From Phycisphaerales bacterium AB-hyl4 (GTDB lineage Bacteria > Planctomycetota > Phycisphaerae > Phycisphaerales > Phycisphaeraceae), in the NCBI GenBank assembly GCA_041821185.1, contig JBGUBD010000006.1:309742-373741 (forward strand): a DNA stretch of 64,000 nucleotides. Direction: 5' to 3'. A program made the translations under genes and the position numbers. Below, in pieces: positions 1 through 64,000 of this stretch (positions within the stretch are counted from its first letter, which is position 1; each line of letters opens with the position of its first letter). Under the pieces are notes generated by a model that saw only the letters and a program-made list of their open reading frames with translations, did no database searches and was not told the DNA's origin.

Positions 1-516
1 CACCGACTTGTATTCGCCAGCGGTGAACGCGTCCATGTACCGCTCCGCCAGGGCGTCGACGTCCTCATACTTCGGCGTTTCGCCAAAGTGGCTGTGGAAC
101 CGGGCCAGCGGCACGCCGGTGAACTTGAAAAAGCCCACCGCTTTTTTGCCGACGGCCTCGATATCGAGGTTTTCGATGCCGCGCTCGCGGATAAATTGCG
201 TCGATCGACGGAGCATGTTGGCGTTGTACGCGCCGCAAAGCCCCCGGCTGGAGGTGATTACCAGCAGCAGCGACTTCTCGCTCGCGCCCTCGGCGGGGCT
301 GAGCAGCGGGTGTGCCACGCTCCCTTCGCTGCCGAGGCTGCTGCTCAGTTCGCCGACGATCTCGGCGATCTTGCGCGTGTATGCCTGCGCGGAGGTGGCC
401 CGTTTTTGCATCGCCTGGAAGCGGGCGGTCGCAATCATCTGCATCGTCTTGGTGATGCGCTGAATATTGCCGACTGCCTTGATCCGGCCCTTGATTTCGC
501 GTCCTTTGCCAGCCAT
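1..516 (-). CDS. atpG: ATP synthase F1 gamma subunit, partial (5' part of the gene)
   Basis: The reverse strand reads from ATG at 516 off the left edge, giving the first 172 residues of a protein that is normally about 290 long. It begins MAGKGREIKGRIKAVGNIQR and continues with ITKTMQMIATARFQAMQ, the N-terminal coiled-coil helix that rotates inside the alpha3beta3 head. The segment KSLLLVITSSRGLCGAYN is the conserved start of the Rossmann-like domain. The gamma subunit is the central stalk of F1-ATPase, on the cytoplasmic face of the membrane. The rest of the gene, and any atp neighbours, lie outside the window. The identification is secure from sequence alone. Confidence 0.96.
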   Translation of the reverse strand, partial: MAGKGREIKGRIKAVGNIQRITKTMQMIATARFQAMQKRATSAQAYTRKIAEIVGELSSSLGSEGSVAHPLLSPAEGASEKSLLLVITSSRGLCGAYNANMLRRSTQFIRERGIENLDIEAVGKKAVGFFKFTGVPLARFHSHFGETPKYEDVDALAERYMDAFTAGEYKSV

Positions 517-570
517 AGACGGGTTATCATAACGCCTGCTTCGTCAGGGGCAATTCGAGGGGGTGGGGGA

Positions 571-600
571 GGTTCCTGGTTTACGGTTTCTCGTTTCTGG
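571..600 (+). repeat. Heptad repeat run, GGTTTCT type, single arm
   Basis: Four consecutive 7-base units (GGTTCCT, GGTTTAC, GGTTTCT, CGTTTCT) followed by GG. The same unit type forms paired arms near 21.5, 55.9 and 57.1 kb. No inverse-complement partner was found nearby, so this copy is solitary. Confidence 0.7.
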
Positions 601-664
601 GTGGGGAGTGGCTCTCCAAGCCGAGCCCTGAGCGCGTCCGCGAGTAAAGGGCCGGAGCGGGCGT

Positions 665-690
665 TATTTCTAATTGCTAATCGCTGATTG
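665..690 (+). repeat. Heptad repeat run, AATTGCT type, single arm
   Basis: Units ATTTCTA, ATTGCTA, ATCGCTG, ATTGAGG. The unit resembles that of the paired element at 58203-58279. No partner arm was seen. Confidence 0.55.
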
Positions 691-843
691 AGGAATGCAT
701 CGGCGAAGCTTCCCCAGTTTCCCCTCGACCATGGCATTCACAACGCCCGCCGCTTCGCGCCATCCATCCTACGATCATTTTTCGCATACCTTTTGCCAGA
801 CCAAAATCTTTGCCAGACCTCAACCTGCATTGGAGACAATGCC

Positions 844-1515
844 ATGCTTCGCATATTGACGCGGATTTTTCTCAAGGGGCTCGTGGCACTGCTGCCGATC
901 GTGCTCACGCTTTATCTGGTCGGGCTGCTAGGCTGGTGGGCGGAAACCACCATGCGTTCGCTGCTCACCGTGATCATTGCGGAAGAGCGTTACCTGCCTG
1001 GCATGGGGCTGGTACTGGCGGTGGCGGTCATTTTGCTGGCCGGTCTGCTCATCGATGCCTACCTGTTCCGCCGAACGCTCGACTACACCGAGCAGGGCAT
1101 GCAGCGGGTGCCCGTGGTCAAGAGCGTTTACGGCGCGATCAAGGATTTCATGGGCTACTTCTCCACCATGAATCGCCAGCGGATGAACCAGGTTGTCCTC
1201 GTGCGCCTGCCCAACAGTGACTTCAAGATACTGGGGCTGGTGACGCGCGAGCAGTTTCGCGATCTGCCCAAGGGCGTCGGCGGCGATGGGGCCGTGGCGG
1301 TCTACTTTCCCATGAGCTATCAGATCGGCGGCTACACCGTGATCCTGCCGCGCGAACAGATCGAGCCGGTGGATATGTCAATCGAGGACGGGCTGCGCTT
1401 CGCCCTGACCGCGGGCATCAAAAGTGATCAGTCGAACGGCACGGAGTCGGCAGGCACGCCGGTTTCGCCTGGCCCGGATAACGTTACGAACCGGCCGGGG
1501 TCGGGTGGGCGTTAA
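844..1515 (+). CDS. DUF502 family inner-membrane protein
   Basis: 223 residues from ATG 844, preceded by GGAGAC; longer upstream starts lack a ribosome site. Two hydrophobic segments are visible, at about residues 8-28 (LVALLPIVLTLYLVGLLGWW) and 53-72 (LVLAVAVILLAGLLIDAYLF). A soluble domain follows, containing RVPVVKSVYGAIKDFMGYF and YFPMSYQIGGYTVILPREQI, which match the DUF502/COG2928 pattern. The C-terminal 35 residues are Gly/Ser/Pro-rich and look disordered. The family is widespread in Gram-negative bacteria and has no firm biochemical role. The 3' end overlaps the convergent metallophosphoesterase gene by 32 bases. Confidence 0.85.
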   Translation: MLRILTRIFLKGLVALLPIVLTLYLVGLLGWWAETTMRSLLTVIIAEERYLPGMGLVLAVAVILLAGLLIDAYLFRRTLDYTEQGMQRVPVVKSVYGAIKDFMGYFSTMNRQRMNQVVLVRLPNSDFKILGLVTREQFRDLPKGVGGDGAVAVYFPMSYQIGGYTVILPREQIEPVDMSIEDGLRFALTAGIKSDQSNGTESAGTPVSPGPDNVTNRPGSGGR

Positions 1516-2404
1516 GTTCGAAGCTTTCGAGCCACTTGTGCTCAAGATGGCATCGCACGTCGAGACGGGTGGGCAGGCCATTTTGAAAGCGAAGCAGGAC
1601 GCTATGGCTGCCTGCGGTGCGGGCGGTTTCCAGGGCGGAGATGTTGTACTGGCGGAGGGACTGGCCTTTGATGGGGTTGTCGCGTTGGTAGGGCCGTTCG
1701 CCGTTGTGGACGAGGTCGCCGATGTGGGCGTGGCCGTACATGTGCAGGCGGACCGTGTCGGGCACGGGGAGGCAGTCGGCCAGCAGCGGGCTTGGCCGTT
1801 GGCCACCGGGGTAGGCATAGTGGCCTGCGGTGATGACGGGCTCGTGGACGTCGGCGATCTCATCGCGCAGTTGTCGCCAGACCTCCGGGCCGTAGGGGTA
1901 CCGCTCGGGGCCGATACGCTTTTGATGGTGACTGGTGCACCATTCGCCGTCGGGGTCGGCGTGATCGCCGAAGAAGACGACGCGGCTGCCGAAACAGCGG
2001 CGCTCGAACCACGGCTGGTCGAGCCGATCCATCGTATGCCACAGCGGCCGTTCGACCGCCTGCTCGTATAGCGGGAAGCGGGGCACGCCCGTCTCGCGGA
2101 AGAGGTCCATTTCGTGATTCCCCAGCACGTAGCAGATCGGCACGCCCAGGGGCTCAAGCAGTTCAACGCACGCCTCGGCCACCTGTTCCAGTGCTTCGAG
2201 GTTCTTGCCCACCAGCGCATCGCCGAGGCACCAGATCGCGTCGATCGGCTCGCCGAGGTTTGTCATGTCTGTCACGGCTTCGGCGAGCACCTGCCGAGCC
2301 AACTCCGGCTTGCCCAGTTGCAGGTCCGACTGCACCCACACGTTGCCTGCTGTGCGGCCGGGCGTGAGGTCGATCAATGCATCAGACTTCGTCAACAGGC
2401 TCAT
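1484..2404 (-). CDS. Calcineurin-like metallophosphoesterase
   Basis: 306 residues. Phosphoesterase motifs appear in the expected order: SDLQLGK near residue 25, CLGDALVG, VLGNHEMDLF, a histidine in ITAGHYAYPGG, and MYGHAHIGD near the C terminus. The first motif is normally D-x-H; here it reads D-L-Q, so one metal-ligand histidine is replaced. The start ATG at 2404 overlaps the stop of the Trm112-like gene (ATGA), so the two are translationally coupled. A longer in-frame reading upstream merely shadows that gene. The substrate is unknown. Such enzymes may act on nucleotides, phosphoproteins or lipids, and nothing in the context decides. Confidence 0.82.
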   Translation of the reverse strand: MSLLTKSDALIDLTPGRTAGNVWVQSDLQLGKPELARQVLAEAVTDMTNLGEPIDAIWCLGDALVGKNLEALEQVAEACVELLEPLGVPICYVLGNHEMDLFRETGVPRFPLYEQAVERPLWHTMDRLDQPWFERRCFGSRVVFFGDHADPDGEWCTSHHQKRIGPERYPYGPEVWRQLRDEIADVHEPVITAGHYAYPGGQRPSPLLADCLPVPDTVRLHMYGHAHIGDLVHNGERPYQRDNPIKGQSLRQYNISALETARTAGSHSVLLRFQNGLPTRLDVRCHLEHKWLESFELNAHPTPAGS

Positions 2405-2658
2405 GCCGGGATGTGCTCCGCGTACTTCTGCTTGAAAGCAGCCAGGTCGGCGATGCCCGTCGGCAGCTTCGCTTCCTCCGCCAGCAGCACCGGCACGCCA
2501 TTGCGAATCGGGTAACGCAGGCCCGCGCCGGTCGGCAGCTCGGCGACCAGTTCGTCGCCCTCCAGCCGAAGCTTTGATCGTGTCAGCGGGCACACGAGGA
2601 TCTCAAGCAAAGCCGGGTCGATCGCGGAAGAAGGAGTTGAATCAGCGTCGGCGTTCAT
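2401..2658 (-). CDS. Trm112/YcaR-like small protein
   Basis: 85 residues. The central block LLEILVCPLTRSKLRLEGDE followed by LRYPIRNGVPVLLAEEA is the Trm112p-like pattern, an activator or zinc-binding fold that partners methyltransferases in other organisms. The usual second Cys of the zinc knuckle is absent (CPLT rather than CPxC), as in many bacterial members. The gene is coupled by a 4-base ATGA overlap to the metallophosphoesterase. Its partner here is not known. Confidence 0.8.
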   Translation of the reverse strand: MNADADSTPSSAIDPALLEILVCPLTRSKLRLEGDELVAELPTGAGLRYPIRNGVPVLLAEEAKLPTGIADLAAFKQKYAEHIPA

Positions 2659-2693
2659 ACGCCTACTTTAGCGACTGTGGCGCAGATCGCACG

Positions 2694-4073
2694 TCACGGC
2701 GCAGGTGCCGGCCGCACGACGAACAGCGCCGCACGCCGTATTGTCGCCAGGTCGATCGGCTTACCTTTGGGCAGGCCTTCCTCGTCAAGCAACTGCACCA
2801 GCGGCCGATCGATCATCTTCGCGTTCGACGCCAGTACGTGCGCTCGTGAGCCGTTGGACAGCCGAATATACGAGCCCACCGGAAACAGCCCCGCCACCGC
2901 CAGTAGCCCCCGCACCGCCGGCGCCCACAAGAATACGGAGGAGGCGTTGCGCACCGTTTCTTCCATCACCGCGTAGGGCAGCTTCATCTCGCGATAGTGG
3001 CGCGCCTCCGTGCCGGCAGCGAACGTGTCAGCCACAGCCAGCACGCGCGCGATGTCTGAAATCTGGTTCTTGCGGCGCCCACGCGGATAGCCTGAGCCGT
3101 TCTCGCGTTCGTGATGCTGCACCGCCGCGAGTCGCAGGGCGTCCGGCACGCCGACGACCTCCTGAATCATCGCCAGCGAGAACACCGGATGTCGATGCAC
3201 GCGGGCGCGGTCGATGTCGGTCAGTTGGCACGACCCGGTGCGAATACGTTCGGGCACGAGCAGCATGCCCAGGTCCGCCAGCAGTGCTGCCGTGCCGAGC
3301 TGCCGTGTGTCGTCACGCGACCACCGCAGTTTCACTGCGATCGCCAGCGCCAGCGTGCAGACGGTGTAGGCATGGTCAGGCAAATAGTTTTCGCGACGCG
3401 GACACAGCAGTGCGAGCTGCGTAAACCGCTGCGGATGCCGAGCCAGATCGATCAGCAGATCATCGACCAACTCGTCAAAGCAGGAAACCGGAACGCTCAC
3501 CCCCGCCTCGACCCGCGCAAACAAGGTGCGCAGTTTTTCAACCGACTTATCCCGCTTCGTGATCAGCGCGTCCGGGTCGGGCCAGTCGTCGGCCTCGGTG
3601 GGCTTGATCCAAGTTTGATTCGCACGCTTGATCCGCAACGGGATTTCGGCCGCCACCTGCTCGAGTTCCTCCAGCAATGCGTCGGCCATGAGAATGCGCT
3701 CACGCGTGCCATTGCCCGATCGCTTGCCGCCTTCGTAGGCTTCACCGCTGGCATCCAACGCGTCGAGATGATGCTGTTCGAGCTGTTCGCCCGCGCCCAG
3801 CAGCACCTGCCCGGATTGTGTCAGCAATTCTGACTCGGCGGTTTGGCCCACCACCAGGCGTGAACGGTCGGCCCGCTGAACCACGCCCGCGGCCACCAGT
3901 TCCACCACGCTGTCCGCCAGCAGCAGCTCGCGCGCTCCACATTGCCGAATCGCCTTCACGTGACGCTCAGTCACCTTCACGCCATCGCTCAGCAGCTTCT
4001 GGCCCGAAGGCAGAAACAAGCTCTGTGAAAAGATCTGCCCCGGTTCGATCTGATTGACCTTCAGACGTTGCAT
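2694..4073 (-). CDS. HD-GYP-like protein with a degenerate metal site
   Basis: 459 residues from ATG 4073 (MQRLKVNQIEPGQIF). A longer in-frame extension is possible, but the chosen start matches the typical N terminus of HD-GYP proteins. The C-terminal half shows HHERENGSGYP at residues 320-330, RVLAVAD at 343-349 and RHP at 293-295, all HD-GYP landmarks. The diagnostic H-D pair reads A-D (ALLADLGML, residues 263-271) and the following GK is GM. Canonical members hydrolyse cyclic-di-GMP with a di- or tri-iron centre. Loss of a ligand histidine suggests an inactive or binding-only protein. It is divergent from glmM. The family is clear; activity is doubtful. Confidence 0.85.
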   Translation of the reverse strand: MQRLKVNQIEPGQIFSQSLFLPSGQKLLSDGVKVTERHVKAIRQCGARELLLADSVVELVAAGVVQRADRSRLVVGQTAESELLTQSGQVLLGAGEQLEQHHLDALDASGEAYEGGKRSGNGTRERILMADALLEELEQVAAEIPLRIKRANQTWIKPTEADDWPDPDALITKRDKSVEKLRTLFARVEAGVSVPVSCFDELVDDLLIDLARHPQRFTQLALLCPRRENYLPDHAYTVCTLALAIAVKLRWSRDDTRQLGTAALLADLGMLLVPERIRTGSCQLTDIDRARVHRHPVFSLAMIQEVVGVPDALRLAAVQHHERENGSGYPRGRRKNQISDIARVLAVADTFAAGTEARHYREMKLPYAVMEETVRNASSVFLWAPAVRGLLAVAGLFPVGSYIRLSNGSRAHVLASNAKMIDRPLVQLLDEEGLPKGKPIDLATIRRAALFVVRPAPAP

Positions 4074-4244
4074 CAACAGCTCGATCGCTTTACAACTCGG
4101 TGCCGTGGTACGTGTCCCGAGAGTCGGACGGGCGCAAAGAGAGACGACTGATCCATCCATCGGTTCGACGACAGAGCCACTTAAGCGGCCCTGCCCGCCA
4201 CGGTCGATGAACGGCTCGCGGCACACCTTATCGGAGCTTCAGAC

Positions 4245-5621
4245 ATGACATCACCCACCGCCTCCGCAGCCCCGCTCATGCTCAGCGTCAGCGGCGCACG
4301 CGGCATCGTCGGCCAGTCGCTGACGCCGACGATGATCGCCCGCTACGCTGCCGCTGTCGGAAGCTGGCTTCGCGAACAGGTCGCCGATCGGCCGCCGCAC
4401 GTCGTCCTCGGCCGCGACTCGCGGCCGTCCGGCCCGCTATGCGAACACGCCGCCATCGCAGGCCTGCTCGGCGTGGGTTGCCGGGTCACCTGCCTCGGTG
4501 TCGCCACCACGCCCGGCGTCGCCATCATGACCCAGCACCTTGGTGCGGACGGCGGCATGGTCATCACCGCCAGCCACAACCCTATCATCTGGAACGGCAT
4601 CAAAACGCTCCGACACGACGGTGTCGCGCCGCCGCCCGATCAGGCAAAACAGATCATCGATCGCTTTCACGATGATCGCATCGATTACGTTGACGTCGAA
4701 AGCCTGCAACCCGTCGCTTACAACGACGACACGCCGCGCGTACATCGGGACGCCATCCTTCCGCACATCGACGCGAGTGCGATCCGCAACGCAAAGCTCA
4801 AGGTCGTCGTCGACGGCGTACATGGTGCCGGCGGCATGGAGACCGCGGCGATGCTCGAAGCGCTCGGCGTCGCCTGCGTGCACAAGTACGCCGACCCGAC
4901 CGGCCGATTTCCACACCCACCCGAGCCCACCGCGGAGCATCTGACCGAGTTATGCGAACTCGTGCCCACCCACGGCGCAGCGGTCGGCTTTGCGCAGGAC
5001 CCGGACGCGGACCGCCTGGCGATCGTCGACGAGCAGGGGCGCTATATTGGCGAAGAGTACACCCTCGCCTTGTGTGCCCGGCATGTGCTCAAGGCAGGTC
5101 AGGTCGCAGCGGCGAACCTGTCGACCAGCCGTATGCTCGACGACGTCGCCGCCGCAGTCGACGGCCGGGTCGTGCGGACACCGGTCGGCGAAGCGAACGT
5201 CGCGGCGGGTATGCAGCAATATCAGGCCAGCATCGGCGGCGAAGGCAACGGCGGCATCATCCTGCCCAAGGTCAGCTACGTGCGCGACAGCCTCGTAGGC
5301 ATTGCACTCGTGTTGGAGATGCTCGCCAAACGGCAGAAACCGTTGAGTGAGATCGTCGCGGAAACGCCCAGCTACGCGATCCTTAAAGACAAGGTGCCCG
5401 TCGACCCTGAATTGGTGAAAAAGCTTGGCCCAACGCTGCGCGGCGCCTTTGCCGACGCGCAGGTGGACGACCAGGATGGCGTCCGCCTCGACTGGGCCGA
5501 CCGTTGGGTGCACGTCCGCCCGAGCAACACCGAGCCGATCCTCCGCCTGATCGCCGAGGCTCGTGATGACGACACGGCCCAGGCCCTGCTCGCGCAGACA
5601 CGCGAGGCGTTGGGGCTCTAA
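4245..5621 (+). CDS. glmM: Phosphoglucosamine mutase / phosphohexomutase
   Basis: 458 residues. All four signature loops of the alpha-D-phosphohexomutase superfamily are present: TASHNP with the phosphoserine at residues 108-113, the metal-binding DPDADR at 252-257, the sugar-binding GGEGNGG at 331-337, and the phosphate-binding RPSNTEP at 425-431. The reaction interconverts hexose 6- and 1-phosphates. Glucosamine phosphate (GlmM, feeding UDP-GlcNAc) is the most likely substrate from overall organisation, but phosphomannomutase activity cannot be excluded. A perfect hairpin at 5627-5655 directly follows the stop. Confidence 0.88.
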   Translation: MTSPTASAAPLMLSVSGARGIVGQSLTPTMIARYAAAVGSWLREQVADRPPHVVLGRDSRPSGPLCEHAAIAGLLGVGCRVTCLGVATTPGVAIMTQHLGADGGMVITASHNPIIWNGIKTLRHDGVAPPPDQAKQIIDRFHDDRIDYVDVESLQPVAYNDDTPRVHRDAILPHIDASAIRNAKLKVVVDGVHGAGGMETAAMLEALGVACVHKYADPTGRFPHPPEPTAEHLTELCELVPTHGAAVGFAQDPDADRLAIVDEQGRYIGEEYTLALCARHVLKAGQVAAANLSTSRMLDDVAAAVDGRVVRTPVGEANVAAGMQQYQASIGGEGNGGIILPKVSYVRDSLVGIALVLEMLAKRQKPLSEIVAETPSYAILKDKVPVDPELVKKLGPTLRGAFADAQVDDQDGVRLDWADRWVHVRPSNTEPILRLIAEARDDDTAQALLAQTREALGL

Positions 5622-5626
5622 CGAAC

Positions 5627-5655
5627 GAAGCCCACGACGTGACGTCGTGGGCTTC
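5627..5655. terminator. Perfect 13-bp hairpin, CCCACG/CGTGGG family
   Basis: Arms GAAGCCCACGACG and CGTCGTGGGCTTC surround a TGA loop, six bases after the glmM stop and before the convergent pfkB-like gene. It is symmetric, so it could end transcripts from both sides. Related copies occur near 9.85, 15.07, 23.6, 27.8, 50.1 and 63.96 kb. Confidence 0.75.
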
Positions 5656-5683
5656 GGTGGTTTTATTCACAAATCTCAATCGC

Positions 5684-6592
5684 TCACGGCCCGATGACGA
5701 GCATATCGCTGAACTGCTTGAGACGCTTGTCGATCAGGTTGCGGTCGATCTTCATCAGCCGCTCAAGGCTGAACGACTCAATGTTGTAGCTGGCGACCAC
5801 CGTGCCGTAAGCGATCGCTTTGCGCAGGCTGTCGATCGAGTGGTCATTCGCCGCGGCGAGATAGCCCATCATGCCGCCGGCGAAGCTGTCGCCCGCACCC
5901 GTGGGGTCGACCACGTCACGAGCCGCGTACGCCGGCAATGCGCCGATGCCTTCCTTGTGCATGAGGAAGGCGCCGTGCTCGCCCTTCTTGATGACGACAA
6001 ACGTCGGGCCGTGCGCGAGAATTTCCTCCGCGGCTTGGACGAGGTTGGTCTTCTCGGTGAGCTGGAAGGCTTCGGAGTCGTTGAGCACAAGGCCGTCGAT
6101 CTTGCTCAGCAGTTTGACCAGCGACTCACGCTCGTTCTCAATCCACAGGTCCATCGTGTCGGCGACGGCGAGCTCATGGTCGGGGAACTGTTCGAGCAAC
6201 GCCATCTGCGCATCCGGGTGCGTGTTGGCCAGAAAAATGTACTTGCTGTCGCGGTAGTTGTCCGGCACGGGCGGCAGGTCTTCCGCGAGGACGTTGAGTT
6301 CGACGTTGATCGTGTCGCGGTCGTTCATGTTCTCGTGGTATCGGCCGTGCCAGCGGAAGGTCTTGCTGCCGATGCGCGTCTCCAGGCCCGCCAGGTCAAT
6401 GTCGAAGTGACGGAAGGTCGCGAGGAATTTCTCGGGGAAATCCTCACCCACCGCTCCGACCAGCCGAACGGGTCCGAAGAAGCTCGCCGCCGCCGCGAAG
6501 TAGATACTCGAGCCGCCCAGAACCTCGTCGGCCTTGCCGGTGGGGGCTTCGATGGAGTCAATGCCAATGCTGCCGGTAACAATCAAGCTCAT
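5684..6592 (-). CDS. PfkB-family carbohydrate/nucleoside kinase
   Basis: 302 residues. The N terminus (IVTGSIGIDSI, then LGGSSIYFAAAASFFG near residue 28) and the C-terminal signature DPTGAGDSFAGGMMGYLA define the ribokinase/PfkB family, the Asp of GAGDS being the catalytic base. These enzymes transfer ATP phosphate to a sugar or nucleoside hydroxyl. The substrate cannot be fixed from sequence. It is the last gene of a leftward run with the EVE protein and gltX, separated from the EVE gene by a heptad element. Confidence 0.88.
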   Translation of the reverse strand: MSLIVTGSIGIDSIEAPTGKADEVLGGSSIYFAAAASFFGPVRLVGAVGEDFPEKFLATFRHFDIDLAGLETRIGSKTFRWHGRYHENMNDRDTINVELNVLAEDLPPVPDNYRDSKYIFLANTHPDAQMALLEQFPDHELAVADTMDLWIENERESLVKLLSKIDGLVLNDSEAFQLTEKTNLVQAAEEILAHGPTFVVIKKGEHGAFLMHKEGIGALPAYAARDVVDPTGAGDSFAGGMMGYLAAANDHSIDSLRKAIAYGTVVASYNIESFSLERLMKIDRNLIDKRLKQFSDMLVIGP

Positions 6593-6597
6593 GGTAA

Positions 6598-6691
6598 ATG
6601 TCGTATGTCGAATGTTTTAAGTCCCAAATCGAACGCACGCATCCATTCGGCAACACGCACATCCGCGATTCCACAATTCGACATTATACAT
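6598..6691. repeat. Paired heptad element, ATGTCGA type
   Basis: Arm 1 (6598-6618) has units ATGTCGT, ATGTCGA, ATGTTTT. Arm 2 (6676-6691) is close to its inverse complement (ATTCGAC, ATTATAC). The spacer is about 57 bases. The element fills the gap between the EVE and PfkB genes. Confidence 0.6.
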
Positions 6692-6696
6692 GAAAT

Positions 6697-7107
6697 TCAT
6701 CCGCTCATCCGGATTATCTGCTTGAACGATTTCGCGTCCACCGGCATCACCGACAGCCGCGGCTGCCGGACCAGTGCCAGCTGCTCAAAAGCGGGCTCGG
6801 CCTTGATCTGCTTCAGCGTCACCGGGTTCTTCAGCGGCTCGACCGCTTTCACATCCACCATCCCGAACCGCCCCGACTCGTCGCCGGGGTCGGGGTAGAA
6901 CTCTTTTACCACCTCCACGATGCCCACCACCGCCCGCTCCTTGTTCGAGTGATAGAACAGGCAGCGATCGCCTTTGCTCATCGCCTTGAGGTTGTTCGAC
7001 GCCTGCGCATTGCGGACGCCGTCCCAGTGCGTGGTCTGGTTTTTCGCCTTGCACTGATCGTCCCACGACCAGACGTCGGGCTCCGATTTAACGAGCCAGT
7101 ATTTCAT
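6697..7107 (-). CDS. EVE domain protein
   Basis: 136 residues starting MKYWLVKSEPDVWSWDDQ, with HWDGVRNAQASNNLKAMSKGD and CLFYHSNKERAVVGIVEV. This is the EVE (PUA-like) pattern of the thymocyte nuclear protein 1 family. The fold binds modified bases or RNA in characterised eukaryotic and phage-defence proteins; the bacterial stand-alone form has no fixed role. It lies 81 bases downstream of gltX on the same strand. Start ATG 7107 was chosen because homology begins there, whereas the longer frame adds an unrelated leader. Confidence 0.88.
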   Translation of the reverse strand: MKYWLVKSEPDVWSWDDQCKAKNQTTHWDGVRNAQASNNLKAMSKGDRCLFYHSNKERAVVGIVEVVKEFYPDPGDESGRFGMVDVKAVEPLKNPVTLKQIKAEPAFEQLALVRQPRLSVMPVDAKSFKQIIRMSG

Positions 7108-7188
7108 GGGTGCAGCCCTTTCCGTTATCGCGTTCAGCCCTCGCGCCAATACGTGCGTGCCCCGGAGTGGCGTGGGGCAGACCATGTC

Positions 7189-8856
7189 TCATGCCTTCGC
7201 GGCGCATTCGCGTACGCATCGCTCGATGCGTCGCAGCACCGCGTCCTTGCCCAATATCACCAGTGTCTGGTCGATCGGCGGGCTGATCGTGTTGCCGCTC
7301 ACCGCGACGCGGATCGGTTGCGCCACCTTGCCCATGCCCCGGCCGGTCTCCTCAGCGTGCTGCTTGACCAACTCGTGCAACGGCTCGGCAGACCAGCCCT
7401 CATGCGGTATCTGCTCAAACTTCGCTTTGAGTTCTTCGAGCACCTTCAACCCGTCGCCGTCGTTCTTGTGCAACACCTTCTGCACCGCCTTCTCGTCATA
7501 CGCGACCGCATCGTTGGCCACGAAGAAGAACATGGCGTTCTCCATCGGCTCAACCAGCGTGCGCGACCGCTCCTGGTAAGCGTTGCAGAACATGGCAAAC
7601 TTCGGATCGTCCGGCCCTTCAAAGTGCTCATGCAACACGTCGTTCACGGCATAAACCTGCTGTCGAAACGCCCGGGGGTCCATCGTCACGATCGCCTCGG
7701 CATTGAAGCGGAACAGCTTCTCGCGGTCGAAGCGAGCGTTCGACTTGCCCACACGTTCGAGGCTGAACTTCTCGCGGATGAAGCCCAACGGGTCATCACC
7801 GAACCGCTCGACATTATCGCCCGGCGACCAGCCGAGCAGCGCGAGATAGTTGTTGAGCACCTCCGGCAGATAGCCGCTGCGACGAAAGTCGTCGACATCG
7901 ATTTCGGGCAATGTCAGCCCGAGCTTTTCCGCGATCGCGGCCGCGATGTCGATGTCGTCGTTTTTCTTATTCATGAACGCCTGGAAGCGATCGTCGTCGA
8001 TAACGCCCAGGGATGGCAATCCTTGGGCTTTGGCCTCGGCTCGCGCCACCTTCGCCTTATCGCGCTTGGACATCTTCGACCCGTCGGCGTTGAAGATCAG
8101 CGGGATGTGTGCGTAGTTGGGCCGATCGAAGCCCAGTGCGTCCTGCAACGCCACGTGCTTCGCTGTGTTGTTCAGATGCTCCTGCCCGCGGATGACGTGT
8201 GACACCTGCATCTCGTGGTCGTCCACCACCACGGCAAGGTGAAAGGTCGGGTAGCCGTCTGCTTTGCGGATGACAAAATCGTCCTGCTGCTCGATCGGGA
8301 AGCGGACTTCGCCGAGCACGAGGTCGTTGACGACGAGGTCTTCGCCGGGCATGCGGAAGCGGATGACGTACGGCCGACCCTCGGCCTCATACGCCGCGAT
8401 CTGCTCGGCGGTCAACGACAATGCCTCAGTCGAGTCATACTTGTACGCCCGCTTTTCCTTGCGTGCCGCCTGCCGCTCGGCGTCGAGCTGCTCGGTGGTT
8501 TTGAAACACTTGTACGCCTTGCCTTCGCTGAGCAGGCGGTCGAGGTGTTGTTGATAAAGGTCGAGGCGTTTGCTCTGGAAGTAGGGGCCGCGGTCGCCTT
8601 TTTCGGTGACGTGGCCCGCGGCGTCGAGTTCGGGGCCCTGGTCCCAGTCGAGGCCGAGCCATTTGAGGTCGCGCAGGATGCCGGCCGTGGACGCTTCGGT
8701 GGAGCGTGCCTGGTCGGTGTCCTCAATGCGCAACAGGAACTGACCGCCATATCGACGTGCGTAGGCCCAGCAGAACAGGGCCGTGCGAGCGCCGCCGACA
8801 TGTAGCGAGCCAGTGGGACTGGGAGCGAAACGAGTGAGGATCGGTTTGCTGGTCAT
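7189..8856 (-). CDS. gltX: Glutamyl-tRNA synthetase
   Basis: 555 residues. The class I HIGH-type motif lies in FAPSPTGSLHVGGARTALF (residues 9-27), followed by LRIEDTDQARS. The KMSKR signature appears in FNADGSKMSKRDKAKV. The enzyme charges tRNA-Glu, and in organisms lacking GlnRS also tRNA-Gln for later amidation. Start ATG 8856 begins at the conserved N terminus; a longer in-frame reading runs into the heptad element upstream and is rejected. An insertion of about 50 residues after KMSKR (VARAEAKAQGLPSLG and onward, with NKKNDDIDIAAAI) makes the protein longer than the roughly 470-500 residues usual for the family. Confidence 0.95.
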   Translation of the reverse strand: MTSKPILTRFAPSPTGSLHVGGARTALFCWAYARRYGGQFLLRIEDTDQARSTEASTAGILRDLKWLGLDWDQGPELDAAGHVTEKGDRGPYFQSKRLDLYQQHLDRLLSEGKAYKCFKTTEQLDAERQAARKEKRAYKYDSTEALSLTAEQIAAYEAEGRPYVIRFRMPGEDLVVNDLVLGEVRFPIEQQDDFVIRKADGYPTFHLAVVVDDHEMQVSHVIRGQEHLNNTAKHVALQDALGFDRPNYAHIPLIFNADGSKMSKRDKAKVARAEAKAQGLPSLGVIDDDRFQAFMNKKNDDIDIAAAIAEKLGLTLPEIDVDDFRRSGYLPEVLNNYLALLGWSPGDNVERFGDDPLGFIREKFSLERVGKSNARFDREKLFRFNAEAIVTMDPRAFRQQVYAVNDVLHEHFEGPDDPKFAMFCNAYQERSRTLVEPMENAMFFFVANDAVAYDEKAVQKVLHKNDGDGLKVLEELKAKFEQIPHEGWSAEPLHELVKQHAEETGRGMGKVAQPIRVAVSGNTISPPIDQTLVILGKDAVLRRIERCVRECAAKA

Positions 8857-8869
8857 GGGGGGATTGTAT

Positions 8870-8958
8870 GAGTTTCCAGTTTCGAGTTCCGAGTTTCGAG
8901 TTGTCATGCATGACCGTACCGCAAAACTCGAAACTCGAAACACGGAACTCGAAACTGA
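8870..8958. repeat. Paired heptad element, GAGTTTC type
   Basis: Arm 1 (8870-8902) reads GAGTTTC, CAGTTTC, GAGTTCC, GAGTTTC, GAGTT. Arm 2 (8925-8958) reads AACTCGA, AACTCGA, AACACGG, AACTCGA, AACTGA. At the centre is a perfect palindrome GTCATGCATGAC (8903-8914). It lies between the ABC ATPase gene and gltX. Confidence 0.8.
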
Positions 8959-8971
8959 CTTGATCCGCCTT

Positions 8972-9817
8972 TCAGCGGATCAAGTCCAGCCACGCTTCGG
9001 GGAGGACTTCGAGCCAGTATCGGCCGTGGATTCGTCGGACGTAGACCTTGCAGCCGAACGTTTCCGTGAGGCTTTCGGGCGTGATGATGTCCTTCGGCCG
9101 ACCGCCGGCGAGGAATCGGCCGTCACGCATGAGCAGGACCTGCTGCGTCCGCGGCGACAGCTCTTCGACATGGTGCGTGATCATCAGCACAGCCGGGGCG
9201 TTGGGCGCTGTGAGCAACTGCTCGACGGTGGCGAGTACGCGCTCCCGGCCGGGAATGTCCAGCCCGGCGGTCGGCTCGTCAAGAATGAGCAACTCCGGCA
9301 GGTGCACGAGCGCGCGGGCGATCAGGGCGCGGCGCTGCTCACCGGTGGAGAGCGTGCCGAAGCGGTGGTCGAGACGATGGGCCAGGCCAACCTGTTCGAG
9401 CAGATGGGAGGCGTGGTCGCGTTGGTCGGCGGTGGGGCGGTCGTAGAGGCCGACGGTGGCGAAGTAGCCGGTGAGCACGGCTTCGGTGGTGGTCAGGTCG
9501 GCGTCGACAACAGCGCCGGCGGTGTGGTAACCGCCCGCGTCTGTGGTGGGATTGACGATGCCGATTCGCTGGCGAAGCTTGCGAACATCGGTCTGGCCGA
9601 GCGTTTCGCCGAGCACGCGGATGCTGCCGCTGGTGAGGAAGGCCTGGCCGAGCAATGTGCGGGCGAAGGTGGTTTTGCCGCAACCGTTGGGGCCGAGGAT
9701 GGCCGTGCACGTGCCGCGCGGAACCTGGGCGGTGAGCTGGTCGAGGATGACCGTGCCATGGCGGACAACGCGAACGTCGCGGGCGTCGATGGCGAGGTTG
9801 TCAGTGTCGATTGGCAT
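8972..9817 (-). CDS. ABC transporter ATP-binding protein
   Basis: 281 residues with Walker A GPNGCGKTTF near residue 42, the signature LSTGEQRRALIARAL, Walker B ELLILDEPTAGLD and a switch histidine in LMITHHVEEL. No permease or solute-binding gene is adjacent, so the transported substrate is unknown and the protein may work with a distant membrane partner. The residues after the switch (LAGGRPKDIITPESLTETFG) resemble those of metal or cobalamin importer ATPases, a weak hint only. It is the upstream gene of the leftward gltX run. Confidence 0.88.
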   Translation of the reverse strand: MPIDTDNLAIDARDVRVVRHGTVILDQLTAQVPRGTCTAILGPNGCGKTTFARTLLGQAFLTSGSIRVLGETLGQTDVRKLRQRIGIVNPTTDAGGYHTAGAVVDADLTTTEAVLTGYFATVGLYDRPTADQRDHASHLLEQVGLAHRLDHRFGTLSTGEQRRALIARALVHLPELLILDEPTAGLDIPGRERVLATVEQLLTAPNAPAVLMITHHVEELSPRTQQVLLMRDGRFLAGGRPKDIITPESLTETFGCKVYVRRIHGRYWLEVLPEAWLDLIR

Positions 9818-9848
9818 TGTGAGAAGTATGGTAGAGGATTGCGCGGCA

Positions 9849-9877
9849 GAGGCCCACGGGGTGACACCGTGGGCTTC
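9849..9877. terminator. Hairpin of the CCCACG/CGTGGG family
   Basis: GGCCCACGG and CCGTGGGCT arms around GGTGACA, with one inner mismatch. It lies between two divergent genes (ABC ATPase and peptidase), so it is not at an obvious transcript end. That argues it is a dispersed repeat as much as a terminator. Confidence 0.6.
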
Positions 9878-9900
9878 GCGGCATTTGTGGAGGTTGGCGC

Positions 9901-11022
9901 ATGTATGCTACCGCTATGAAACGCACGCACGAGCGCTATCTGACGGAATTGACGAGTCTGCCCACCGCCGCCGGCCGGGAGTCGCGGGTGATTGCGTGGA
10001 TCGAGGCGTGGGCGATGCGTCACGCCGCGACGGTGAAGCTGCGTCGCGACCGCTTCGGCAACCTGCTGCTCATGCGAGCCAGCGGGCCGCGTTCCGATCG
10101 GCCGATCATCTTCGCAGCCCACATGGACCACCCGGCGTTCGTCGTCGACGCGGCGAGCGACGGCCGGGACGCCTCGGCCGAGTTCCGCGGCGGCGTGCAC
10201 GCCAACTACTTCAAAGGCACAGCGGTCACGTTGCATCGCCACGACGAGCCGCCCCGCCCCGGCCGCGTGGCCATATTGCATCAGGGCGACGATGCCCGCG
10301 ACAAACGCGCCACCATCCGCTTCGACGAACCGACCGTGGTCGAGCCCGGCGACGTGATCACCTGGGCCATCGCGCCCGCCAAAGTCGTCGGCGACCGCCT
10401 GCATGCCCCCGCATGCGACGACCTCGCGGGCGTCGCCGCCGCCATTGCCGCCTTCGAGCAGTTGCTTAAGCAGACGTCGGTCGGCGATGTGCGTGTGTTG
10501 TTGACGCGTGCGGAGGAGGTCGGCTTCATTGGGGCGATGGCGGCCTGTCGTAGCCGTATCATGCCCAAACGCTCGCGCATCGTAGCGTTGGAGAACTCAA
10601 AGAGCTTTGATGATTCGCCCATTGCCGATGGCCCGATCGTCCGCGTGGGCGACCGCACGAGCACGTTCGACCCTGATCTGACCTACCGCGTGGGCAAGCT
10701 GGCAGAGCAACTGGCGAGTGATGACAAGCAATTCAAGTGGCAGCGCAAGCTCATGCCCGGCGGCACGTGCGAAGCGTCCGCCTACCAGTCGCTTGGCTAC
10801 ATCGCGACCTGCGTCTGCCTGCCGCTGGGCAACTACCACAACATGAACGAGCGCACGGGCAAGATCGACGCGGAGGTGATCAGCCTGGCGGACTATCACG
10901 CGCTGGTCCGTTTGCTGATCGCGGTTGGCTCGCAGTTGGACGACCCATCGCGTTCGCCGACGCTCCGTCGACGGCTGGACGCGTTGTTCGACGAGCGCCG
11001 CGCGATATTGGCCGAGGGCTGA
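9901..11022 (+). CDS. M42/M28-like zinc aminopeptidase
   Basis: 373 residues. Metal-site motifs typical of the MH clan appear in order: AAHMDHPAF, ACDDLAGVAAAI with the bridging Asp, TRAEEVGFIGA with the catalytic Glu pair, and a C-terminal histidine in LPLGNYHNM. The overall pattern is closest to M42 (FrvX/glutamyl aminopeptidase) enzymes, cytosolic peptidases that trim N-terminal residues. Start ATG 9901 has GGAGG seven bases upstream; ATG 9916 is the alternative. It stands alone, without operon partners. Confidence 0.82.
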   Translation: MYATAMKRTHERYLTELTSLPTAAGRESRVIAWIEAWAMRHAATVKLRRDRFGNLLLMRASGPRSDRPIIFAAHMDHPAFVVDAASDGRDASAEFRGGVHANYFKGTAVTLHRHDEPPRPGRVAILHQGDDARDKRATIRFDEPTVVEPGDVITWAIAPAKVVGDRLHAPACDDLAGVAAAIAAFEQLLKQTSVGDVRVLLTRAEEVGFIGAMAACRSRIMPKRSRIVALENSKSFDDSPIADGPIVRVGDRTSTFDPDLTYRVGKLAEQLASDDKQFKWQRKLMPGGTCEASAYQSLGYIATCVCLPLGNYHNMNERTGKIDAEVISLADYHALVRLLIAVGSQLDDPSRSPTLRRRLDALFDERRAILAEG

Positions 11023-11176
11023 CCGCGAAGCGCAGTTCATGCGCGACAGCGGCAAACGTTGCGCCGCGCAAGGTGGCGCGTCGGCGGTGCGGACTGGCAT
11101 TTCTGGCTCAACTTCTGAGTTGTAACATCATTCTAAACAGAATCTTGCGGTAAACGTGCCGGTGGCGTTCCTCGCG

Positions 11177-11192
11177 TGGCATCCCCGTTGCG
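11177..11192 (+). promoter_or_regulatory. Sigma-54-type (-24/-12) promoter for the flagellar cluster
   Basis: TGGCATCCCCGTTGC matches the RpoN consensus with exactly ten bases between the invariant GG and GC. It lies 45 bases ahead of the first gene of the flagellar cluster, and rod/hook genes are RpoN-controlled in several phyla. No activator site was identified. Confidence 0.65.
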
Positions 11193-11236
11193 TTTGTCTT
11201 GGAGCGGCGATGGAGCGCTGCGGAAAGGGACGGACC

Positions 11237-11527
11237 ATGGATGGACCGACGCGAAAATCAAATCGAACGAGCTGGCTGGCGCTGATGCGTGCCCACGGGG
11301 AGCACGATCTCGGCACGGAGTTGGTTCGGCTGGCGAAGCTCGCTGCTGCGACGCATCAGGTCGAAGCCGACCTCGCTACGGAGACCGCCAGCGACGCCGC
11401 CCAGCTCGGCCGAAACCTCGACCATGTGCGGGAGCTTCAGGGACGAAGCTCGGAGTTCGTTGTTCGTACCGGCGCTCGTGACGCATCAGGCGACGCCGGG
11501 TCGTTCCGCAGGGAGGTGGAACGGTGA
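11237..11527 (+). CDS. Small protein heading the flagellar operon, function unknown
   Basis: 96 residues from ATG 11237 (MDGPTRKSNRTSW), with a purine-rich AAGGGACGG upstream; ATG 11210 is an in-frame alternative. The stop overlaps the GTG start of flgF (GTGA), so the two are translationally coupled, which supports a real gene. The sequence LALMRAHGEHDLGTELVRLAKLAAA, then QVEADLATETASDAAQL, is predicted mostly helical and has no cysteines. It is not recognised. Position suggests a regulatory or assembly role in rod formation, but this is only inference. Confidence 0.55.
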   Translation: MDGPTRKSNRTSWLALMRAHGEHDLGTELVRLAKLAAATHQVEADLATETASDAAQLGRNLDHVRELQGRSSEFVVRTGARDASGDAGSFRREVER

Positions 11528-12303
11528 ACTACGGCCTCTACCTATCCGCATCGGGCGTCCTGACGAATATGTACCGCCAGGACGTCTTTGCCAACAACCT
11601 GGCGAACGCGCAGACCGCGGCTTTCAAGCCCGACATGCCGTCCATCCGCCAGCGCGATCCCCAAGCCGTTGAGAACCAGTTCGGCGGCGATGTCTCGCAA
11701 CGTCTGCTCGAAAAGCTCGGTGGCGGTACGCTCGTCGGCCCGCAACGCATCGACTTCTCACCCGCCAAGCTTCAGCAGACCGGCAACCCGCTCGACGTGG
11801 CACTGACCGAGCGAGGCCAGTTTTTCGCCGTCGAGGTGCAGAACCCCCGCACCGGTGCGGTCGAAAACCAGCTCACCCGCGACGGCCGATTCACCCGCAA
11901 CGGCCATAGCGAACTCGTCACCGCGACCGGCCATCGCGTGCTCGATGTCAACGATCAGCCCATCGTCGTGCCCGGCGAAGCCATGGTGGAAATCGACACC
12001 GAGGGCCGTGTGCTCCAGGCCGGCGGCGAAATCGCCCGCATTCAGGTCGCCCAGGTCGACGACACCGACCAACTGGTCAAGCGCGGCGGCAACCGCTTTG
12101 TCTTCAAAGACGCCGACGCACGCCAGCTCGCCGCCAACCCGGCCTTGCAATCCGGCTTCATCGAAGCCTCCGGCGTCGACCCGATCAAAGCGCTCATGCA
12201 GATGATCGCCGCCACCAAAGCAGTCTCCGGCAACGGCGAAATGATCCGCTACCACGACATGCTCATGGACAAAGCCGTCAACACCCTCGGCCGAGTGGCA
12301 TAA
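11524..12303 (+). CDS. flgF: Flagellar basal-body rod protein, FlgF type
   Basis: 259 residues, GTG start with GGGAGG seven bases upstream. The N terminus (YLSASGVLTNMYRQDVFANNLANAQTAAFKPD) is the FlgE/F/G rod helix with its conserved NNLAN motif. The C terminus (GFIEASGVDPIKALMQMIAATKAVSGNGEMIRYHD) is the matching outer helix. FlgF is a proximal rod subunit exported by the flagellar type III system to the periplasm. FlgF is preferred over FlgG because a more canonical FlgG follows directly. Confidence 0.85.
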   Translation: MNYGLYLSASGVLTNMYRQDVFANNLANAQTAAFKPDMPSIRQRDPQAVENQFGGDVSQRLLEKLGGGTLVGPQRIDFSPAKLQQTGNPLDVALTERGQFFAVEVQNPRTGAVENQLTRDGRFTRNGHSELVTATGHRVLDVNDQPIVVPGEAMVEIDTEGRVLQAGGEIARIQVAQVDDTDQLVKRGGNRFVFKDADARQLAANPALQSGFIEASGVDPIKALMQMIAATKAVSGNGEMIRYHDMLMDKAVNTLGRVA

Positions 12304-12339
12304 ACCAGAATCCCAAAACCATAAACCAGAAACCCAACT
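12302..12339 (+). repeat. Heptad run filling the flgF-flgG gap
   Basis: Units AAACCAG, AATCCCA, AAACCAT, AAACCAG, AAACCCA occupy almost the whole 39-base gap and end three bases before the flgG ATG. No Shine-Dalgarno sequence remains for flgG. Confidence 0.7.
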
Positions 12340-12342
12340 GAT

Positions 12343-13149
12343 ATGGCCATCACCGCCCTACACTCCGCGTCCACCGGCCTTTCCGCCCTCTCCACCGGGC
12401 TGGATGTGATCGCCAACAACCTCGCCAACATCAACACCACCGGCTTCAAAGGTTCACGCGTCAACTTTGAAGATCTCATCTATCAGGAAAAAGCCCAACC
12501 CGGCGTCGAAAACGCCAACGGCGACCAGCGACCTACCGGCACGTACGTCGGCCTGGGCACACGCGTCTCCGGCACGCAGATCAACTTCGAGCAGGGCGAC
12601 TTCGTCGAAACCGGTCGGCAGCTCGACTTCGCACTCGAAGGCAACGGATTCTTCCAGGTCAACATCCTCGAAGACCAGGGCGGCATCGGCTACACCCGCG
12701 CAGGCAACTTCTTCGTCAACGCCGAAGGCGATGTCGTCCTCGGCAACACCGACGGCCCGCGCATCGAACCGCCCATCAACGTGCCCGATCAAACCCTCCG
12801 CGTACAGGTCACCAACGACGGCACGGTCTTCGCCCAAGTGCCCGGCCAGGTCGACCCCGTCGAAGTCGGCGAAATTGAGCTCGCTGCCTTCGTCAACCCC
12901 GCCGGCCTCAAAGCCATCGGCGGCAACCTCTACGCCGAAACGGCCGCCTCCGGCCCGCCGATCAACGGCCAGCCCGGCGAAGGACAGTTCGGCACGATCA
13001 TCCAGGGCTTCCTCGAAGGCTCGAACGTCAACCCGGTGACCGAACTCGTTGAGCTGATCAAGACCCAGCGAGCCTTTGAACTCAACAGCCAGTCGATCCA
13101 GGCCGCGGACGAAGCCCTGCAGGTCGTGAGCAACCTCCGCCGCTTCTAA
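12343..13149 (+). CDS. flgG: Flagellar distal rod protein FlgG
   Basis: 268 residues, close to the 260 typical of FlgG. It starts MAITALHSASTGLSALSTGL with DVIANNLANINTTGFKGSRV, the FlgG hallmark. The C-terminal helix reads GFLEGSNVNPVTELVELIKTQRAFELNSQSIQAADE. It forms the distal rod that passes through the P and L rings. It follows flgF by 39 bases filled with heptad repeat and precedes flgA. Confidence 0.96.
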   Translation: MAITALHSASTGLSALSTGLDVIANNLANINTTGFKGSRVNFEDLIYQEKAQPGVENANGDQRPTGTYVGLGTRVSGTQINFEQGDFVETGRQLDFALEGNGFFQVNILEDQGGIGYTRAGNFFVNAEGDVVLGNTDGPRIEPPINVPDQTLRVQVTNDGTVFAQVPGQVDPVEVGEIELAAFVNPAGLKAIGGNLYAETAASGPPINGQPGEGQFGTIIQGFLEGSNVNPVTELVELIKTQRAFELNSQSIQAADEALQVVSNLRRF

Positions 13150-13170
13150 TTCACCACGAATAGCTGAACC

Positions 13171-14256
13171 ATGATGCATGATCACGCTCACAACTCGAAC
13201 CGGCCCAGGCCCGCTAATCAGCGAATCGGCTATCCGCACGCAATCACCTTGATCGTCACACTGCTGGTTGCCGCTCCCGCCTTTGCCGACGCCATTCGTC
13301 TCCAGCGCGCCGCCACCGTCGCCGGCAGCGATATCCGCCTCGCGGACGTCGCCGAGCTGACCGGCGACCGGGCTGAGGCGTTGGGCGATACCGTCATCGC
13401 CAGCTTCGGCGAACGTTCAGAAATAACGCTTCGCCTTGCTGATGTGCGTCTGGCGCTTGAAGAACATGATGTGCACTGGGGCCTCGTGTCACTGCGCGGC
13501 CATGCCGACTGCCTGGTACGCAAATCGGCCGACCGACCGAGCCCCGGCGATCGCGAGCCGCGCAACGATGCGTCGGCCGTGGCGTCCAATGTTGAAGACG
13601 AGATCAATCTCGACACCAGCATGACCCTCGCGGCTCAGATCATCGAGTTGCTCGAACACCTCACCGGCGCCAGCCGTGACGAGTTGCGTATCGACTTCCG
13701 GGATCGCGATGCCGACTACCTCAACCGCAGCGCGATCACATATCGCTTCGAGCTTGAGTCCAACTCGAGTACCGGCGTCGGCCGCGTGCCCGTCGCCGTG
13801 CGGCAGTATCGCGGCGACACGCCCGTTGAAGAGTTCAACCTCAGCGTCAACGTCGAACGTCGCATGCTTGCGCTGGTCGCGCAATACACCATCGGCCGCG
13901 GCGACGCGTTTGTCGACGGCTCGGTGCGCGTTCGTGAGGTCTACGTCTCTACCGACCGCGGCCAACCGCTTGATGATCGTCGTCTGGTCGAAGGCCAGCG
14001 CGCCGCCGCCGTGCTGCGCGAGGGTGCGGTCGTCTATCCCGAACACGTTCGTTCGCCCGTGCTCGTGCGACGCGGCGAACTGGTCACCGTTCGCGCGTTG
14101 GTCGGCGGTCTGATGGTCCGCACCGTCGGCCGAGCGACCGAAGAAGGCGCTGAGGGCGAAGTGATCCAGATCCGCAACGAAGGCTCACGCGAATCGTTCT
14201 TCGCCACCGTCACCGGCCGCCGCGAAGTGCTGATCAGCGACGAAGACAACAACTGA
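13171..14256 (+). CDS. flgA: FlgA, P-ring assembly chaperone
   Basis: 361 residues. A signal peptide is visible (ITLIVTLLVAAPAFADA, cleavage after AFA near residue 39). The C-terminal third carries the SAF-domain pattern of FlgA: YTIGRGDAFVDGSVRVREVYVS, RRLVEGQRAAAVLREGAVVYPEHV, RRGELVTVRALVGGLMVRTVGRA. The protein is longer than the roughly 220 residues of enterobacterial FlgA because of an extended N-terminal region. In the periplasm FlgA helps FlgI polymerise around the rod. It lies between flgG and flgH in the expected order. Confidence 0.9.
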   Translation: MMHDHAHNSNRPRPANQRIGYPHAITLIVTLLVAAPAFADAIRLQRAATVAGSDIRLADVAELTGDRAEALGDTVIASFGERSEITLRLADVRLALEEHDVHWGLVSLRGHADCLVRKSADRPSPGDREPRNDASAVASNVEDEINLDTSMTLAAQIIELLEHLTGASRDELRIDFRDRDADYLNRSAITYRFELESNSSTGVGRVPVAVRQYRGDTPVEEFNLSVNVERRMLALVAQYTIGRGDAFVDGSVRVREVYVSTDRGQPLDDRRLVEGQRAAAVLREGAVVYPEHVRSPVLVRRGELVTVRALVGGLMVRTVGRATEEGAEGEVIQIRNEGSRESFFATVTGRREVLISDEDNN

Positions 14257-14287
14257 ACGCAGGCTCGATTGATTCAGGAGTTTGACT

Positions 14288-15052
14288 ATGCAACGCATCA
14301 TGCCCACCACGCTCGCCATACTGCTCACCCTCGCCGTCGCGCTGCCGGCGATCGGGCAAAGCTCATCGCTGTTCGCTCAGCCGTCCGACCGCCATCGTGA
14401 CCCGAGCCCGCAGGCGCAAGGCGAACAATATTCCGTGCAGAACGGCACGCTTCGCGAGCGACGCCAGGCCACCCGCCTCTCGCCCGCGATCGCCAACGCC
14501 AGCTACTCGGCCGTGCGTATCCCCGAGCCGCGCAGCTTCGCCATGCACGACCTGATCACCATCATCATCCGCGAATCGACCGACACCAGTTTCAACCAGT
14601 CGCTCGACACGGAAAAACGCTCCAACTACGGCGGCGAAATCACCGACTTCCCCCGTCTCAGCGTTCGCGATCTGCTTAACTTCCAACTCGCCCCCTCCAG
14701 CATGGAACAGGGCAACCCGCGGCTGGGCATCGGCTTCAACAGCAATTTTGAAGGCGAAGGCGACTATCGCCGCCGCGACTCGATCACCGGCCGCATCACC
14801 GCACGCGTCGTTGACGTCAAGCCCAACGGCACGCTCGTGCTCGAAGCACGCAAGTACATCGAGTCCGACGGCGAAGTGCTCGACATGGTCCTCACCGGGA
14901 CTGCCCGCGTCGACGACGTGACCACCGACAACACCGTGCTCTCCAGCCAACTGCACGACCTTCGCCTGAGCAAACAGCATGAAGGTGAGCTTCGCCGTAC
15001 CAGCCGCAAGGGCATCTTCACACGCATTCTGGACACCATTTTCAACTTCTGA
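14288..15052 (+). CDS. flgH: Flagellar L-ring protein FlgH
   Basis: 254 residues from ATG 14288, which has AGGAG seven bases upstream; a TTG two codons earlier is less likely. Conserved FlgH blocks are present: HDLITIIIRESTDTSFNQS, then NFEGEGDYRRRDSITGRITARVVDV, NGTLVLEARKYIES and GTARVDDVTTDNTVLSSQLHDL. It forms the outer-membrane ring. The signal sequence (TLAILLTLAVALPAIGQ) has no lipobox cysteine and the whole protein lacks Cys, whereas most FlgH are lipoproteins. A hairpin follows at 15065-15093. Confidence 0.93.
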   Translation: MQRIMPTTLAILLTLAVALPAIGQSSSLFAQPSDRHRDPSPQAQGEQYSVQNGTLRERRQATRLSPAIANASYSAVRIPEPRSFAMHDLITIIIRESTDTSFNQSLDTEKRSNYGGEITDFPRLSVRDLLNFQLAPSSMEQGNPRLGIGFNSNFEGEGDYRRRDSITGRITARVVDVKPNGTLVLEARKYIESDGEVLDMVLTGTARVDDVTTDNTVLSSQLHDLRLSKQHEGELRRTSRKGIFTRILDTIFNF

Positions 15053-15064
15053 CTCGATGGAATA

Positions 15065-15093
15065 AAGCCCAGGGATGGTTATCCCTGGGCATT
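15065..15093. terminator. Hairpin between flgH and flgI
   Basis: AAGCCCAGGGAT and ATCCCTGGGC arms with a GGTT loop, followed by ATT. It belongs loosely to the CCCACG/CGTGGG family. Inside the operon it may attenuate rather than end transcription. Confidence 0.55.
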
Positions 15094-15112
15094 ACGCAAA
15101 GGACCGAACAGG

Positions 15113-16210
15113 ATGTTCGACCACGCTTCGACAACCCGCTTCAGCCCACGATGGATCGTTGGCCTGATCGCACTGATCGTCTTCGCTCTTCCCGCTCACG
15201 CCGTGCAGGTACAGGACATCGTCCGCCTCAAGGGTGCGGAGAAGAACACGCTCGTCGGCATGGGCCTGGTCATCGGCCTCGACGGCACGGGCGATGGCGG
15301 CAAGTTCCTGCCCGCCATGCGGCCGCTGGCGGAAGTCATCGGCCAGTTGATCGACCCCAACGTGGTCGCTTCCGAATTGCAGGATGCACGCAACGTCGCA
15401 TTGGTCGCACTCACTGCTGACCTCTCCGGCGCAGGCGTACGCGAAGGCGACCGTGTCGATGTGCATGTGGCTTCCGTGGGCCCGGCGCGAAGCCTTCGCG
15501 GCGGTCGACTGTTTCTCATTCCTATGACCGGCCCGATGCCCGGCTCGCCCGTCTTCGCGTTCGCGCAAGGTGCGGTTACTGTCGAAGATCGCAATACGCC
15601 GACGGTTGGCGTCGTTAAAAACGGTGCACAGCTCACCCGCGACATTATGGCCCGCTACTTCGACGAGCGGGGTCGGCTTACCCTCGTGCTCAACGATGCC
15701 AACGCATCATGGCCGGTCGCCAACAACCTTGCGTCACTGATCAACGGCCTGATCGCGCCCGACGGCCCGAACGTCGCCCGCGCTGTCGATCAGCGAAACG
15801 TTGTCGTTCAGGTCCCGCCCTACGAACGTGACGACCCCGCGGCTTTCATCAGCCAGATCCTTACCACCTACATGGACCCCAGCCAGGTCAGCACCGGCGC
15901 CCGCGTGGTCATCAACGAGCGCACCGGCACGATCGTCATATCCGGCGACGTGCAGGTCTCGCCCGTGATCATCTCGCATAAAGGTTTGACCATCACCACC
16001 GTCACGCCGCCGCCCGGTCAGCCGCAGTTCGAACCGGAAGTCACTGAAGAAAACTTCATCGCATTCGATCCCGAAAACCGTGCCGGCGCCAAGCTCGCCG
16101 ACCTGCTCAACGCCTTCAATCAGTTGAAAGTGCCCGCCGAGGACCGCATCGCCATCCTTCGTCTGATGCATGAGTCCGGCAAGCTGCACGCCCAACTGAT
16201 CGTGGAGTGA
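15113..16210 (+). CDS. flgI: Flagellar P-ring protein FlgI
   Basis: 365 residues, the usual length. The signal peptide (IALIVFALPAHA) is followed by VQVQDIVRLKGAEKNTLVGMGLVIGLDGTGD, the invariant mature start of FlgI. Other matches include GDRVDVHVASVGPARSLRGGRLFLIPM, RVVINERTGTIVISGDVQVSPV and LADLLNAFNQLKVPAEDRI. It polymerises in the periplasm around the FlgG rod at the peptidoglycan layer. With FlgH it indicates a diderm envelope. Confidence 0.97.
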   Translation: MFDHASTTRFSPRWIVGLIALIVFALPAHAVQVQDIVRLKGAEKNTLVGMGLVIGLDGTGDGGKFLPAMRPLAEVIGQLIDPNVVASELQDARNVALVALTADLSGAGVREGDRVDVHVASVGPARSLRGGRLFLIPMTGPMPGSPVFAFAQGAVTVEDRNTPTVGVVKNGAQLTRDIMARYFDERGRLTLVLNDANASWPVANNLASLINGLIAPDGPNVARAVDQRNVVVQVPPYERDDPAAFISQILTTYMDPSQVSTGARVVINERTGTIVISGDVQVSPVIISHKGLTITTVTPPPGQPQFEPEVTEENFIAFDPENRAGAKLADLLNAFNQLKVPAEDRIAILRLMHESGKLHAQLIVE

Positions 16211-16213
16211 ACC

Positions 16214-16693
16214 ATGAACTTTGAATCCCTCAACATCACGCACACGCAAAGCCGAGCCCTGAGCGAAGCGAAGGGCCGGATGAACAACGACGTCGACGCG
16301 TCGCGCGACGAGCTTTTCGCGCCCGCCGCTGCCTTCGCAGCCGCACTCGGCGCGAAGCTCGACGATCGTCTCGACGAAACGTACGAACTCGACGAAGCCG
16401 CCACACGCGAACAGCGCGAGGCTGAGCAACTTCGCGAAGCGGCCGAGCAGCTTGTCGCCAGTGCGTTTGTGTTGCCGTTTCTTCAGCAGGTGCGCAGCGA
16501 GTCGTTGCGATCCGACCTGATGCACGGCGGCTTCGCGGAGGACGCCTTCGGCCAGCAGCTTGACACCCACCTGGCGGACAAGTTCGTCCAGAGCGGCAAC
16601 TTCCCGCTCGTCGACGCTGTCGAACAGTACATGACCAAACGCGGCGGTCCGTCGCCTGACGCACTCGGACAGCAGTTGAACCTCCAAGGCTGA
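16214..16693 (+). CDS. flgJ: FlgJ N-terminal (rod-binding) domain protein
   Basis: 159 residues, three bases after flgI. Residues 75-150 (EQLREAAEQLVASAFVLPF, LQQVRSESLRSDLMHG, AEDAFGQQLDTHLADKFVQSG) fit the rod-binding domain of FlgJ. The muramidase domain of proteobacterial FlgJ is absent, as in many phyla. Its likely role is capping the growing rod. Residues 13-22 (SRALSEAKGR) are encoded by a copy of a dispersed palindromic repeat (16250-16280), so the N terminus has probably absorbed that repeat. The match is moderate. Confidence 0.72.
   Translation: MNFESLNITHTQSRALSEAKGRMNNDVDASRDELFAPAAAFAAALGAKLDDRLDETYELDEAATREQREAEQLREAAEQLVASAFVLPFLQQVRSESLRSDLMHGGFAEDAFGQQLDTHLADKFVQSGNFPLVDAVEQYMTKRGGPSPDALGQQLNLQG
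16250..16280. repeat. Dispersed palindrome inside the flgJ-like coding region
   Basis: AGCCGAGCCCTGAGCG and AAGCGAAGGGCCGGA form an AGCCCT/AGGGCC-type hairpin. A second copy with the same flanks lies at 619-660 between atpG and DUF502. Here it is read in frame as RALSEAKGR. Confidence 0.6.
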
Positions 16694-16700
16694 TCACACG

Positions 16701-17228
16701 ATGAACCAGACCACCCTCGACATCCCGACGCAGGACATCAACACTCTCGAAGCGACGTTGCAGCAGATGGTCGCCGCTCACGAGGCGATGCTGACCTTGC
16801 TCTCGCGCAAGCGTGATGCGCTTAGGCAGAACGATGCCGACGCACTTGCTCAGGTCGCAGCGTTGGAAAAGGAAAAGGTTGGCCGAATCACCGAGTTAGA
16901 GAAGCAGCGCTTCACGCTCGTCGGTCGAATTACGTTGATACTCGATCCAAAGGCCAACGCTCCGTTTCGCTTGGGTGAACTGGCGGACCGTCTGCCCGAG
17001 CCGGAGCGCGGGCGATTGCTCGTGCTTCGTCAGCAGTTGCGCGAGCGCATGCAGCAAGTTCGAGACTCGGTCTCCGTCGTCCGTCGCGCCAGCGAAACAC
17101 TGATGAACCACGTGCAAGGCCTGGTCCAGTCCGTTGTGATGATGGCCAACGGACAGACCACTTACAGCCAGGCCGGCCATCAACCCACGCAACAGACCGC
17201 CATCCGGACGATCAACATCACCGCCTGA
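16701..17228 (+). CDS. flgN: FlgN-type export chaperone
   Basis: 175 residues, mostly helical with heptad-like leucine spacing: LEATLQQMVAAHEAMLTLLSRKRDALRQND near residue 20 and LLVLRQQLRERMQQVRDSVSVVRRASETLMNHVQGLV in the second half. This fits the FlgN family, cytoplasmic chaperones for the hook-filament junction proteins. The position directly before flgK and flgL, its clients, supports the call. Similarity is of the loose kind typical of this family. Confidence 0.8.
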   Translation: MNQTTLDIPTQDINTLEATLQQMVAAHEAMLTLLSRKRDALRQNDADALAQVAALEKEKVGRITELEKQRFTLVGRITLILDPKANAPFRLGELADRLPEPERGRLLVLRQQLRERMQQVRDSVSVVRRASETLMNHVQGLVQSVVMMANGQTTYSQAGHQPTQQTAIRTINITA

Positions 17229-17234
17229 CAGGAG

Positions 17235-17262
17235 CTCAGCCTGAGGCCCTAAGCCTCAAGCC
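17235..17262 (+). repeat. Heptad run upstream of flgK, CTCAGCC type
   Basis: Units CTCAGCC, TGAGGCC, CTAAGCC, TCAAGCC sit in the 43-base gap and end nine bases before the flgK ATG. The run is partly self-complementary, and its unit is the inverse complement of the GGCTTGA type seen near 33.6 kb. Confidence 0.55.
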
Positions 17263-17271
17263 CGCGAAACC

Positions 17272-18975
17272 ATGAGCCTTGGCAACGCCCTCAACATCGG
17301 TCGATCCGGTCTGCTGAACTCGCAGACGGCGCTGCAAACGGTGGGTCACAACCTCACCAACGCGGCGACGCCGGGCTATCGCCGTCAATCAGTTGCGCTC
17401 CAGCCCGCCGGCTCGCAGCGGATCGACCAGGGCACGTTCGTCGGGCAGGGTGTACAGCTTCAGGCCATCACCCGTCAGATCAACGAAGCGTTGGAAAGCC
17501 GACTTCGCGGTGCAACGGCAGACGAGTCGAAGTCGGGTATTCAAGTCGACCTGTTCGCGCAGCTCGAAGCGATTCAAGGTGAATATGACAACGGGGCGCT
17601 GTCTGGCCAGCTCGGCGCGTTTTTCAACGCGTGGAGCAACCTGGCGAACAATCCGCAGGACACCGGCCTTCGCGCGCTGGTGACCGAGGAAGCCGAGGGG
17701 CTGATCCGTCTTATCGAAGGCCAGCATCAGGATCTGGTCGCGATGCGCACGCAGATCGACAAGACGGCCGGCGCTTCGGCTGAGCACATCAACGAACTGC
17801 TTGGCAAGATCGAGCAGCTGAACAGTCGTATCTCGCAAGCCGAGGCCGGCCAGGGTGGAGCGAACGACCTTCGCGACCAGCGCGACATGGCGCTGAGTGA
17901 ACTGGCCCAGCACCTCGACATTTCCACCGTTGAACATGGCAACGGCAAGGTCGACGTGTTCGTCGGTTCCCTGCCGATCGTGATCGACGGGAAGAGCCGA
18001 GGCGTCGAACTGCACGAGCGCACCATCGACGGCGAGCCCGTCACGCAGCTTCGCGTCAAAGCAGACGGCAGCGCGCTCGACCTGCGCAGCGGCCAGCTTG
18101 GCGGCATGCTCGCGTTCCGCGACGGCGTGCTCGCCGAGGCGATCAACACGCTGGATACGTTTGCCCATCAGCTCATCGGGCAAGTCAACCACATTCACAG
18201 TCAGGGGCAGGGCACGTCGCTGTTCGATGAAGTGACCGGTACGACGAAGGTCAAAGACCCTGACGCGGTGCTTAACAGCGAAGCGGCCGGCCTCGCCTAC
18301 CCGCCCGGCCACGGTTCGTTCCAACTGCACCTCACACAAAAATCCACCGGGCAGACCACCTCCCACACCATCGACCTCGATCTCGACGGCATAGACGGCG
18401 ACGACATCACCTTCAACGACCTGGTCAGCCAGATCAACGACGTCGCCAACGTCAACGCTTCGATCACCAACGACGGCCGACTGCGCATTGCCACTGACAC
18501 CGGCGACTTCCAGCTCAGCTTCAGCGACGACAGCTCCGGCGTGCTTGCCTCGCTGGGCATCAACACGTTTTTCACCGGCAGCAAGGCCCGCGACATCGGC
18601 GTCAACCCGACCATCCGCCAATCGCCCGGCCTGCTCGCGGTCGGACAGAACCACGAAGCGGGCGACAACAGCAACGCGCTCGCCATCGCCGACCTGCGCA
18701 AGCAGGGCGTCGACGCGCTCGGCGGCAACAGCCTCACCGAATACTGGAACCGTCACGTCGAGCAACTCGCAAGCCAGGCGTCGAACGCCCGCAATAAACT
18801 CGCTTCCGACCAGACGGTGCGTGAAAACCTCCAAACCCGCCAACAGTCGATCTCCGGCGTCAACATCGATGAGGAAGCCATCGACCTCATGCGCTACCAG
18901 AGCAGCTACCAGGCCAGCGCCCGCTTCCTAAGTGTCGTCGATGAAATGATGCGAACCCTCTTAGCCATGGTGTAA
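17272..18975 (+). CDS. flgK: Hook-filament junction protein FlgK (HAP1)
   Basis: 567 residues. It starts SLGNALNIGRSGLLNSQTAL and continues QTVGHNLTNAATPGYRRQSV, the FlgK/rod helix. The C terminus (VNIDEEAIDLMRYQSSYQASARFLSVVDEMMRTLLAMV) is diagnostic. A middle segment (TIDLDLDGIDGDDITFNDLVSQINDVANV) looks like a flagellin hook IN motif. FlgK joins the hook to the filament outside the cell and is exported with FlgN help. The large reverse-strand open frame across it is a mirror of biased codon use. Confidence 0.96.
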   Translation: MSLGNALNIGRSGLLNSQTALQTVGHNLTNAATPGYRRQSVALQPAGSQRIDQGTFVGQGVQLQAITRQINEALESRLRGATADESKSGIQVDLFAQLEAIQGEYDNGALSGQLGAFFNAWSNLANNPQDTGLRALVTEEAEGLIRLIEGQHQDLVAMRTQIDKTAGASAEHINELLGKIEQLNSRISQAEAGQGGANDLRDQRDMALSELAQHLDISTVEHGNGKVDVFVGSLPIVIDGKSRGVELHERTIDGEPVTQLRVKADGSALDLRSGQLGGMLAFRDGVLAEAINTLDTFAHQLIGQVNHIHSQGQGTSLFDEVTGTTKVKDPDAVLNSEAAGLAYPPGHGSFQLHLTQKSTGQTTSHTIDLDLDGIDGDDITFNDLVSQINDVANVNASITNDGRLRIATDTGDFQLSFSDDSSGVLASLGINTFFTGSKARDIGVNPTIRQSPGLLAVGQNHEAGDNSNALAIADLRKQGVDALGGNSLTEYWNRHVEQLASQASNARNKLASDQTVRENLQTRQQSISGVNIDEEAIDLMRYQSSYQASARFLSVVDEMMRTLLAMV

Positions 18976-18998
18976 CCCCCGGTCTCCCGAGCAAAACG

Positions 18999-20930
18999 AT
19001 GTCCAGCATCCCTCCGAGCATGTTCCGCACCAGCACACAGATGCACTCCAACCAGGTGCTGTCAGTTTTGCGGCAGACCCAGTCGCAGATGCTCGACGCG
19101 GAACGCCAGATCGCGACCAACCAGAAGTACGGCCGACCGTCCGACGGCGCCGCCAAAGCCCCCGCTATCCTCCACCTCACCCAGCAACTCGCCGCGCGCG
19201 GTCAGTACGAACAGAACCTCGACCACGCGCTGGGCATGCTCGACATGACCGACGCCACGTTACGCGAGGTGAACACGCTGCTGCTGGACGCCAAGACCGG
19301 CGCGATGGGTGAGATCGGCATGGAGTCGAGCGCTGAAAGCCGAAAGGCCCAGGCCCTTGTGGTTGATTCGCAGATCAAGGCGATGGTCGACCTTGCTAAC
19401 CAGAAGTATCAGAACATTCCGCTGTTTGGCGGTACGGCCGGCGGCGGCAAGCCCGTGTTTGAAGAGTTTCTCGGCGGCATCCGCTACACCGGCACGCAGA
19501 AGAACCTCAACGCCGACACCGGCAGCACATACGCGCAGCCGTTCAACAGCAACGGTGTGGACGCATTCGGGGCGCTCTCGTCGCGCGTGCAGTCGATGAT
19601 CGACCTTCAGCCGCAGGCCTCGGCGGGCACGCGCGTCAAGGATGTCGCCGGCGCAACCAACCAGGGCGTGCGTACCGGCACGGTTCGCGTCAGTGTCAAC
19701 GGTCAGAGCGTGGATGTTGACCTGAAAAACATCGACACGCTTGGCGATGTCACGAAGCGCATCAACAACGCTATCAATCAGCTCGACGCCGGAGCAGGCT
19801 CGCTGAACATCGCAGGCGATGGTTTCGAACTTGATGTTAACGGCGGCAATGACATCGTGATCGAAGACATCGGCGGCGGGAAAACGGCGGGCGACCTGGG
19901 CATCCGCCTCGATACGAACGACAACGTCGGCCCCAGCGTCAACCGGATGTTGAGCAATCGCACATCGTTGGCCGAGCTTGGTGCGGGCATCGACTGGGCT
20001 GGCGGGTTGCAGATCACGCACGGCGAGCAGACCAAGGTCGCCGACTTTTCCAACGCCCAGACGGTTGAAGATCTTAAGAACGTGATCGCGGACCTTGATC
20101 TCGGCCTTCGCCTGGAGATCAACAACGCGGGCACGGGGATGGACTTGGTCAGCGAGGTCAGCGGCATTTCGCTGTCGATCGGCGAGAACGGCGGCACGAC
20201 CGCCAGCGATCTCGGCCTGACCACGCTCGGCAGCAACACCAGCCTCAGCGACTTCCGCAACGGCCAGGGTGTGGAAACGGTCAAAGGCGAAAATGACCTG
20301 CGCTTCACGCTCAGCGATGGCACGAGCTTTGACGTGAACCTTGATGGCGTGACGCAGGTCGGGGAGATGATCGCTCGCATCGAAGCCGCGGCCGACGTCG
20401 CGGGCGCGGGTGGTCAGTTCAGTGTCGGCTTCGCCGGGCAGGGCAACGGCATCGTGTTTCAGGACAACACCGGCGGCACGGACAACTTCAGCATTGCGGG
20501 CATCAACCAAAGCCAGGCCGCGAAGCATCTTGGCATTGAGCAAAGTGTCGCTGCGGGCGAAACGATCGACAGCGGCGACCAGGCGCAGGTGCGCGTTGAC
20601 AGCATTTTTACGAATTTGATCGATTTGCGAAATGGTTTGGAGAAAAACAGTGACTCTGGCATCTCACTTGCTGGAGAGAGAGTAGAAGAAGATCTTGACC
20701 GCCTGACACAAGTGCGAGCACACGTCGGCGTCGAGGCAAAAAGGGTCGAACAGGACCAGAGTCGGTCGAAAGATCGCAAACTTTCTGAGCAGACGATGCT
20801 CAGCAACCTGCAGGAAACGGATATGACGGAAGTCATCACCAAATACGCGCAATTGCAGCATCAATGGCAGGCGTCGCTGCAGATCGGTGCGCAATCCATG
20901 CAGATGAGTCTATTGGATTTCTTGCGCTAG
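18999..20930 (+). CDS. flgL: Hook-filament junction protein FlgL (HAP3), expanded
   Basis: 643 residues, about twice the usual size. The N-terminal helix (LSVLRQTQSQMLDAERQIATNQKYGRPSDG, residues 21-50) and C-terminal helix (TEVITKYAQLQHQWQASLQIGAQSMQMSLLDFLR) are typical of FlgL. In between lie three tandem modules of about 80-90 residues (226-305, 324-410, 432-515). Each begins with a beta hairpin rich in V and D, passes through a flagellin hook IN-like stretch (DTLGDVTKRINNA; TVEDLKNVIADL; QVGEMIARIEAA) and ends in LGI or LGL. They are probably surface-exposed decoration. Codon use becomes more A/T-rich in the last 330 bases. Confidence 0.9.
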   Translation: MSSIPPSMFRTSTQMHSNQVLSVLRQTQSQMLDAERQIATNQKYGRPSDGAAKAPAILHLTQQLAARGQYEQNLDHALGMLDMTDATLREVNTLLLDAKTGAMGEIGMESSAESRKAQALVVDSQIKAMVDLANQKYQNIPLFGGTAGGGKPVFEEFLGGIRYTGTQKNLNADTGSTYAQPFNSNGVDAFGALSSRVQSMIDLQPQASAGTRVKDVAGATNQGVRTGTVRVSVNGQSVDVDLKNIDTLGDVTKRINNAINQLDAGAGSLNIAGDGFELDVNGGNDIVIEDIGGGKTAGDLGIRLDTNDNVGPSVNRMLSNRTSLAELGAGIDWAGGLQITHGEQTKVADFSNAQTVEDLKNVIADLDLGLRLEINNAGTGMDLVSEVSGISLSIGENGGTTASDLGLTTLGSNTSLSDFRNGQGVETVKGENDLRFTLSDGTSFDVNLDGVTQVGEMIARIEAAADVAGAGGQFSVGFAGQGNGIVFQDNTGGTDNFSIAGINQSQAAKHLGIEQSVAAGETIDSGDQAQVRVDSIFTNLIDLRNGLEKNSDSGISLAGERVEEDLDRLTQVRAHVGVEAKRVEQDQSRSKDRKLSEQTMLSNLQETDMTEVITKYAQLQHQWQASLQIGAQSMQMSLLDFLR

Positions 20931-21071
20931 AAGGCGCAATGCTTGCGCGGCGGTGAGGTCAAGGCCAGCCCGACCCCACCGCCCTTGGAAGTCCGGCAGG
21001 ATGCCGGGCCCCGTCAGATGGATCTGGCGGGTGTGTCACCAGGATGGATGGCTGGGAAGGATCGAATAGCC

Positions 21072-21518
21072 ATGCGAATTGAAACTTCGCGGTTCGGCAG
21101 TGTTGAAGTGGACGAAGCCCGCACGATCCGTTTTACCAAGGGATTGCTCGGCTTCCCCGGGTACACGGACTACGTGCTTCTGGAAGCCGGCGACGAAAGC
21201 TACTTCTGGTGGCTGCAGTCAACGCAGTCGCCCGAGCTGGCGTTCGTCGTGACGGACCCGAGCCTGTTCGTGCCGACGTACCGCGTGCCGGTGCGTGAGC
21301 CGCAACTGGATGATCTCGGTGCCGGCTCGCCGGACGAGGTGCAGGTGTTCGTCATCGTCAACAAGCGAGACGGCATGTTGACCGGCAACCTGCAAGGCCC
21401 GTTGGTCGTGAGCGTGCACCAGCGCCTCGGCGAGCAGCTTGTCCTCTCCGACCGCCGATTCACGACACGCGTCCCGCTGATGGAACTGGCGGGCAAGGTG
21501 CGTGCGGCGAGTGCGTGA
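21072..21518 (+). CDS. fliW: Flagellar assembly factor FliW
   Basis: 148 residues from ATG 21072, with GGAAGGA upstream. The motifs TIRFTKGLLGFPGYTDYVLLE, then PELAFVVTDPSLFVPTYRV and GNLQGPLVVS, are those of FliW. FliW binds either CsrA or cytosolic flagellin. When flagellin is scarce FliW sequesters CsrA and flagellin translation rises; when flagellin accumulates CsrA is released and represses. Its immediate neighbours here are exactly csrA and the flagellin gene. Confidence 0.95.
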   Translation: MRIETSRFGSVEVDEARTIRFTKGLLGFPGYTDYVLLEAGDESYFWWLQSTQSPELAFVVTDPSLFVPTYRVPVREPQLDDLGAGSPDEVQVFVIVNKRDGMLTGNLQGPLVVSVHQRLGEQLVLSDRRFTTRVPLMELAGKVRAASA

Positions 21519-21527
21519 ACAGGAAGA

Positions 21528-21608
21528 GGTTTCTGGTTGCTGGTTTCGGGTTTCTGGTTGGGCCTTTGTCGGCTTAACCAGAAACGAGAAACCAGGAGCC
21601 AGAAACCC
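21528..21608. repeat. Paired heptad element between fliW and csrA, GGTTTCT type
   Basis: Arm 1 (21528-21559): GGTTTCT, GGTTGCT, GGTTTCG, GGTTTCT, GGTT. Arm 2 (21576-21608): AACCAGA, AACGAGA, AACCAGG, AGCCAGA, AACCC. The spacer is 16 bases, so a long imperfect hairpin is possible ten bases after the fliW stop. Confidence 0.85.
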
Positions 21609-21669
21609 ATGAACGAAACCCGACGCACGGATGTGTCGGAAGCAAGGCCCAAGGAAGGAGCCGAGCATC

Positions 21670-21954
21670 ATGCTGGTGCTATCCCGTCAACGGGACGAAA
21701 CAATCATGATTGGCGACGAGGTGGAAATCACCATCGTCGACATTCGAGGTGACAAGGTGCGACTGGGCATCACCGCTCCGCGGGCGATCCAGGTGCACCG
21801 CAAAGAGGTGTATGAAGCGATCCGACGTGAAAATGCCGACGCCGCTCGCGTGCAGGTGGAAGACCTGCGTGATATGGATCGGCAGCTACAAGACAACCAC
21901 CGACGAAGGCCGGGCGAGACCAACGGCGCCCACCGTCGATCGGTGAACCCATAA
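21670..21954 (+). CDS. csrA: Carbon storage/translational regulator CsrA
   Basis: 94 residues from ATG 21670, preceded by [47 protein letters not shown], then [10 protein letters not shown], is canonical CsrA including the RNA-binding Arg of VHR. A charged tail of about 35 residues makes it longer than the usual 60-75; a CsrA tail is where FliW binds in Bacillus. It represses translation by covering GGA sites in leaders, and two such sites lie just downstream ahead of flagellin. Its own purine-rich leader might also bind it, but no clear hairpin was seen. Confidence 0.97.
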
Positions 21955-21985
21955 ACCCTGGCGGCATGAGCCGCATCGTCGTATC

Positions 21986-22011
21986 GCCGGCCTGAAGGAG
22001 TCTGAGCCGGC
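21986..22011 (+). promoter_or_regulatory. CsrA-binding hairpin 1 in the flagellin leader
   Basis: GCCGGC (21986-21991) and GCCGGC (22006-22011) pair around a 14-base loop that displays AAGGAG. A GGA in a hairpin loop is the CsrA recognition signal. It lies 43 bases before the flagellin start and resembles the upstream site of the Bacillus hag leader. Confidence 0.7.
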
Positions 22012-22031
22012 AATGAGCATGGATTACAGGC

Positions 22032-22051
22032 GACAATCAAGGAGGATTGTC
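22032..22051 (+). promoter_or_regulatory. CsrA-binding hairpin 2 masking the flagellin ribosome site
   Basis: GACAATC-AAGGAG-GATTGTC is a perfect 7-bp stem with the six-base loop AAGGAG, ending three bases before the flagellin ATG at 22054. The loop is also the Shine-Dalgarno sequence, so CsrA bound here would block ribosomes. This is the strongest regulatory site in the window. Confidence 0.82.
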
Positions 22052-22053
22052 CA

Positions 22054-23532
22054 ATGTCACGAATCAACACAAATGTTTCCGCTCTGATTGCCCGACATAA
22101 CCTGGAACGGTCCAACAACGACCTGTCCACACGTCTGCAGCGATTGAGCACGGGGCTCAAGATCAATCGCGGCGCTGACGACCCGGCGGGTCTGATCGTC
22201 TCCGAACGACTGCGAAACGAAATCGCCGGCGTCACGAAGTCGATCGACAACGTCGAACGCGCCAGCAACGTCATCGCCACCACTGAAGCCGCCTTGCAGG
22301 AAATCAACAACCTGCTCGTCGACATCAAGGGCCTTTCCATTGAAGCCGCCAACACTGGCGCCTTCTCCAGGGAAGAGGTCGAGGCGAACCAGTTGCAGAT
22401 TGACTCGGCCATCGAGTCGATCAGCCGCATCGCCAACACCACCAGTTTCGCTGGGCTCAAGCTGCTCAACGGCTCGCTGGACTACATCACCGAGAACGTC
22501 ACGACGTCGCAGATGACCGATGTACGCGTTTACAGCGCGAACTTCGGCAAGAACGACAGCGTGCCGGTCAACGTCGAAGTGCTCAACTCCGCCCAGCGCG
22601 GCGAGTTGATCATTGATGGCGATGACGGCGGTGTCGCCGCCGGGGCCCTCTCCGCTGCTGTGACCTTCGAGGTCCAGGGTAAAAACGGCGTGGAGGTATT
22701 CACCTTTGCCAGCGGCACGACACTCTCTGCCATGTCCCGTGCGATCAACGCAGTGACGGACTCGACGGGTGTTTCCGCCGCCTTGGTCAATCCAGCCGAC
22801 CACACGGATGGCCTGCGCCTGACGACCACCGCGTTCGGTTCGGATGAGTTCGTCGCGGTTCGCAAGGTCGAAGGCGGCGAAAACTTCCAGACCTACGACA
22901 CCGCCGGCGCCGCCACTGCTCGGCAGTCCGGCGACGACGTGGTCGCCCTGGTCAATGGCAACCTCGCTGTGGGCAAGGGGCTCAATGTGAGCCTGCGAAA
23001 CCCCGCGCTCAACCTCGAGTTTACGCTCAGCGAAGGCGCAGCCCAGACAGTCGGCGAACAGTACGAGTTCGATATCACCGGCGGCGGGGCGACCTATCAG
23101 CTCGGCCCGCAGGTGAACACCCAGCAACAGGCCGGCTTCGGCATCCAGTCCGTCGCCGCGTCGCAACTGGGCAACAGCTTGGTGGGCTTCCTCAGCTCCG
23201 TTCGCTCTGGCGGTGCAAACGCGCTGACCAAGGGTGGCGACGCCGCGAAGCAGGCCGCCAACGTGGTCAACATCGTCGACACGGCCACGAACCAGATCTC
23301 CACCTTGCGTGGCCGACTCGGCGCGTTCGAACGCAACACGCTGCAAACCACGATGCGAAGTTCGCAGATTGCGCTTGAGAACCTCACCGCTTCGGAAAGC
23401 TCCATCCGCGATACGGACTTTGCCGAGGAGACCGCGATGATGACTCGTGCCCAGATTCTCCAGCAGGCGGGCACATCGACGCTCGCGATGGCGAACAACA
23501 CGGCATCGAGCGTGCTGTCGCTGTTGGGCTGA
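22054..23532 (+). CDS. fliC: Flagellin
   Basis: 492 residues. The N-terminal D0/D1 region (SRINTNVSALIARHNLERSN, RLSTGLKINRGADDPAGLIVSERL) and the C-terminal region (SSQIALENLTASESSIRDTDFAEET, QILQQAGTSTLAMAN) are classical flagellin. The middle holds a hook IN-like stretch (GTTLSAMSRAINAVTD) and variable surface sequence. Subunits are exported without a signal peptide and polymerise into the filament. Two CsrA hairpins control its leader, and a 30-base perfect palindrome at 23591-23620 should end the transcript. Confidence 0.98.
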   Translation: MSRINTNVSALIARHNLERSNNDLSTRLQRLSTGLKINRGADDPAGLIVSERLRNEIAGVTKSIDNVERASNVIATTEAALQEINNLLVDIKGLSIEAANTGAFSREEVEANQLQIDSAIESISRIANTTSFAGLKLLNGSLDYITENVTTSQMTDVRVYSANFGKNDSVPVNVEVLNSAQRGELIIDGDDGGVAAGALSAAVTFEVQGKNGVEVFTFASGTTLSAMSRAINAVTDSTGVSAALVNPADHTDGLRLTTTAFGSDEFVAVRKVEGGENFQTYDTAGAATARQSGDDVVALVNGNLAVGKGLNVSLRNPALNLEFTLSEGAAQTVGEQYEFDITGGGATYQLGPQVNTQQQAGFGIQSVAASQLGNSLVGFLSSVRSGGANALTKGGDAAKQAANVVNIVDTATNQISTLRGRLGAFERNTLQTTMRSSQIALENLTASESSIRDTDFAEETAMMTRAQILQQAGTSTLAMANNTASSVLSLLG

Positions 23533-23590
23533 TTGGCAAGGTAACAAGGTAATCGGTTCGTAGTTGTCGAAAATGATGGGATCAATTGGT

Positions 23591-23620
23591 AAAGCCCACG
23601 GATGGCCATCCGTGGGCTTT
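23591..23620. terminator. Perfect 30-base palindrome after flagellin
   Basis: AAAGCCCACGGATGG is followed by its exact inverse complement, a 13-bp-plus stem bounded by A and T runs. It lies between convergent fliC and the MBL gene and so can serve both strands. It is a member of the CCCACG/CGTGGG family. Confidence 0.8.
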
Positions 23621-23678
23621 ATCGGTTGGTTGTTGTCGTGCGACGACCTTGTTGTCAATGGACTGTGAATGATCCGGG

Positions 23679-24521
23679 CTAATGCGACGCGAGCGGTTCG
23701 GTGAGGGTGAGGTGGAGGTTGTCGTATGCGAGGTGGACGTTGTCGGGCAGGCGGTCTTCCAGATCGGCGTGGCGAATGTCGTGCGCGATGTGGGTGAGGT
23801 AGGCCTGCTTCGGGCGGAGGTGGTTGATCAGGTCGAGCGCCTGTTCGACGGTGAGGTGCGTGGGGTGATGACGGTAGCGTAAGGCGTCGAGGATGAGCAC
23901 GTCGAGGTCCGTGACGTGCGGAAGCGTTTCGGGGGGGATGGTGGAGACATCGGTGCAGTAGGCGACGCGTCGGCCGTGGTAGTCGATGTGATAGCCGACG
24001 ATGGGCAGTCGGCCGTGCATGAGGCGGAGGGGGGTCCACGTCGCGCCGTAGAGGTCGAGCGGTTGTTCGACGGTGATGGGGCGGGTGATGAGATTGGCGA
24101 CGAATGAGGGGTTGACGTTTTTGTGTGATGCGAAGATGTGAGGGAACATGCGCTGGAGCGTTTGGATGACGCCTGGCTCGGCGTAGATGTCGAGCGGGGC
24201 GCGCATGACGGCGTTGAATCGGCGAAGGTCGTCGATGCCGAAGATGTGGTCAGCGTGGGCGTGGGTGTAGAGCACGCCGTCGAGTCGATCGAGTCGGTGG
24301 TGCACCGCCTGGAGGCGGATCTCGGGAGCGGTGTCGATGAGCAACTGACGGGTAGGCGGCGCGGCGTCTTCGTCGGTCGCGGCGTCGGGGTACCGTACGA
24401 GGATGCTGCAGCGGCTTCGCTGGTCGCGGGGGTCGTCGGAGCGGCAGACTTCGCAGTCGCAGCCGATCATGGGGATGCCGGCGCTGGTGCCGGTGCCGAG
24501 GAACAGCAGTTCGATTGACAT
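23679..24521 (-). CDS. MBL-fold metal-dependent hydrolase, PhnP-like
   Basis: 280 residues. The metal-binding THAHADHIFGIDD motif (about residues 86-98) and the start FLGTGTSAGIPMIGCDCEVC are typical of the PhnP branch of metallo-beta-lactamase-fold phosphodiesterases; the C-C-C pattern after IGC may bind a structural zinc. Further ligands are in LRLMHGRLPIVGYHIDY and TDVSTIPPE. PhnP hydrolyses cyclic ribose phosphates, but no phosphonate genes are near, so the substrate is open. It is the last gene of a leftward group. Confidence 0.83.
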   Translation of the reverse strand: MSIELLFLGTGTSAGIPMIGCDCEVCRSDDPRDQRSRCSILVRYPDAATDEDAAPPTRQLLIDTAPEIRLQAVHHRLDRLDGVLYTHAHADHIFGIDDLRRFNAVMRAPLDIYAEPGVIQTLQRMFPHIFASHKNVNPSFVANLITRPITVEQPLDLYGATWTPLRLMHGRLPIVGYHIDYHGRRVAYCTDVSTIPPETLPHVTDLDVLILDALRYRHHPTHLTVEQALDLINHLRPKQAYLTHIAHDIRHADLEDRLPDNVHLAYDNLHLTLTEPLASH

Positions 24522-24580
24522 GTTGGCGATTGTAGAAAATCGGCACGTGTAGCGGGCGCGATCCGTGCGGGCTGGCCGGT

Positions 24581-25036
24581 TTACCCGCGGGCTTGGGGGC
24601 GTGTCGCAGGGCGGGGGAAGCCCCAGGCGGCGGCGAGGGCGTCGGCGGCGAGCTCGGGGTCTTCGTCAGGCCAGCGGCCGGCGTTGCGAAGGTGGGCGTG
24701 GGCCAACTCGTGCGCGATCAGCCAGTGGACAAACGGCCGCGGCCGACGGGCGAGCGTGCGCTTGAGCACGACGCTGCGGCTGCAGCTGTCCCGCGACGGG
24801 GCGGACATCGGCACGCTGACGCCTTCGCCGGTGGTCGGGTCATAATCGCAGAGCATGAAGGCGGGGTCGTCCATGAGGTCTCGCTGCACGGTTTCGGGCA
24901 GGGCGCGGACGACGTGGGCGGTTTCGCCATGGATGAACCGGTCGAGTGCGAACCGATCGAGCCAACGGTCGACGGGGCAGGGGGAAGTTCCAAGTCCTGC
25001 GTTTCGCGTTTCGTATTGTTTCGGGTGGTCGCTCAT
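24581..25036 (-). CDS. Small HExxH putative metalloprotein
   Basis: 151 residues with a single zinc-protease-like motif HWLIAHELAHAHLRN (residues 107-121) followed by EDPELAADALAAAWGF, where a Glu/Asp could be the third ligand. Otherwise it is not recognised. Residues 4-17 (HPKQYETRNAGLGT) are encoded by a heptad run (24986-25025), so the N terminus has taken up repeat DNA or the true start is internal. No secretion signal is seen. It lies between tsaD and the MBL gene on the same strand. Function is unknown. Confidence 0.6.
   Translation of the reverse strand: MSDHPKQYETRNAGLGTSPCPVDRWLDRFALDRFIHGETAHVVRALPETVQRDLMDDPAFMLCDYDPTTGEGVSVPMSAPSRDSCSRSVVLKRTLARRPRPFVHWLIAHELAHAHLRNAGRWPDEDPELAADALAAAWGFPRPATRPQARG
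24986..25025 (-). repeat. Heptad run inside the 5' coding region of the HExxH gene
   Basis: On the + strand AGTTCCA, AGTCCTG, CGTTTCG, CGTTTCG, TATTGTT. It resembles the GAGTTTC/CGTTTCT types and is translated as QYETRNAGLG on the reverse strand. No partner arm is evident. Confidence 0.55.
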
Positions 25037-25058
25037 GGCAAAAGGGCAAGCCGGCAGT

Positions 25059-26153
25059 TCAGGAACCGGAGATCAGGCTCGTGGTGGCGATCGCGGGCAG
25101 GTCGAGGTCGGCGTGCTCGCCCCGTTGATGATAGTCGAAGGCGAGGCCGGCGATCATGGCAGCGTTGTCGATGCAGTACGTCATGGCGGGCAGGTGCACG
25201 GTGACACCCCGTTTTTCGCCGAGCTCGGCCACGCGTTCGCGGAGCAGCGAGTTGGCGCTGACGCCGCCGCCGACGAGCAGGGCGTGCGGCGGCTGGCCGA
25301 GGGCAGCCATGTGATCGAGGGCGCGGTTGAGCTTGGTGATGAGCACGTCGACCACGGCCTGCTGGAATGAGGCTGCGAGGTCGCGGCGCTGCGGGTCGGT
25401 GAGGTCGTCGGCGGAGCGTTCGAAGCGAGCCTGTTTGCCTCGGCCCGACGGTCGGCCGCGAACGGTGTAGAGCAGGGCGGTCTTCAGGCCGGAGAACGAG
25501 AAGTCGACACTGTCGCGGGCGAGCAGCGAACGGGGCAGGTCGCAGGCGGCGGGGTTGCCCTGGCGGGCGGCGCGGTCGACGGCGGGTCCGCCGGGATAGC
25601 CGAGTTGGAGGATGACGGCAGCCTTGTCGTAGGCTTCGCCGACGGCGTCGTCGATGGTGCTGCCGAGCAGGGTCTGCTCGCTGGGGGATTGCATGGCGTA
25701 GAGGGAGGTGTGGCCGCCGGAGACGACGAAGCCGAGGGCGGGGAAAACCGGTTTCTGGTCTCTGGTTTCCGGTTTCTGGTTTTCCGTGAGCAAAGGGGCG
25801 TGGAGGTGGGCCTGGACGTGGTCGATGGCGATCAGTGGTTTGCCGGTGGCCCAGGCGAGGCTTTGGGCGGCGCTGACGCCGACGACCAGCGAACCGATGA
25901 GCCCCGGTCGGTTACCCACGGCGATGGCGTCGATCTGGTCAAGCTTGACGCCTGCTTCGTTGAGCGCGGCTCGCAGGACGGGCTCGATGCTCTCGAGGTG
26001 TGCCCTGCTGGCGATTTCCGGCACGACGCCGCCGTAGCGTTCGTGCAGGTCATGCTGTGAGGCGATGACGTTCGACCGCACCACCCGGCCGTCTTCGACG
26101 ACGGCGGCCGCGGTTTCGTCACAGCTCGTCTCAATGCCAAGAATCAGCGTCAC
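25059..26153 (-). CDS. tsaD: tRNA threonylcarbamoyladenosine transferase TsaD
   Basis: 364 residues, GTG start at 26153 overlapping the stop of the S41 protease gene (GTGA). MTLILGIETSCDETAAAVVE, VGNRPGLIGSLVVGV, the metal-binding HVQAH (112-116), VVSGGHTSLY and VGGGVSANSLLRERV are conserved TsaD blocks. With TsaB/C/E it makes the universal t6A37 of ANN-decoding tRNAs. Residues 123-135 (TENQKPETRDQKP) are an extra loop encoded by a heptad repeat (25750-25786) in frame, between the HxxxH helix and the SGGHT strand, a site likely to tolerate insertion. Confidence 0.95.
   Translation of the reverse strand: MTLILGIETSCDETAAAVVEDGRVVRSNVIASQHDLHERYGGVVPEIASRAHLESIEPVLRAALNEAGVKLDQIDAIAVGNRPGLIGSLVVGVSAAQSLAWATGKPLIAIDHVQAHLHAPLLTENQKPETRDQKPVFPALGFVVSGGHTSLYAMQSPSEQTLLGSTIDDAVGEAYDKAAVILQLGYPGGPAVDRAARQGNPAACDLPRSLLARDSVDFSFSGLKTALLYTVRGRPSGRGKQARFERSADDLTDPQRRDLAASFQQAVVDVLITKLNRALDHMAALGQPPHALLVGGGVSANSLLRERVAELGEKRGVTVHLPAMTYCIDNAAMIAGLAFDYHQRGEHADLDLPAIATTSLISGS
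25750..25786 (-). repeat. Heptad run translated inside tsaD
   Basis: On the + strand GGTTTCT, GGTCTCT, GGTTTCC, GGTTTCT, GGTTTTC. Read from the reverse strand it encodes ENQKPETRDQKP in TsaD. The same unit type forms the intergenic element at 57.06 kb. Confidence 0.85.
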
Positions 26154-27730
26154 TGTTCCACCGGCTCCAGCTCTTCGGGCTGGCGTTCTTCGATGGCGGG
26201 CTCGTCGCCTTCGTCGAGCAGTTCGCCGGCGTCGCCTTCGATGGCGGCGGTCTCGTCGCCGGGCTTCCATTCGCCGGCGTCGATGCGGTCCATCTCACTT
26301 TCCAACTGGGATAGGCGATCGCGCAAGGCTTGTCGCTGCTGCTCAAGCGTCTGGCGTCGGCTGGCGGCGATCAGCTCGTCCACGCCGGACTCACCGACGC
26401 TGGGCCAGTCGCCGGTGTCGAGCTTGCCGAGCATGGCCCGCAATGCCGCGGCGAGCTGCATGTCTTTGAGCTGCTCTTCAATGGTTTCCGGTGTGACGGC
26501 GCCGTTTTCCCGGTTGCCGTTGTCGCGGAGCACGCGGTCGCCGTCGCGGCGGATTTCCAGCATCTCGCGCATCTGTTCGGGCGACATCGGCACGTACGAG
26601 CCTTCGGTGGGGTCGACGCCCCAGAGGTCCGAGTCGTCCCGGCGGTGGATCAGCCGGCCGGAGGGCACGTAGTAGTAGGCATTGGTCATCTTCAACGCCC
26701 CGCGGCCGCCTTCGAGCATGCGGACCTGCTGGACGCTGCCCTTGCCGAACGTCCGGGCGCCGACGAACAGGGCGCGGTCGTTGTCCTGCAACGCACCGGT
26801 GACGATTTCCGCTGCGGAGGCGCTGCTTTCGTTGGCCAACACGACGATGGGGATGTCCTCATTGACCAGCGGGGCGGTGCGGGCGGCGAACTCCTGACGG
26901 GAGACGGATCGGCCCTCGACCGAGGCGATCGGCGAGCCCTGGGGCAGGAACATATCACTGACTTCCACAGCCGACTCAAGCAGGCCGCCCGGGTTGAACC
27001 GCATGTCCAGCACGAGGCCGCGCATTTCCTGCTCGTTGAGCTGTTGCAGGGCGGTTCGCAGCTCGCCGGCGGTTCGCTCGGTGAACTGGGTGAGGCGGAG
27101 ATAGCCGATGCGGTTGTCGCGGTCGACGAACAGTTCGTACTGCTGGTCGGTATCGCGTCGGAAACCGCGGACGGTCTGGATGTTGATCACGTCGCGGGTG
27201 ATGGTGATGTCCTGCTCTTCGCCGGACTCGTGGCGGACGCGGATGTTGACATCCGTGCCGGCTTCGCCGGTGAGCTTGCGGACGGCTTCGGTGAGGCTCA
27301 TGCCGAGCGTGGATTCGCCGTCGATTTCAAGGACCATGTCTCCCGCCATGACGCCGGCCTCCCACGCGGGGGAGTCTTCGAGGGGGGTGACAATGCGCAG
27401 GCGGTTTTCGTGCAGGTCGACTTCCGCGCCGATGCCGGAGAACGTGCCGCGAACCTGGCGGTCGAAGCCTTCGAGGTCTTCGGTGGTGAGGAAGCTGGTG
27501 TGTGGGTCGTTGAGCGAGTCGATCATGCCGCGGACGGCGGCCTCGATCAGGGCCTGCTGGTCCGGCTCGTCGACGTAGCCTTGCATCAGCTCGTGGCGGA
27601 TGTCCACCAGCAAATCGAGCTGGTCGAAGACACTGTTGGGCCGGGCCCAGGAGGTCGTCAGCGCGAAAAGAAACGCACTCACGACAGTAAGAACGACCAT
27701 TTGGGCGGTGATCCGGGTTTTCATCAACAT
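26150..27730 (-). CDS. S41-family C-terminal processing protease (CtpA-like)
   Basis: 526 residues from ATG 27730; ATG 27724 is equally possible. A membrane-anchor/signal segment (VVLTVVSAFLFALTTSWA, residues 12-29) leads into a PDZ domain (about 90-175) and the S41 catalytic domain. The nucleophile Ser303 lies in ANESSASAAEIV and the base Lys330 in TFGKGSVQQ. An Asp/Glu/Gln-rich C-terminal tail of about 70 residues follows. The enzyme should cleave C-terminal tails of periplasmic proteins. Its stop overlaps the tsaD start, so the two are co-translated. Confidence 0.93.
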   Translation of the reverse strand: MLMKTRITAQMVVLTVVSAFLFALTTSWARPNSVFDQLDLLVDIRHELMQGYVDEPDQQALIEAAVRGMIDSLNDPHTSFLTTEDLEGFDRQVRGTFSGIGAEVDLHENRLRIVTPLEDSPAWEAGVMAGDMVLEIDGESTLGMSLTEAVRKLTGEAGTDVNIRVRHESGEEQDITITRDVINIQTVRGFRRDTDQQYELFVDRDNRIGYLRLTQFTERTAGELRTALQQLNEQEMRGLVLDMRFNPGGLLESAVEVSDMFLPQGSPIASVEGRSVSRQEFAARTAPLVNEDIPIVVLANESSASAAEIVTGALQDNDRALFVGARTFGKGSVQQVRMLEGGRGALKMTNAYYYVPSGRLIHRRDDSDLWGVDPTEGSYVPMSPEQMREMLEIRRDGDRVLRDNGNRENGAVTPETIEEQLKDMQLAAALRAMLGKLDTGDWPSVGESGVDELIAASRRQTLEQQRQALRDRLSQLESEMDRIDAGEWKPGDETAAIEGDAGELLDEGDEPAIEERQPEELEPVEQ

Positions 27731-27830
27731 CTCGCTTTGTATAGCTGAGGCGGAAGCACGTATCGGTAAAGTGCTACGGTCAATTCTAGAGTCGCGTTCG
27801 AAGTCCTTCAAAAAGAACCTTTGGGGGGTG

Positions 27831-27868
27831 GGCTCCACGGATTCGCTCCGCTACATCCGTGGGCTTTA
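27831..27868. repeat. CCCACG/CGTGGG-family hairpin upstream of the S41 gene
   Basis: CCACGGAT (27835-27842) and ATCCGTGG (27855-27862) with a 12-base loop, followed by GCTTTATT. It lies between divergent genes, so a terminator role for either is not obvious. Confidence 0.5.
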
Positions 27869-28019
27869 TTGGGGCAGGTTTTTGAGGGCTGGGGTGCTCC
27901 GGATTGACGCCCGGCTTGACCTTGTCGCAGGCGGGGCCGATACTTGGCATCTTACAGGCCAATCCGGGTTCGAGGCGTCCGCCGGTCCTTTGCTATCCGT
28001 TCGACGGAGTGACAATCGC

Positions 28020-29147
28020 ATGAGTCATGTTTCCAGTCGCTGGCTGTTCCTGTTGCCGATGCTTTTCGCGTTGACGTTGACCGCCTGCGGGGCGACAGAG
28101 CGTACGGAGGGTGAGGATCGGCCTGAACCTCGTCGATCGGGGCTGCTGGTGGACCCCGCCGAGGCCGAGCGCGTGGGCTACGCGGTGAACTGGATCGCCA
28201 GCGTCGACGTGCCCAGCCGTCAGCGGATCATCGCCGCGACGCTGCTGGATGACCTGATTATTACGCTCGAACGCCCGACGAACATGATCTCGGCGGTGTC
28301 GGTCAGCGACGGTCGGCCGGTCTGGCGCCGCGTGGCCGACCGCAGCCCGGACCCGTTCTTTCGGCCGACACGACGCGATGACCGCATCTTCATCAACTCG
28401 GCTTCGCAGTTGCTGATGATTGACGTCCGCACGGGCAACATCGTCAACGTGGTGGAACTGCCCGTTGCGGTCGACGCGCCGCACACCATCGTGCAAGGCC
28501 GAGCCGTCTTCGGCGGCGTGGACGGCCGAGTGTTCGCCATCGACCTGGATACGGGGCAGATCCGCTGGAATCGACAGCTCAGCGGCCGAGTGACCGCAGC
28601 GCCGGCGGATGCGGACGACGCGACTGTCGTCGGGGATGACGCCGGGCGATACGCCATGTTCGACGCGCAAAGCGGGTCAATGCTGTGGGAAGGCCGAACC
28701 TTCGGCCGAAACAGCGCGACCGCCGCGGTGGACGAAGACACGGTGTACATCGCCTCGCGTGACCAGGCTTTGTATGCACTGAGCCGATCGACCGGGCGCG
28801 ACCGCTGGGTCTATCGCGACACCGTGCCGCTGGAGTGGGACCCGAAGCTGATCGGCCCGACGCTGTTCGTGCCGGTGATCGGCGACGGTCGGCTGGTGGC
28901 GCTGGACATCGAGCAGGGCGACGTCCGCTGGACGTACGAGGGCGTGGCGATTCCGCTGGCGACGCCGCGTGAGGATCGCATCCTGCTCGCGACGCCGACC
29001 GAGTTGAAGGTGGTCCGGCATGGTGATGGCCGCGAGCTTGCCGACGCGCGGACCCGCCGACTGGTGACCGTGCTCTCCGGGCCGGGCAACAGCCTGGTGC
29101 TTGTGGCGAGCAACGGCGACATGAGCCGACTCAACCCGCGCCGCTGA
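28020..29147 (+). CDS. PQQ-like beta-propeller lipoprotein
   Basis: 375 residues from ATG 28020. A lipoprotein signal is clear (WLFLLPMLFALTLTAC, lipobox LTAC near residue 22). The rest repeats a blade pattern ending in W-x-x or D-x-x-T-G motifs: SVSDGRPVWRR, DVRTGNIVNVV, DLDTGQIRWNR, DAQSGSMLWEG, SRSTGRDRWVY, DIEQGDVRWTY. This is the PQQ/quinoprotein-like propeller seen in BamB. A scaffold role at a membrane is probable; BamB function itself is inference, since no bam genes are adjacent. A longer in-frame upstream extension is rejected. Confidence 0.82.
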   Translation: MSHVSSRWLFLLPMLFALTLTACGATERTEGEDRPEPRRSGLLVDPAEAERVGYAVNWIASVDVPSRQRIIAATLLDDLIITLERPTNMISAVSVSDGRPVWRRVADRSPDPFFRPTRRDDRIFINSASQLLMIDVRTGNIVNVVELPVAVDAPHTIVQGRAVFGGVDGRVFAIDLDTGQIRWNRQLSGRVTAAPADADDATVVGDDAGRYAMFDAQSGSMLWEGRTFGRNSATAAVDEDTVYIASRDQALYALSRSTGRDRWVYRDTVPLEWDPKLIGPTLFVPVIGDGRLVALDIEQGDVRWTYEGVAIPLATPREDRILLATPTELKVVRHGDGRELADARTRRLVTVLSGPGNSLVLVASNGDMSRLNPRR

Positions 29148-29203
29148 GGGGCGCGATGTGTGGTTGACCCCGTTATTTCGATTGACCTGACTGCCGGACA
29201 AAT

Positions 29204-29806
29204 ATGAGCGATACGATTGCGATCAAGACGGCCCTGCTCTCGGTGAGCGATAAGACGGATCTTGTGGCGTTTGCCCGCCGACTCGTGCGGCATGACGTGA
29301 AGCTGATTTCCACTGGCGGCACGGCACGCACGCTTGTCGAAGCCGGCTTTGACATCACGCCCATCGATCACGTCACCGGTTTCCCCGAAATGATGGACGG
29401 CCGGGTCAAGACGCTGCACCCGAAAGTGCACGGCGGCCTGCTGGCCCGCCGCGACAAGCCCGAGCACGTCGCGGCGATGGAGCAGCACGGCATCGCCGCG
29501 ATCGACCTGGTCTGCGTCAACCTCTACCCCTTCGAGCAGACCGTGGCGAAGGAAGGCGTTACGGACGATGACGCGATCGAGAACATCGACATCGGCGGGC
29601 CGACGCTGATTCGCAGCTCGGCCAAAAATCATCAGTTTGTCACCTGCGTCACCAGTCCGAAGCAGTATGACACGGTGTGTAACGATCTTGATTCGCATGA
29701 GGGCGCGACGACACTCGCGCTTCGCAGGCAGCTTGCCGCGGCGGCGTTCAGCCGTACCGCCGAGTATGACACGGCGATTTCGCGCTGGATGAGCGGGCGG
29801 TGGTAG
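29204..29806 (+). CDS. purH: IMP cyclohydrolase domain of PurH, stand-alone
   Basis: 200 residues. [60 protein letters not shown] and [17 protein letters not shown] are the conserved N-terminal IMP cyclohydrolase domain of PurH. The reading frame stops at SRWMSGRW, essentially where the AICAR formyltransferase domain should begin. Nothing resembling that domain follows before pssA. The last step of purine synthesis (FAICAR to IMP) would be encoded here, and formylation must come from another locus. The clean stop suggests a natural split rather than a frameshift. Confidence 0.9.
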
Positions 29807-29894
29807 GAGGCGGGGGATGGTGTTGCGCTGCGTTTTAAGTCGGGGTATTGGCGGCGTCATTCCCGCCGATGCTTGATCGGATAAAATTCTCACC

Positions 29895-30848
29895 ATGCGT
29901 CAGTTCCCCCCCGGTGACACGGAAACATCGTCCCAGGCCGCTCGGCCGCGCTTGGAGCGTCGGCTGTTGTCGCGTCGTCGGCGGATGGCCCGGCGGACGG
30001 TGGCGGTGCTGCCGACGCTGTTTACGCTGGGCAACCTGCTTGCCGGGTTCGCCGCGATCTTCATTGCCTCCCGGCAGGCGGACGCGCAATTGCCGTTTGG
30101 CTGGACGCCGGTGATGTTCGCTGCTGTGTGCATCTTCATCGGCATGGTGTTTGACGGGCTCGACGGCCGCATCGCCCGGTTGACGCGCAGCTCCAGCGAG
30201 TTGGGCGAACAGCTCGATTCGATGGCGGACATGGTCACGTTCGGCGTCGCGCCCGCATTCGTGGCGATTCAGCTCGTCGGCGTCGGCGTACCGTTCATGT
30301 CGGAAACCGTTGCAGGCGATCGGCTGTTCGACCGGATCGCGCTGGTGGCCGGCTGCATTTATGTCGTCTGTGCCGCGCTGCGGCTGGCGCGGTTCAATGT
30401 GGAACTGGAAGCGGACACGGAGTCGGACCACAACAGCTTCCGCGGCCTGCCCTCGCCTGGTGCGGCGGGGACGGTGGCGAGCGTGGTGCTGCTGCATCAG
30501 TATTTCCTGGCGCGTGAGGCGAGCGATCACTGGACGGTCAACCTCGCGGCGTTCGGAATGGTGGGGCTGATGTTGCTTGTGTCTTTCGCGATGGTGAGCA
30601 ACGTCCGCTACGTGCATGTCATGAACCGCTGGGTGCGCGGCCGGGCGAAGGTCAGCACGCTGGCCAAGGCGATCATCGTCGCGCTGCTGCTGGTGGTGCA
30701 CTGGCAGGGTGCGCTCGCAGCGGCGTTCGCGCTGTATGCGATCTCAGCGCCAGCGGCGAGCCTGTATCGGCGGGTGTTCGACACCGAGCCGCCGATCATC
30801 GGCGCGACGGGTGGCGGGCATGCGGCCGGCCATGCTCAAGATGACTGA
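29895..30848 (+). CDS. pssA: CDP-diacylglycerol-serine O-phosphatidyltransferase
   Basis: 317 residues. The CDP-alcohol phosphatidyltransferase motif is complete in DGLDGRIARLTRSSSELGEQ, continuing LDSMAD, with all catalytic Asp residues. Multiple membrane segments follow (FIGMVF, VVCAALRL, MVGLMLLVSFAMVSNV, AIIVALLLVVHW). It makes phosphatidylserine, precursor of phosphatidylethanolamine; the family is the type II (membrane) PssA. The first 30 residues are basic and variable, so the start is uncertain. The 3' end overlaps convergent lysC by 13 bases. Confidence 0.9.
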   Translation: MRQFPPGDTETSSQAARPRLERRLLSRRRRMARRTVAVLPTLFTLGNLLAGFAAIFIASRQADAQLPFGWTPVMFAAVCIFIGMVFDGLDGRIARLTRSSSELGEQLDSMADMVTFGVAPAFVAIQLVGVGVPFMSETVAGDRLFDRIALVAGCIYVVCAALRLARFNVELEADTESDHNSFRGLPSPGAAGTVASVVLLHQYFLAREASDHWTVNLAAFGMVGLMLLVSFAMVSNVRYVHVMNRWVRGRAKVSTLAKAIIVALLLVVHWQGALAAAFALYAISAPAASLYRRVFDTEPPIIGATGGGHAAGHAQDD

Positions 30849-32191
30849 ATCGCGGCGTCGGGTGCTTCGACGAAGGCGTGGTAGACGGCGCGCATCGCCG
30901 GCTCGAAGTCTTCGACCGCAACGCCAACGATGATGTTCAGTTCGCTCGAGCCCTGGTCAATCATGCGGATGTTGACGTTGGCCTCGGCGAGCGCGGTGAA
31001 GAGCCGAGCGGCCATGCCGGGCGTGTGCGCCATGCCTCGGCCGACGGTCGCGAGCAGGGCCATTTCGGGGTAGACCTCGATGGCGTCCGGCTCGGTTTCG
31101 TTCTTCAGGGCTTCGATCACATCATCCAGCTTGCCGTCGAGCTGATCGTCGGAAATCACCAGCGACATCGTGTCAATGCCCGAAGGCAGATGCTCGAAAT
31201 TGACATTATTGCGTTCGAGCACGCTAAGCACGCGTCGGCCGAAGCCGAGTTCGGCGTTCATGAGCGCTTTTTCGAGTGCGATGACGGTGAAGTCGCGTCG
31301 GCCGGCGAGGCCGGTGATGGCACCGGCGTGGGCGACGGGCTGTGCCTCGGAGACGATCATCGTGCCCGGGTCGTTCGGAGCGTTGGTGTTGCGGATGTTG
31401 ACGGGGATGCCGGCGTTGCGGACGGGGAAGATGGCCTCGTCGTGCAGGACGGTGGCGCCCATGTAGGCGAGCTCGCGCAGCTCGCGGTAGGTGATCGTGT
31501 CGATCGTGCGTGGCCGATCGACCACGCGGGGGTCTGCCATGAGCAGGCCGGTGACGTCGGTCCAGTTTTCGTAGAGGTTGGCGTTGACGCCGCGGGCGAG
31601 GATGGCGCCGGTGACGTCGGAGCCGCCTCGAGAGAAGGTTTTGACCTGTCCGTCGTGGCCGAGCCCGTAGAAGCCGGGCACAACGGCGTGCTCAAGGTCG
31701 CCGAGGCGGCGGGCGAGGGTGCTGTAGGTTTTGGATTCGTCGAGCCTGCCGCGGCGGTCGAAGAAGATTAACTCCGTCGGGTCGACGAAGGGCCAGCCGA
31801 GCAGCTCGGCGATGATGCGGCCGTTGAGATACTCGCCCCGGCTGGCGGCGTAGTCGGCGGACGCCCCGTCGCGGGCGAGGTCGGCAAGGGTCTGGCGGAT
31901 CGTGTCGAACTCGGCGTCGAGGTCGAGGCTGACCTTCAACTCGCGGGCGATGGTGGTGAATCGCTCGGCGACAATGCTGAACACCTCGTTGAACGGCACG
32001 CCCTGGCGGGCATGTTCGTGGCAGAGGTAGAGCAGGTCGGTGATCTTCTGATCGTCGGCGTGTCGCTTGCCGGGGGCGGAGGGGACGACGTAGCGGCGGC
32101 CGGGCTCGGCGTCGACAATGGCGCGGACCTTGGCGATCTGGCTGGCGTCGGCGAGGCTTGTGCCGCCGAACTTGCAGATTCGGGTGTTCAT
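30836..32191 (-). CDS. lysC: Aspartate kinase
   Basis: 451 residues from ATG 32191. It starts TRICKFGGTSLADASQI (K-F-G-G-T-S, the kinase signature), with SRGEYLNGRIIAELLG and FSRGGSDVTGAILARGV. Two C-terminal ACT domains follow (FTVIALEKALMNAELGFGRRVLSVLERNNVNFEH and EMALLATVGRGMAHTPGMAARLFTALAEANVNIRMIDQGSSE). It phosphorylates aspartate at the head of the lysine, threonine and methionine pathways. The ACT pair implies feedback control by end products; which ones cannot be told. Confidence 0.94.
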   Translation of the reverse strand: MNTRICKFGGTSLADASQIAKVRAIVDAEPGRRYVVPSAPGKRHADDQKITDLLYLCHEHARQGVPFNEVFSIVAERFTTIARELKVSLDLDAEFDTIRQTLADLARDGASADYAASRGEYLNGRIIAELLGWPFVDPTELIFFDRRGRLDESKTYSTLARRLGDLEHAVVPGFYGLGHDGQVKTFSRGGSDVTGAILARGVNANLYENWTDVTGLLMADPRVVDRPRTIDTITYRELRELAYMGATVLHDEAIFPVRNAGIPVNIRNTNAPNDPGTMIVSEAQPVAHAGAITGLAGRRDFTVIALEKALMNAELGFGRRVLSVLERNNVNFEHLPSGIDTMSLVISDDQLDGKLDDVIEALKNETEPDAIEVYPEMALLATVGRGMAHTPGMAARLFTALAEANVNIRMIDQGSSELNIIVGVAVEDFEPAMRAVYHAFVEAPDAAIQSS

Positions 32192-32318
32192 GGCAATCTC
32201 GTGTGCAGGGGCGTTTTTATGGAAGAAACGGCCAATGTACCGCAGGGACGGACGGTTCGCCACGGGTTGAAGGCGCGTGGAAGAGGTCTGATTTGAAAAT
32301 TTGCGGCTCAGGCTGGTT

Positions 32319-32346
32319 TGACAAGGGGGAAAGCCCGGTTAAACTA
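32319..32346 (+). promoter_or_regulatory. Sigma-70-type promoter of the S10 operon
   Basis: TTGACA (32319-32324), 16-base spacer, TAAACT (32341-32346), about 65 bases before the rpsJ ATG. The same hexamers at the same spacing occur at 58330-58357. It should drive the whole rpsJ-secY block. Confidence 0.7.
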
Positions 32347-32410
32347 CTCGGCTCCACCTGGCGAAAGGTGGGGTTGCTGAAAGAATAAACCGCACTAGAG
32401 GCTCTTTGAC

Positions 32411-32719
32411 ATGACCGCGGGTAAGATTCGCATCCGAATGGAAGCTTACGACCACCAGGCGCTTGACGCGTCGGCGCGTGAGATTGTTGACCACGCCAAG
32501 CGCACCAACGCCCGAGTGGCCGGCCCCGTGCCGCTGCCGACACGGATCGAGCGTTACACGGTGCTGCGTGGCCCGCACATTGACAAGAAGAGCCGTGAGC
32601 AGTTCGAGATCCGAACGCACAAGCGGATCATCGACATTAAAGAACCAAACGCCCGGACGGTTGAGGCGCTAAACCGCCTCGTCGTGCCTGCGGGTGTGTT
32701 TGTGAAGATCAAGGCCTGA
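32411..32719 (+). CDS. rpsJ: 30S ribosomal protein S10
   Basis: 102 residues: [49 protein letters not shown] and THKRIIDI are invariant S10 features. It binds 16S rRNA in the 30S head and also acts with NusB in antitermination. It is the first gene of the S10-spc-alpha cluster. The 177-base gap to rplC contains a GGCGGCATGAGCCGCC hairpin at 32734-32749. Confidence 0.98.
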
Positions 32720-32733
32720 CCCGATCAGGCCCT

Positions 32734-32749
32734 CGGCGGCATGAGCCGC
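32734..32749. repeat. GGCGGCATGAGCCGCC hairpin
   Basis: A small perfect stem with an ATGA loop between rpsJ and rplC. A near-identical copy follows csrA at about 21960-21974. It may be a leader structure or a minor dispersed repeat. Confidence 0.45.
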
Positions 32750-32896
32750 CTCGCCGACGGCGGCATGTTTCGTCGCGGCCTCCGGGCTGCGAAAGAGTGT
32801 TTGAGATAACTGCAATCAAGCAGGGTCGTGATCCTCTACCGGCTCGTAAGTCGGCAAAGATCCCCGCATTACGCGGACCCCTGGGAGGTTGAATCG

Positions 32897-33580
32897 ATGG
32901 CTACCGGTATCCTTGGTCGCAAAATTGGCATGACCCGCCTGTATGATGAGCAGGGGCGAAACGTCCCGGTTACCGTCATCCAGGCTGGCCCGTGTCAGAT
33001 CAGCCAGGTCAAGTCGGCGGATTCAGATGGCTACGAGGCCATCCAGATCGCCTTCGATGACATGAAAGCCCGCAATTCGACGTTTCCGCTCATCGGCCAC
33101 GACGCCAAGGCCGGGATCGCACCCAAGCGGTACCACCGCGAAGTGCGGGTCGGCGACGGTGAGTCGGCCAACTACGAGCTGGGGCAGGAGCTTACTGTCG
33201 AGGTGTTCGCGGACGTCAAGTTCGTCGACGTCACCGGCACGAGCAAGGGCAAGGGTTTTCAGGGCACGATGAAGCGTCACAACTTCAAGGGCCAGCTCGC
33301 CAGCCACGGCGTTGAGCGGAAGCATCGCTCCCCGGGCTCGATCGGTGGCCACGCGAACAATGCCGGTAAGTCCGGCAAGATCAAGAAGGGCAAGCGGATG
33401 TCCGGGCACATGGGCCAGGAACGTGTGACCGTCCGAAGCTTGCCTGTGGTTGGAATTGATAAGGAACGCAACCTGCTGTTGGTCAAGGGCGCCGTGCCCG
33501 GCCCGAAGCAGGGGCTGTTGATGGTTCGGGAGTCCGTCCGGCTGTATAAGCGAAAGGCCAAACTGGCCAAGGCGTCGTAA
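32897..33580 (+). CDS. rplC: 50S ribosomal protein L3
   Basis: 227 residues from ATG 32897, with GGGAGG eight bases upstream; a longer in-frame start adds an unconserved leader. Blocks GILGRKIGMTRLYDEQGRNV, KGKGFQGTMKRHNFKGQLASHG and GSIGGHANNAGKSGKIKKGKRMSGHMG are typical of L3, which nucleates 50S assembly near the peptidyl-transferase centre. Confidence 0.97.
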   Translation: MATGILGRKIGMTRLYDEQGRNVPVTVIQAGPCQISQVKSADSDGYEAIQIAFDDMKARNSTFPLIGHDAKAGIAPKRYHREVRVGDGESANYELGQELTVEVFADVKFVDVTGTSKGKGFQGTMKRHNFKGQLASHGVERKHRSPGSIGGHANNAGKSGKIKKGKRMSGHMGQERVTVRSLPVVGIDKERNLLLVKGAVPGPKQGLLMVRESVRLYKRKAKLAKAS

Positions 33581-33590
33581 GTCGTGAGGA

Positions 33591-33681
33591 GCGGCTTGAG
33601 GCTTGAGGTCTGAGGCTTGAGGGAAACGTGGCAGCCCTGCTGCAGCGAACTCAAGTTCCAAGCCACAGGCTCCAAGCCCTC
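33591..33681. repeat. Paired heptad element between rplC and rplD, GCTTGAG type
   Basis: Arm 1 (33594-33622): GCTTGAG, GCTTGAG, GTCTGAG, GCTTGAG, GG. Arm 2 (33649-33681): ACTCAAG, TTCCAAG, CCACAGG, CTCCAAG, CCCTC. The spacer contains GCAGCCCTGCTGC. It occupies most of the first half of the 231-base gap. Confidence 0.75.
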
Positions 33682-33811
33682 TGGATCGAAACTGCCCCGC
33701 CGCGACAATTCGGTTTAACCGAGTCGCAATGATCAGCGATCGGGCTCGTGTTGCGAGTCGGATCAGAAGCGGCGAAACAAACGCATGCCGAGCGCATCGG
33801 CACCGTAGGTG

Positions 33812-34492
33812 ATGGAAATGATCGAAATTCCAGTTCATAACACGTCCGGCGAACAGGTCGGAACCGTCCAGGTCGACGAGCAGGTGCTCGGCGGCGAGGT
33901 TCGGCACGGTCTGCTGAAGCAGGCTTACGTCCGCTACCACGCCAACCGTCGGCAGGGCACGGTCCGCACGAAAAATCGCAGCGAGGTCAGCCACTCGACC
34001 CGGAAGCTGTATAAGCAGAAGGGTACGGGCAACGCCCGCCGCGGTGACATGAACGCCAACATCCTTCGCGGCGGCGGCCACGCGTTCGCCAAACGCCCGC
34101 GCGACTTCCGGCAGGACATGCCGGTGAAGATGCGCCGTCTGGCCAACCGCAACGCGCTGCTGGCCAAGCTCGTCGACGGCGAAGTGAAGCTGATCGAAAG
34201 CATCAGCTTCGAGAAGCCGAGCACGAAACAGTTCGGCACCCTCCTTCAGGCCCTCAAGGTTGACCGCTCCTGTCTGGTCGCCTTGGCCGACACGACTGGC
34301 CCCGCCGGTCGCTCCACCCAGAACATTGACGATGTGACGCTGACGCAGATCGATCGGCTTAACGCCTTTGATCTGCTGAACCATCGTTACATCGTGGCTG
34401 AGAAGGGCGCTTTCGAGCAGTACATCGCTCGCATCACCGAACAAGCTGCCGGCGACGCCGGTCAGAAGACTGAGCAGGAGGTGGCAGCCTGA
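33812..34492 (+). CDS. rplD: 50S ribosomal protein L4
   Basis: 226 residues. STRKLYKQKGTGNARRGDMNANILRGGGHAFA is the L4 core that lines the exit tunnel, followed by the globular part (ALADTTGPAGRSTQNIDDVTLTQIDRLNAFDLLNHRYIVAEKGA). Starts GTG 33809, ATG 33812 and ATG 33818 are all possible; 33812 is chosen as the first ATG. The stop overlaps the rplW ATG by one base. Confidence 0.95.
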   Translation: MEMIEIPVHNTSGEQVGTVQVDEQVLGGEVRHGLLKQAYVRYHANRRQGTVRTKNRSEVSHSTRKLYKQKGTGNARRGDMNANILRGGGHAFAKRPRDFRQDMPVKMRRLANRNALLAKLVDGEVKLIESISFEKPSTKQFGTLLQALKVDRSCLVALADTTGPAGRSTQNIDDVTLTQIDRLNAFDLLNHRYIVAEKGAFEQYIARITEQAAGDAGQKTEQEVAA

Positions 34493-34770
34493 TGGAACCG
34501 ACACAGATCATCAAAAAGCCGTTGATCACGGAAAAGAGCACCTGGGAGTCGGAGCGGCACAACCGCTACGCGTTCTTGGTGGACCGCCGTGCGACGAAGA
34601 CGCAGATTCGCAGCGCCATCCAGAGCATCTACAGCGTGCGGGTGGCGAAGGTGAAGACGCAAACCCGCAAGGGGCAGTACTTCCGCACCCGCTTCGGCCC
34701 GGGCAAGACCACGGACTGGAAGCGAGCGAGCGTGCAGTTGCACGAGGATGACCGTATCGAACTGTTTTGA
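34492..34770 (+). CDS. rplW: 50S ribosomal protein L23
   Basis: 92 residues: IIKKPLITEKSTWESERHNRYAFLVDRRATKTQIRSAIQSIY is the L23 signature. It sits at the tunnel exit, where trigger factor and SRP dock. The ATG shares its A with the rplD stop, so translation is coupled. Confidence 0.96.
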   Translation: MEPTQIIKKPLITEKSTWESERHNRYAFLVDRRATKTQIRSAIQSIYSVRVAKVKTQTRKGQYFRTRFGPGKTTDWKRASVQLHEDDRIELF

Positions 34771-34820
34771 TTTTTAGAGACTGGGTCGGGTCGTTAAGCG
34801 ACCCGCCTGGAGGCTGAACC

Positions 34821-35678
34821 ATGCCGATTCGCAAATACAAGCCAACGAGTGCCGGTCGTCGCGACGCGACGGTCAACCTGCACGCCGAGGTGACCAAGAA
34901 GAAGCCCGAGAAGTCGCTGCTTCGTCAGAAGTCAAAGACCGGCGGGCGCAATCACCACGGCCGAATCACGCAGCAGGGCCGTGGCGGAGGCGCAAAGCAG
35001 CGCTACCGTGTGATCGACTTCCGTCGCAACAAGGACGGCGTCGAAGCGAAGGTGATCGGGATCGAATACGATCCGAACCGCACCTGCCACATCGCGCTAC
35101 TCGAGTATGCCGACGGCGAGAAGCGTTACATCCTCGCTCCGGTGGGGCTGACGGATGGCGAAACGGTGATGAGCTCGGTCACGCCGGTCGAGCCGAAGGT
35201 CGGCAACGCGATGCCGCTGCGTTCGATCCCCGCGGGTCTGAACGTGCACAACATCGAAATGGTGCCGGGTAAGGGCGGCCAGATGTGCCGCTCAGCCGGG
35301 ACGTATGCTCGCCTGACCAATAAGGAAGGGCGATGGGGCACGTTGGTGTTCCCGTCCGGCGAAGTGCGTCAGATTTCGCTCGACTGCCGGGCGACGATCG
35401 GCCAGGTGGGCAACCTTTCCCATGCGGGTGTGGTGCTCGGCAAGGCTGGTCGCAATCGGCACAAAGGTCGACGCCCCATGGTGCGTGGTGTCGCCAAGAG
35501 CCATCACTCTCACCCGATGGGTGGTGGTGAAGGTCGCTCGAAGGGCAACCGCCCGCCGGCGTCGAAGACCGGCGTGCTGTCCAAGGGCGGTCGAACGCGT
35601 AAGCATGGCAAGAACTCGAACAAGCGCATCATCCGTCGCCGGGTGAGCAAGCGTTACGGTCAACTGCGACTTAAGTAA
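34821..35678 (+). CDS. rplB: 50S ribosomal protein L2
   Basis: 285 residues, slightly longer than the usual 275. It contains KTGGRNHHGRITQQGRGGGAKQRYR, the RNA-binding domain, and HSHPMGGGEGRSKGNRPPASKTG with the histidine linked to peptidyl-transferase function. GGAGG precedes ATG 34821. Confidence 0.97.
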   Translation: MPIRKYKPTSAGRRDATVNLHAEVTKKKPEKSLLRQKSKTGGRNHHGRITQQGRGGGAKQRYRVIDFRRNKDGVEAKVIGIEYDPNRTCHIALLEYADGEKRYILAPVGLTDGETVMSSVTPVEPKVGNAMPLRSIPAGLNVHNIEMVPGKGGQMCRSAGTYARLTNKEGRWGTLVFPSGEVRQISLDCRATIGQVGNLSHAGVVLGKAGRNRHKGRRPMVRGVAKSHHSHPMGGGEGRSKGNRPPASKTGVLSKGGRTRKHGKNSNKRIIRRRVSKRYGQLRLK

Positions 35679-35717
35679 GAAGAAGAGGCTCGGGCGTGTT
35701 TAAGCCCGTGAGAACCT

Positions 35718-36014
35718 ATGGCACGATCGCTGAAAAAAGGCCCGTTTGTCAACCTGAAGCTTTACCGCAAGGTTGAGAAGCTGAACCAACAGACCAAGCG
35801 TGAGCCGATCAAGACCTGGGCGCGTGCATGCACGATTGTGCCCGAGTTTGTCGGCCACACGTTCATGGTGCACAACGGCCGGGTGTTCAACCAGGTCTTC
35901 GTCACCGAGGACATGGTGGGTCACAAGCTTGGTGAGTTCAGCATTACCCGTACGTTCCGAGCCCACACAACTGGCACCCGCGCCCAGCGCGCCGGTGGCG
36001 CCGGCCGCGCCTGA
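35718..36014 (+). CDS. rpsS: 30S ribosomal protein S19
   Basis: 98 residues: [44 protein letters not shown] and [19 protein letters not shown] are conserved S19. It contacts the tRNA region of the 30S head together with S13. Confidence 0.97.
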
Positions 36015-36067
36015 TAGATGATTCCCCGCGAGCCCGGAAAGGTTCGCGAGTGCAGGAGCACGACGAG

Positions 36068-36397
36068 ATGCCGTACACGAATGTACATCGCGCCGCACGC
36101 ATCAGCCCGACGAAGGCACGCCCATTGGCGGACCTGATTCGTGGCAAGCGATACGACGAGGCCGTCACGCAGTTGGAACTGTCCAAGCGTCGCGGTGCCG
36201 TACTGATGAAGGCCGCGCTGATCGCCGCCTACGCCAACGCGGACCAGGCCGAGGCCAACACCCGCCGCCTGGTCGTCACCGACGCCCGCGTGGACAGTGG
36301 TCCGACGATGAAGCGGTGGCAGCCGAAAGACCGTGGCCGGGCGCATCCGATCATGAAGCGTACCAGCCACATTACCGTCACCGTGGACGAACGATAA
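36068..36397 (+). CDS. rplV: 50S ribosomal protein L22
   Basis: 109 residues from ATG 36068 with AGGAG upstream; a GTG at 36050 gives an unconserved extension. It contains VHRAARISPTKARPLADLIRGKRYDEA and the tunnel hairpin region PTMKRWQPKDRGRAHPIMKRTSHITV. L22 lines the exit tunnel and is a macrolide-resistance site. Confidence 0.95.
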   Translation: MPYTNVHRAARISPTKARPLADLIRGKRYDEAVTQLELSKRRGAVLMKAALIAAYANADQAEANTRRLVVTDARVDSGPTMKRWQPKDRGRAHPIMKRTSHITVTVDER

Positions 36398-36405
36398 GCG
36401 AGACT

Positions 36406-36431
36406 GTTTAGCGGCAGCCCGCAGGGGCGCC
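36406..36431. repeat. TTTAGCGGC-GCAGGGGCG repeat before rpsC
   Basis: GTTTAGCGGCAGCCCGCAGGGG, a GCCC/GGGC palindrome, lies in the gap before rpsC. Sister copies precede rplP, rplR, rpsM and prs. Confidence 0.55.
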
Positions 36432-36445
36432 ACAAAGGTTGAAAT

Positions 36446-37150
36446 ATGGGACAGAAAGTTCATCCATTCGGGTTCCGCGTCGGCATCACCGAAGCGCACC
36501 GCAGCCGGTGGTACGCTCCGAAGGCGCTCTACGGCGAGCTGCTGGTCGAGGACGAAAAGATCCGCAAGTTTTGCGATCAACGCCTCAACCGCCGCCCCCC
36601 GTTCGCCGCGGTCAGTGACATTCACATTGAGCGCACCCGCGAAGAGCTGAAGATCATCATCAAGACGGCCCGGCCCGGTCTGGTGATTGGCCCGAAGGGC
36701 TCTGAAGTGGATCGGCTGACGCAGGACCTTCAGCAGTTGACCGGGCGTAACGTCTCGATCCAGTGCATTGAGGTGTCCAAGCCGGACATCGACGCGCAGC
36801 TGGTCGCCGAGTCGATCGCCGAGCAGCTCAAGCGTCGCACGAGCTTTCGTCGTCTGATGAAGATGAAGGGCGAAGCCGCGATGAACGCCGGTGCCAAGGG
36901 TGTGAAGATTCAGCTCTCCGGCCGTCTGGGTGGCCATGAGATGAGCCGAAGCGAAGACAGTCGTATGGGTTCGATTCCGTTGCAGACGCTTCAGGCGAAC
37001 GTCGACTACGGTTTTGCCCAGAGCTTTACGACTTACGGCACGATTGGCGTGAAGGTATGGATTTACAAAGGGATGTACCACGAAGTCGCCGAGGGCGAGG
37101 TTGAATCCCGCGCCGCCGGCGCCCGTCCGCGAGCCCGCGGTCGACACTAA
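36446..37150 (+). CDS. rpsC: 30S ribosomal protein S3
   Basis: 234 residues: GQKVHPFGFRVGITEAHRSRWYA at the N terminus, the KH RNA-binding loop VIGPKGSEVDRLTQDLQQLTG, and the C-terminal LSGRLGGHEMSRSEDSRMGSIPLQTLQANVDYGFAQ. S3 forms the mRNA entry and helicase region. A short Arg/Ala tail ends the protein. Confidence 0.97.
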   Translation: MGQKVHPFGFRVGITEAHRSRWYAPKALYGELLVEDEKIRKFCDQRLNRRPPFAAVSDIHIERTREELKIIIKTARPGLVIGPKGSEVDRLTQDLQQLTGRNVSIQCIEVSKPDIDAQLVAESIAEQLKRRTSFRRLMKMKGEAAMNAGAKGVKIQLSGRLGGHEMSRSEDSRMGSIPLQTLQANVDYGFAQSFTTYGTIGVKVWIYKGMYHEVAEGEVESRAAGARPRARGRH

Positions 37151-37159
37151 GTACGAATG

Positions 37160-37185
37160 GTTTCGCGGCCGTCCCGCTGGGGCGA
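37160..37185. repeat. TTTAGCGGC-GCAGGGGCG repeat before rplP
   Basis: GTTTCGCGGCCGTCCCGCTGG, continuing GGCGA, a diverged copy of the element before rpsC, in the 69-base gap ahead of rplP. Confidence 0.5.
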
Positions 37186-37219
37186 GCCTAACGACTGACG
37201 ATAGGAAACGAGGTCCGAC

Positions 37220-37639
37220 ATGCCTCTGATGCCCAAACGAGTCAAGTTCCGAAAGCAGCAGCGCGGCAGCATGAAAGGCAATGCGACGCGCGGCAACTAT
37301 GTGGCTTTCGGCGAGTATGGCCTCCAGGTGACCGAAGGCGGCTGGCTGACGGCCCGGCAGATTGAAGCCGGCCGAATCGCTGCCCGTCAGTTCGTTTCGC
37401 GTGAAGGCAAGCTGTTCGTGCGAGTCTTTCCGGACAAGCCGATCAGTAAGAAGCCGTTGGAAACGCGAATGGGTAAGGGCAAGGCCGAGCCTGAGTACTG
37501 GGTGGCGCCGGTGAAGCCTGGTACGGTGATCTATGAGATCACGGGCGTACCGCGTGACATTGCCAAGCGTGCGTTTGTGCGTGTGGCGCACAAGTTGCCG
37601 TTCAAGTGCCGATTTGTGGAGCGTCGGCAGGTCGGCTGA
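37220..37639 (+). CDS. rplP: 50S ribosomal protein L16
   Basis: 139 residues: [49 protein letters not shown] and [23 protein letters not shown] are conserved L16, which binds at the A-site tRNA elbow and is needed late in 50S assembly. Confidence 0.97.
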
Positions 37640-37696
37640 TTGGAATTGAACCGCGTCGCCTGTGGCGCGTGGAAACGACTCATAAGAGCGAGTGAC

Positions 37697-37903
37697 ATGA
37701 AAGCCAGCGAAGCGCACAAAATGTCGAACGACGAGATCCGTGAGGAGCTCGGCCGGCTGCGAAAGCGGCTGTTTGAGCTGCGATCGGCCGCCGTGACTGA
37801 AAAACTGGAAAACCCGCGTCGCTTTCAGCAGTTGCGACGGGACATTGCCCGACTGTTGACGGTCCAACGCGGCCGCGAGATTCAGGAGACCGCTCAAGTA
37901 TGA
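37697..37903 (+). CDS. rpmC: 50S ribosomal protein L29
   Basis: 68 residues from ATG 37697. The pattern [20 protein letters not shown], then [20 protein letters not shown] and [15 protein letters not shown], is typical two-helix L29. The final ATGA overlaps the rpsQ start. Confidence 0.95.
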
Positions 37904-38202
37904 GCACCAGCAAAGAACAACGTAAAACGCGTCAGGCGCTTAGCCGGGTGAAGATCGGCGTGGTGGTCTCCGACAAGCGGGACAAGAGCCGCGCGGTCGA
38001 AGTCGACTACCAGCAGATGCATGCCAAGTACGGCAAGTACCTGCGTCGGCAGGCGAAGTTCCACGTACACGACGAGAAGAACGAGAGCAAGGTCGGCGAC
38101 CGCGTGGAGATCGCGCCGTGTCGTCCGCTGAGCAAGACCAAGGCCTGGCGACTGGTCCGCGTGGTGGAAGCCGCGCCGGAAGCCCTCGCAGCCTCGGTTT
38201 GA
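37900..38202 (+). CDS. rpsQ: 30S ribosomal protein S17
   Basis: 100 residues: [68 protein letters not shown]. An OB-fold early-assembly protein of the 30S body. The ATG overlaps the rpmC stop by four bases. Confidence 0.96.
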
Positions 38203-38261
38203 ATAGTGAACTGTGAGTAAGACGACGGCCGACGAAACCGAGCCGTGAAGGACGTATAGCC

Positions 38262-38648
38262 ATGCTTCAAGCAGAATCACGATGTGATGTGGCGGATAAC
38301 ACTGGCGCGAAAGAGGCGTACGTGATCCGCGTGCTCGGCGGGTCGACGGCCCGGGGCAAGTTCACGCGGCGTACCGCCTCGATCGGCGACCGCGTGGTCT
38401 GCTCGGTCAAGAAGGCGCTGCCTGGCAGTGACATGAAGGCCGGCAGCATCGTCAAGGGTGTGGTCGTCCGTACGAATTATCCGGTGCGTCGAGCGGATGG
38501 CAGCTACGTGCGTTTCGACAAGAACGCCGTGGTGCTGATCGACGACGACGGCAACCCGCGTGGGACGCGCATCTTTGGTGCGGTTGCTCGCGAGTTGCGT
38601 GAGAAGAACTACATGAAGATCGTCTCGCTCGCGTCCGAGGTGGTTTGA
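38262..38648 (+). CDS. rplN: 50S ribosomal protein L14
   Basis: 128 residues: [77 protein letters not shown] are L14 hallmarks. It forms part of the interface with 16S rRNA and is the docking site of RsfS. First gene of the classical spc part. Confidence 0.97.
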
Positions 38649-38706
38649 GAAACAAACGCATCAGGTGGGGCAGCTCGATCTGCTCTACCTTGGATTGAGG
38701 TTTACG

Positions 38707-39075
38707 ATGGCACGACACATTCGAAAAGGCGACATGGTAATCGTCGTCAGCGGCAGCGCAAGCAAGCGTCGCGGCGCCGACGGCCGAAAGGTTCGCGACA
38801 CGACCCCACGCAAAGTGATGCGTGTGTTCCCCGCTGAGGGCAAGGTCATTGTCGAGGGCGTGAACGTCGTCAAACGGCACGTGAAGCCCAGCCAGAGCAA
38901 CCAGCGTGGCGGCATTACGGAAAAGGAGATGCCGATTGACATCTCTAACGTCATGCCGGCTGTGGACGGCAAGCCCACCCGTGTGCGTTTTGAAACGCGT
39001 GCCGACGGCTCGAAGGTCCGTCTCGCTGCCCGCAATGGTGAGCAGCTTGGGCCTGAACTGAAAAAGGCCCGTTGA
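38707..39075 (+). CDS. rplX: 50S ribosomal protein L24
   Basis: 122 residues from ATG 38707: MARHIRKGDMVIVVSGSASKRRG with a KOW motif, VIVEGVNVVKRHVKPSQSNQ and GGITEKEMPIDISNVM. It is one of the first proteins bound to 23S rRNA. A longer in-frame reading upstream is not conserved. Confidence 0.96.
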   Translation: MARHIRKGDMVIVVSGSASKRRGADGRKVRDTTPRKVMRVFPAEGKVIVEGVNVVKRHVKPSQSNQRGGITEKEMPIDISNVMPAVDGKPTRVRFETRADGSKVRLAARNGEQLGPELKKAR

Positions 39076-39095
39076 CCGCAATCGGTGGATGTGAA

Positions 39096-39127
39096 CTGAC
39101 TCCTGATCCCTGACTACTGACCCCCTG
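39096..39127 (+). repeat. Heptad run before rplE, CTGACTC type
   Basis: CTGACTC, CTGATCC, CTGACTA, CTGACCC, CCTGG, ending nine bases before the rplE ATG. The same unit type recurs before rpsE. No inverse arm is present. Confidence 0.65.
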
Positions 39128-39136
39128 GATTCAACT

Positions 39137-39715
39137 ATGACTCCGCGTCTGAAAGAAAAATTTGCCGGCCCGGTGAGCGAGAAGCTGAAGCAGGAATTCA
39201 GCGTCACGAACCCGATGGCCATGCCCAGGCTCGAAAAGATCGTGCTCAGCGTCGGGCTCGGCAAGCAGCTCGAGGGTACGAAGGTCAACGCCAAGGCTCG
39301 CGAGCAGGTGCTCCAGGACCTTGCCCTGATCACCGGCCAGAAGGCTGTGATGGTCAAGGCCAAAAAGTCCGTCTCGAACTTCAAAGTTCGTTCGGGCTAC
39401 GAAACGGGCGCGATGGTCACGGTTCGCGGCACTCGCATGTGGGAGTTGCTGGATCGGCTGATCACACTGGCGATTCCGCGGATCAAGGACTTCCGCGGTC
39501 TGAGCGACAAGAGCTTCGACGGCCGAGGCAGCTACAGTTTCGGTGTGCAGGAGCAGGGGATTTTCCCCGAGATCGACATGGCCAACGCTCAGTTCATGCA
39601 CGGCATGCACATTACGCTGGTGTTCAAGAACAGCGACAATGACAAGACGCGTTTCGTGTTGAAGGAACTCGGCTGGCCGTTCGTTGGTAAAGACACCGAG
39701 CAGGCCGCAGCGTAA
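39137..39715 (+). CDS. rplE: 50S ribosomal protein L5
   Basis: 192 residues: NPMAMPRLEKIVLSVGLGKQLEGTK, ITGQKAVMVKAKKSVSNFKVR, GAMVTVRGTRMWELLDRLITLAIPRIKDFRGL, GRGSYSFGVQEQGIFPEID. It binds 5S rRNA and P-site tRNA. The ribosome-binding region is occupied by heptad repeat. Confidence 0.97.
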   Translation: MTPRLKEKFAGPVSEKLKQEFSVTNPMAMPRLEKIVLSVGLGKQLEGTKVNAKAREQVLQDLALITGQKAVMVKAKKSVSNFKVRSGYETGAMVTVRGTRMWELLDRLITLAIPRIKDFRGLSDKSFDGRGSYSFGVQEQGIFPEIDMANAQFMHGMHITLVFKNSDNDKTRFVLKELGWPFVGKDTEQAAA

Positions 39716-39768
39716 GCGAACAAGATTGACTTTTCGCCGATGTGAAATCGGCATATTGGAGAGATGCA

Positions 39769-40038
39769 ATGGCATCGAAATCAAGCATCGAACGAATGAA
39801 GCGGATTGAGAAGCAGGTCAAGAAGTACGCCGACCTGCGTCACAAGCTCAAGGCGGAAGGCGACTACGCCGCTTTGCAGCGTTTGCCGCGAGATGCGAGC
39901 CCGACGCGCTTCCGCAGCCTGTGTGCACTCACCGGCCGATCGCGAGCGGTGTACCGCAAGTTCAAGCTTTCGCGTATCAAGCTGCGTGAGCTGGCGCTTG
40001 AGGGCAAGGTGCCCGGCATGCGTAAAGCTTCGTGGTAA
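39769..40038 (+). CDS. rpsN: 30S ribosomal protein S14, zinc-free long form
   Basis: 89 residues from ATG 39769: [79 protein letters not shown]. It lacks the two CxxC pairs of the short zinc form and so belongs to the zinc-independent class. Confidence 0.95.
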
Positions 40039-40141
40039 AGAATGACTGATTGTGTCGCACGTTTGATGCGACCTTTGATCGCGGCGGACTGCTCCGCCGT
40101 TGAACGACAGTAAGCAACTGGCAGATTCGCTGGAGAAACGA

Positions 40142-40540
40142 ATGTCACTGAGCGACCCGATCGCTGACATGTTGAGCCGCATCCGCAACGCCGTTCGCAA
40201 CGAGGCGAAGCAGGTCGATTGCCGTAACAGCAAGATCTGCGCCGGCATTGCCGACGTGCTCAAACAGGAAGGCTACATCCGCGACTTCCACGTCATTGAC
40301 GATGGCCGTCAAGGTATCCTGCGGATCGAGCTGAAGTACGGCCCGAACGGCGAGGCCATCCTCCACCGCCTGGACCGCGAAAGCCGACCCGGCCGACGCG
40401 TCTACCGCAAGGTGGAAGATCTGCCGCGACCGCTCGGCGGCCTGGGCATTGTCATCGTCAGTACGTCGCGAGGCGTGCTGAGCGACCGCAAGGCCCGCAC
40501 GGAACACGTCGGCGGCGAACTGCTGTGCGTGGTTGAGTAA
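40142..40540 (+). CDS. rpsH: 30S ribosomal protein S8
   Basis: 132 residues from ATG 40142, with GGAGAAACG upstream: SDPIADMLSRIRNAVRNEAKQVD, LKQEGYIRDFHVID, RPGRRVYRKVEDLPRPLGGLGIVIVSTSRGVLSDRKAR. S8 binds 16S helix 21; in enteric bacteria it also represses the spc operon. Confidence 0.96.
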   Translation: MSLSDPIADMLSRIRNAVRNEAKQVDCRNSKICAGIADVLKQEGYIRDFHVIDDGRQGILRIELKYGPNGEAILHRLDRESRPGRRVYRKVEDLPRPLGGLGIVIVSTSRGVLSDRKARTEHVGGELLCVVE

Positions 40541-40571
40541 GCTGGCAAGCTGACCTGATCGCCCGATTCGC

Positions 40572-40600
40572 GGAACCCGTAACTCGAACCTCGGAACTAG
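40572..40600 (+). repeat. Heptad run before rplF, GGAACTC type
   Basis: GGAACCC, GTAACTC, GAACCTC, GGAACTA, ending about four bases before the rplF ATG. It resembles arm 2 of the element at 8870-8958. Confidence 0.6.
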
Positions 40601-40604
40601 ACAG

Positions 40605-41153
40605 ATGTCCCGCATTGGCAAACAACCCGTTCCGATCACCGGCAACGCCAAGGTGACCATCACCGGCCGCGATATCGTGGTCGAAGGCGGCTCGAACAAG
40701 CTGACCTACACCCATCGCCCCGAAGTCACCGTCACGGTCGACAGCGATGCGAAGCAGGTGGTCGTCGAGCGTAAGAACGACAGCCGCGTTGCCAAGGCGA
40801 TGCATGGCCTGACGCGAGCCCTGATCGCCAACATGATCCAGGGCGTCACCACCGGCTTCACCCGCGATCTCGAGATCAACGGCGTGGGCTGGAACGCGAA
40901 GGTCCAGGGCATGACCGTCGCGCTGAACGTCGGCTATGCTGACACGCGCGTGGTGAACATCCCCGCTGGTGTGCAGGTGGACGTGCAGCAGAACAAGATT
41001 AAGGTCACCGGCCACGACAAGCAGGCAGTGGGCCAGCTCGCCGCCGAGATTCGCCGACAGCGGCCGCCGGAGCCTTACAACGGCAAGGGCATCAAGTACG
41101 CTGAGGAAGTGATCGTTCGCAAGGAGGGCAAGGCGTTCGCCGGCGGTGGTTAA
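40605..41153 (+). CDS. rplF: 50S ribosomal protein L6
   Basis: 182 residues: MSRIGKQPVPITGNAKVTITGRDIVVEG, HGLTRALIANMIQGVTTGFTRDLEINGVGWNAKVQG, PPEPYNGKGIKYAEEVIVRKEGKAF. It sits at the base of the L7/L12 stalk near the factor-binding site. Confidence 0.97.
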   Translation: MSRIGKQPVPITGNAKVTITGRDIVVEGGSNKLTYTHRPEVTVTVDSDAKQVVVERKNDSRVAKAMHGLTRALIANMIQGVTTGFTRDLEINGVGWNAKVQGMTVALNVGYADTRVVNIPAGVQVDVQQNKIKVTGHDKQAVGQLAAEIRRQRPPEPYNGKGIKYAEEVIVRKEGKAFAGGG

Positions 41154-41184
41154 TGCCCGCCGAGTCACGCGATTGCTCCTCCCC

Positions 41185-41210
41185 GTTTAGCGGCCGCCCG
41201 CAGGGCGCTT
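41185..41210. repeat. TTTAGCGGC-GCAGGGCG repeat before rplR
   Basis: GTTTAGCGGCCGCCCGCAGG, continuing GCGCT, within the 68-base gap before rplR. Sister of the copies before rpsC and prs. Confidence 0.55.
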
Positions 41211-41221
41211 CGAGGTAACCG

Positions 41222-41578
41222 ATGAAAAAGCACAACGTCAAACAGATTCGCCGCAGCCGTCGTAAGACTGGCATCCGCAAGCGCGTCTTCGGCACGCCCG
41301 AGCAGCCCCGGCTGTCGGTGTTCCGCAGCAACAAGCACATGTACGCCCAGGTCATTGACGATCTGGACGGCCGTACGCTTGCCGCCGCCAGTTCAGCCGC
41401 CGCCAACGTCGAAAAGGGCGGTGACATTGAAGCCGCCGCCGCCGTTGGCAAGGCCCTGGCGGAAAAGGCCAAGGCCGCCGGTGTTGAGACGGTCACGTTC
41501 GACCGCAACGGCTTTAAGTTTCACGGCCGGGTGAAAGCCCTCGCCGACGCTGCCCGTGAAGGTGGCCTTAAGTTCTGA
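41222..41578 (+). CDS. rplR: 50S ribosomal protein L18
   Basis: 118 residues: [90 protein letters not shown]. It links 5S rRNA to the 50S subunit. Confidence 0.97.
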
Positions 41579-41589
41579 TTGAAGACTCG

Positions 41590-41615
41590 CTGACCCCTGA
41601 CTCCTGACTCCTGGA
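41590..41615 (+). repeat. Heptad run before rpsE, CTGACTC type
   Basis: CTGACCC, CTGACTC, CTGACTC, CTGGAC, ending six bases before the rpsE ATG and leaving no purine-rich ribosome site. Confidence 0.65.
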
Positions 41616-41621
41616 CAAACC

Positions 41622-42350
41622 ATGGCAGAGGTAATCGAAGCAACACAGTCCCTTGAATCGACCACGGTCGGCATTTACCGAACGGCCAGCGTGGTCAAGG
41701 GCGGTCGTCGATTCAGCTTTGCGGCCCTGGTGGTCGTGGGCGATCGGCGCGGCAGCGTGGGCATCGGCTACGGCAAGGCGCCCGGCGTGCCCGCCGCGAT
41801 CGAGAAGGCCCAGAAGGACGCCCGCAAGCAGATGTTCAAGGTCACCCTCAAGAAGGGCACCTTGCCGCATCCGGTCACCGGCAAGTTCGGCAGCTCGCAG
41901 ATCCGTCTGCTGCCCGCCGCGCCCGGTACCGGCGTCATCGCCGGCGGCACCGCGCGTGCCGTGCTGGAAATGGCAGGTGTCAACGACTGTCTGACCAAGG
42001 CGTACGGCTCGACCAACGAGAAGAACCTCTGTAAAGCCGTCATCACCGGCCTCCGCCAGCTTCGCCTGCCCGATGAGGTAGCGCGTCTGCGTGGGGTCGA
42101 GCTCGGCAAGACCGAGGTGGATGAGAAGATCGAGGCCGCCCAGAAGTTCACCCCGCAGACCACCAGCGAGCAGAAGCCGCAGACGTCTGGCAACGCGAAC
42201 GAGCCGCAGGCGACTTCGCCCACCGGCGGCGGCGTCGAGCCGACTACCACCACCACCTCTGCCCCCGCCCCCACCCCGGAGCAGCCGAAGACGGATGCAC
42301 CGGAAGCCGGCGGTGAAGCAACGGGTGGCGAAGAAAACAAGCAGCCGTAA
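41622..42350 (+). CDS. rpsE: 30S ribosomal protein S5 with long C-terminal tail
   Basis: 242 residues against the usual 165-170. The S5 core is complete: ASVVKGGRRFSFAALVVVGDRRGSVGIGYGKAPGVPAAIEKA, GSSQIRLLPAAPGTGVIAGGTARAVLEMAGV, AYGSTNEKNLCKAVITGLRQL. After residue 175 comes a low-complexity tail rich in Pro, Thr, Gly, Glu and Gln that looks disordered. S5 acts in decoding fidelity. rpmD, which usually follows, is missing. Confidence 0.96.
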   Translation: MAEVIEATQSLESTTVGIYRTASVVKGGRRFSFAALVVVGDRRGSVGIGYGKAPGVPAAIEKAQKDARKQMFKVTLKKGTLPHPVTGKFGSSQIRLLPAAPGTGVIAGGTARAVLEMAGVNDCLTKAYGSTNEKNLCKAVITGLRQLRLPDEVARLRGVELGKTEVDEKIEAAQKFTPQTTSEQKPQTSGNANEPQATSPTGGGVEPTTTTTSAPAPTPEQPKTDAPEAGGEATGGEENKQP

Positions 42351-42415
42351 TCAACCAAGCAAGCGTGCATCGCGGCCTGAAATGAAACGGGCCGCCAGGC
42401 GGGAGCCTAATCGCC

Positions 42416-42865
42416 ATGATGATCCATGAAATCACCGCGAAAGCGGGAGCACACAAAAAGCGTAAGCGCATCGGTCGCGGCATCGGGTCGGGCCACGGCA
42501 AGACGTCCGGCCGGGGCCATAAAGGTGCCGGCTCGCGATCGGGCCACTCCGCCCGCGCCGGCTACGAAGGCGGCCAAATGCCGTTCTTCCGCCGTATTGC
42601 CAAGCGCGGTTTCTCCAACGCGATGTTCATGACGGTCTACACCGTGGTGAATATCAAGTCGCTGGACGCGCGTTTCGAGGACGGTGCGGAAGTGAACGCG
42701 GACATGCTGGTCAAGGCCGGCTTGCTCGGCGACACGAAGCAGCCGGTTAAGATCCTCGGCACGGGCGAGACCAAGAAGAAGCTTCAGGTCACCGCTGCCG
42801 CGTTCAGCGAGTCGGCCAAGCAGAAGATCGAGGCCGCTGGCGGCAGTGTGACGGTGGCGTCGTAA
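42416..42865 (+). CDS. rplO: 50S ribosomal protein L15
   Basis: 149 residues: HEITAKAGAHKKRKRIGRGIGSGHGKTSGRGHKGAGSRSGHSARAGYEGGQMPFFRRIAKRGFSN is the L15 N-terminal tail, and VKILGTGETKKKLQVTAAAFSESAKQKIEAAGG closes the globular part. It follows rpsE directly, without rpmD. Confidence 0.97.
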   Translation: MMIHEITAKAGAHKKRKRIGRGIGSGHGKTSGRGHKGAGSRSGHSARAGYEGGQMPFFRRIAKRGFSNAMFMTVYTVVNIKSLDARFEDGAEVNADMLVKAGLLGDTKQPVKILGTGETKKKLQVTAAAFSESAKQKIEAAGGSVTVAS

Positions 42866-42868
42866 AGG

Positions 42869-42984
42869 CGATTTCGGATTTTGAATTTCGGATTTCGGAT
42901 GTGAGAACCCGGAACCGCGATCCGAAGTCGTAAAGCCAGCGTAAGAACTAAATTCGAAATCCCGAAATCCGAAATTCGAAATTC
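42869..42984. repeat. Paired heptad element between rplO and secY, GATTTCG type
   Basis: Arm 1 (42870-42900): GATTTCG, GATTTTG, AATTTCG, GATTTCG, GAT. Arm 2 (42950-42984): AAATTCG, AAATCCC, GAAATCC, GAAATTC, GAAATTC. The spacer is about 50 bases. Arm 2 ends five bases before the secY ATG. Confidence 0.85.
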
Positions 42985-42989
42985 ACCAA

Positions 42990-44375
42990 ATGCTACAAGC
43001 CTTCATCAACATGTGGCGGATTCGGGAGCTTCGCAACAAGCTCCTGTTTACGCTTTCGATGCTGGCGATCTACCGCATCGGGTTTTTCATCCCGCTGCCG
43101 GGCGTCAATCAGGCTGCCTTGCAGGAATGGGCTGAGCAGGCCGCCGAGGGCGCGGTCGGCAACCTGATGCTTTACGTCAACATCTTCACCGGCGGATCGC
43201 TGGGGCAGTCGACCATCTTTGGTCTCGGCATCATGCCCTACATCTCCGCCGCGATTATCTTCCAGCTGCTGACCACCGTGTCAGAGAAGCTCAAGGCCCT
43301 TCAGAAGGAAGGGCCCGCCGGCCGACAGAAGATCCAGGAATACACCCGTTACGCGACGGTGGGGCTTTGCCTCGTGCAGTCGGCGTTCTGGGTGCAGTTT
43401 CTCCAGTCCGGCGACCCGCTGGTCTACCCCGAATACCTCAACAGCGCGACCGTCTGGCTCGGCGGCGTGCTGGGCCTGACAGCCGGCACGGTCTTCCTGA
43501 TGTGGCTGGGCGAGCAGATCGACAAGTACGGCATCGGCAACGGCATCTCGCTGATCATCACCGCGGGCATCATCGCCATGATGCCCAACGCGATCGGCCA
43601 GATCGTGGCTGGCTTCTCGCTGACCGACGCGACCGCCAGCTATGGCATCGACACGGTCATCTTCCTGCTGTTCTCCTTCGTGGCGGTTACTGCCGGTGCG
43701 GTCATCATCACGCAGGGCCAGCGACGCATCCCCATCCAGCAGGCCAAGCACACCCGCGGCCGACGCGTCTACGGCGGCCAGCGCAGCTACCTGCCCCTCC
43801 GCGTCAACCACGGCGGCGTCATGCCGATCATCTTCGCCAGCTCGCTGATGATCTTCCCGTCGATGCTGTTCCACTACATCAACAACGCCACCGGCGGACA
43901 GTGGCGCTTTTTCGACTTCCTGGACCGAAATTTCCAGGATATGTACGGCTACCTATACACGTTGATGTACATCGGCCTGATCTACTTCTTCGCCTACTTC
44001 TGGACCACGGTCCAGTTCCAGCCGAAGGAAATGGCCACCCAGCTCCGCGACCACGGCAGCTTCATCCCCGGTCTGAGGCCCGGCCCGCGTACGGCGGAGT
44101 ACCTCGAAACCGTGATGGAACGCATTACCTACGTCGGCGCCGGCTTCCTGGCGGTCATCGCGGTGATCCCGACGCTGGTGGCGGCCCTGTTCAACGTCGA
44201 CTTTATGGTGACGCAGTTCCTCGGCGGCACGGGCCTGCTGATTACCGTCAGCGTGATGCTCGACTTCGTCCAGCGGATCGAGGCCCAGTTGCTGATGCGG
44301 AATTACCAGGGCTTCCTCGCGACCGGCGGATCGGGCAGGGGACCACGCATCCGCGGGGCACGGAGTACGGCGTAA
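42990..44375 (+). CDS. secY: Protein translocase subunit SecY
   Basis: 461 residues with about ten membrane segments. Conserved stretches are IYRIGFFIPLPGVNQAAL, LNSATVWLGGVLGLTAGTVFLMWLGEQIDKYGIGNGISLIITAGI and QRRIPIQQAKHTRGRRVYGGQRSYLPLRVNHGGVMPIIFA. The latter includes the cytoplasmic loop that binds SecA and ribosomes. SecY forms the inner-membrane protein channel. A terminator-like hairpin follows at 44387-44419; adk, the common next gene, is absent. Confidence 0.97.
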   Translation: MLQAFINMWRIRELRNKLLFTLSMLAIYRIGFFIPLPGVNQAALQEWAEQAAEGAVGNLMLYVNIFTGGSLGQSTIFGLGIMPYISAAIIFQLLTTVSEKLKALQKEGPAGRQKIQEYTRYATVGLCLVQSAFWVQFLQSGDPLVYPEYLNSATVWLGGVLGLTAGTVFLMWLGEQIDKYGIGNGISLIITAGIIAMMPNAIGQIVAGFSLTDATASYGIDTVIFLLFSFVAVTAGAVIITQGQRRIPIQQAKHTRGRRVYGGQRSYLPLRVNHGGVMPIIFASSLMIFPSMLFHYINNATGGQWRFFDFLDRNFQDMYGYLYTLMYIGLIYFFAYFWTTVQFQPKEMATQLRDHGSFIPGLRPGPRTAEYLETVMERITYVGAGFLAVIAVIPTLVAALFNVDFMVTQFLGGTGLLITVSVMLDFVQRIEAQLLMRNYQGFLATGGSGRGPRIRGARSTA

Positions 44376-44386
44376 CGTAAAAAGCG

Positions 44387-44419
44387 AGGCAGTGCATCAC
44401 TTAAGATGCACTGCCTTTG
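44387..44419 (+). terminator. Rho-independent-type terminator after secY
   Basis: AGGCAGTGCATC (44387-44398) and GATGCACTGCCT (44405-44416) form a perfect 12-bp stem with a six-base loop, followed by TTGTTT. A promoter for map lies directly downstream, so the superoperon is split here. Confidence 0.8.
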
Positions 44420-44428
44420 TTTGAGGAT

Positions 44429-44457
44429 TTGTCAATAAGGGTTGGCAGTAGTACAAT
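44429..44457 (+). promoter_or_regulatory. Sigma-70-type promoter for map-infA
   Basis: TTGTCA (44429-44434), 17-base spacer, TACAAT (44452-44457), ten bases after the secY terminator and 58 bases before the map ATG. Both hexamers differ from consensus by one base, making this the best sigma-70 match in the window. Confidence 0.75.
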
Positions 44458-44515
44458 TGCCGGTTCGACCTCGCCGGCGGGTGTTTCGGCTTGAGGGCCC
44501 GGACGGTGATCGATC

Positions 44516-45295
44516 ATGGCGGTACGGCTGAAGTCGCAGGACAACATCGAGAAAATGCGGGCCGCCGGGCGCATCGTCCAGAAGGTGCACCAGCGTTGCC
44601 GTGAGATGTGCAAGCCTGGTGTGACCACCCGCGAGGTTGATGAGGCGGCGTACGAGTTGTACACGTCGCTTGGTGCGAAGGGGTTGTTCAAGAACTACCC
44701 GACCTACCGCGAGGGGGAAGGGTTTCCGTCGAACCTGTGCATCAGCGTCAATGAAGTCGTGGTGCACGGCATCGCGGACGACCGCAAGATCGAAGACGGT
44801 GATATCGTCGGCGTCGACTGCGGGGTGAAAATCAACGGCTGGTGCGGCGACGCGGCGACCACGATCCTGGTCGGCAACGTCGCGCCGGAAGTGCGGAAGT
44901 TGTGCGAGGTGACGGAGCATATCCTCACGCTCGCGATTGAGAATATTCAGCCCGGCCGGCGTTGGAGTCAGGTGGCCCGGTTGATGCAGAGTTATGCCGA
45001 GCAGCACGGCTACGGGGTCGTGAAGGAATTCGTGGGACACGGCATTGGACAGGACATGCACGAGGACCCGAAGGTCCCGAACTATGTGAGTCGACAACTG
45101 CTTCGCAACGATATTGAGCTGCGAGAAGGCATGGTGCTCGCGATTGAGCCGATGTGCAATCTCGGCAGCTCGCAGGTGTTGACGCTGGATGATGGTTGGA
45201 CGGTCGTGACCGCCGACCGCAAGCCCTCGGCTCATTATGAGCACACGGTGGCCGTGACCTCCGACGGTGCGGACGTGTTGACGGACGGCCGGTAG
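44516..45295 (+). CDS. map: Methionine aminopeptidase, type I
   Basis: 259 residues. The five metal ligands are in place: [19 protein letters not shown] (two Asp), [14 protein letters not shown] (His), LAIEPMCN (Glu) and YEHTVAVT (Glu). It removes the initiator methionine from nascent proteins. ATG 44516 begins [21 protein letters not shown], a normal type I start. The usual spc-alpha neighbours infA and rpmJ follow. Confidence 0.96.
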
Positions 45296-45327
45296 CGGGG
45301 TGGCGACCTACAGGAACAGGATTGGCA

Positions 45328-45543
45328 GTGGCCAAAGAAGACAAGATTCAACTTGAAGGCGAAGTGATCGACGCGATGCCGAACGCGATGTTCAAGGTTC
45401 GGCTGGAGAACGATCACGAGCTGGTGGCGCACATTTCGGGCAAGATGCGAATGCACTACATCCGCATCCTGCCTGGTGACCGCGTGACCGTGGAAATCAG
45501 CCCGTACGACCTGACCAAAGGGCGGATTACGTACCGCCATTGA
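45328..45543 (+). CDS. infA: Translation initiation factor IF-1
   Basis: 71 residues from GTG 45328, giving the canonical [22 protein letters not shown], with AGG seven bases upstream; a TTG six bases earlier is in frame but unlikely. [19 protein letters not shown] ends the OB fold. It binds the 30S A site during initiation. Confidence 0.95.
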
Positions 45544-45588
45544 TCGCCATTGATATAGACTGCCGCTTGCGGCTTAGCGAGGTAAGCG

Positions 45589-45702
45589 ATGAAGGTTCGA
45601 AGCAGCGTCCGACGCATTTGCGAGCATTGCAAGATCATCCGCCGCAAGGGTGTGGTGCGAGTTATCTGCACCAATCCCAAGCACAAGCAGCGGCAGGGCT
45701 GA
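45589..45702 (+). CDS. rpmJ: 50S ribosomal protein L36, zinc form
   Basis: 37 residues, [20 protein letters not shown], then [17 protein letters not shown]. The zinc ligands Cys11, Cys14, Cys27 and His32 are all present (C+ form). It lies between infA and rpsM as in most bacteria. Confidence 0.96.
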
Positions 45703-45729
45703 TTGCGCATCCATGAAACAAGCTTCCGC

Positions 45730-45757
45730 GTATAGCGGACGCCCCACTGGGGCGGTT
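45730..45757. repeat. TTTAGCGGC-type repeat before rpsM
   Basis: GTATAGCGGACGCCCCACTG, continuing GGGCGG, a GCCCC/GGGGC palindrome with the same TAGCGG head as the copies before rpsC, rplR and prs. Confidence 0.5.
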
Positions 45758-45781
45758 TGACTGAAAGAAAAGGAACGACTC

Positions 45782-46162
45782 ATGCCCCGTGTTGCAGGTG
45801 TTGACATCCCCGACAAGCCGTTGCGTATTGCGTTGCGGTACATCTATGGCATCGGCCCGCATCATGCGGCGCTGATCTGCCAGGAAGCCGGCATTGAAGG
45901 TCAGACGCGAGCGAGCACGCTCACGGAAGACCAGCTCGCCCAGATTGCCGGCATCATCGAGGCCAACCACCTCGTTGAAGGTGCTCTGCGTCGGCAGATT
46001 GCCCAGAACATCACCCGGTTGCGCGATATCCGCTGCTACCGGGGCGACCGCCACCGTCGTGGTCTGCCGGTCCATGGCCAGCGGACCAAGACCAACGCCC
46101 GCACCCGTAAGGGGCGGCGTAAGACCGTGGCTGGCAAGAAGAGCGTCAAGACCATGAAGTAA
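45782..46162 (+). CDS. rpsM: 30S ribosomal protein S13
   Basis: 126 residues: [70 protein letters not shown]. It contacts P-site tRNA and 23S rRNA. AAGGAA lies upstream of ATG 45782. Confidence 0.97.
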
Positions 46163-46405
46163 CGCTTCGGCGTTGCTTCGACAGTCTTGTCACGCAGCGA
46201 ACGATCGCCTGGCGATCGAGTGGCCCCGGTACCATGCCGGGGTTGCCTGCGTTCGTCGCCAACCGCGCGGCGAGACTGCGGGCATTCGATGTTGATAAAC
46301 GTGTGACGGCTAAGCCGTCCAACTGATACTGAATCATTCACGAAGCGAGCTGCCCGCCCCGTGTGGGGGAGAGTTGGCAGCGAACGCAACTTCGGAGCAA
46401 TCAAG

Positions 46406-46783
46406 ATGGCTAAGAAGACGAAAAAGGTTCGCAAGAACGTCACCCGGGGCATCGCCTACGTCAAAGCGACGTTCAACAACACCATCATCACCATCACGGA
46501 CGTGAACGGTGAGACGCTGTGTTGGGGCTCGGCCGGCATGCAGGGCTTCAAAGGCTCGCGTAAGAGCACGCCCTTCGCCGCCACCCGCGCCGCGGAAGAG
46601 GCCGCGAACAAGGCCCGCAAGATGGGGATGGCCGAGGTCGAGGTTCGTGTACGTGGCGCCGGGTCCGGCCGTGAGTCGGCCGTGACCGCGTTGCAGCACT
46701 CGGGCATCAAGGTCACCGCAATCGAAGACCACACCCCGATCCCCCACAACGGCTGCCGACCCCGCAAGAAGCGCCGCGTGTGA
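46406..46783 (+). CDS. rpsK: 30S ribosomal protein S11
   Basis: 125 residues from ATG 46406 with GGAG upstream: [50 protein letters not shown], and the end [20 protein letters not shown]. It belongs to the 30S platform. The 243-base gap before it holds two small hairpins (CCCCGG/CCGGGG at 46223-46241 and CGGCTAAGCCG at 46307-46317). rpsD does not follow. Confidence 0.97.
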
Positions 46784-46788
46784 GTCAA

Positions 46789-46885
46789 TTTGGTGATTTG
46801 GCGATGTGGTGATCTGGCGATGTGCTGAGGCCAGCCTTCCGTAACATCACCCAATCATCAGGTCACCAAATCACCAGATAACATC
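46789..46885. repeat. Paired 8-base-unit element between rpsK and rpoA
   Basis: Arm 1 (46789-46824) has units TTTGGTGA, TTTGGCGA, TGTGGTGA, TCTGGCGA, TGTG. Arm 2 (46843-46885) reads roughly AACATCAC, CCAATCAT, CAGGTCAC, CAAATCAC, CAGATAAC. The layout matches the heptad elements but the period is 8. Confidence 0.7.
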
Positions 46886-46993
46886 CCCTCGAACACAGCA
46901 GCCGTCGGCGTGGCCCAGCAGCGTGCCCAGCGGCGTTAAGGTTCGAGGTTCCCTGTTTGCAGGACCCTGCTGGCTACGAATTGGAGAATCAAG

Positions 46994-48004
46994 ATGCGCA
47001 TTCGCTGGCGAGGACTGGAACTGCCCCATCGCGTGATTCGCGATCAGAAGATGAGCACCGAAACGTACGGCCGATTCACGGTCGAACCGTTCGAGCGTGG
47101 CTTCGGCACGACGATCGGCAACAGCCTCCGCCGAATCCTGCTTTCCTCGCTGGAAGGCGCGGCGGTCACGGCGGTCAAGATCAAGGGCGCGGCCCACGAG
47201 TTCAGCTCGTTGGAAGGCGTTCAGGAAGATGTCACCGACATCATCCTCAACATCAAGAACATGGTCGTCGCGCTGGACTCGGAAGAGCCCAAGACCATGC
47301 GTCTTCAGGCCGAAGGCCCGGGTGAAGTCACCTGTGACCTGATCGAAGCAGACACGAGCATCACCATCCACAACAAGGACCAGGTGCTCGCGACACTGAC
47401 AAAGCAGATTGACTTCGACATTGAGTTCACTGTCGAAAAGGGCCGCGGCTACGTGCCCGCCAGTGAGCACTACGAAGACACCAAGGACCAGGAGGTCGGC
47501 ATCATCCCCGTGGATGCGATCTTCAGCCCGGTGACTCGCGTTCGATACAAGGTTGAAGACACGCGTGTCGGTCAGAAGACCAACTACGACAAGCTGACCA
47601 TGGAAATCTGGACCAACGGCACGGTCACGCCGGAGATGGCGATGGTCGAAGCGGCGAAGATCCTCCGCAAGCACCTCAACCCGTTCGTGCAGTACTTCGA
47701 ACTGGGTGATGAGACAGCCAGCGAGTCCGCTGCCGCCGCCGCCCGCGTGGACGAGGAACTCATTCGCAAGCTGCAGATGCCGGTCAATGAACTGGACCTG
47801 TCGGTGCGTGCGAGCAACTGCCTGGAGTCGGCGAAGGTGAACGTCGTGGCCGACCTGGTGACGAAGACCGAGAACGACCTGTTGAAGGTTCGCAGCTTCG
47901 GCAAGACGTCGCTGCGTGAGGTCAAGCGCAAGCTCATTGATATGGGTTTGGAGCTGGGCATGGACTTGCCGCCGGAGGTCGAGGCCGCCGCGGCCCAGGC
48001 GTAA
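46994..48004 (+). CDS. rpoA: RNA polymerase alpha subunit
   Basis: 336 residues, with GGAGAATCAAG before ATG 46994. The N-terminal assembly domain shows GRFTVEPFERGFGTTIGNSLRRILLSSLEGAAVTAV and VTDIILNIKNMVV. The C-terminal domain shows ELDLSVRASNCLESAKVNVVADLVTKTENDLLKVRSFGKTSLREVKRKL, the DNA- and activator-binding helices. The alpha dimer scaffolds polymerase assembly. Confidence 0.98.
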   Translation: MRIRWRGLELPHRVIRDQKMSTETYGRFTVEPFERGFGTTIGNSLRRILLSSLEGAAVTAVKIKGAAHEFSSLEGVQEDVTDIILNIKNMVVALDSEEPKTMRLQAEGPGEVTCDLIEADTSITIHNKDQVLATLTKQIDFDIEFTVEKGRGYVPASEHYEDTKDQEVGIIPVDAIFSPVTRVRYKVEDTRVGQKTNYDKLTMEIWTNGTVTPEMAMVEAAKILRKHLNPFVQYFELGDETASESAAAAARVDEELIRKLQMPVNELDLSVRASNCLESAKVNVVADLVTKTENDLLKVRSFGKTSLREVKRKLIDMGLELGMDLPPEVEAAAAQA

Positions 48005-48165
48005 CGATCAGTTTCTCTCCCGGAAGGGAGATCAGTCAATATTGGGGCCATCGACGCCCCGGCCTCGCGTAGGGGCCTGATACCTGCCCTGCGATCATCG
48101 CAGGAGTGGCGCTGGCGACCGTGAGCCTTAACACGGCGACCACGTCAAGAAAAGGAGACACGAAG

Positions 48166-48846
48166 ATGAGGCACCGCGTCGCAGGCCGTAAGCTCGGCCG
48201 CAAGACCAACCACCGTCGGGCCATGTGGCGGAACATGACCGTTTCGCTGCTTGCCCATGGCCAGATCACCACGACCATCCCCAAAGCCAAGAGCCTCCAG
48301 CCGTTCGTCGAGAAGCTGCTCACGGTCGCCAAGCGCGGCGACCTTGCCGCCCGTCGGCAGGCAATGAAAATGCTCGGCCAGGACTTCGTCATCGTCCGCG
48401 ACGGTGACGACACCGAAGCGCCACGCAACAGCTACGGCGAAATCGATCGCAAGGGTGGCAGGCTCCAGGGCCCGCGCATCCTCAAGCACCTGTTTGAAGA
48501 AGTCGCTCCGCGTTATTCGGACCGCAACGGCGGATGCACGCGGATCATCAAGCTCGGTAGCCACCGCATCGGCGACGGCGCTGACCTGTGCGTGATCCAA
48601 CTCATCAGCGAAGATGACACGGGCCCGCAGGTGGCTGGCCAGTTCTCGCGTCGTCGCGAGAAAGCCAACCGGCGCATGGCGTTCGCGGCGCAGCTTCGCA
48701 AGGGCGGCAAGGCCGAGGCGGAAGTTGCCGAGGAACCGTCGGCCCCCGCAGAAGAAGCGCCGCCGGAAGCCGCCGAGGAGCAAGCTCCCGAGGCGACGGA
48801 TACCGGTGAAGCGACTGAGGGCGAAGGCGACAAGGACAAGCAGTAA
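48166..48846 (+). CDS. rplQ: 50S ribosomal protein L17 with insertion and acidic tail
   Basis: 226 residues against a usual 115-130. The core RHRVAGRKLGRKTNHRRAMWRNM, TTIPKAKSLQPFVEKLLTVAKRGD and GGCTRIIKLGSHRIGDGADLCVIQLI is L17. An insertion (FVIVRDGDDTEAPRNSYGEIDRKGG, about residues 66-90) and an Ala/Glu/Pro-rich acidic C-terminal extension of about 50 residues are added. AAAGGAGA precedes ATG 48166. A strong terminator follows. Confidence 0.96.
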   Translation: MRHRVAGRKLGRKTNHRRAMWRNMTVSLLAHGQITTTIPKAKSLQPFVEKLLTVAKRGDLAARRQAMKMLGQDFVIVRDGDDTEAPRNSYGEIDRKGGRLQGPRILKHLFEEVAPRYSDRNGGCTRIIKLGSHRIGDGADLCVIQLISEDDTGPQVAGQFSRRREKANRRMAFAAQLRKGGKAEAEVAEEPSAPAEEAPPEAAEEQAPEATDTGEATEGEGDKDKQ

Positions 48847-48901
48847 GCGGATTATTGGCCGTTCCGTCAGGGTCCGGCCGTATCAATGTGACTCACTTGA
48901 A

Positions 48902-48931
48902 CCCGCGCACCGTTGGTGCGCGGGTTTTTTT
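48902..48931 (+). terminator. Strong rho-independent terminator after rplQ
   Basis: CCCGCGCACC and GGTGCGCGGG form a perfect 10-bp stem with a GTT loop, followed by seven T. It ends the alpha operon. An almost identical unit lies at 49296-49325. Confidence 0.92.
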
Positions 48932-48964
48932 GTCGCTGCTGATGACGCCCGAGGGCATCCGGCG

Positions 48965-49231
48965 TTACTGCTTAGCGCCCGGTCGGCGGCGCTGGTCCAA
49001 CAGCGTTGCTGAGACCAGCAGTACCAGCCCCACCGCCATCAATGCCAAGCCGGCAACGGCAGAAGGCACGGCATCCGCGAGCATATCAAAATCAACCATT
49101 GGCACGAGCCAGAAGAGAAGGGGGTAAAACAACGCCAGCCCCGCCGTGCGAACGCTCTGAAAAAGAGCAATCCCGCCGATTACCATGGCGGCTACCGCAA
49201 GTAATCGCATAAAAAAGACCCAGAAGCTCAT
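48965..49231 (-). CDS. Small hydrophobic membrane protein, unknown
   Basis: 88 residues with two or three membrane segments (VFFMRLLAVAAMVIGGIALF, ALFYPLLFWLVPMV, AVAGLALMAVGLVLLVSATLL) and a basic end (DQRRRPGAKQ). No family was recognised. It is enclosed by two near-identical terminators that read on the other strand. Coding potential rests on the coherent hydrophobic pattern and ATG start; no ribosome site stands out. Confidence 0.55.
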   Translation of the reverse strand: MSFWVFFMRLLAVAAMVIGGIALFQSVRTAGLALFYPLLFWLVPMVDFDMLADAVPSAVAGLALMAVGLVLLVSATLLDQRRRPGAKQ

Positions 49232-49295
49232 ACCCTGTCAGTATACTCGTGCGTGTTCCCCTGAGGGCTCTGTCTTGATATTTGCCCAACTTGAG

Positions 49296-49325
49296 CCCGC
49301 GCACCATTGGTGCGCGGGTTTTTTT
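49296..49325 (+). terminator. Second copy of the rplQ-type terminator
   Basis: The same 10-bp stem CCCGCGCACC/GGTGCGCGGG with an ATT loop and seven T. No + strand gene ends directly before it, so it may be a duplicated copy or may end a short transcript. Confidence 0.85.
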
Positions 49326-49500
49326 ATGTTTTGCTTCACCTGTTCGGCATGATGCGCACCTGCGGCTGCAATCGCTACGGTCGCCGCAGATGCTGGCCGA
49401 TCGAGAGGCGAGGCACTAAAACCGGCCGGGCGGTTAGCCGATGGCTTGGGTAGCCGGGTCGAACGCCGACCCGCACAATATGGAGAGGGAGCCCAACATC

Positions 49501-49995
49501 GTGGATAAGCCATTGCGTATCGGCGAGATTCTCGTCCAGAACGGGGTGTTGACCGAACAACAGGTCTTTGAAATCGCGCAGGCTCAGCGTCGGCTCGGCT
49601 TGCCGTTCGGCGTGCTGGCCGAGCAGATGTTCGAGGTTACGCTCGAAAGCATCGAACAGGCCTGGGTGCAGCAGTACCACCAGTTTACCGGCACGATCGA
49701 CCTGGCAAGCTGTCGATTCGACGAACAGGCGCTGCGGTTGATCAGCCGACGGCAGGCGTGGCAGTTTGAAATCCTGCCCATTAATTTCGAGTCCACCGGC
49801 GAGTTGCTCATTGCCGCGTCGCATGCTCGCCTGGCGCGGGCCGTGACATTCGCTGCCAATCGGCTGGAGCGCGTGGCCTACTTCCGCATCGCGGAGTCGG
49901 AGCAGCTGCGTGATTTCCTGCAGCAGTATTACCCGATGCCCGACGTGTCGCGGTATCTGATCGATCGAGCTCAGGAGTTGAAGAAGCCGGCGTGA
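49501..49995 (+). CDS. Stand-alone MshEN (GspE N-terminal) domain protein
   Basis: 164 residues from GTG 49501; ATG 49480 is an alternative. RIGEILVQNGVLTEQQVFEIAQAQ and the following PFGVLAEQMFEVTLESIEQAWVQQ fit the two tandem 24-residue motifs of the MshEN domain, which binds cyclic-di-GMP in Vibrio MshE. The second half (RLISRRQAWQFEILPINFESTGELLIAASHARLARAVTFAANRLERVAYFRIA) is the usual T2SSE_N continuation. The ATPase domain is absent, so this is a free regulatory domain. Binding to c-di-GMP is inference from the motif. Confidence 0.72.
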   Translation: MDKPLRIGEILVQNGVLTEQQVFEIAQAQRRLGLPFGVLAEQMFEVTLESIEQAWVQQYHQFTGTIDLASCRFDEQALRLISRRQAWQFEILPINFESTGELLIAASHARLARAVTFAANRLERVAYFRIAESEQLRDFLQQYYPMPDVSRYLIDRAQELKKPA

Positions 49996-50006
49996 GCGAC
50001 GAGCGT

Positions 50007-50054
50007 GGTGCAAGCACCGCGGCTAAATGTTGCAGTGTGAACCCGCGTTGTCGC
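50007..50054 (+). repeat. GCTAAATG-CGCGTTGTCG repeat, copy 1
   Basis: GGTGCAAGCACC hairpin, then GGCTAAATGT and, after 14 bases, CCGCGTTGTCG. It is shared with the element at 55267-55385. It begins 12 bases after the MshEN gene stop. Confidence 0.6.
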
Positions 50055-50100
50055 AATCGATTGTCAGGCAAGTGACGCGGGCCGTTACGGGCGATGAAAT

Positions 50101-50135
50101 GAAAAAGAGCCCACGTTGTAGAACGTGGGCTCTTT
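50101..50135. terminator. Bidirectional terminator, CCCACG/CGTGGG family
   Basis: A run of five A, then GAGCCCACGTT, loop GTAG, AACGTGGGCTC and four T. It is symmetric and lies between the convergent MshEN and floA genes. Confidence 0.85.
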
Positions 50136-50166
50136 TCGTGTGATTGTTATGTAGCGAGAGCTGCCG

Positions 50167-51222
50167 TTACTGCTTGCCTTCGCCGCCCTTGCCGTCTTCG
50201 CCGGCGATCGAGTCGCGCATCGACGTGTCGGCCTGGATGTTCCGCATGCGGTAGTAGTCCATGATGCCGAGGTTGCCTTCGCGGAACGCCTGGGCCATCG
50301 CCTTGGGCACTTCCGCCTCGGCGAGCACGACCAACGCACGGTTCTTTTGAACCTCCGCGGCGAATTCCTGCTCTTGAGCGACGGCCATCGCGCGACGCTT
50401 TTCCGCCTCCGCCTGGAAGCGGCGCTTGTCGGCCTCGGCCTGATCGCCTTGAATCTTCGCGCCGATGTTCTCGCCCACGTCGATGTCGGCGATGTCGACC
50501 GAGAGAATCTCAAACGCCGTGCCCGCGTCGAGACCTTTCTCCAGCACGAGCTTGGAGATGCGGTCAGGGTTTTCGAGCACTGCCTTGTGGCTGGAGGATG
50601 AGCCGATAGTCGTGACGATGCCTTCGCCAACGCGGGCGATGATGGTTTCTTCCGTCGCACCACCGACGAGGCGGGCGATGTTGGCTCGCACGGTCACGCG
50701 GGCGCGGGCCTTGAGCTGAATACCATCCTGCGCCACCGCGTCAATCGTGCTCTTGCCCGAGTTGGGGCTGGGGCAGTCGATGACCTTGGGGTTCACGCTG
50801 GTTTGCACGGCGTCGAGAATGTCGCGGCCGGCGAGGTCGATGGCGCACGCGGTGTCCCACGGCAGTTCAATCTTCGCACGGTCAGCGGCGATCAAGGCGT
50901 TGACCACGCGGGGCACGTTACCGCCGGCGAGGTAGTGCGTTTCAAGCTGATTGGTCGACACGGTCAGGCCGGCCTTCACAGCACGAATGCGCGAGAGCAC
51001 GATGGTTCGCGGATCGACCCGCCTGAACCGCATGCCGATGATCTCCAGAAAGCCCACGGGGGCCTTGGAGAGCACTGCCTGGAACCAGAGGTTGAAGTAC
51101 TGAATGACGAACAGCAGCACGACCAATGCGATCAGCGCTGCGATGATCAGCACGGCGATCAGCACGACCACGCCGGCTTCTTGAGCCAGGGTGTTCAGAG
51201 CAAGGGGGGATAGGGCGGGCAT
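50167..51222 (-). CDS. floA: Flotillin-like protein FloA
   Basis: 351 residues. An N-terminal membrane segment ([23 protein letters not shown]) is followed by [28 protein letters not shown] and [29 protein letters not shown]. An SPFH-type domain then shows [24 protein letters not shown], and an Ala/Glu-rich coiled coil follows ([29 protein letters not shown]). This matches the UPF0365/FloA family, which scaffolds membrane microdomains. NfeD, a frequent partner, is not adjacent. Confidence 0.93.
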
Positions 51223-51323
51223 CAGCGTCTCCTTCGAAGCTTGGGTGTGTCGGCGGCTGGCCGAGCGTTCCGGAAAGTTTTGACTTCATGATGGCGTGTG
51301 AAAGGCGATCAGACAAGTAGGGG

Positions 51324-52607
51324 TCACGAATAACCCGGCGCGCGGCGGTCGGGGTCGTGGGATGACGCGTCGGCCGACTTGCCTGCGGATGGTTTCTCAT
51401 CGGCGTGCCCGGCAGTCGTTTGGGCGGTCGCGTTCGCGCTCGTGTCGGCGGGGTTGCAGTTTTCCAAGGCCTGGAGCCAGGGGGCGATCGGCTCGTCGCG
51501 TTGGGCGATGGTGTGACGGGCGGCAAGGCGGAGTCGTCCGGTGCTGTCGGGATCGCTGAGCATCTCGGTGATTTCATGGGCCAGGAAGCGCGGCTCGCCG
51601 CTGTCCGCCAGGCGGGCGTTGCGGTTGTGCGTGAGCCACTCGCGAACGCGCGGCGTCGGCTCGGCGACAATCGGCAGCCCGGCCGCCATCGCCGAGGTCA
51701 GCGCCAGGCCGCCGGCACCGGGGCCCATGGTCATGACCAGGTCGCAGCCGGCCGTCACCTGCCACGGCGTTGCGAGCTTTGGTTCGAGCACGATGGGGAA
51801 GTGGCCGCCTAGATTTTCCATCATCAGTTGAGCCCGCGGCCGATGCCACTGGTCCGGGTGTAGCAGTACCGCCACCTGCCCCGGCCAGCCGGCGTCGCAT
51901 AGCGTTTCCCGCGCCACGCTCGCCGCGATCGCGCCCAGTTGTGCGTCGACCACCACCGGCGGGTCCGCCAGCATCGCCACCACCTTCACCCGCTCGTCCG
52001 ACACCCCCCAGCGGGTTCGCAGCACGCCCCGCGCGTCGCTCGGCACCGGCGGGCGCAGCGCCAAGGCCGGCAACGGCTGTACCGCTTCGTACCAGTCGCG
52101 CAACGGCCCGTTGGTGAGCGTGGTCCGCAAGGCGTCGCCGAGCGTGACCACGCGCGTGCCGCCCATGCCCGGCCAGCGCAGACACCATCGCACCATGCGC
52201 CCGGCGTCACTGCCGATCGACTGCACCGCCACCATCACGCGCGGCGTCGTCGGGCGAAGTACCCGAGCCGCCAGCAGCGACCCTGCCGACCAGCACACGA
52301 TCTGCGACGCCGGCCCCACAGCCGAGAGCACACGTCGCAGCGCCGGCAGTCCGCACACCGCCCGGCCGAACGGCACGCCGACGCGGTGTGCCCCGCGCAA
52401 TTGCGCCGCTTCCGCCAGGTCGCTCAGCGCCGAGTTGCCCATCAGCACCACTGTCGAGCGCTCGCCCGCTTCTGCACGAAGCATCGCCAGCAGCGCCAGC
52501 GTCGTGCCACACGTTTGCGGCGAGGCAGCTTCAACCAGATGCACCACCCGCTCGGTTGAAGCGGAAGATGCCGACGGACTCGTGTTGGGAATATTGCTTG
52601 AATTCAC
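51324..52607 (-). CDS. Glycosyltransferase-like protein (GT-B type)
   Basis: 427 residues. Alternating alpha/beta pattern with GVPFGRAVCGLPALRRVL and IVCWSAGSLLAARVL in the first half, VKVVAMLADPP at the domain switch, and a second half containing DLVMTMGPGAGGLALTSAMAAGLPIVAEPTPRVREWL. That last segment resembles the donor-binding Gly-rich loop and E-x7-E region of GT4 enzymes. The last 60 residues are disordered. No sugar-pathway neighbours reveal a substrate. Confidence 0.6.
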   Translation of the reverse strand: MNSSNIPNTSPSASSASTERVVHLVEAASPQTCGTTLALLAMLRAEAGERSTVVLMGNSALSDLAEAAQLRGAHRVGVPFGRAVCGLPALRRVLSAVGPASQIVCWSAGSLLAARVLRPTTPRVMVAVQSIGSDAGRMVRWCLRWPGMGGTRVVTLGDALRTTLTNGPLRDWYEAVQPLPALALRPPVPSDARGVLRTRWGVSDERVKVVAMLADPPVVVDAQLGAIAASVARETLCDAGWPGQVAVLLHPDQWHRPRAQLMMENLGGHFPIVLEPKLATPWQVTAGCDLVMTMGPGAGGLALTSAMAAGLPIVAEPTPRVREWLTHNRNARLADSGEPRFLAHEITEMLSDPDSTGRLRLAARHTIAQRDEPIAPWLQALENCNPADTSANATAQTTAGHADEKPSAGKSADASSHDPDRRAPGYS

Positions 52608-52683
52608 CGACTGGCTCTTGCGTCGTTAGCGTGACGTTTGCAGTCGGATGATAGCAAGTGAGTGCGAGGAGATGCGGCGAGGC

Positions 52684-53382
52684 TCAAGGTAATTGCGAGC
52701 CACCTTCCAGACGCTGGTGGTCATAGAAGACTTGTGCGATTTCCCGGCCCATCTGTTCGGCCAATGCTTGCAGGAGCATCGCCTCCAGGCTGGTGTCGGC
52801 CTCGCCGCTGACGCGGTGCGACAACTGCGATTGGATCCGCAGCCCCGGGGCCGGCCCGCCGTCGGCGTCCATCCGCCGGGCGAGGGGGAACAGCCGACGA
52901 CTCTCGGCCGCGTCGATGACCTTCACCTCCGCGTACGCCGTCGGCCGATACACGCCCGGCTCGAACACAAGGTCCACCTCGTCGATCAGCACGTGAATCA
53001 CCTGGTCCGCGCCGAGCTGTTGCCCGATCCGGTCGATCGGCATGCGGCGGTAGTCTTCGTCCAGCCGCTCGGCCAACTCCGCGAGATCGCTTTGACTCAC
53101 CACGCCGCGGCGCACCGCCCGGTTTTCTTCCAGGTGGAAGCCGACGTGACTGGCGATCAGCCGACTCAGCCTCGGATCGCCCAGCGCGTTGTCCGGATCT
53201 TCCACCATCACCAGCGTCGGCCGATCGGGAATCTTATACTGCGCCGGCACGCGCTCGCCACCCATCCCAGCCAGGAACGCGACGCCCTCGCAGCCCGCGG
53301 TGAACACCACGGCCAGCAGCATCATCGACAACAGCCCCAGCCGACCGCGGCGAAGCATGGGGGAAACGCTTTGCATCTGCAT
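52684..53382 (-). CDS. Lipoprotein, possibly CsgG/LpoB-like fold
   Basis: 232 residues from ATG 53382, whose A is shared with the stop of the upstream lipoprotein gene. The signal has a lipobox (MLLAVVFTAGC). The body alternates strands and helices: RPTLVMVEDPDNALGDPRLSRLIASHVGFHLEENRAV, then QLGADQVIHVLIDEVDLVF, as in CsgG-type proteins that read the name of a target and report on an envelope parameter. It ends IAQVFYDHQRLEGGSQLP, echoing the LFHDHEVW end of its neighbour. Function is unknown. Confidence 0.65.
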   Translation of the reverse strand: MQMQSVSPMLRRGRLGLLSMMLLAVVFTAGCEGVAFLAGMGGERVPAQYKIPDRPTLVMVEDPDNALGDPRLSRLIASHVGFHLEENRAVRRGVVSQSDLAELAERLDEDYRRMPIDRIGQQLGADQVIHVLIDEVDLVFEPGVYRPTAYAEVKVIDAAESRRLFPLARRMDADGGPAPGLRIQSQLSHRVSGEADTSLEAMLLQALAEQMGREIAQVFYDHQRLEGGSQLP

Positions 53383-54080
53383 CACTGCCACACCTCGTGA
53401 TCATGGAACAGTCGGCCGGTCTCAAGTCCGAATCGGGTGATCAACTCGCCCTGGATCGCTCCGGGGTTTGTGCTCACCGCACCGATGGTCGAATTTTCCG
53501 GATACTCCACCCGGACGGTCGTGCTGTAGCGAGGCTGGTCCGGGTCGCGGGCGTCCGCCTCGACGACCATCACCGTGCCCGACAGCAGGCCCTGGTAGAT
53601 GTGCATGTTGCCCGGCTCGTGCAGGCGGTAGTCCATCAGGTCGACGATGACCAGGCGGTCGACGTCGAGTTTTTCGAATATTTCGGTGTATCGGCCGGTC
53701 GACCAGTAGGGGTTGTCATGCTGGAAGCTGATGACGTCGCGGGGGTTGACCAGTTGCACGCCGACCACATGCTCGGCGATTTCCGTGCTGATCTCCCGGC
53801 TGATCAGCATCGGTGCCTGGCGGTGTTGGTGGAGAGTGTACTCATCCACATCGACGAGCACCGCGACGCGCTGGTTCTCCAGGCCGGTGTAGTCGGCTTT
53901 GATCTTGACGCGCTTCTGCCCGCCCGCGACGCCGTGGGCGACCCACCCCAGCGGCCCGCAGCCGGCGAGACTGATCGACAGCATCGCCAGCAGCAGCAGG
54001 CGGAGGCTCGTGTTCCCGGCAGGCCGGGCCGATCGGGCGCCCCTCGCGCCGCGAGTTGCTTCGAAGGAAGTCTGGTTCAT
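53382..54080 (-). CDS. Lipoprotein, tandem relative of the next gene
   Basis: 232 residues with lipobox LSISLAGC near residue 41. NQRVAVLVDVDEYTLHQHRQAPMLISREISTEIAEHVVGVQLVNPRDV and KLDVDRLVIVDLMDYRLHEPGN suggest the same strand-helix plan as the following lipoprotein, and the two have equal length, so an ancient tandem duplication is plausible. It begins six bases after the DUF2752 gene. Function is unknown; an envelope location is clear. Confidence 0.65.
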   Translation of the reverse strand: MNQTSFEATRGARGARSARPAGNTSLRLLLLAMLSISLAGCGPLGWVAHGVAGGQKRVKIKADYTGLENQRVAVLVDVDEYTLHQHRQAPMLISREISTEIAEHVVGVQLVNPRDVISFQHDNPYWSTGRYTEIFEKLDVDRLVIVDLMDYRLHEPGNMHIYQGLLSGTVMVVEADARDPDQPRYSTTVRVEYPENSTIGAVSTNPGAIQGELITRFGLETGRLFHDHEVWQ

Positions 54081-54086
54081 ATAGGG

Positions 54087-54575
54087 TCAGGTTCCAAGCA
54101 GGACGTCGCTGAGGGTGTAGGCCCAGCCGAGCAGCAGCAGGATCACGAGCGCGACGATCGTGGCCGGCCTGAAGATCAACTGGAAGATCGGCGTGAGGAC
54201 CATGCCAGTGATGGCGGCATAGCCGGTGAGGATGGCGGTCATGGCGGTGAGGATCGCCAGCACCGCACCGGCGGGTTGGGTGGCGAAGGCGGCAGCGAGG
54301 TTGAAGTCGGCGGCGTGGGAGAAGGCCGTGGTCATGCCGCAGGTTGCACAGGGCAGGCCCGTGCCGGCAAGGAAGCCGCAGGCGGGCAGGCCCAGTTGCT
54401 GGTGCGTGCCCGTACCGCTGCCACTGGGCTCCAGCCACGCGGCGACGAGCAGCAAGCCGAACGTCGCCAGCGAAGCGCCGCCGGCGATCATGCGCGGCAG
54501 GTGAGCTTGCCAGGCCGGGGTCGGCACGGTGGCCGGCGCCTCGGCGGGCGTCAGGTTGGAAGTCTCGTCGGCCAT
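54087..54575 (-). CDS. DUF2752 membrane protein
   Basis: 162 residues from ATG 54575. LPACGFLAGTGLPCATCGMTTAFSH is the DUF2752 signature (GxPCPxCGxTR type), with His/Ala continuation, followed by three or four hydrophobic helices (AVLAILTAMTAILTGYAAITGMVL, IVALVILLLLGWAYTL). The cysteine pairs may bind metal or take part in thiol chemistry, which would fit the thioredoxin gene upstream, but that link is inference. Confidence 0.82.
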   Translation of the reverse strand: MADETSNLTPAEAPATVPTPAWQAHLPRMIAGGASLATFGLLLVAAWLEPSGSGTGTHQQLGLPACGFLAGTGLPCATCGMTTAFSHAADFNLAAAFATQPAGAVLAILTAMTAILTGYAAITGMVLTPIFQLIFRPATIVALVILLLLGWAYTLSDVLLGT

Positions 54576-54721
54576 CACCGTGTCAGGATACCTTCGCTCT
54601 CGGTCAACTGGCAAACCGTTGACCAATCATACGAGCGAGGCGGGTGTGAGGGTCGTTGTCGTGAGGGGTGCTTTTTGACCGGCGGCCGATCGGCGACCAT
54701 GAAGCGAAGCGGGCCGAGCGG

Positions 54722-55225
54722 CTATCGCACGTTCTCCAACCATGACAGCAGCGCCTCTTCGCTTTGCATGCCCAGCCGACCGGAGATCGGCTGACCCTCG
54801 GCGTCCATGACGATGTACGTCGGCGGGCCGGGCACGCCATACATCTCCACCGCCTGCATCGCCGGGCTGCCGGGCCGCTGTACCGTCATGTCGACTTTGA
54901 CGGGGATGAAATGCTCACTGATCGCGTCGGCCACATGCTGCTGCGAAAACACCGTGCTGCTCATCTGCTGACAGGGGCCGCACCAGTCGGCGGTGAAGTT
55001 CACCAGCATCGGCTTGCCCGTCTCGCGCGACAACTCGCTGCCCCGCGCCAGGCCCTCTTCCCAGGGCACGATGTCTTGTCCGGCCGCGGCCTGTCGGCCG
55101 AAGTCCACCAGCCACGACACACCCAGCAGGCCGACGATCACCAACGTCCACATCCCGACGCGCATCCAGACGCTACGTCGGCCGCGGGGTTTCCCTTCAT
55201 CATCGAGCGGTTGAATGACTTTCAT
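54722..55225 (-). CDS. Membrane-anchored thioredoxin-like protein
   Basis: 167 residues from ATG 55225, with AAGGGGAG eight bases upstream. One membrane span (MWTLVIVGLLGVSWLVDF, about residues 20-37) precedes a thioredoxin domain with the active site FTADWCGPCQQM and the cis-proline loop YGVPGPPTYIV. It should face the periplasm or paryphoplasm and act as a disulfide reductase or isomerase of the DsbD-tail/TlpA type. First gene of the operon with DUF2752 and two lipoproteins. Confidence 0.85.
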   Translation of the reverse strand: MKVIQPLDDEGKPRGRRSVWMRVGMWTLVIVGLLGVSWLVDFGRQAAAGQDIVPWEEGLARGSELSRETGKPMLVNFTADWCGPCQQMSSTVFSQQHVADAISEHFIPVKVDMTVQRPGSPAMQAVEMYGVPGPPTYIVMDAEGQPISGRLGMQSEEALLSWLENVR

Positions 55226-55266
55226 CTTCTGGCTCCCCTTCATGCAATTTACAATCGGCAACTTGT

Positions 55267-55385
55267 GCGACAACGTGGGTTCCCATTTAGCCGCGGGCCT
55301 TGGTCGGCGCGTTCGGCCCTGCGGGCCGAAAAAGGCGGTGCGAGCACCGCCGCTAAATGTCGCATGCGCAGAAGCCGCGTTGTCG
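55267..55385. repeat. GCTAAATG-CGCGTTGTCG repeat, inverted pair
   Basis: An inverted arm (55267-55297: GCGACAACG, CATTTAGC, GCGGG) faces a direct arm (55337-55385: GGTGCGAGCACC, GCTAAATGT, CCGCGTTGTCG). The arms are complementary at both ends, so a large stem is possible. The direct arm matches copy 1 at 50007-50054. It fills most of the 263-base gap between the zincin and thioredoxin genes. Confidence 0.65.
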
Positions 55386-55488
55386 TATTCGGCCGAGGCG
55401 AAAAACATCTATTCGCCTCGTCAGCCTTAATAACGCATGGCGGTGGCTGATTGTTCCCGAACTTTCGGGTGGCGCGGATGGCGGGCGA

Positions 55489-55902
55489 TCAACCGTAGCC
55501 GAGCGTGTCCAGGTCGTCTTCGTTGAGGCCGAAGTGATGGCCGATTTCATGCAGCACGGTGATGCGGATCTGTCGGTAGAGCTCGTCCTGTTGTGCCGGT
55601 GTGAGTCGACTGCCCGAGCCCACGCCCGCGAGTGAGAAGATCGGGCCGCGAAAGATCATCATCCGGTCGGGCATGCCGTCGCCGCCGCCGACGCTGCGCT
55701 CGGTCAACGGCGTGCCCCAGTGCAGGCCGCAGAGGTCCGCGTCGTCATCTTCCATTTCGAGGTCTGCCAGCAGCGCGGCCGACGGCTCGTCCTCCACGAT
55801 CAACGGCACTTCTTCGAGCAGCTCATGCAGTTGTTCCGGCAGTGCGTCGATGATCTCATCGAGCATCCGGTCGAACAGTAAACGTTGGGCGGAAGTCACC
55901 AT
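55489..55902 (-). CDS. Zincin-like metallopeptidase
   Basis: 137 residues. QIRITVLHEIGHHFGLNEDDLDTLGYG at the C terminus contains HExxHHFGL, the signature of the small PF06262-type minimal metalloproteases. The N-terminal helix (MLDEIIDALPEQLHELLEEVPLIVEDEPS) is also typical. Substrates are unknown. Cytoplasmic; no signal is seen. A paired heptad element lies at its 5' side. Confidence 0.85.
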   Translation of the reverse strand: MVTSAQRLLFDRMLDEIIDALPEQLHELLEEVPLIVEDEPSAALLADLEMEDDDADLCGLHWGTPLTERSVGGGDGMPDRMMIFRGPIFSLAGVGSGSRLTPAQQDELYRQIRITVLHEIGHHFGLNEDDLDTLGYG

Positions 55903-55905
55903 TTT

Positions 55906-55995
55906 GGTTTCTGGTGTCTGATCTCTGGTTTCTGGTGATTCACAGCGGGACCGCTACGCGGAACCAGAAACCAGAAACGAGAAACCAGAAACCCC
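55906..55995. repeat. Paired heptad element, GGTTTCT type
   Basis: Arm 1 (55906-55937): GGTTTCT, GGTGTCT, GATCTCT, GGTTTCT, GGTG. Arm 2 (55962-55995): AACCAGA, AACCAGA, AACGAGA, AACCAGA, AACCCC. The spacer itself holds an AGCGGGACCGCT-like palindrome. It lies between pyrD and the zincin gene. Confidence 0.88.
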
Positions 55996-56002
55996 GTACT
56001 TA

Positions 56003-56998
56003 TCAGGGGTATGGCGTGCGTGGCGGGTCGCCTGGCATTTCCAGTTGGCCGATGATCTCATCGATCGACGTGCAGCCTTGATCTTTCAGATACGCCTGCA
56101 CGCCGTCGAGCACCTTCAACGGCGTGGCCGGGTCGACGAACAGGGCAGTGCCCACCGCGAGCCCCGTTGCGCCCGCGAGCAGAAACTCGACCGCGTCCTG
56201 CCAATATTGAATACCGCCCATGCCGATCAGCGGCACACCCGCATCGCGGGCCACTTCGCGGTACACCCGGCTGGTGAGGTACACCGCCAGCGGCCGTACC
56301 GCCGGGCCCGACAGCCCGCCCGTACCGTTGGCGATGCGCGGCTTGCGTGTGTGAATGTCGATCGCCATCGCGGTATAAGTGTTGATCAGGCTCAGCACGT
56401 CCGCGCCGCCTTCGACCGCGGCACGGGCCGTGGCGGTGATGTCTTCCACGTTGGGCGATAGCTTGACGATCAGCTTCGCCTGCTTGTCCATCGCGCTGGC
56501 GACCTCGGCGATCAGGTCCTTGAGTAGCTTTGGGTTCGTGCCGAACGTCAGGCCGTCTTTCACGTTGGGGCAGGACACGTTCAACTCGATGGCGTCGACT
56601 GCAGCCTCGCCCGCGACGTTGCCCGCCACGCTGACGTAGTCGTCCACGCTATGGCCGGCGACGTTGACGATGATGCGCGGCCCGGTCTCGCGCATCTTGA
56701 CCAGTTGTGGCAGCTTGTCGCGCATAAACGCGGCGTGCCCGACATTGGCCAGGCCGATCGCGTTGAGCATGCCGCCGCGGGTTTCGACGATGCGGTGTGC
56801 CGGGTTGCCGGCTCGCGTTTCGGCGGTGATCGACTTGGTGACGAACGCGCCGAACTTTGAAAGGTCGACAAAGTCGGCATATTCGTAGGCGTAGCCGCAC
56901 GTGCCCGAAGCGGTCATCATCGGGTTGGCCAGCTCGAGCCCGGCAAGGTTGACCGCCATGCTCGGCCCGGCGTCGGTGGTGGGGGGGGCTTGGTTCAT
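56003..56998 (-). CDS. pyrD: Dihydroorotate dehydrogenase, class 1B-like
   Basis: 331 residues. MTASGTCGYAYEYADFVDLSKFGAFVTKSIT, NAIGLANVGHAAFM, IELNVSCPNVKDGLTFGTNPKLL with the catalytic Cys, VKLSPNVEDITATARAAVEGGADVLSLINTYTAMAID and IGMGGIQYWQDAVEFLLAGATGLAVGTALF are typical of PyrDB. This class passes electrons to a PyrK partner; no pyrK is nearby. It makes orotate in pyrimidine synthesis. Confidence 0.92.
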   Translation of the reverse strand: MNQAPPTTDAGPSMAVNLAGLELANPMMTASGTCGYAYEYADFVDLSKFGAFVTKSITAETRAGNPAHRIVETRGGMLNAIGLANVGHAAFMRDKLPQLVKMRETGPRIIVNVAGHSVDDYVSVAGNVAGEAAVDAIELNVSCPNVKDGLTFGTNPKLLKDLIAEVASAMDKQAKLIVKLSPNVEDITATARAAVEGGADVLSLINTYTAMAIDIHTRKPRIANGTGGLSGPAVRPLAVYLTSRVYREVARDAGVPLIGMGGIQYWQDAVEFLLAGATGLAVGTALFVDPATPLKVLDGVQAYLKDQGCTSIDEIIGQLEMPGDPPRTPYP

Positions 56999-57055
56999 CT
57001 CACATCACTTTGTAGCAAAAACGCGTGGCGAGCGTGCATTGTAGGACGGGTGTGA

Positions 57056-57143
57056 GGTTTCTGGTTTCTCGTTTCTGGTCCTTGGTTTTTTCGAGCAGAA
57101 CCGCAGCATTTCAACCAGAAACGAGAAACCAGAAACCAGAAAC
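57056..57143. repeat. Paired heptad element, GGTTTCT type
   Basis: Arm 1 (57056-57089): GGTTTCT, GGTTTCT, CGTTTCT, GGTCCTT, GGTTTT. Arm 2 (57113-57143): AACCAGA, AACGAGA, AACCAGA, AACCAGA, AAC. The spacer is 23 bases. It lies between divergent pyrD and the 57158 gene. Best-preserved member of the family. Confidence 0.9.
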
Positions 57144-57157
57144 GTTATCTTCCTCTT

Positions 57158-58195
57158 ATGGCAGCAGATCAGACGAGCTTATCGCCCGAGGTGACGGTGT
57201 GGGCCGACGCGCGGAGCGCTGCGGGGGTGATGGCGGTGCTCGACCGGATGGGCTCGGCAGTGCGTCCGATCGGCGTGGGCGGGCCGCGCGAGCCGGGCGT
57301 TGCCAGCGATGCGGGCGTGGACCGACTCGCCGCGACGTTGGATTGCGCCCGGAACGATGATCTGCGGAAACTGCTGGTCGATCGGCCGGCGGCGTTTTTG
57401 TTGCTGGCGACGATGCGCGACGCGAGCGTGGCCGACGTGCAGTCGGCGGTGCGACAGGGCATGATCGTGCTGGCGCTGGAGCCGGTGGTGGAGGAACTGG
57501 CGGAGCTGAAGACGTTGAACCGGGCCGACCGCAGCGCGGGGGCAGGGGTGGGGCGGATCCTGCCCGTGCCGGCGTTCGATTCATCGCCGGGCTATCTCAG
57601 CGCCGCCGAGCCGGGCGATGCCATGGGCGAAGCCCGCACGCTTCATTATGAAAGCCTCGGCACGTCGGCCGAGGGCTCGCTTTACGCTCGCCTGCTTGAC
57701 GGCTGGCGGACTGTGCTCGCCTTTTCATCCATGCCTGTCACGATCGACGCTTCGCTCGCCGCAGCCGATGACGAACTGGTCGGCCGTGCACGCACCGCCT
57801 CACTGCGCGACATGGGCGGCGCCCTGACCGCCCACGGCCGCATGGACGATGGCAGCTCGGCCCTGCTGCACATTGCCGACCGTTCCGCCGAAACCCGCCG
57901 GGCCCTGCACGTGCTCGGCCGAGAGGGCCAGTTACGCGTCGACGACGTCAGCTACAGCCTCCGCCAGATCACCGGCGAACTGCTGGACGAGGCCCGCCCC
58001 GAGTCGGGCGCAACCTTCGCCGACCTGGTCGCCTGGCAGTGGCGTCGGCTGATCGATCGTCTCGACGGCGTCCTGCCTGACCCGCCGTCACCGGGCTATG
58101 AAAATAACGCACTGGCCTGCTGCCTCGCCTGCCTGCTGAGCATCCGCACCGGCCAACCGGAGAGCCCCGCCAAGCTGGCGGAGATCGGGCGGTGA
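57158..58195 (+). CDS. Unknown cytoplasmic protein, 345 residues
   Basis: No family was recognised with confidence. The first 120 residues alternate strand and helix (VTVWADARSAAGVMAVLDRMG, LLVDRPAAFLLLATMRDASVADVQSAVRQGMIVLALEPV), a layout loosely like Gfo/Idh/MocA oxidoreductases but without the GxGxxG dinucleotide loop. A middle part resembles a beta-sheet domain (RTLHYESLGTSAEGSLYARLLDGWRTV), and the end is helical with three cysteines (ALACCLACLLSIRTG). No signal peptide. It may be an inactive oxidoreductase-like protein; this is a guess from shape. Confidence 0.6.
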   Translation: MAADQTSLSPEVTVWADARSAAGVMAVLDRMGSAVRPIGVGGPREPGVASDAGVDRLAATLDCARNDDLRKLLVDRPAAFLLLATMRDASVADVQSAVRQGMIVLALEPVVEELAELKTLNRADRSAGAGVGRILPVPAFDSSPGYLSAAEPGDAMGEARTLHYESLGTSAEGSLYARLLDGWRTVLAFSSMPVTIDASLAAADDELVGRARTASLRDMGGALTAHGRMDDGSSALLHIADRSAETRRALHVLGREGQLRVDDVSYSLRQITGELLDEARPESGATFADLVAWQWRRLIDRLDGVLPDPPSPGYENNALACCLACLLSIRTGQPESPAKLAEIGR

Positions 58196-58202
58196 TCGTT
58201 CG

Positions 58203-58279
58203 GAATTGCTAATTGCTAATTGCTGATTGCATCGGTGAAGGCCTCCAATCAGCAATCAGCGTTTAGCGATTAGCAATTC
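58203..58279. repeat. Paired heptad element, AATTGCT type
   Basis: Arm 1 (58203-58230): GAATTGCT, AATTGCT, AATTGCT, GATTGC. Arm 2 (58246-58279): CAATCAG, CAATCAG, CGTTTAG, CGATTAG, CAATTCC. The spacer is 15 bases. It starts eight bases after the stop of the preceding gene and could serve as its terminator. Confidence 0.85.
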
Positions 58280-58329
58280 CCCCTTGCTCCGGGATTTCGT
58301 CGACATTGCCGGGCCGGGCGGGGTTAGGT

Positions 58330-58357
58330 TTGACACTGGCCGCGGTGGCCTTAAACT
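58330..58357 (+). promoter_or_regulatory. Sigma-70-type promoter upstream of tRNA-Gln
   Basis: TTGACA (58330-58335), 16-base spacer, TAAACT (58352-58357), the same hexamers and spacing as the rpsJ promoter. Transcription would start near 58365, about 275 bases before the tRNA. Confidence 0.6.
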
Positions 58358-58363
58358 TATGGC

Positions 58364-58639
58364 GTCTTTCGTGGCCGACCGTGACAGGGCCCACTCAGCG
58401 AGTGGGCGATGGCGCGGACAGGGACGCGGCTGGCGGCGACCGGCAGCCGTCGCGTAGGAGCTGACGAAAGATGGTCGGGCACCCTCTCTGGTGCTGCTTG
58501 CCGCTTTTTGCGTGCGGGTGGCGCTGTCGGAAGGGCGCTTCAGCCCATGATGCCGTGCGTGCATGTCGACGAGCGTGTTTTACGCAAGCCGACGTCCGCC
58601 ACGGTGAAACGACAGCAATCGGCCGACAGGCCGTAAAAT
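58364..58639 (+). other. Non-coding stretch between promoter and tRNA-Gln
   Basis: No convincing ORF was seen. Several hairpins are visible: GCCCACTC/GAGTGGGC near 58386-58405, a GGCTG/CAGCC stem near 58430-58450 and GGCACC/GGTGCT near 58478-58495. It could be a long tRNA leader or an independent small RNA. RNase P, SRP and tmRNA signatures were sought and not found in recognisable form. Confidence 0.35.
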
Positions 58640-58711
58640 TGGCCCGTGGTGTAATTGGTAACACGCCAGGTTTTGATCCTGGTATTTCTGGTTCGAGTCC
58701 AGGCGGGCCAG
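58640..58711 (+). tRNA. tRNA-Gln (anticodon TTG)
   Basis: 72 bases. The acceptor stem TGGCCCG/CGGGCCA with discriminator G, the anticodon stem CCAGG/CCTGG with loop TTTTGAT (anticodon TTG at 58673-58675) and the T-loop GTTCGAGTC are all present. CCA is not encoded; a run of T follows directly. It reads CAA (and CAG by wobble). Confidence 0.95.
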
Positions 58712-58720
58712 TTTTTTTGC

Positions 58721-58820
58721 AATTTCGAATTTCGAATTTGGGATTTCGGATTTGCCGAGTACCGGAATGGTCATGAGCGACGATCGACAAATCCGAAATT
58801 CGAAATCCGAAATTCGAAAT
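58721..58820. repeat. Paired heptad element over the glmU start, GATTTCG type
   Basis: Arm 1 (58721-58754): AATTTCG, AATTTCG, AATTTGG, GATTTCG, GATTTG. Arm 2 (58788-58820): CAAATCC, GAAATTC, GAAATCC, GAAATTC, GAAAT. The loop contains both candidate glmU start codons, and arm 2 is translated. Confidence 0.85.
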
Positions 58821-59573
58821 GCCCCAACCGCCATCCTCCTCGCGGCCGGCAAGGGCACGCGGATGGGTGGCGATCGCGCGAAGGTGCTCTACGAAGCGGC
58901 CGGCCAGTCGATGATCCGCTGGGTCGTGCAGGCGTGCAAAGCGGCAGGGTGTGAGCGGGTGATCGTCGTCGTTGGCTATCAGGCCGACGCGGTCCGCGAA
59001 TCGCTCGCCGATGAGCCTGGCGTGGCGTTTGTCGAGCAGACCGAGCAACTCGGCACGGGGCACGCCGCGATGATGGCAGCGCCTTGCTTTGAAGGGCGAC
59101 CCGCCACGGACGTGTTTGTGCTCGCCGGCGACGCACCGCTGATTCGTGAGCAGACGTTGGCGAAGCTGCTGGCGGTGCACCGCGAAACGCAGGCCGTCGC
59201 GACGCTCGCCACCGCCGAGCTTGACGACCCCACCGGCTACGGCCGAGTGCTGCGTGATGCCTCGGGCAACTTCGATGCCATCGTCGAACAGAAAGACGCC
59301 ACCGACGAACAACGCGCCATCCGCGAAGTCAACCCCAGCTACTACTGCTTCCGCAGCGACCGCCTGTTCGACTCGCTCGCGAAGGTGAGCAACGACAACA
59401 AGCAGGGCGAGTACTACCTCACCGACGTGCCGGGCATGCTCAAGCAGGCCGGCGAACGCGTTTCGGTTGTCGACGCCGTGCCCGCGGAAGACGTCATCGG
59501 CGTCAACACGCCGGAGCAACTGGCCGTGGTGGACGAGATTTTGAAAAACCGTGCATCAGGCATGCGTGTTTAG
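58773..59573 (+). CDS. glmU: UDP-GlcNAc pyrophosphorylase-type nucleotidyltransferase (GlmU N-domain only)
   Basis: 266 residues from ATG 58773; ATG 58767 is also possible. APTAILLAAGKGTRMGGDRAKVLYEAAGQSMI is the nucleotide-binding start of GlmU. EQLGTGHAAMMAAP, VLAGDAPLIRE, EVNPSYYCFRSDRLFDSLAKVSNDNKQGEYYLTDV and VNTPEQLAVVDEIL continue the uridyltransferase domain. The C-terminal left-handed beta-helix acetyltransferase is absent. Residues 5-16 (RQIRNSKSEIRN) come from arm 2 of the heptad element; no in-frame start lies downstream of it before the conserved core. Neighbours prs, rplY and pth form a common glmU cluster. Confidence 0.87.
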   Translation: MSDDRQIRNSKSEIRNAPTAILLAAGKGTRMGGDRAKVLYEAAGQSMIRWVVQACKAAGCERVIVVVGYQADAVRESLADEPGVAFVEQTEQLGTGHAAMMAAPCFEGRPATDVFVLAGDAPLIREQTLAKLLAVHRETQAVATLATAELDDPTGYGRVLRDASGNFDAIVEQKDATDEQRAIREVNPSYYCFRSDRLFDSLAKVSNDNKQGEYYLTDVPGMLKQAGERVSVVDAVPAEDVIGVNTPEQLAVVDEILKNRASGMRV

Positions 59574-59593
59574 GGGCTGCCCCGCAGGGGCGG
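59568..59593. repeat. TTTAGCGGC-GCAGGGGCG-type repeat before prs
   Basis: GTTTAGGGGCTGCCCCGCAG, continuing GGGCGG, overlapping the glmU stop codon. A GCCCC/GGGGC palindrome, sister of the copies in the ribosomal operon. Confidence 0.55.
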
Positions 59594-59625
59594 TCTGCCG
59601 CCAGACTTTCGAACTGAGCCCAATC

Positions 59626-60609
59626 ATGAGCCGATCCGATCGTGACAGCATGAAAATCTTCTGCGGCCGCGCCAGCCGAACGCTGTGCGAGCAGATCTGC
59701 CGTTACCTCGATCTACCGATGGGCCAAGGCCACACCGACATGTTCCCCGACGGCGAGCTGCTCGTGAAAGTCGAGGAAGACGTCCGCGGCCGCGACTGCT
59801 TCGTGCTCCAGTCAACCTACCATCCGGTCAACGCCCACCTGATGGAACTGTTGATCTACATCGACACGCTCCGCCGCGCGAGTGCTCATCGCATCACGGC
59901 CGTCATCCCCTACTTCGGCTACGCCCGGCAAGACCGCAAAGACGAGGGCCGAACCCCCATCACCGCCAAGCTGGTCGCCAACCTCATCACCGCCGCGGGC
60001 GCGGACCGCGTGCTCGCGATGGACCTGCATGCAGCGCAGATTCAAGGTTTTTTCGACATTCCCGTGGATCACATGCACGCTTCGCCGGTGATCGTGGAGT
60101 ACTTCGAGTCGATTCGCGATCAGCTCAGCGACCTCGTGCTCGTCAGCCCCGACGTGGGCAATGTGAAGATGGCCGGCGCGTATGCCAACTGGCTCAACGG
60201 CGATCTGGCCATCATCGACAAGCGACGCAAAAGTGGCACGGAAGTCGTCTCTGCGAACATCATCGGCGACGTTAAGGGCAAGACCGCCCTCATGGTTGAT
60301 GACATGATCACTACCGCGGGCACGATGTGCGAAGCCGCCCGCCTGCTTAAAGAACGCGGCGCGAAGGACATCATCTGCGCCTGCACCCACCCGGTGCTCG
60401 TCGGCCTGGCAATGGAACGCCTGAGCGATGCGCCCATCAGCCGTGTCGTCGTGACCGACACGATTCCCTGCGGAGCCCGGTGCTCGCCGATTCAGGACAA
60501 GCTTGTCGAGCTGCCGGTCGCCTCGCTGCTGGGCGAAGCGATGCACCGCATTCACCACAACCAGTCCGTTTCCAGCCTCTTCCGTCCCGACGGCGGCGGC
60601 AAACGATAA
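59626..60609 (+). CDS. prs: Ribose-phosphate pyrophosphokinase
   Basis: 327 residues from ATG 59626; ATG 59650 is possible. MKIFCGRASRTLCEQICRYL, FPDGELLVKVEEDVRGRDCFVLQST, VIPYFGYARQDRKDEGRTPITAKLVANLI and the PRPP loop ALMVDDMITTAGTMCEAARLL are conserved. It makes PRPP from ribose 5-phosphate and ATP for nucleotide, His and Trp synthesis. Confidence 0.96.
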   Translation: MSRSDRDSMKIFCGRASRTLCEQICRYLDLPMGQGHTDMFPDGELLVKVEEDVRGRDCFVLQSTYHPVNAHLMELLIYIDTLRRASAHRITAVIPYFGYARQDRKDEGRTPITAKLVANLITAAGADRVLAMDLHAAQIQGFFDIPVDHMHASPVIVEYFESIRDQLSDLVLVSPDVGNVKMAGAYANWLNGDLAIIDKRRKSGTEVVSANIIGDVKGKTALMVDDMITTAGTMCEAARLLKERGAKDIICACTHPVLVGLAMERLSDAPISRVVVTDTIPCGARCSPIQDKLVELPVASLLGEAMHRIHHNQSVSSLFRPDGGGKR

Positions 60610-60648
60610 TCCCAACCACAAACGAAACACCATAACCGGAGAAATACC

Positions 60649-61299
60649 ATGGCGACCCACGACATCCCCAAAATTGAAGTGCAACCCCGCGACCGAGTCG
60701 GCAGCCGATACGCCGCACGACTGCGCAAAGAAGGCAAGCTCCCCGGCGTGATCTACGGCCACAAAGAAGACCCCAAGTCTGTCACGCTCGACTATCGCCA
60801 GTTCACCGACCTGCTCGAAGGCCATGCACACCTGTTGCAGGTGACCATCGACGGCAAGACCGAGCCTTGTCTGATCAAAGACATGCAGTGGGACCACCTC
60901 GGCATCAGCCTCGTACACGTGGACCTCGCTCGCGTTAACCTGTCCGAAGAAGTCGAGGTCGAAGTCGAACTCGCACTCACCGGCGAACCGAAGGCACTCG
61001 AACAGGCCGGTGCGATTCTCGACCATCCGCTTGGCTCGATCGAGATCGCTTGCCGGGCCGACGCGATTCCGGAGAGCATTCAGCACGATATCTCCGAACT
61101 GGCCGTGGGCGACGCCGTGACCGTAGCGGACCTGAAGCTGCCCGATGGCGTGCGAGCCGTGACCGATTCGGAGACGGTGATCGCTCAGATTCAGGTCATG
61201 GCCGAGGAGCCGGAAGAAGAGACCGCCGAAGCCGTCGAAGGCGAGCCGGAAGTCATCGGCCGCAGCGAGCAGGAAGAAGGCGAAACCGACGAGAAGTAA
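60649..61299 (+). CDS. rplY: 50S ribosomal protein L25 (CTC form)
   Basis: 216 residues. The N-terminal 5S-binding domain (VQPRDRVGSRYAARLRKEGKLPGVIYGHKEDPKSVTLD) is followed by the CTC beta domain (DMQWDHLGISLVHVDLARVNLSEEVEVEVEL, GIEIACRADAIPESI-like). A Glu-rich tail of about 30 residues ends it. It binds 5S rRNA and is stress-related in some bacteria. It sits between prs and pth as in many genomes. Confidence 0.95.
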   Translation: MATHDIPKIEVQPRDRVGSRYAARLRKEGKLPGVIYGHKEDPKSVTLDYRQFTDLLEGHAHLLQVTIDGKTEPCLIKDMQWDHLGISLVHVDLARVNLSEEVEVEVELALTGEPKALEQAGAILDHPLGSIEIACRADAIPESIQHDISELAVGDAVTVADLKLPDGVRAVTDSETVIAQIQVMAEEPEEETAEAVEGEPEVIGRSEQEEGETDEK

Positions 61300-61334
61300 T
61301 CCCCTCCCCAGGGACTCAAGTGCAACATCGTTAA

Positions 61335-61364
61335 GGCAGGGCGGCTTCAGCTGCCCTGCCTTTT
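61335..61364 (+). terminator. Terminator between rplY and pth
   Basis: GGCAGGGC (61335-61342) pairs with GCCCTGCC (61353-61360), with further GC/GC pairing inside, followed by TTTT. Confidence 0.75.
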
Positions 61365-61402
61365 CACCATAACCTCGCCCCCTGCATCCCGGACCCACGC
61401 CC

Positions 61403-61969
61403 ATGAAGCTCATCGTCGGCCTAGGCAACCCCGGTCCCGAGTACGTTGCGACTCGACACAACGTCGGGTTCATGGTGGTCGAACGCCTCGCCCGCCGCCA
61501 TCGCATCAACGATGCGCCACGGGCCAAGTTTCACTCGGCCGTTGTCGAGGGCCCGGTCGCCGACGAAAAGTGTCTGCTCATGCTCCCGCAGACCTACATG
61601 AATCGCTCGGGCCTTGCGGTCGCGGACGCGATGCGCTTCTACAAGCTCGACAAGCCCGACCTGCTGGTCGTGGTGGACGATGTGGCACTACCCGTCGGCC
61701 GCATTCGCCTGCGCGGTGAGGGCAGTGCCGGCGGCCACAACGGCTTGACCGATATCGAAAAAGCCGTCAACGGCCGGGACTACCCCCGCTTGCGCATCGG
61801 CATCGACCCGCCCGGCCGAGCCCGGCAGCGCGATTACGTGCTTGGCCGATTCAGCCCCGATCAGCTCGACCGCCTCGACCCGGCGATGGACAAAGCCTGC
61901 GACGCGATCGAGTGCTGGATTCGCGATGGGCTGGAAAAGGCCATGAGCCTGCATAACGCCAGCGACTGA
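61403..61969 (+). CDS. pth: Peptidyl-tRNA hydrolase
   Basis: 188 residues: MKLIVGLGNPGPEYVATRHNVGFMVVERLA with the catalytic His, LMLPQTYMNRSGLAVADAMRFYK, LLVVVDDVALPVGRIRLRGEGSAGGHNGLTDIEKA and DYPRLRIGIDPP. It recycles peptidyl-tRNAs released from stalled ribosomes. Confidence 0.97.
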   Translation: MKLIVGLGNPGPEYVATRHNVGFMVVERLARRHRINDAPRAKFHSAVVEGPVADEKCLLMLPQTYMNRSGLAVADAMRFYKLDKPDLLVVVDDVALPVGRIRLRGEGSAGGHNGLTDIEKAVNGRDYPRLRIGIDPPGRARQRDYVLGRFSPDQLDRLDPAMDKACDAIECWIRDGLEKAMSLHNASD

Positions 61970-62351
61970 CCTTTTTTCAGCTGTATCCCATTCAATTCAA
62001 CCGGTGGATGGCCCCGTGCTGTATTTGCGGGGTATCGCTTCCCCGGGGTTGTCCAGTCATTACTCGACTGCGGTCCATGATCGAATGGCGATCTTTTCGC
62101 TGCGCCCGATAATCCGCGAACTGGAAAACACCCTCCAAAACGTGATCAATGCTGATTTTGCTCTTTATCGCCGATTGGACAGAGAGATATTGACGTTCGC
62201 CTTCCTTTCGGTTAACGTATACCGAACAAGTGTCGGGGAAAGTTTAAAGCGCCCGGCCATGGAACGTCGAAAGTAGAGCGGACACACGATGCGAGACCCC
62301 AATATGTGGGGGATCGCCAGTGAATCGACTACTACCGAGAGGACGACTTCG
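61970..62351 (+). other. Upstream region of the lexA group
   Basis: No supported gene. This 382-base stretch is visibly more A/T-rich than its surroundings. It contains a GGGG/CCCC hairpin near 62031-62046, the promoter-like site and palindrome at 62190-62226, and a weak short open frame that was not accepted. Confidence 0.45.
62190..62226 (+). promoter_or_regulatory. Promoter with overlapping palindrome (candidate LexA operator)
   Basis: TTGACG (62190-62195), 17-base spacer, TAACGT (62213-62218). The -10 is centred in a perfect inverted repeat TTCGGT-N8-ACCGAA (62207-62226). A palindrome over the -10 ahead of a lexA gene is what autoregulation would look like. It does not match the known Gram-positive or proteobacterial boxes exactly. 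Confidence 0.5.
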
Positions 62352-63053
62352 ATGGCTATTCCGCTTGTCATGCTCGGACCCGGCGGCGATTACCAGACCC
62401 GCTACCAGATCAAGGGGCAGGGGCTGATCCGCCAAGCCGCGGCGACGTTGGAGCAGCAGCCCGACACTGAGACGGCCGGCTCAATGGCGGGTTGGGACCG
62501 TCTGCCGCGTCGCGGCGGGCAGGGTGACGCCGGTGATGACGCCGGGCAGGGCAGCTCGCGGTGGAGTGAGTCGGACTGCTTCGAGCACGCGTCGGCTCAG
62601 GCCGGGGCGGGCACGTATGACGCCGCCGGCCGAATCCGTGAAGCGGCGGCGGGCAAGGCGATGCACGCGGCGTTGCTCGCCTGGCTGGGTGAACAGGGGC
62701 GTGCGTTGGCCGACCAGCTCGAGCTGGTGCACCGTCTGCGGCGGGAGATGGTGGTGGCGGTGTGGCGGAAGGCGTCGCCGACGGTTGGCGACAAGGCCGC
62801 GACCGATAGTGTTTCCGGTGGATCGATCGACAAGCTGGTGAAGGAGCAAGACCATGAATCTAACCCCCAAGCAACTGCACATTCTCACACGCATCCGCGA
62901 CATTCGGCTGGCCCGCGGGTACTCGCCGACGATGCAGGAACTCGCCGACGAGCTCGGGGTGAGCAAGGTCACCGTCTTCGAACACGTCGAGGCGCTCATC
63001 AAAAAAGGGGCTTTGGTTCGCCAGCCCAACAAGGCTCGCTCTTTGGAGGTTAG
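62352..63053 (+). CDS. Unknown ORF upstream of and overlapping lexA
   Basis: From ATG 62352, with GAGAGGA seven bases upstream, the frame runs 233 codons and overlaps lexA by 200 bases in another frame. The first 167 codons look coding (MAIPLVMLGPGGDYQTRYQI, then AGRIREAAAGKAMHAALLAWLGEQGRALADQLELVHRLRREMVVAVWRKA). The remainder is likely the shadow of lexA. Either the gene really overlaps, or a frameshift or missed stop near 62854 truncates it. The helical Leu/Ala/Arg region could pair or bind DNA; function is unknown. Confidence 0.45.
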   Translation: MAIPLVMLGPGGDYQTRYQIKGQGLIRQAAATLEQQPDTETAGSMAGWDRLPRRGGQGDAGDDAGQGSSRWSESDCFEHASAQAGAGTYDAAGRIREAAAGKAMHAALLAWLGEQGRALADQLELVHRLRREMVVAVWRKASPTVGDKAATDSVSGGSIDKLVKEQDHESNPQATAHSHTHPRHSAGPRVLADDAGTRRRARGEQGHRLRTRRGAHQKRGFGSPAQQGSLFGG

Positions 63054-63477
63054 CCCCGAAGTCGAGCTGCCCGACGAAACACGCTCGACGCGGCTGCCGC
63101 TGGTCGGCTCCATCGCCGCCGGCTCACCGATCGAAGCCGTGGAAGACCGTGAGCACCTCGATCTCGAAACGATCTTCACACCCCCGGGCACGAGTCCGCG
63201 AAACACATTCGTCCTCCGCGTGCGCGGCGACTCGATGATCGACGAACAGATCCGCGATGGCGATTACGTCGTATGTGAAAAAGCAAGCCAGGCCCGCAAC
63301 GGCCAGACCGTCGTCGCTTTGCTGGACACCGGTGAAGCGACGCTCAAGAAGCTCTATCGCGAAAAGGACGGCCGCGTCCGCCTCCAGCCCGCCAACGAAG
63401 CTTACGAACCGATGTGGATCGAGCCCGATCGCGTGCAGATTCAGGGCATCCTCATCGGCGTTGTGCGCACCTACTGA
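62854..63477 (+). CDS. lexA: LexA repressor / S24 autoprotease
   Basis: 207 residues, AAGGAG upstream. MNLTPKQLHILTRIRDIRLARGYSPTMQELADELGVSKVTVFEHVEALIKKG is the LexA winged helix-turn-helix. The cleavage site is Ala89-Gly90 (VGSIAAGSPIE), the nucleophile Ser127 lies in RGDSMID and Lys165 in EATLKKL. RecA filaments stimulate self-cleavage, inducing SOS genes. It is likely autoregulated through the palindrome at 62207-62226. Confidence 0.95.
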   Translation: MNLTPKQLHILTRIRDIRLARGYSPTMQELADELGVSKVTVFEHVEALIKKGALVRQPNKARSLEVSPEVELPDETRSTRLPLVGSIAAGSPIEAVEDREHLDLETIFTPPGTSPRNTFVLRVRGDSMIDEQIRDGDYVVCEKASQARNGQTVVALLDTGEATLKKLYREKDGRVRLQPANEAYEPMWIEPDRVQIQGILIGVVRTY

Positions 63478-63570
63478 GTGCACCCGTTCCCTCTACCGCC
63501 CCGCGTGCTGTTGGCATACCTTCCCCCACGTCGCTTGCGGCTTGGCGTCCTCAACCCGGAAGAACCAGGC

Positions 63571-63930
63571 ATGAAGATCACCGGTGCTGCGACCGTTTTA
63601 CCCGTGCGCGACCTCGAAGCTTCGCTGCGGTTTTTCATCGATCACCTCGGATTCGCCGAGGAGTTTCGCTTCGGGAATTACGCCGGCGTTCAGTGCGAGC
63701 GCCTAATGTTGCATCTTTCACAACAGGGCAATCCCAATACCGCTGAGCCGGGCACGGGCTGCGTCTATGTGTTCTGCGACGAGGTGGATCAGTGGTATGC
63801 CCAACTCAATGCCGCAGGCGTCCGAACCGATGGGCCGCCGGAGACCTACCCCTACGGCATGCGCGACTTTCTCGTGTTCGACCCCGACGGCAACCAAATC
63901 AGCTTCGGCTGCCCGGTTAAAGAAGACTGA
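63571..63930 (+). CDS. Glyoxalase/bleomycin-resistance-fold protein
   Basis: 119 residues from ATG 63571 (MKITGAATVLPVRDLEASLRFFIDHLGFAEEFRFGNYAGVQCERL). The end LVFDPDGNQISFGCP is typical of the vicinal-oxygen-chelate superfamily. Metal-ligand positions include a His in LMLHLSQQ and a Glu in PPETYPYGMRD. It could be a dioxygenase, glyoxalase or resistance protein; no context helps. Confidence 0.82.
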   Translation: MKITGAATVLPVRDLEASLRFFIDHLGFAEEFRFGNYAGVQCERLMLHLSQQGNPNTAEPGTGCVYVFCDEVDQWYAQLNAAGVRTDGPPETYPYGMRDFLVFDPDGNQISFGCPVKED

Positions 63931-63955
63931 CAGTGGCGGAGTTACCCACATTGCC

Positions 63956-63984
63956 GAAGCCCACGGCGTGACGCCGTGGGCTTC
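63956..63984. terminator. Perfect 13-bp hairpin, CCCACG/CGTGGG family
   Basis: Arms GAAGCCCACGGCG and CGCCGTGGGCTTC around a TGA loop, 26 bases after the glyoxalase-like gene. It is nearly identical to the element at 5627-5655. Confidence 0.75.
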
Positions 63985-64000
63985 GCTATGCAATCGTGCA

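Follow-up and report, generated by a model that had tools for sequence, protein, structure and literature searches.

Between two divergent genes of Phycisphaerales bacterium AB-hyl4, a dihydroorotate dehydrogenase ORF (56003-56998, minus strand) and an ORF on the plus strand (57158-58195), lies a hairpin whose two arms are built from degenerate 7-base units, and it raises the question of how a genome comes to hold hairpins of one architecture with units of different sequence. The locus was picked out in a preliminary description of the window (the whole 64-kb stretch analyzed here, C6:309742-373741 of a 4.57-Mb draft genome), which counted about 19 such places, saw the rule of two arms and period 7 as conserved rather than the sequence, and favored generation in place over copying. 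The count was sound: a filter for at least 16/21 matches at lag 7 found 17 period-7 arrays in the window, and 21 were found at 15/21. The named element at 57.1 kb is present as well, and its cores, 57056-57079 and 57114-57137, are complementary at 24/24 bases. Seven of the nine positions listed for the family are full hairpins, a hairpin being defined as an array with an inverted partner scoring at least 12 within 150 bases. The position at 33.6 kb is an array with a weak partner, and that at 6.6 kb fell away, being a 2.7-copy repeat inside an ORF (5639-6898) that the filter did not catch. In total, the window holds 7 period-7 hairpins, 3 single arrays and 1 period-8 hairpin (Table 1).

Table 1. 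Heptad elements of the 64-kb window, with one period-8 hairpin; positions are those of the window.
Feature	Position	Strand	Description
Heptad hairpin	8877..8957	.	AGTTTCG type
Heptad hairpin	21528..21607	.	GGTTTCT type; arms 32 nt, loop 16 nt; RNA fold z -9.87
Single G/T-rich heptad arm	25747..25784	+	GGTTTCT type; partner absent within 150 bases
Single array	33591..33623	+	GGCTTGA unit; weak partner only (score 8)
Single array	41585..41617	+	CTGACTC-like unit; flanked by two called genes
Heptad hairpin	42878..42982	.	RATTTCG type; loop 63 nt
Period-8 hairpin, architecture as in heptad hairpins	46791..46876	.	GGTGATTT-like units
Heptad hairpin	55906..55993	.	GGTTTCT type; decayed left arm
Named hairpin, G/T-rich 5' arm	57056..57088	+	GGTTTCT type; core 57056-57079, repeat to about 57088
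Named hairpin, A/C-rich 3' arm	57113..57143	+	AACCAGA heptads; core 57114-57137
Heptad hairpin	58202..58280	.	RATTGCT type; loop core from 58231, related to other copies
Heptad hairpin	58722..58820	.	RATTTCG type; tRNA gene on one side, gene of GlmU-like protein on the other

At gathering score, the sole Rfam match in the window was the tRNA at 58640-58711, and the hairpins matched no family. The right arm of the 58722-58820 hairpin lies in an open frame, ahead of the GlmU-model match (residue 25 on), and may be translated as the N terminus of the GlmU-like protein, whose closest contig-record matches were from a Planctomycetota bacterium (66% identity) and a Phycisphaeraceae bacterium (63%). 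This 58.7-kb element had no match among plasmid records; the named element had a sole match there, the Acaryochloris plasmid pMB06, in which GGTTTCT heptads stand around a TnpB gene, near ParA (L213 17940-20960), and are possibly, at a guess, partition-site repeats.

That one architecture recurs more often than by chance was borne out in a sample of 1.084 Mb, consisting of the window and 51 stretches of 20 kb from its own genome, among them three (L083, L087 and L091) chosen for a known array, which raises the densities slightly. The sample contained 86 array sites, of which 35 were hairpins, as against 1-7 arrays per copy in eight order-3 Markov copies and 1 hairpin over all eight; unpaired arrays numbered 50. 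At an earlier scale, 464 kb gave 61 period-7 arrays, and one order-2 Markov copy gave 0. When periods 5-14 were scanned, inverted partners were present at period 7 (35/86 sites), at its harmonic 14 (29/66) and at period 8 (12/22), and hardly at all at periods 6 (2/96), 9 (0/78) and 12 (0/65). Whole-genome matches to three RRTTNCN units followed by RRTT number 249, and matches to the reversed pattern 0. Four of the 12 period-8 hairpins have the G/T arm first, with GGTGA-like units, and eight have the A/C arm first (seven ACGCCAAG-like and one CACGAAGG-like). The ACGCCAAG hairpins, in which the A/C arm leads and the loops measure 108-205 bases, were seen at L070 19554, L074 459, L084 6271 and L102 2460, and also in L206, at 590, 10079 and 17331.

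A typical arm has about four heptads and often ends in RRTT; by their RRYT anchors, 3, 8, 14, 27, 16 and 2 of the 70 arms counted one, two, three, four, five and six, respectively. Loops span 6-90 bases (16-52 in 31/35 hairpins), and the G/T-rich arm is 5' in all 35. By sequence count G-tracts are scarce, with any GGG in 8/70 arms and fewer than four GG runs in 61/70, and on these grounds a quadruplex was dropped as the general reason for four units. Predicted RNA folds reached z -5.35 to -9.87 over 8 sequences, one of them the period-8 hairpin and two the strands of one element. Placed against crude gene calls, based on the length of ORFs and their codon-position GC, 31 of 34 hairpins lie between called genes (several overlapping a called end) and 3 inside, the remaining one of the 35 being at a stretch edge and not placed; hairpins often take up the whole gap that separates two genes. 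The gaps of the 31 are tandem in 21 cases, divergent in 7 and convergent in 3, compared with 303/109/102 for background gaps (p 0.36), and intrinsic terminators were rejected for this lack of placement bias to gene 3' ends. A tie between the G/T strand and replication was also considered and given up: among single arrays of the window's genome, the G/T strand tended to be the locally G-rich one, positive skew being found for 15/23 of G/T type vs 5/22 of A/C type (p 0.007; 5 of the 50 singles, of neither type, were excluded), but the link was not reproduced in other genomes (8/15 vs 6/12, p 1.0), nor was it firm with RRTT singles only (p 0.07) or with one per stretch (p 0.20).

The units turned out to be less free in sequence than first described, as most fit RRTTKCK. 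A register score, which favors RRYT by construction, was passed by 107 of 120 arms; in these, unit positions 3 and 4 are T in some 90% and position 6 is C in some 80%, and the other positions are chiefly R/R, then T or G, then again T or G. Four types are dispersed, GGTTTCT, AGTTTCG, RATTTCG and RATTGCT, with GGCTTGA and a few others more distant. Both arms could be typed in 29 elements (6/35 hairpins, with at least one untyped arm, fall outside these) and were concordant in 28, the exception being GGTTTCT/AGTTTCG; random re-pairing of the 28 concordant elements, which served for the permutation and within-type tests, gave at most 17 concordant. The observation that the two arms of an element match each other stood in comparison with random elements (mean score 18.6 for own arms, which selection of hairpins at an inverted score of at least 12 inflates, vs 8.6), but not clearly in comparison with elements of the same type. 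Own/other-element scores within the four types were 20.1/18.8, 20.5/19.1, 19.7/20.1 and 18.7/16.9, and same-type arms of other elements fit about as well as an element's own. The order of units within an arm is nearly uninformative beyond their content, nearest-neighbor identity being 28.35 as observed vs 28.19 with units shuffled (the observed value was reached in 10/300 shuffles), and this near absence of positional information is as slippage would give. A ATCGGCGTGGGGCCCCA-like loop core of the RATTGCT type has 7 matches in the sample, 5 of them between RATTGCT arms; in the other three types, loops are common to copies only at chance level, bar single borderline pairs. The one polarity of all 35 hairpins and the RATTGCT loop core argue for descent by copying and thus against the in-place origin first proposed: the heptad hairpins of this genome are dispersed families, not invented singly.

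Across 51 genomes the RRTTNCN pattern is frequent in five, led by that of the window (G000, 249 matches) and followed by G012 (202), G011 (90), G048 (48) and G050 (42), and 30 of the 51 have zero matches. Heptads of other units are present in some further genomes, as seen in stretches partly picked for matches. In G011 both polarities occur with similar units, so that polarity follows descent and not the unit, and its class with the A/C arm first has a near-constant spacing (95-112 bases in 9 pairs among the matches listed). Single GATTTCG/GATTACG arrays were seen in genus g33 (L145 3192, L160 2240, L193 1453 and G048 C264 40309); they share a TCCGA ending and resemble a separate dispersed family. 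In G045 (L127 8488-9784), a ribose-phosphate diphosphokinase gene lies between inverted repeats of ~185 bases, 90% identical, that include CATCAGA and CATCAAT heptads and a perfect 40-base pair.

As the window's genus comprises one genome only, orthologous gaps were compared in another genus of the family, g33, between the species G050 and G048, which are 86.5-91.7% identical over five aligned-DNA chains (~88%). Ten hairpins were found in G050 and nine mapped, seven of which have a heptad element opposite them in the corresponding G048 gap, while two face other sequence (by eye, an unrelated hairpin class and a degenerate repeat region). All six G048 hairpins were mapped, and all six face a heptad element in G050. 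An empty gap was seen opposite none of the nine and none of the six. In a MITE control from the same DNA, located by motif only and with 9 sites unmapped, 4/15 and 4/9 mapped sites were shared and 10/15 and 4/9 faced an empty gap, in contrast to the hairpins (Fisher p 0.002, G050 direction). The G048 contigs C111, C176 and C264 had been chosen for earlier matches, and in C111 and C176 the matches were the GATTTCG hairpins themselves; minus these two ascertained sites, G050 sharing is 5/7 and p 0.005. Five heptad elements (1 hairpin and 4 singles) were unmapped. Persistence is seen for hairpins and not for single arrays, of which eight were mapped: 3 are shared, 1 faces other sequence and 4 an empty gap. 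One of the four, in G048, is clearly a GATTTCG array, and the other three, with units unlike the hairpin types, may be chance arrays.

The comparison of gaps that had been proposed for strains showed, in this related genus, that one gap can keep a hairpin and differ in unit type: at three of the seven shared sites GATTAGG units in G050 correspond to GATTTCG units in G048 (one of them a single array in G048), a proportion that is an unfair estimate since two of the three sites are ascertained. At a further site GACTAGG stands against GATTAGG in nearly all units of both arms, and at the remaining three the units are the same, or mixed GATTAGG-like, in both species. The flanks of shared sites can be aligned right up to the element, and the loops of orthologous hairpins are mostly unlike. 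In this small and partly ascertained g33 sample, hairpin sites persist while their arms turn over. In G048 the left arms of two unlinked GATTTCG hairpins, with their irregular units counted in, differ at just 1 base in 42, a likeness that points to ectopic copying. Four species were compared at the gap that separates dxr from an M50-peptidase gene (rseP-like), which contains, respectively, a GATTAGG hairpin, a GATTTCG hairpin, a mixed hairpin and no element. The mixed hairpin has GAATAGG-like units on one side and four identical GATTAGT units on the other, a signature of slippage. The loops of the GATTAGG and GATTTCG hairpins of this gap have a MITE fragment in common (score 19; shuffled maximum 12); the arms may have been rewritten around an older loop, or a MITE may have entered both. 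Another gap has a long TACTCC(C/A) run in G047 and about three units in G050, and for L152, searched against G050, an orthologue was not found.

Two further repeat classes were noticed in the same genus. One, seen at L130 3184-3344 and widely in G050/G048, is a MITE-like family, CGTCATTCCCGCG...GCGGGAATGACG, that is often in one species only and is also present inside the loops of two G050 heptad hairpins. In one gap (L148 13344-13584 vs L143 19140-19295), the outer ends AACCACAGA...TCTGTGGTT are common to both species, but the hairpin that they enclose is of ACAGATGAAC type in G050 and of CACAGAGG type in G048. This class has a longer period than the heptads and the reverse polarity, and its switch resembles theirs.

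The reading that we tentatively prefer, and to which we would give a little less than an even chance, is that of dispersed quasi-palindrome families whose arms change through slippage, template switching or ectopic exchange. Small intergenic quasi-palindromes with arms of about four degenerate 7-base units would form old families, dispersed by copying in the past; slippage would be the mutational step that alters the number of units and homogenizes an arm. A swap of unit type would come from template switching, or from ectopic exchange between elements, in the same 7-base register, site and shape staying as the unit changes. The model requires no function of the elements. Architecture, families, shared gaps and the unit differences between species are seen directly. 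Template switching is reported to create and repair hairpins (PMC8794818), which makes it plausible that the arms of a hairpin correct each other, but the similar scores of own arms and other arms of the same type do not bear this out. As the stop-to-start gaps are short, a second element may instead have been inserted independently in the same gap. It is rather doubtful, though conceivable, that the hairpin sites are inherited as form, with both arms rewritten together from word to word at a fixed address by hairpin-templated synthesis; the templating hairpin would then be the site itself or another in the genome, and the architecture would be self-propagating.

Much of the same evidence could be accommodated, if with clearly lower probability than the preferred reading, by non-autonomous mobile elements of a MITE- or REPIN-like kind, each unit type being a family with its own enzyme and a few tolerated gaps being reused. 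Discrete types, fixed polarity and the RATTGCT loop core fit such elements, as do the similar AAAGRCA-like inner tails beside several GATTAGG arms (by eye), the empty dxr gap of one species, the near-constant spacing of the G011 class and the Y1-transposase matches in element-rich relatives (6 in G050, 4 in G048, 4 in G011 and 6 in G012). The absence of empty gaps opposite mapped hairpins, unlike the MITE control, does not fit them, nor do the loops of three types, which are not common to copies, and no target-site duplication was identified. In the genome with the most pattern matches of the 51, that of the window, the Y1 search (PF01797; assembly 96.99% complete) gave one truncated match (positions 2-38 of 121), and RAYT mobilization was set aside for this genome.

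An improbable alternative is a selected RNA or DNA structure, be it a terminator, an mRNA stabilizer or a protein site, in which compensatory change would permit different units. The predicted folds are strong, although good folding is expected of any long inverted repeat; sites are common to G050 and G048; and CspB is reported to bind heptad repeats with one protein per unit (PMC4679880). A gene context close to background is not terminator-like, the unpaired arrays outnumber the hairpins, and to turn GATTAGG into GATTTCG many matched changes would be required. Pure in-place creation, by slippage and then inverted copying at each site with no spread between sites, is more improbable still. 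The nearly uninformative unit order agrees with it, as do long perfect single arrays and the TACTCC(C/A) run of different length in G047 and G050, but folding in place should give both polarities where 35/35 have one, and the concordance of 28/29 typed elements in four types, the RATTGCT loop core and the near-identical arms at unlinked sites all run against it. We consider it highly improbable that the arms are synthesized in the fashion of telomerase, by a reverse transcriptase that carries a short RNA template: all that points that way is the constant 7-base register together with the tendency to about four units, in the face of units that are degenerate inside an arm and of several types that coexist.

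Heptad repeats have a history in other bacteria, and Elhai and co-workers reportedly worked on cyanobacterial STRR and small dispersed repeats. A 2007 survey is cited as having found that, among longer simple repeats, heptads are the most abundant in many bacteria (cited in PMC4679880 and PMC4692102). The impression that no described class behaves in this way has to be given up, for the GGGAATC heptads of Xanthomonas largely do. According to that account (PMC4692102), they are degenerate, mostly intergenic, prefer four units and often converge as inverted repeats (70 and 75 cases, with 186 and 183 repeat patterns, in two species); related species mostly have them in the same gaps, with much variation in length and sequence, and there is no preference for a replication strand. 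The planctomycete elements are alike in their degenerate intergenic heptads, about four units, convergent pairs with the G-rich strand first, and gaps common to related species with variable sequence (here in g33, partly ascertained). Unlike those described in PMC4692102, they belong to another phylum, have other units and several unit types per genome, have most arms without G-tracts, and show differing unit types at one gap.

Other precedents match in single features. The same account gives GGGGA(C/T)T as the Nostoc heptad repeat (PMC4692102). The P6b stem of the Nostoc tRNA-Leu intron is a hairpin of degenerate heptads, Class I TDNGATT and Class II NNTGAGT, in which one class replaces the other at one locus with structure similar, as here; that is one locus in a self-splicing intron, whereas the present hairpins occupy many intergenic sites (PMC4476775). 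REPINs, which go with RAYT transposases, are likewise inverted pairs scattered between genes, with a spacer inside each pair and singlets beside doublets; they differ in that the arms here are tandem heptads and the Y1 match in the window's genome is single and truncated (PMC3116915, PMC3733652). By eye, the 6-base flanks of the 35 hairpins contained no GTAG, one CGTC and no common tag of the REPIN kind. The TAACTGA repeats of Beggiatoaceae, Cyanobacteria and Bacteroidetes are also intergenic heptad arrays with a patchy distribution over phyla, but consist of one exact unit with hardly any inverted arrangement, the main genome having 169 direct sets and one indirect repeat (PMC4679880).

Among the titles listed by a literature search of incomplete coverage, none deals with such hairpins in Planctomycetota, and as far as that literature goes the phylum, the coexisting unit types, the mostly G-tract-free arms and the differences in type at shared gaps are new. 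The presence of the four-unit convergent hairpin in a further phylum, with units mostly without G-tracts, weakens the quadruplex as a general reason for this architecture. Pairs of species that differ in unit type at the same address are, moreover, a natural assay for the copying and rewriting of short tandem and inverted repeats.
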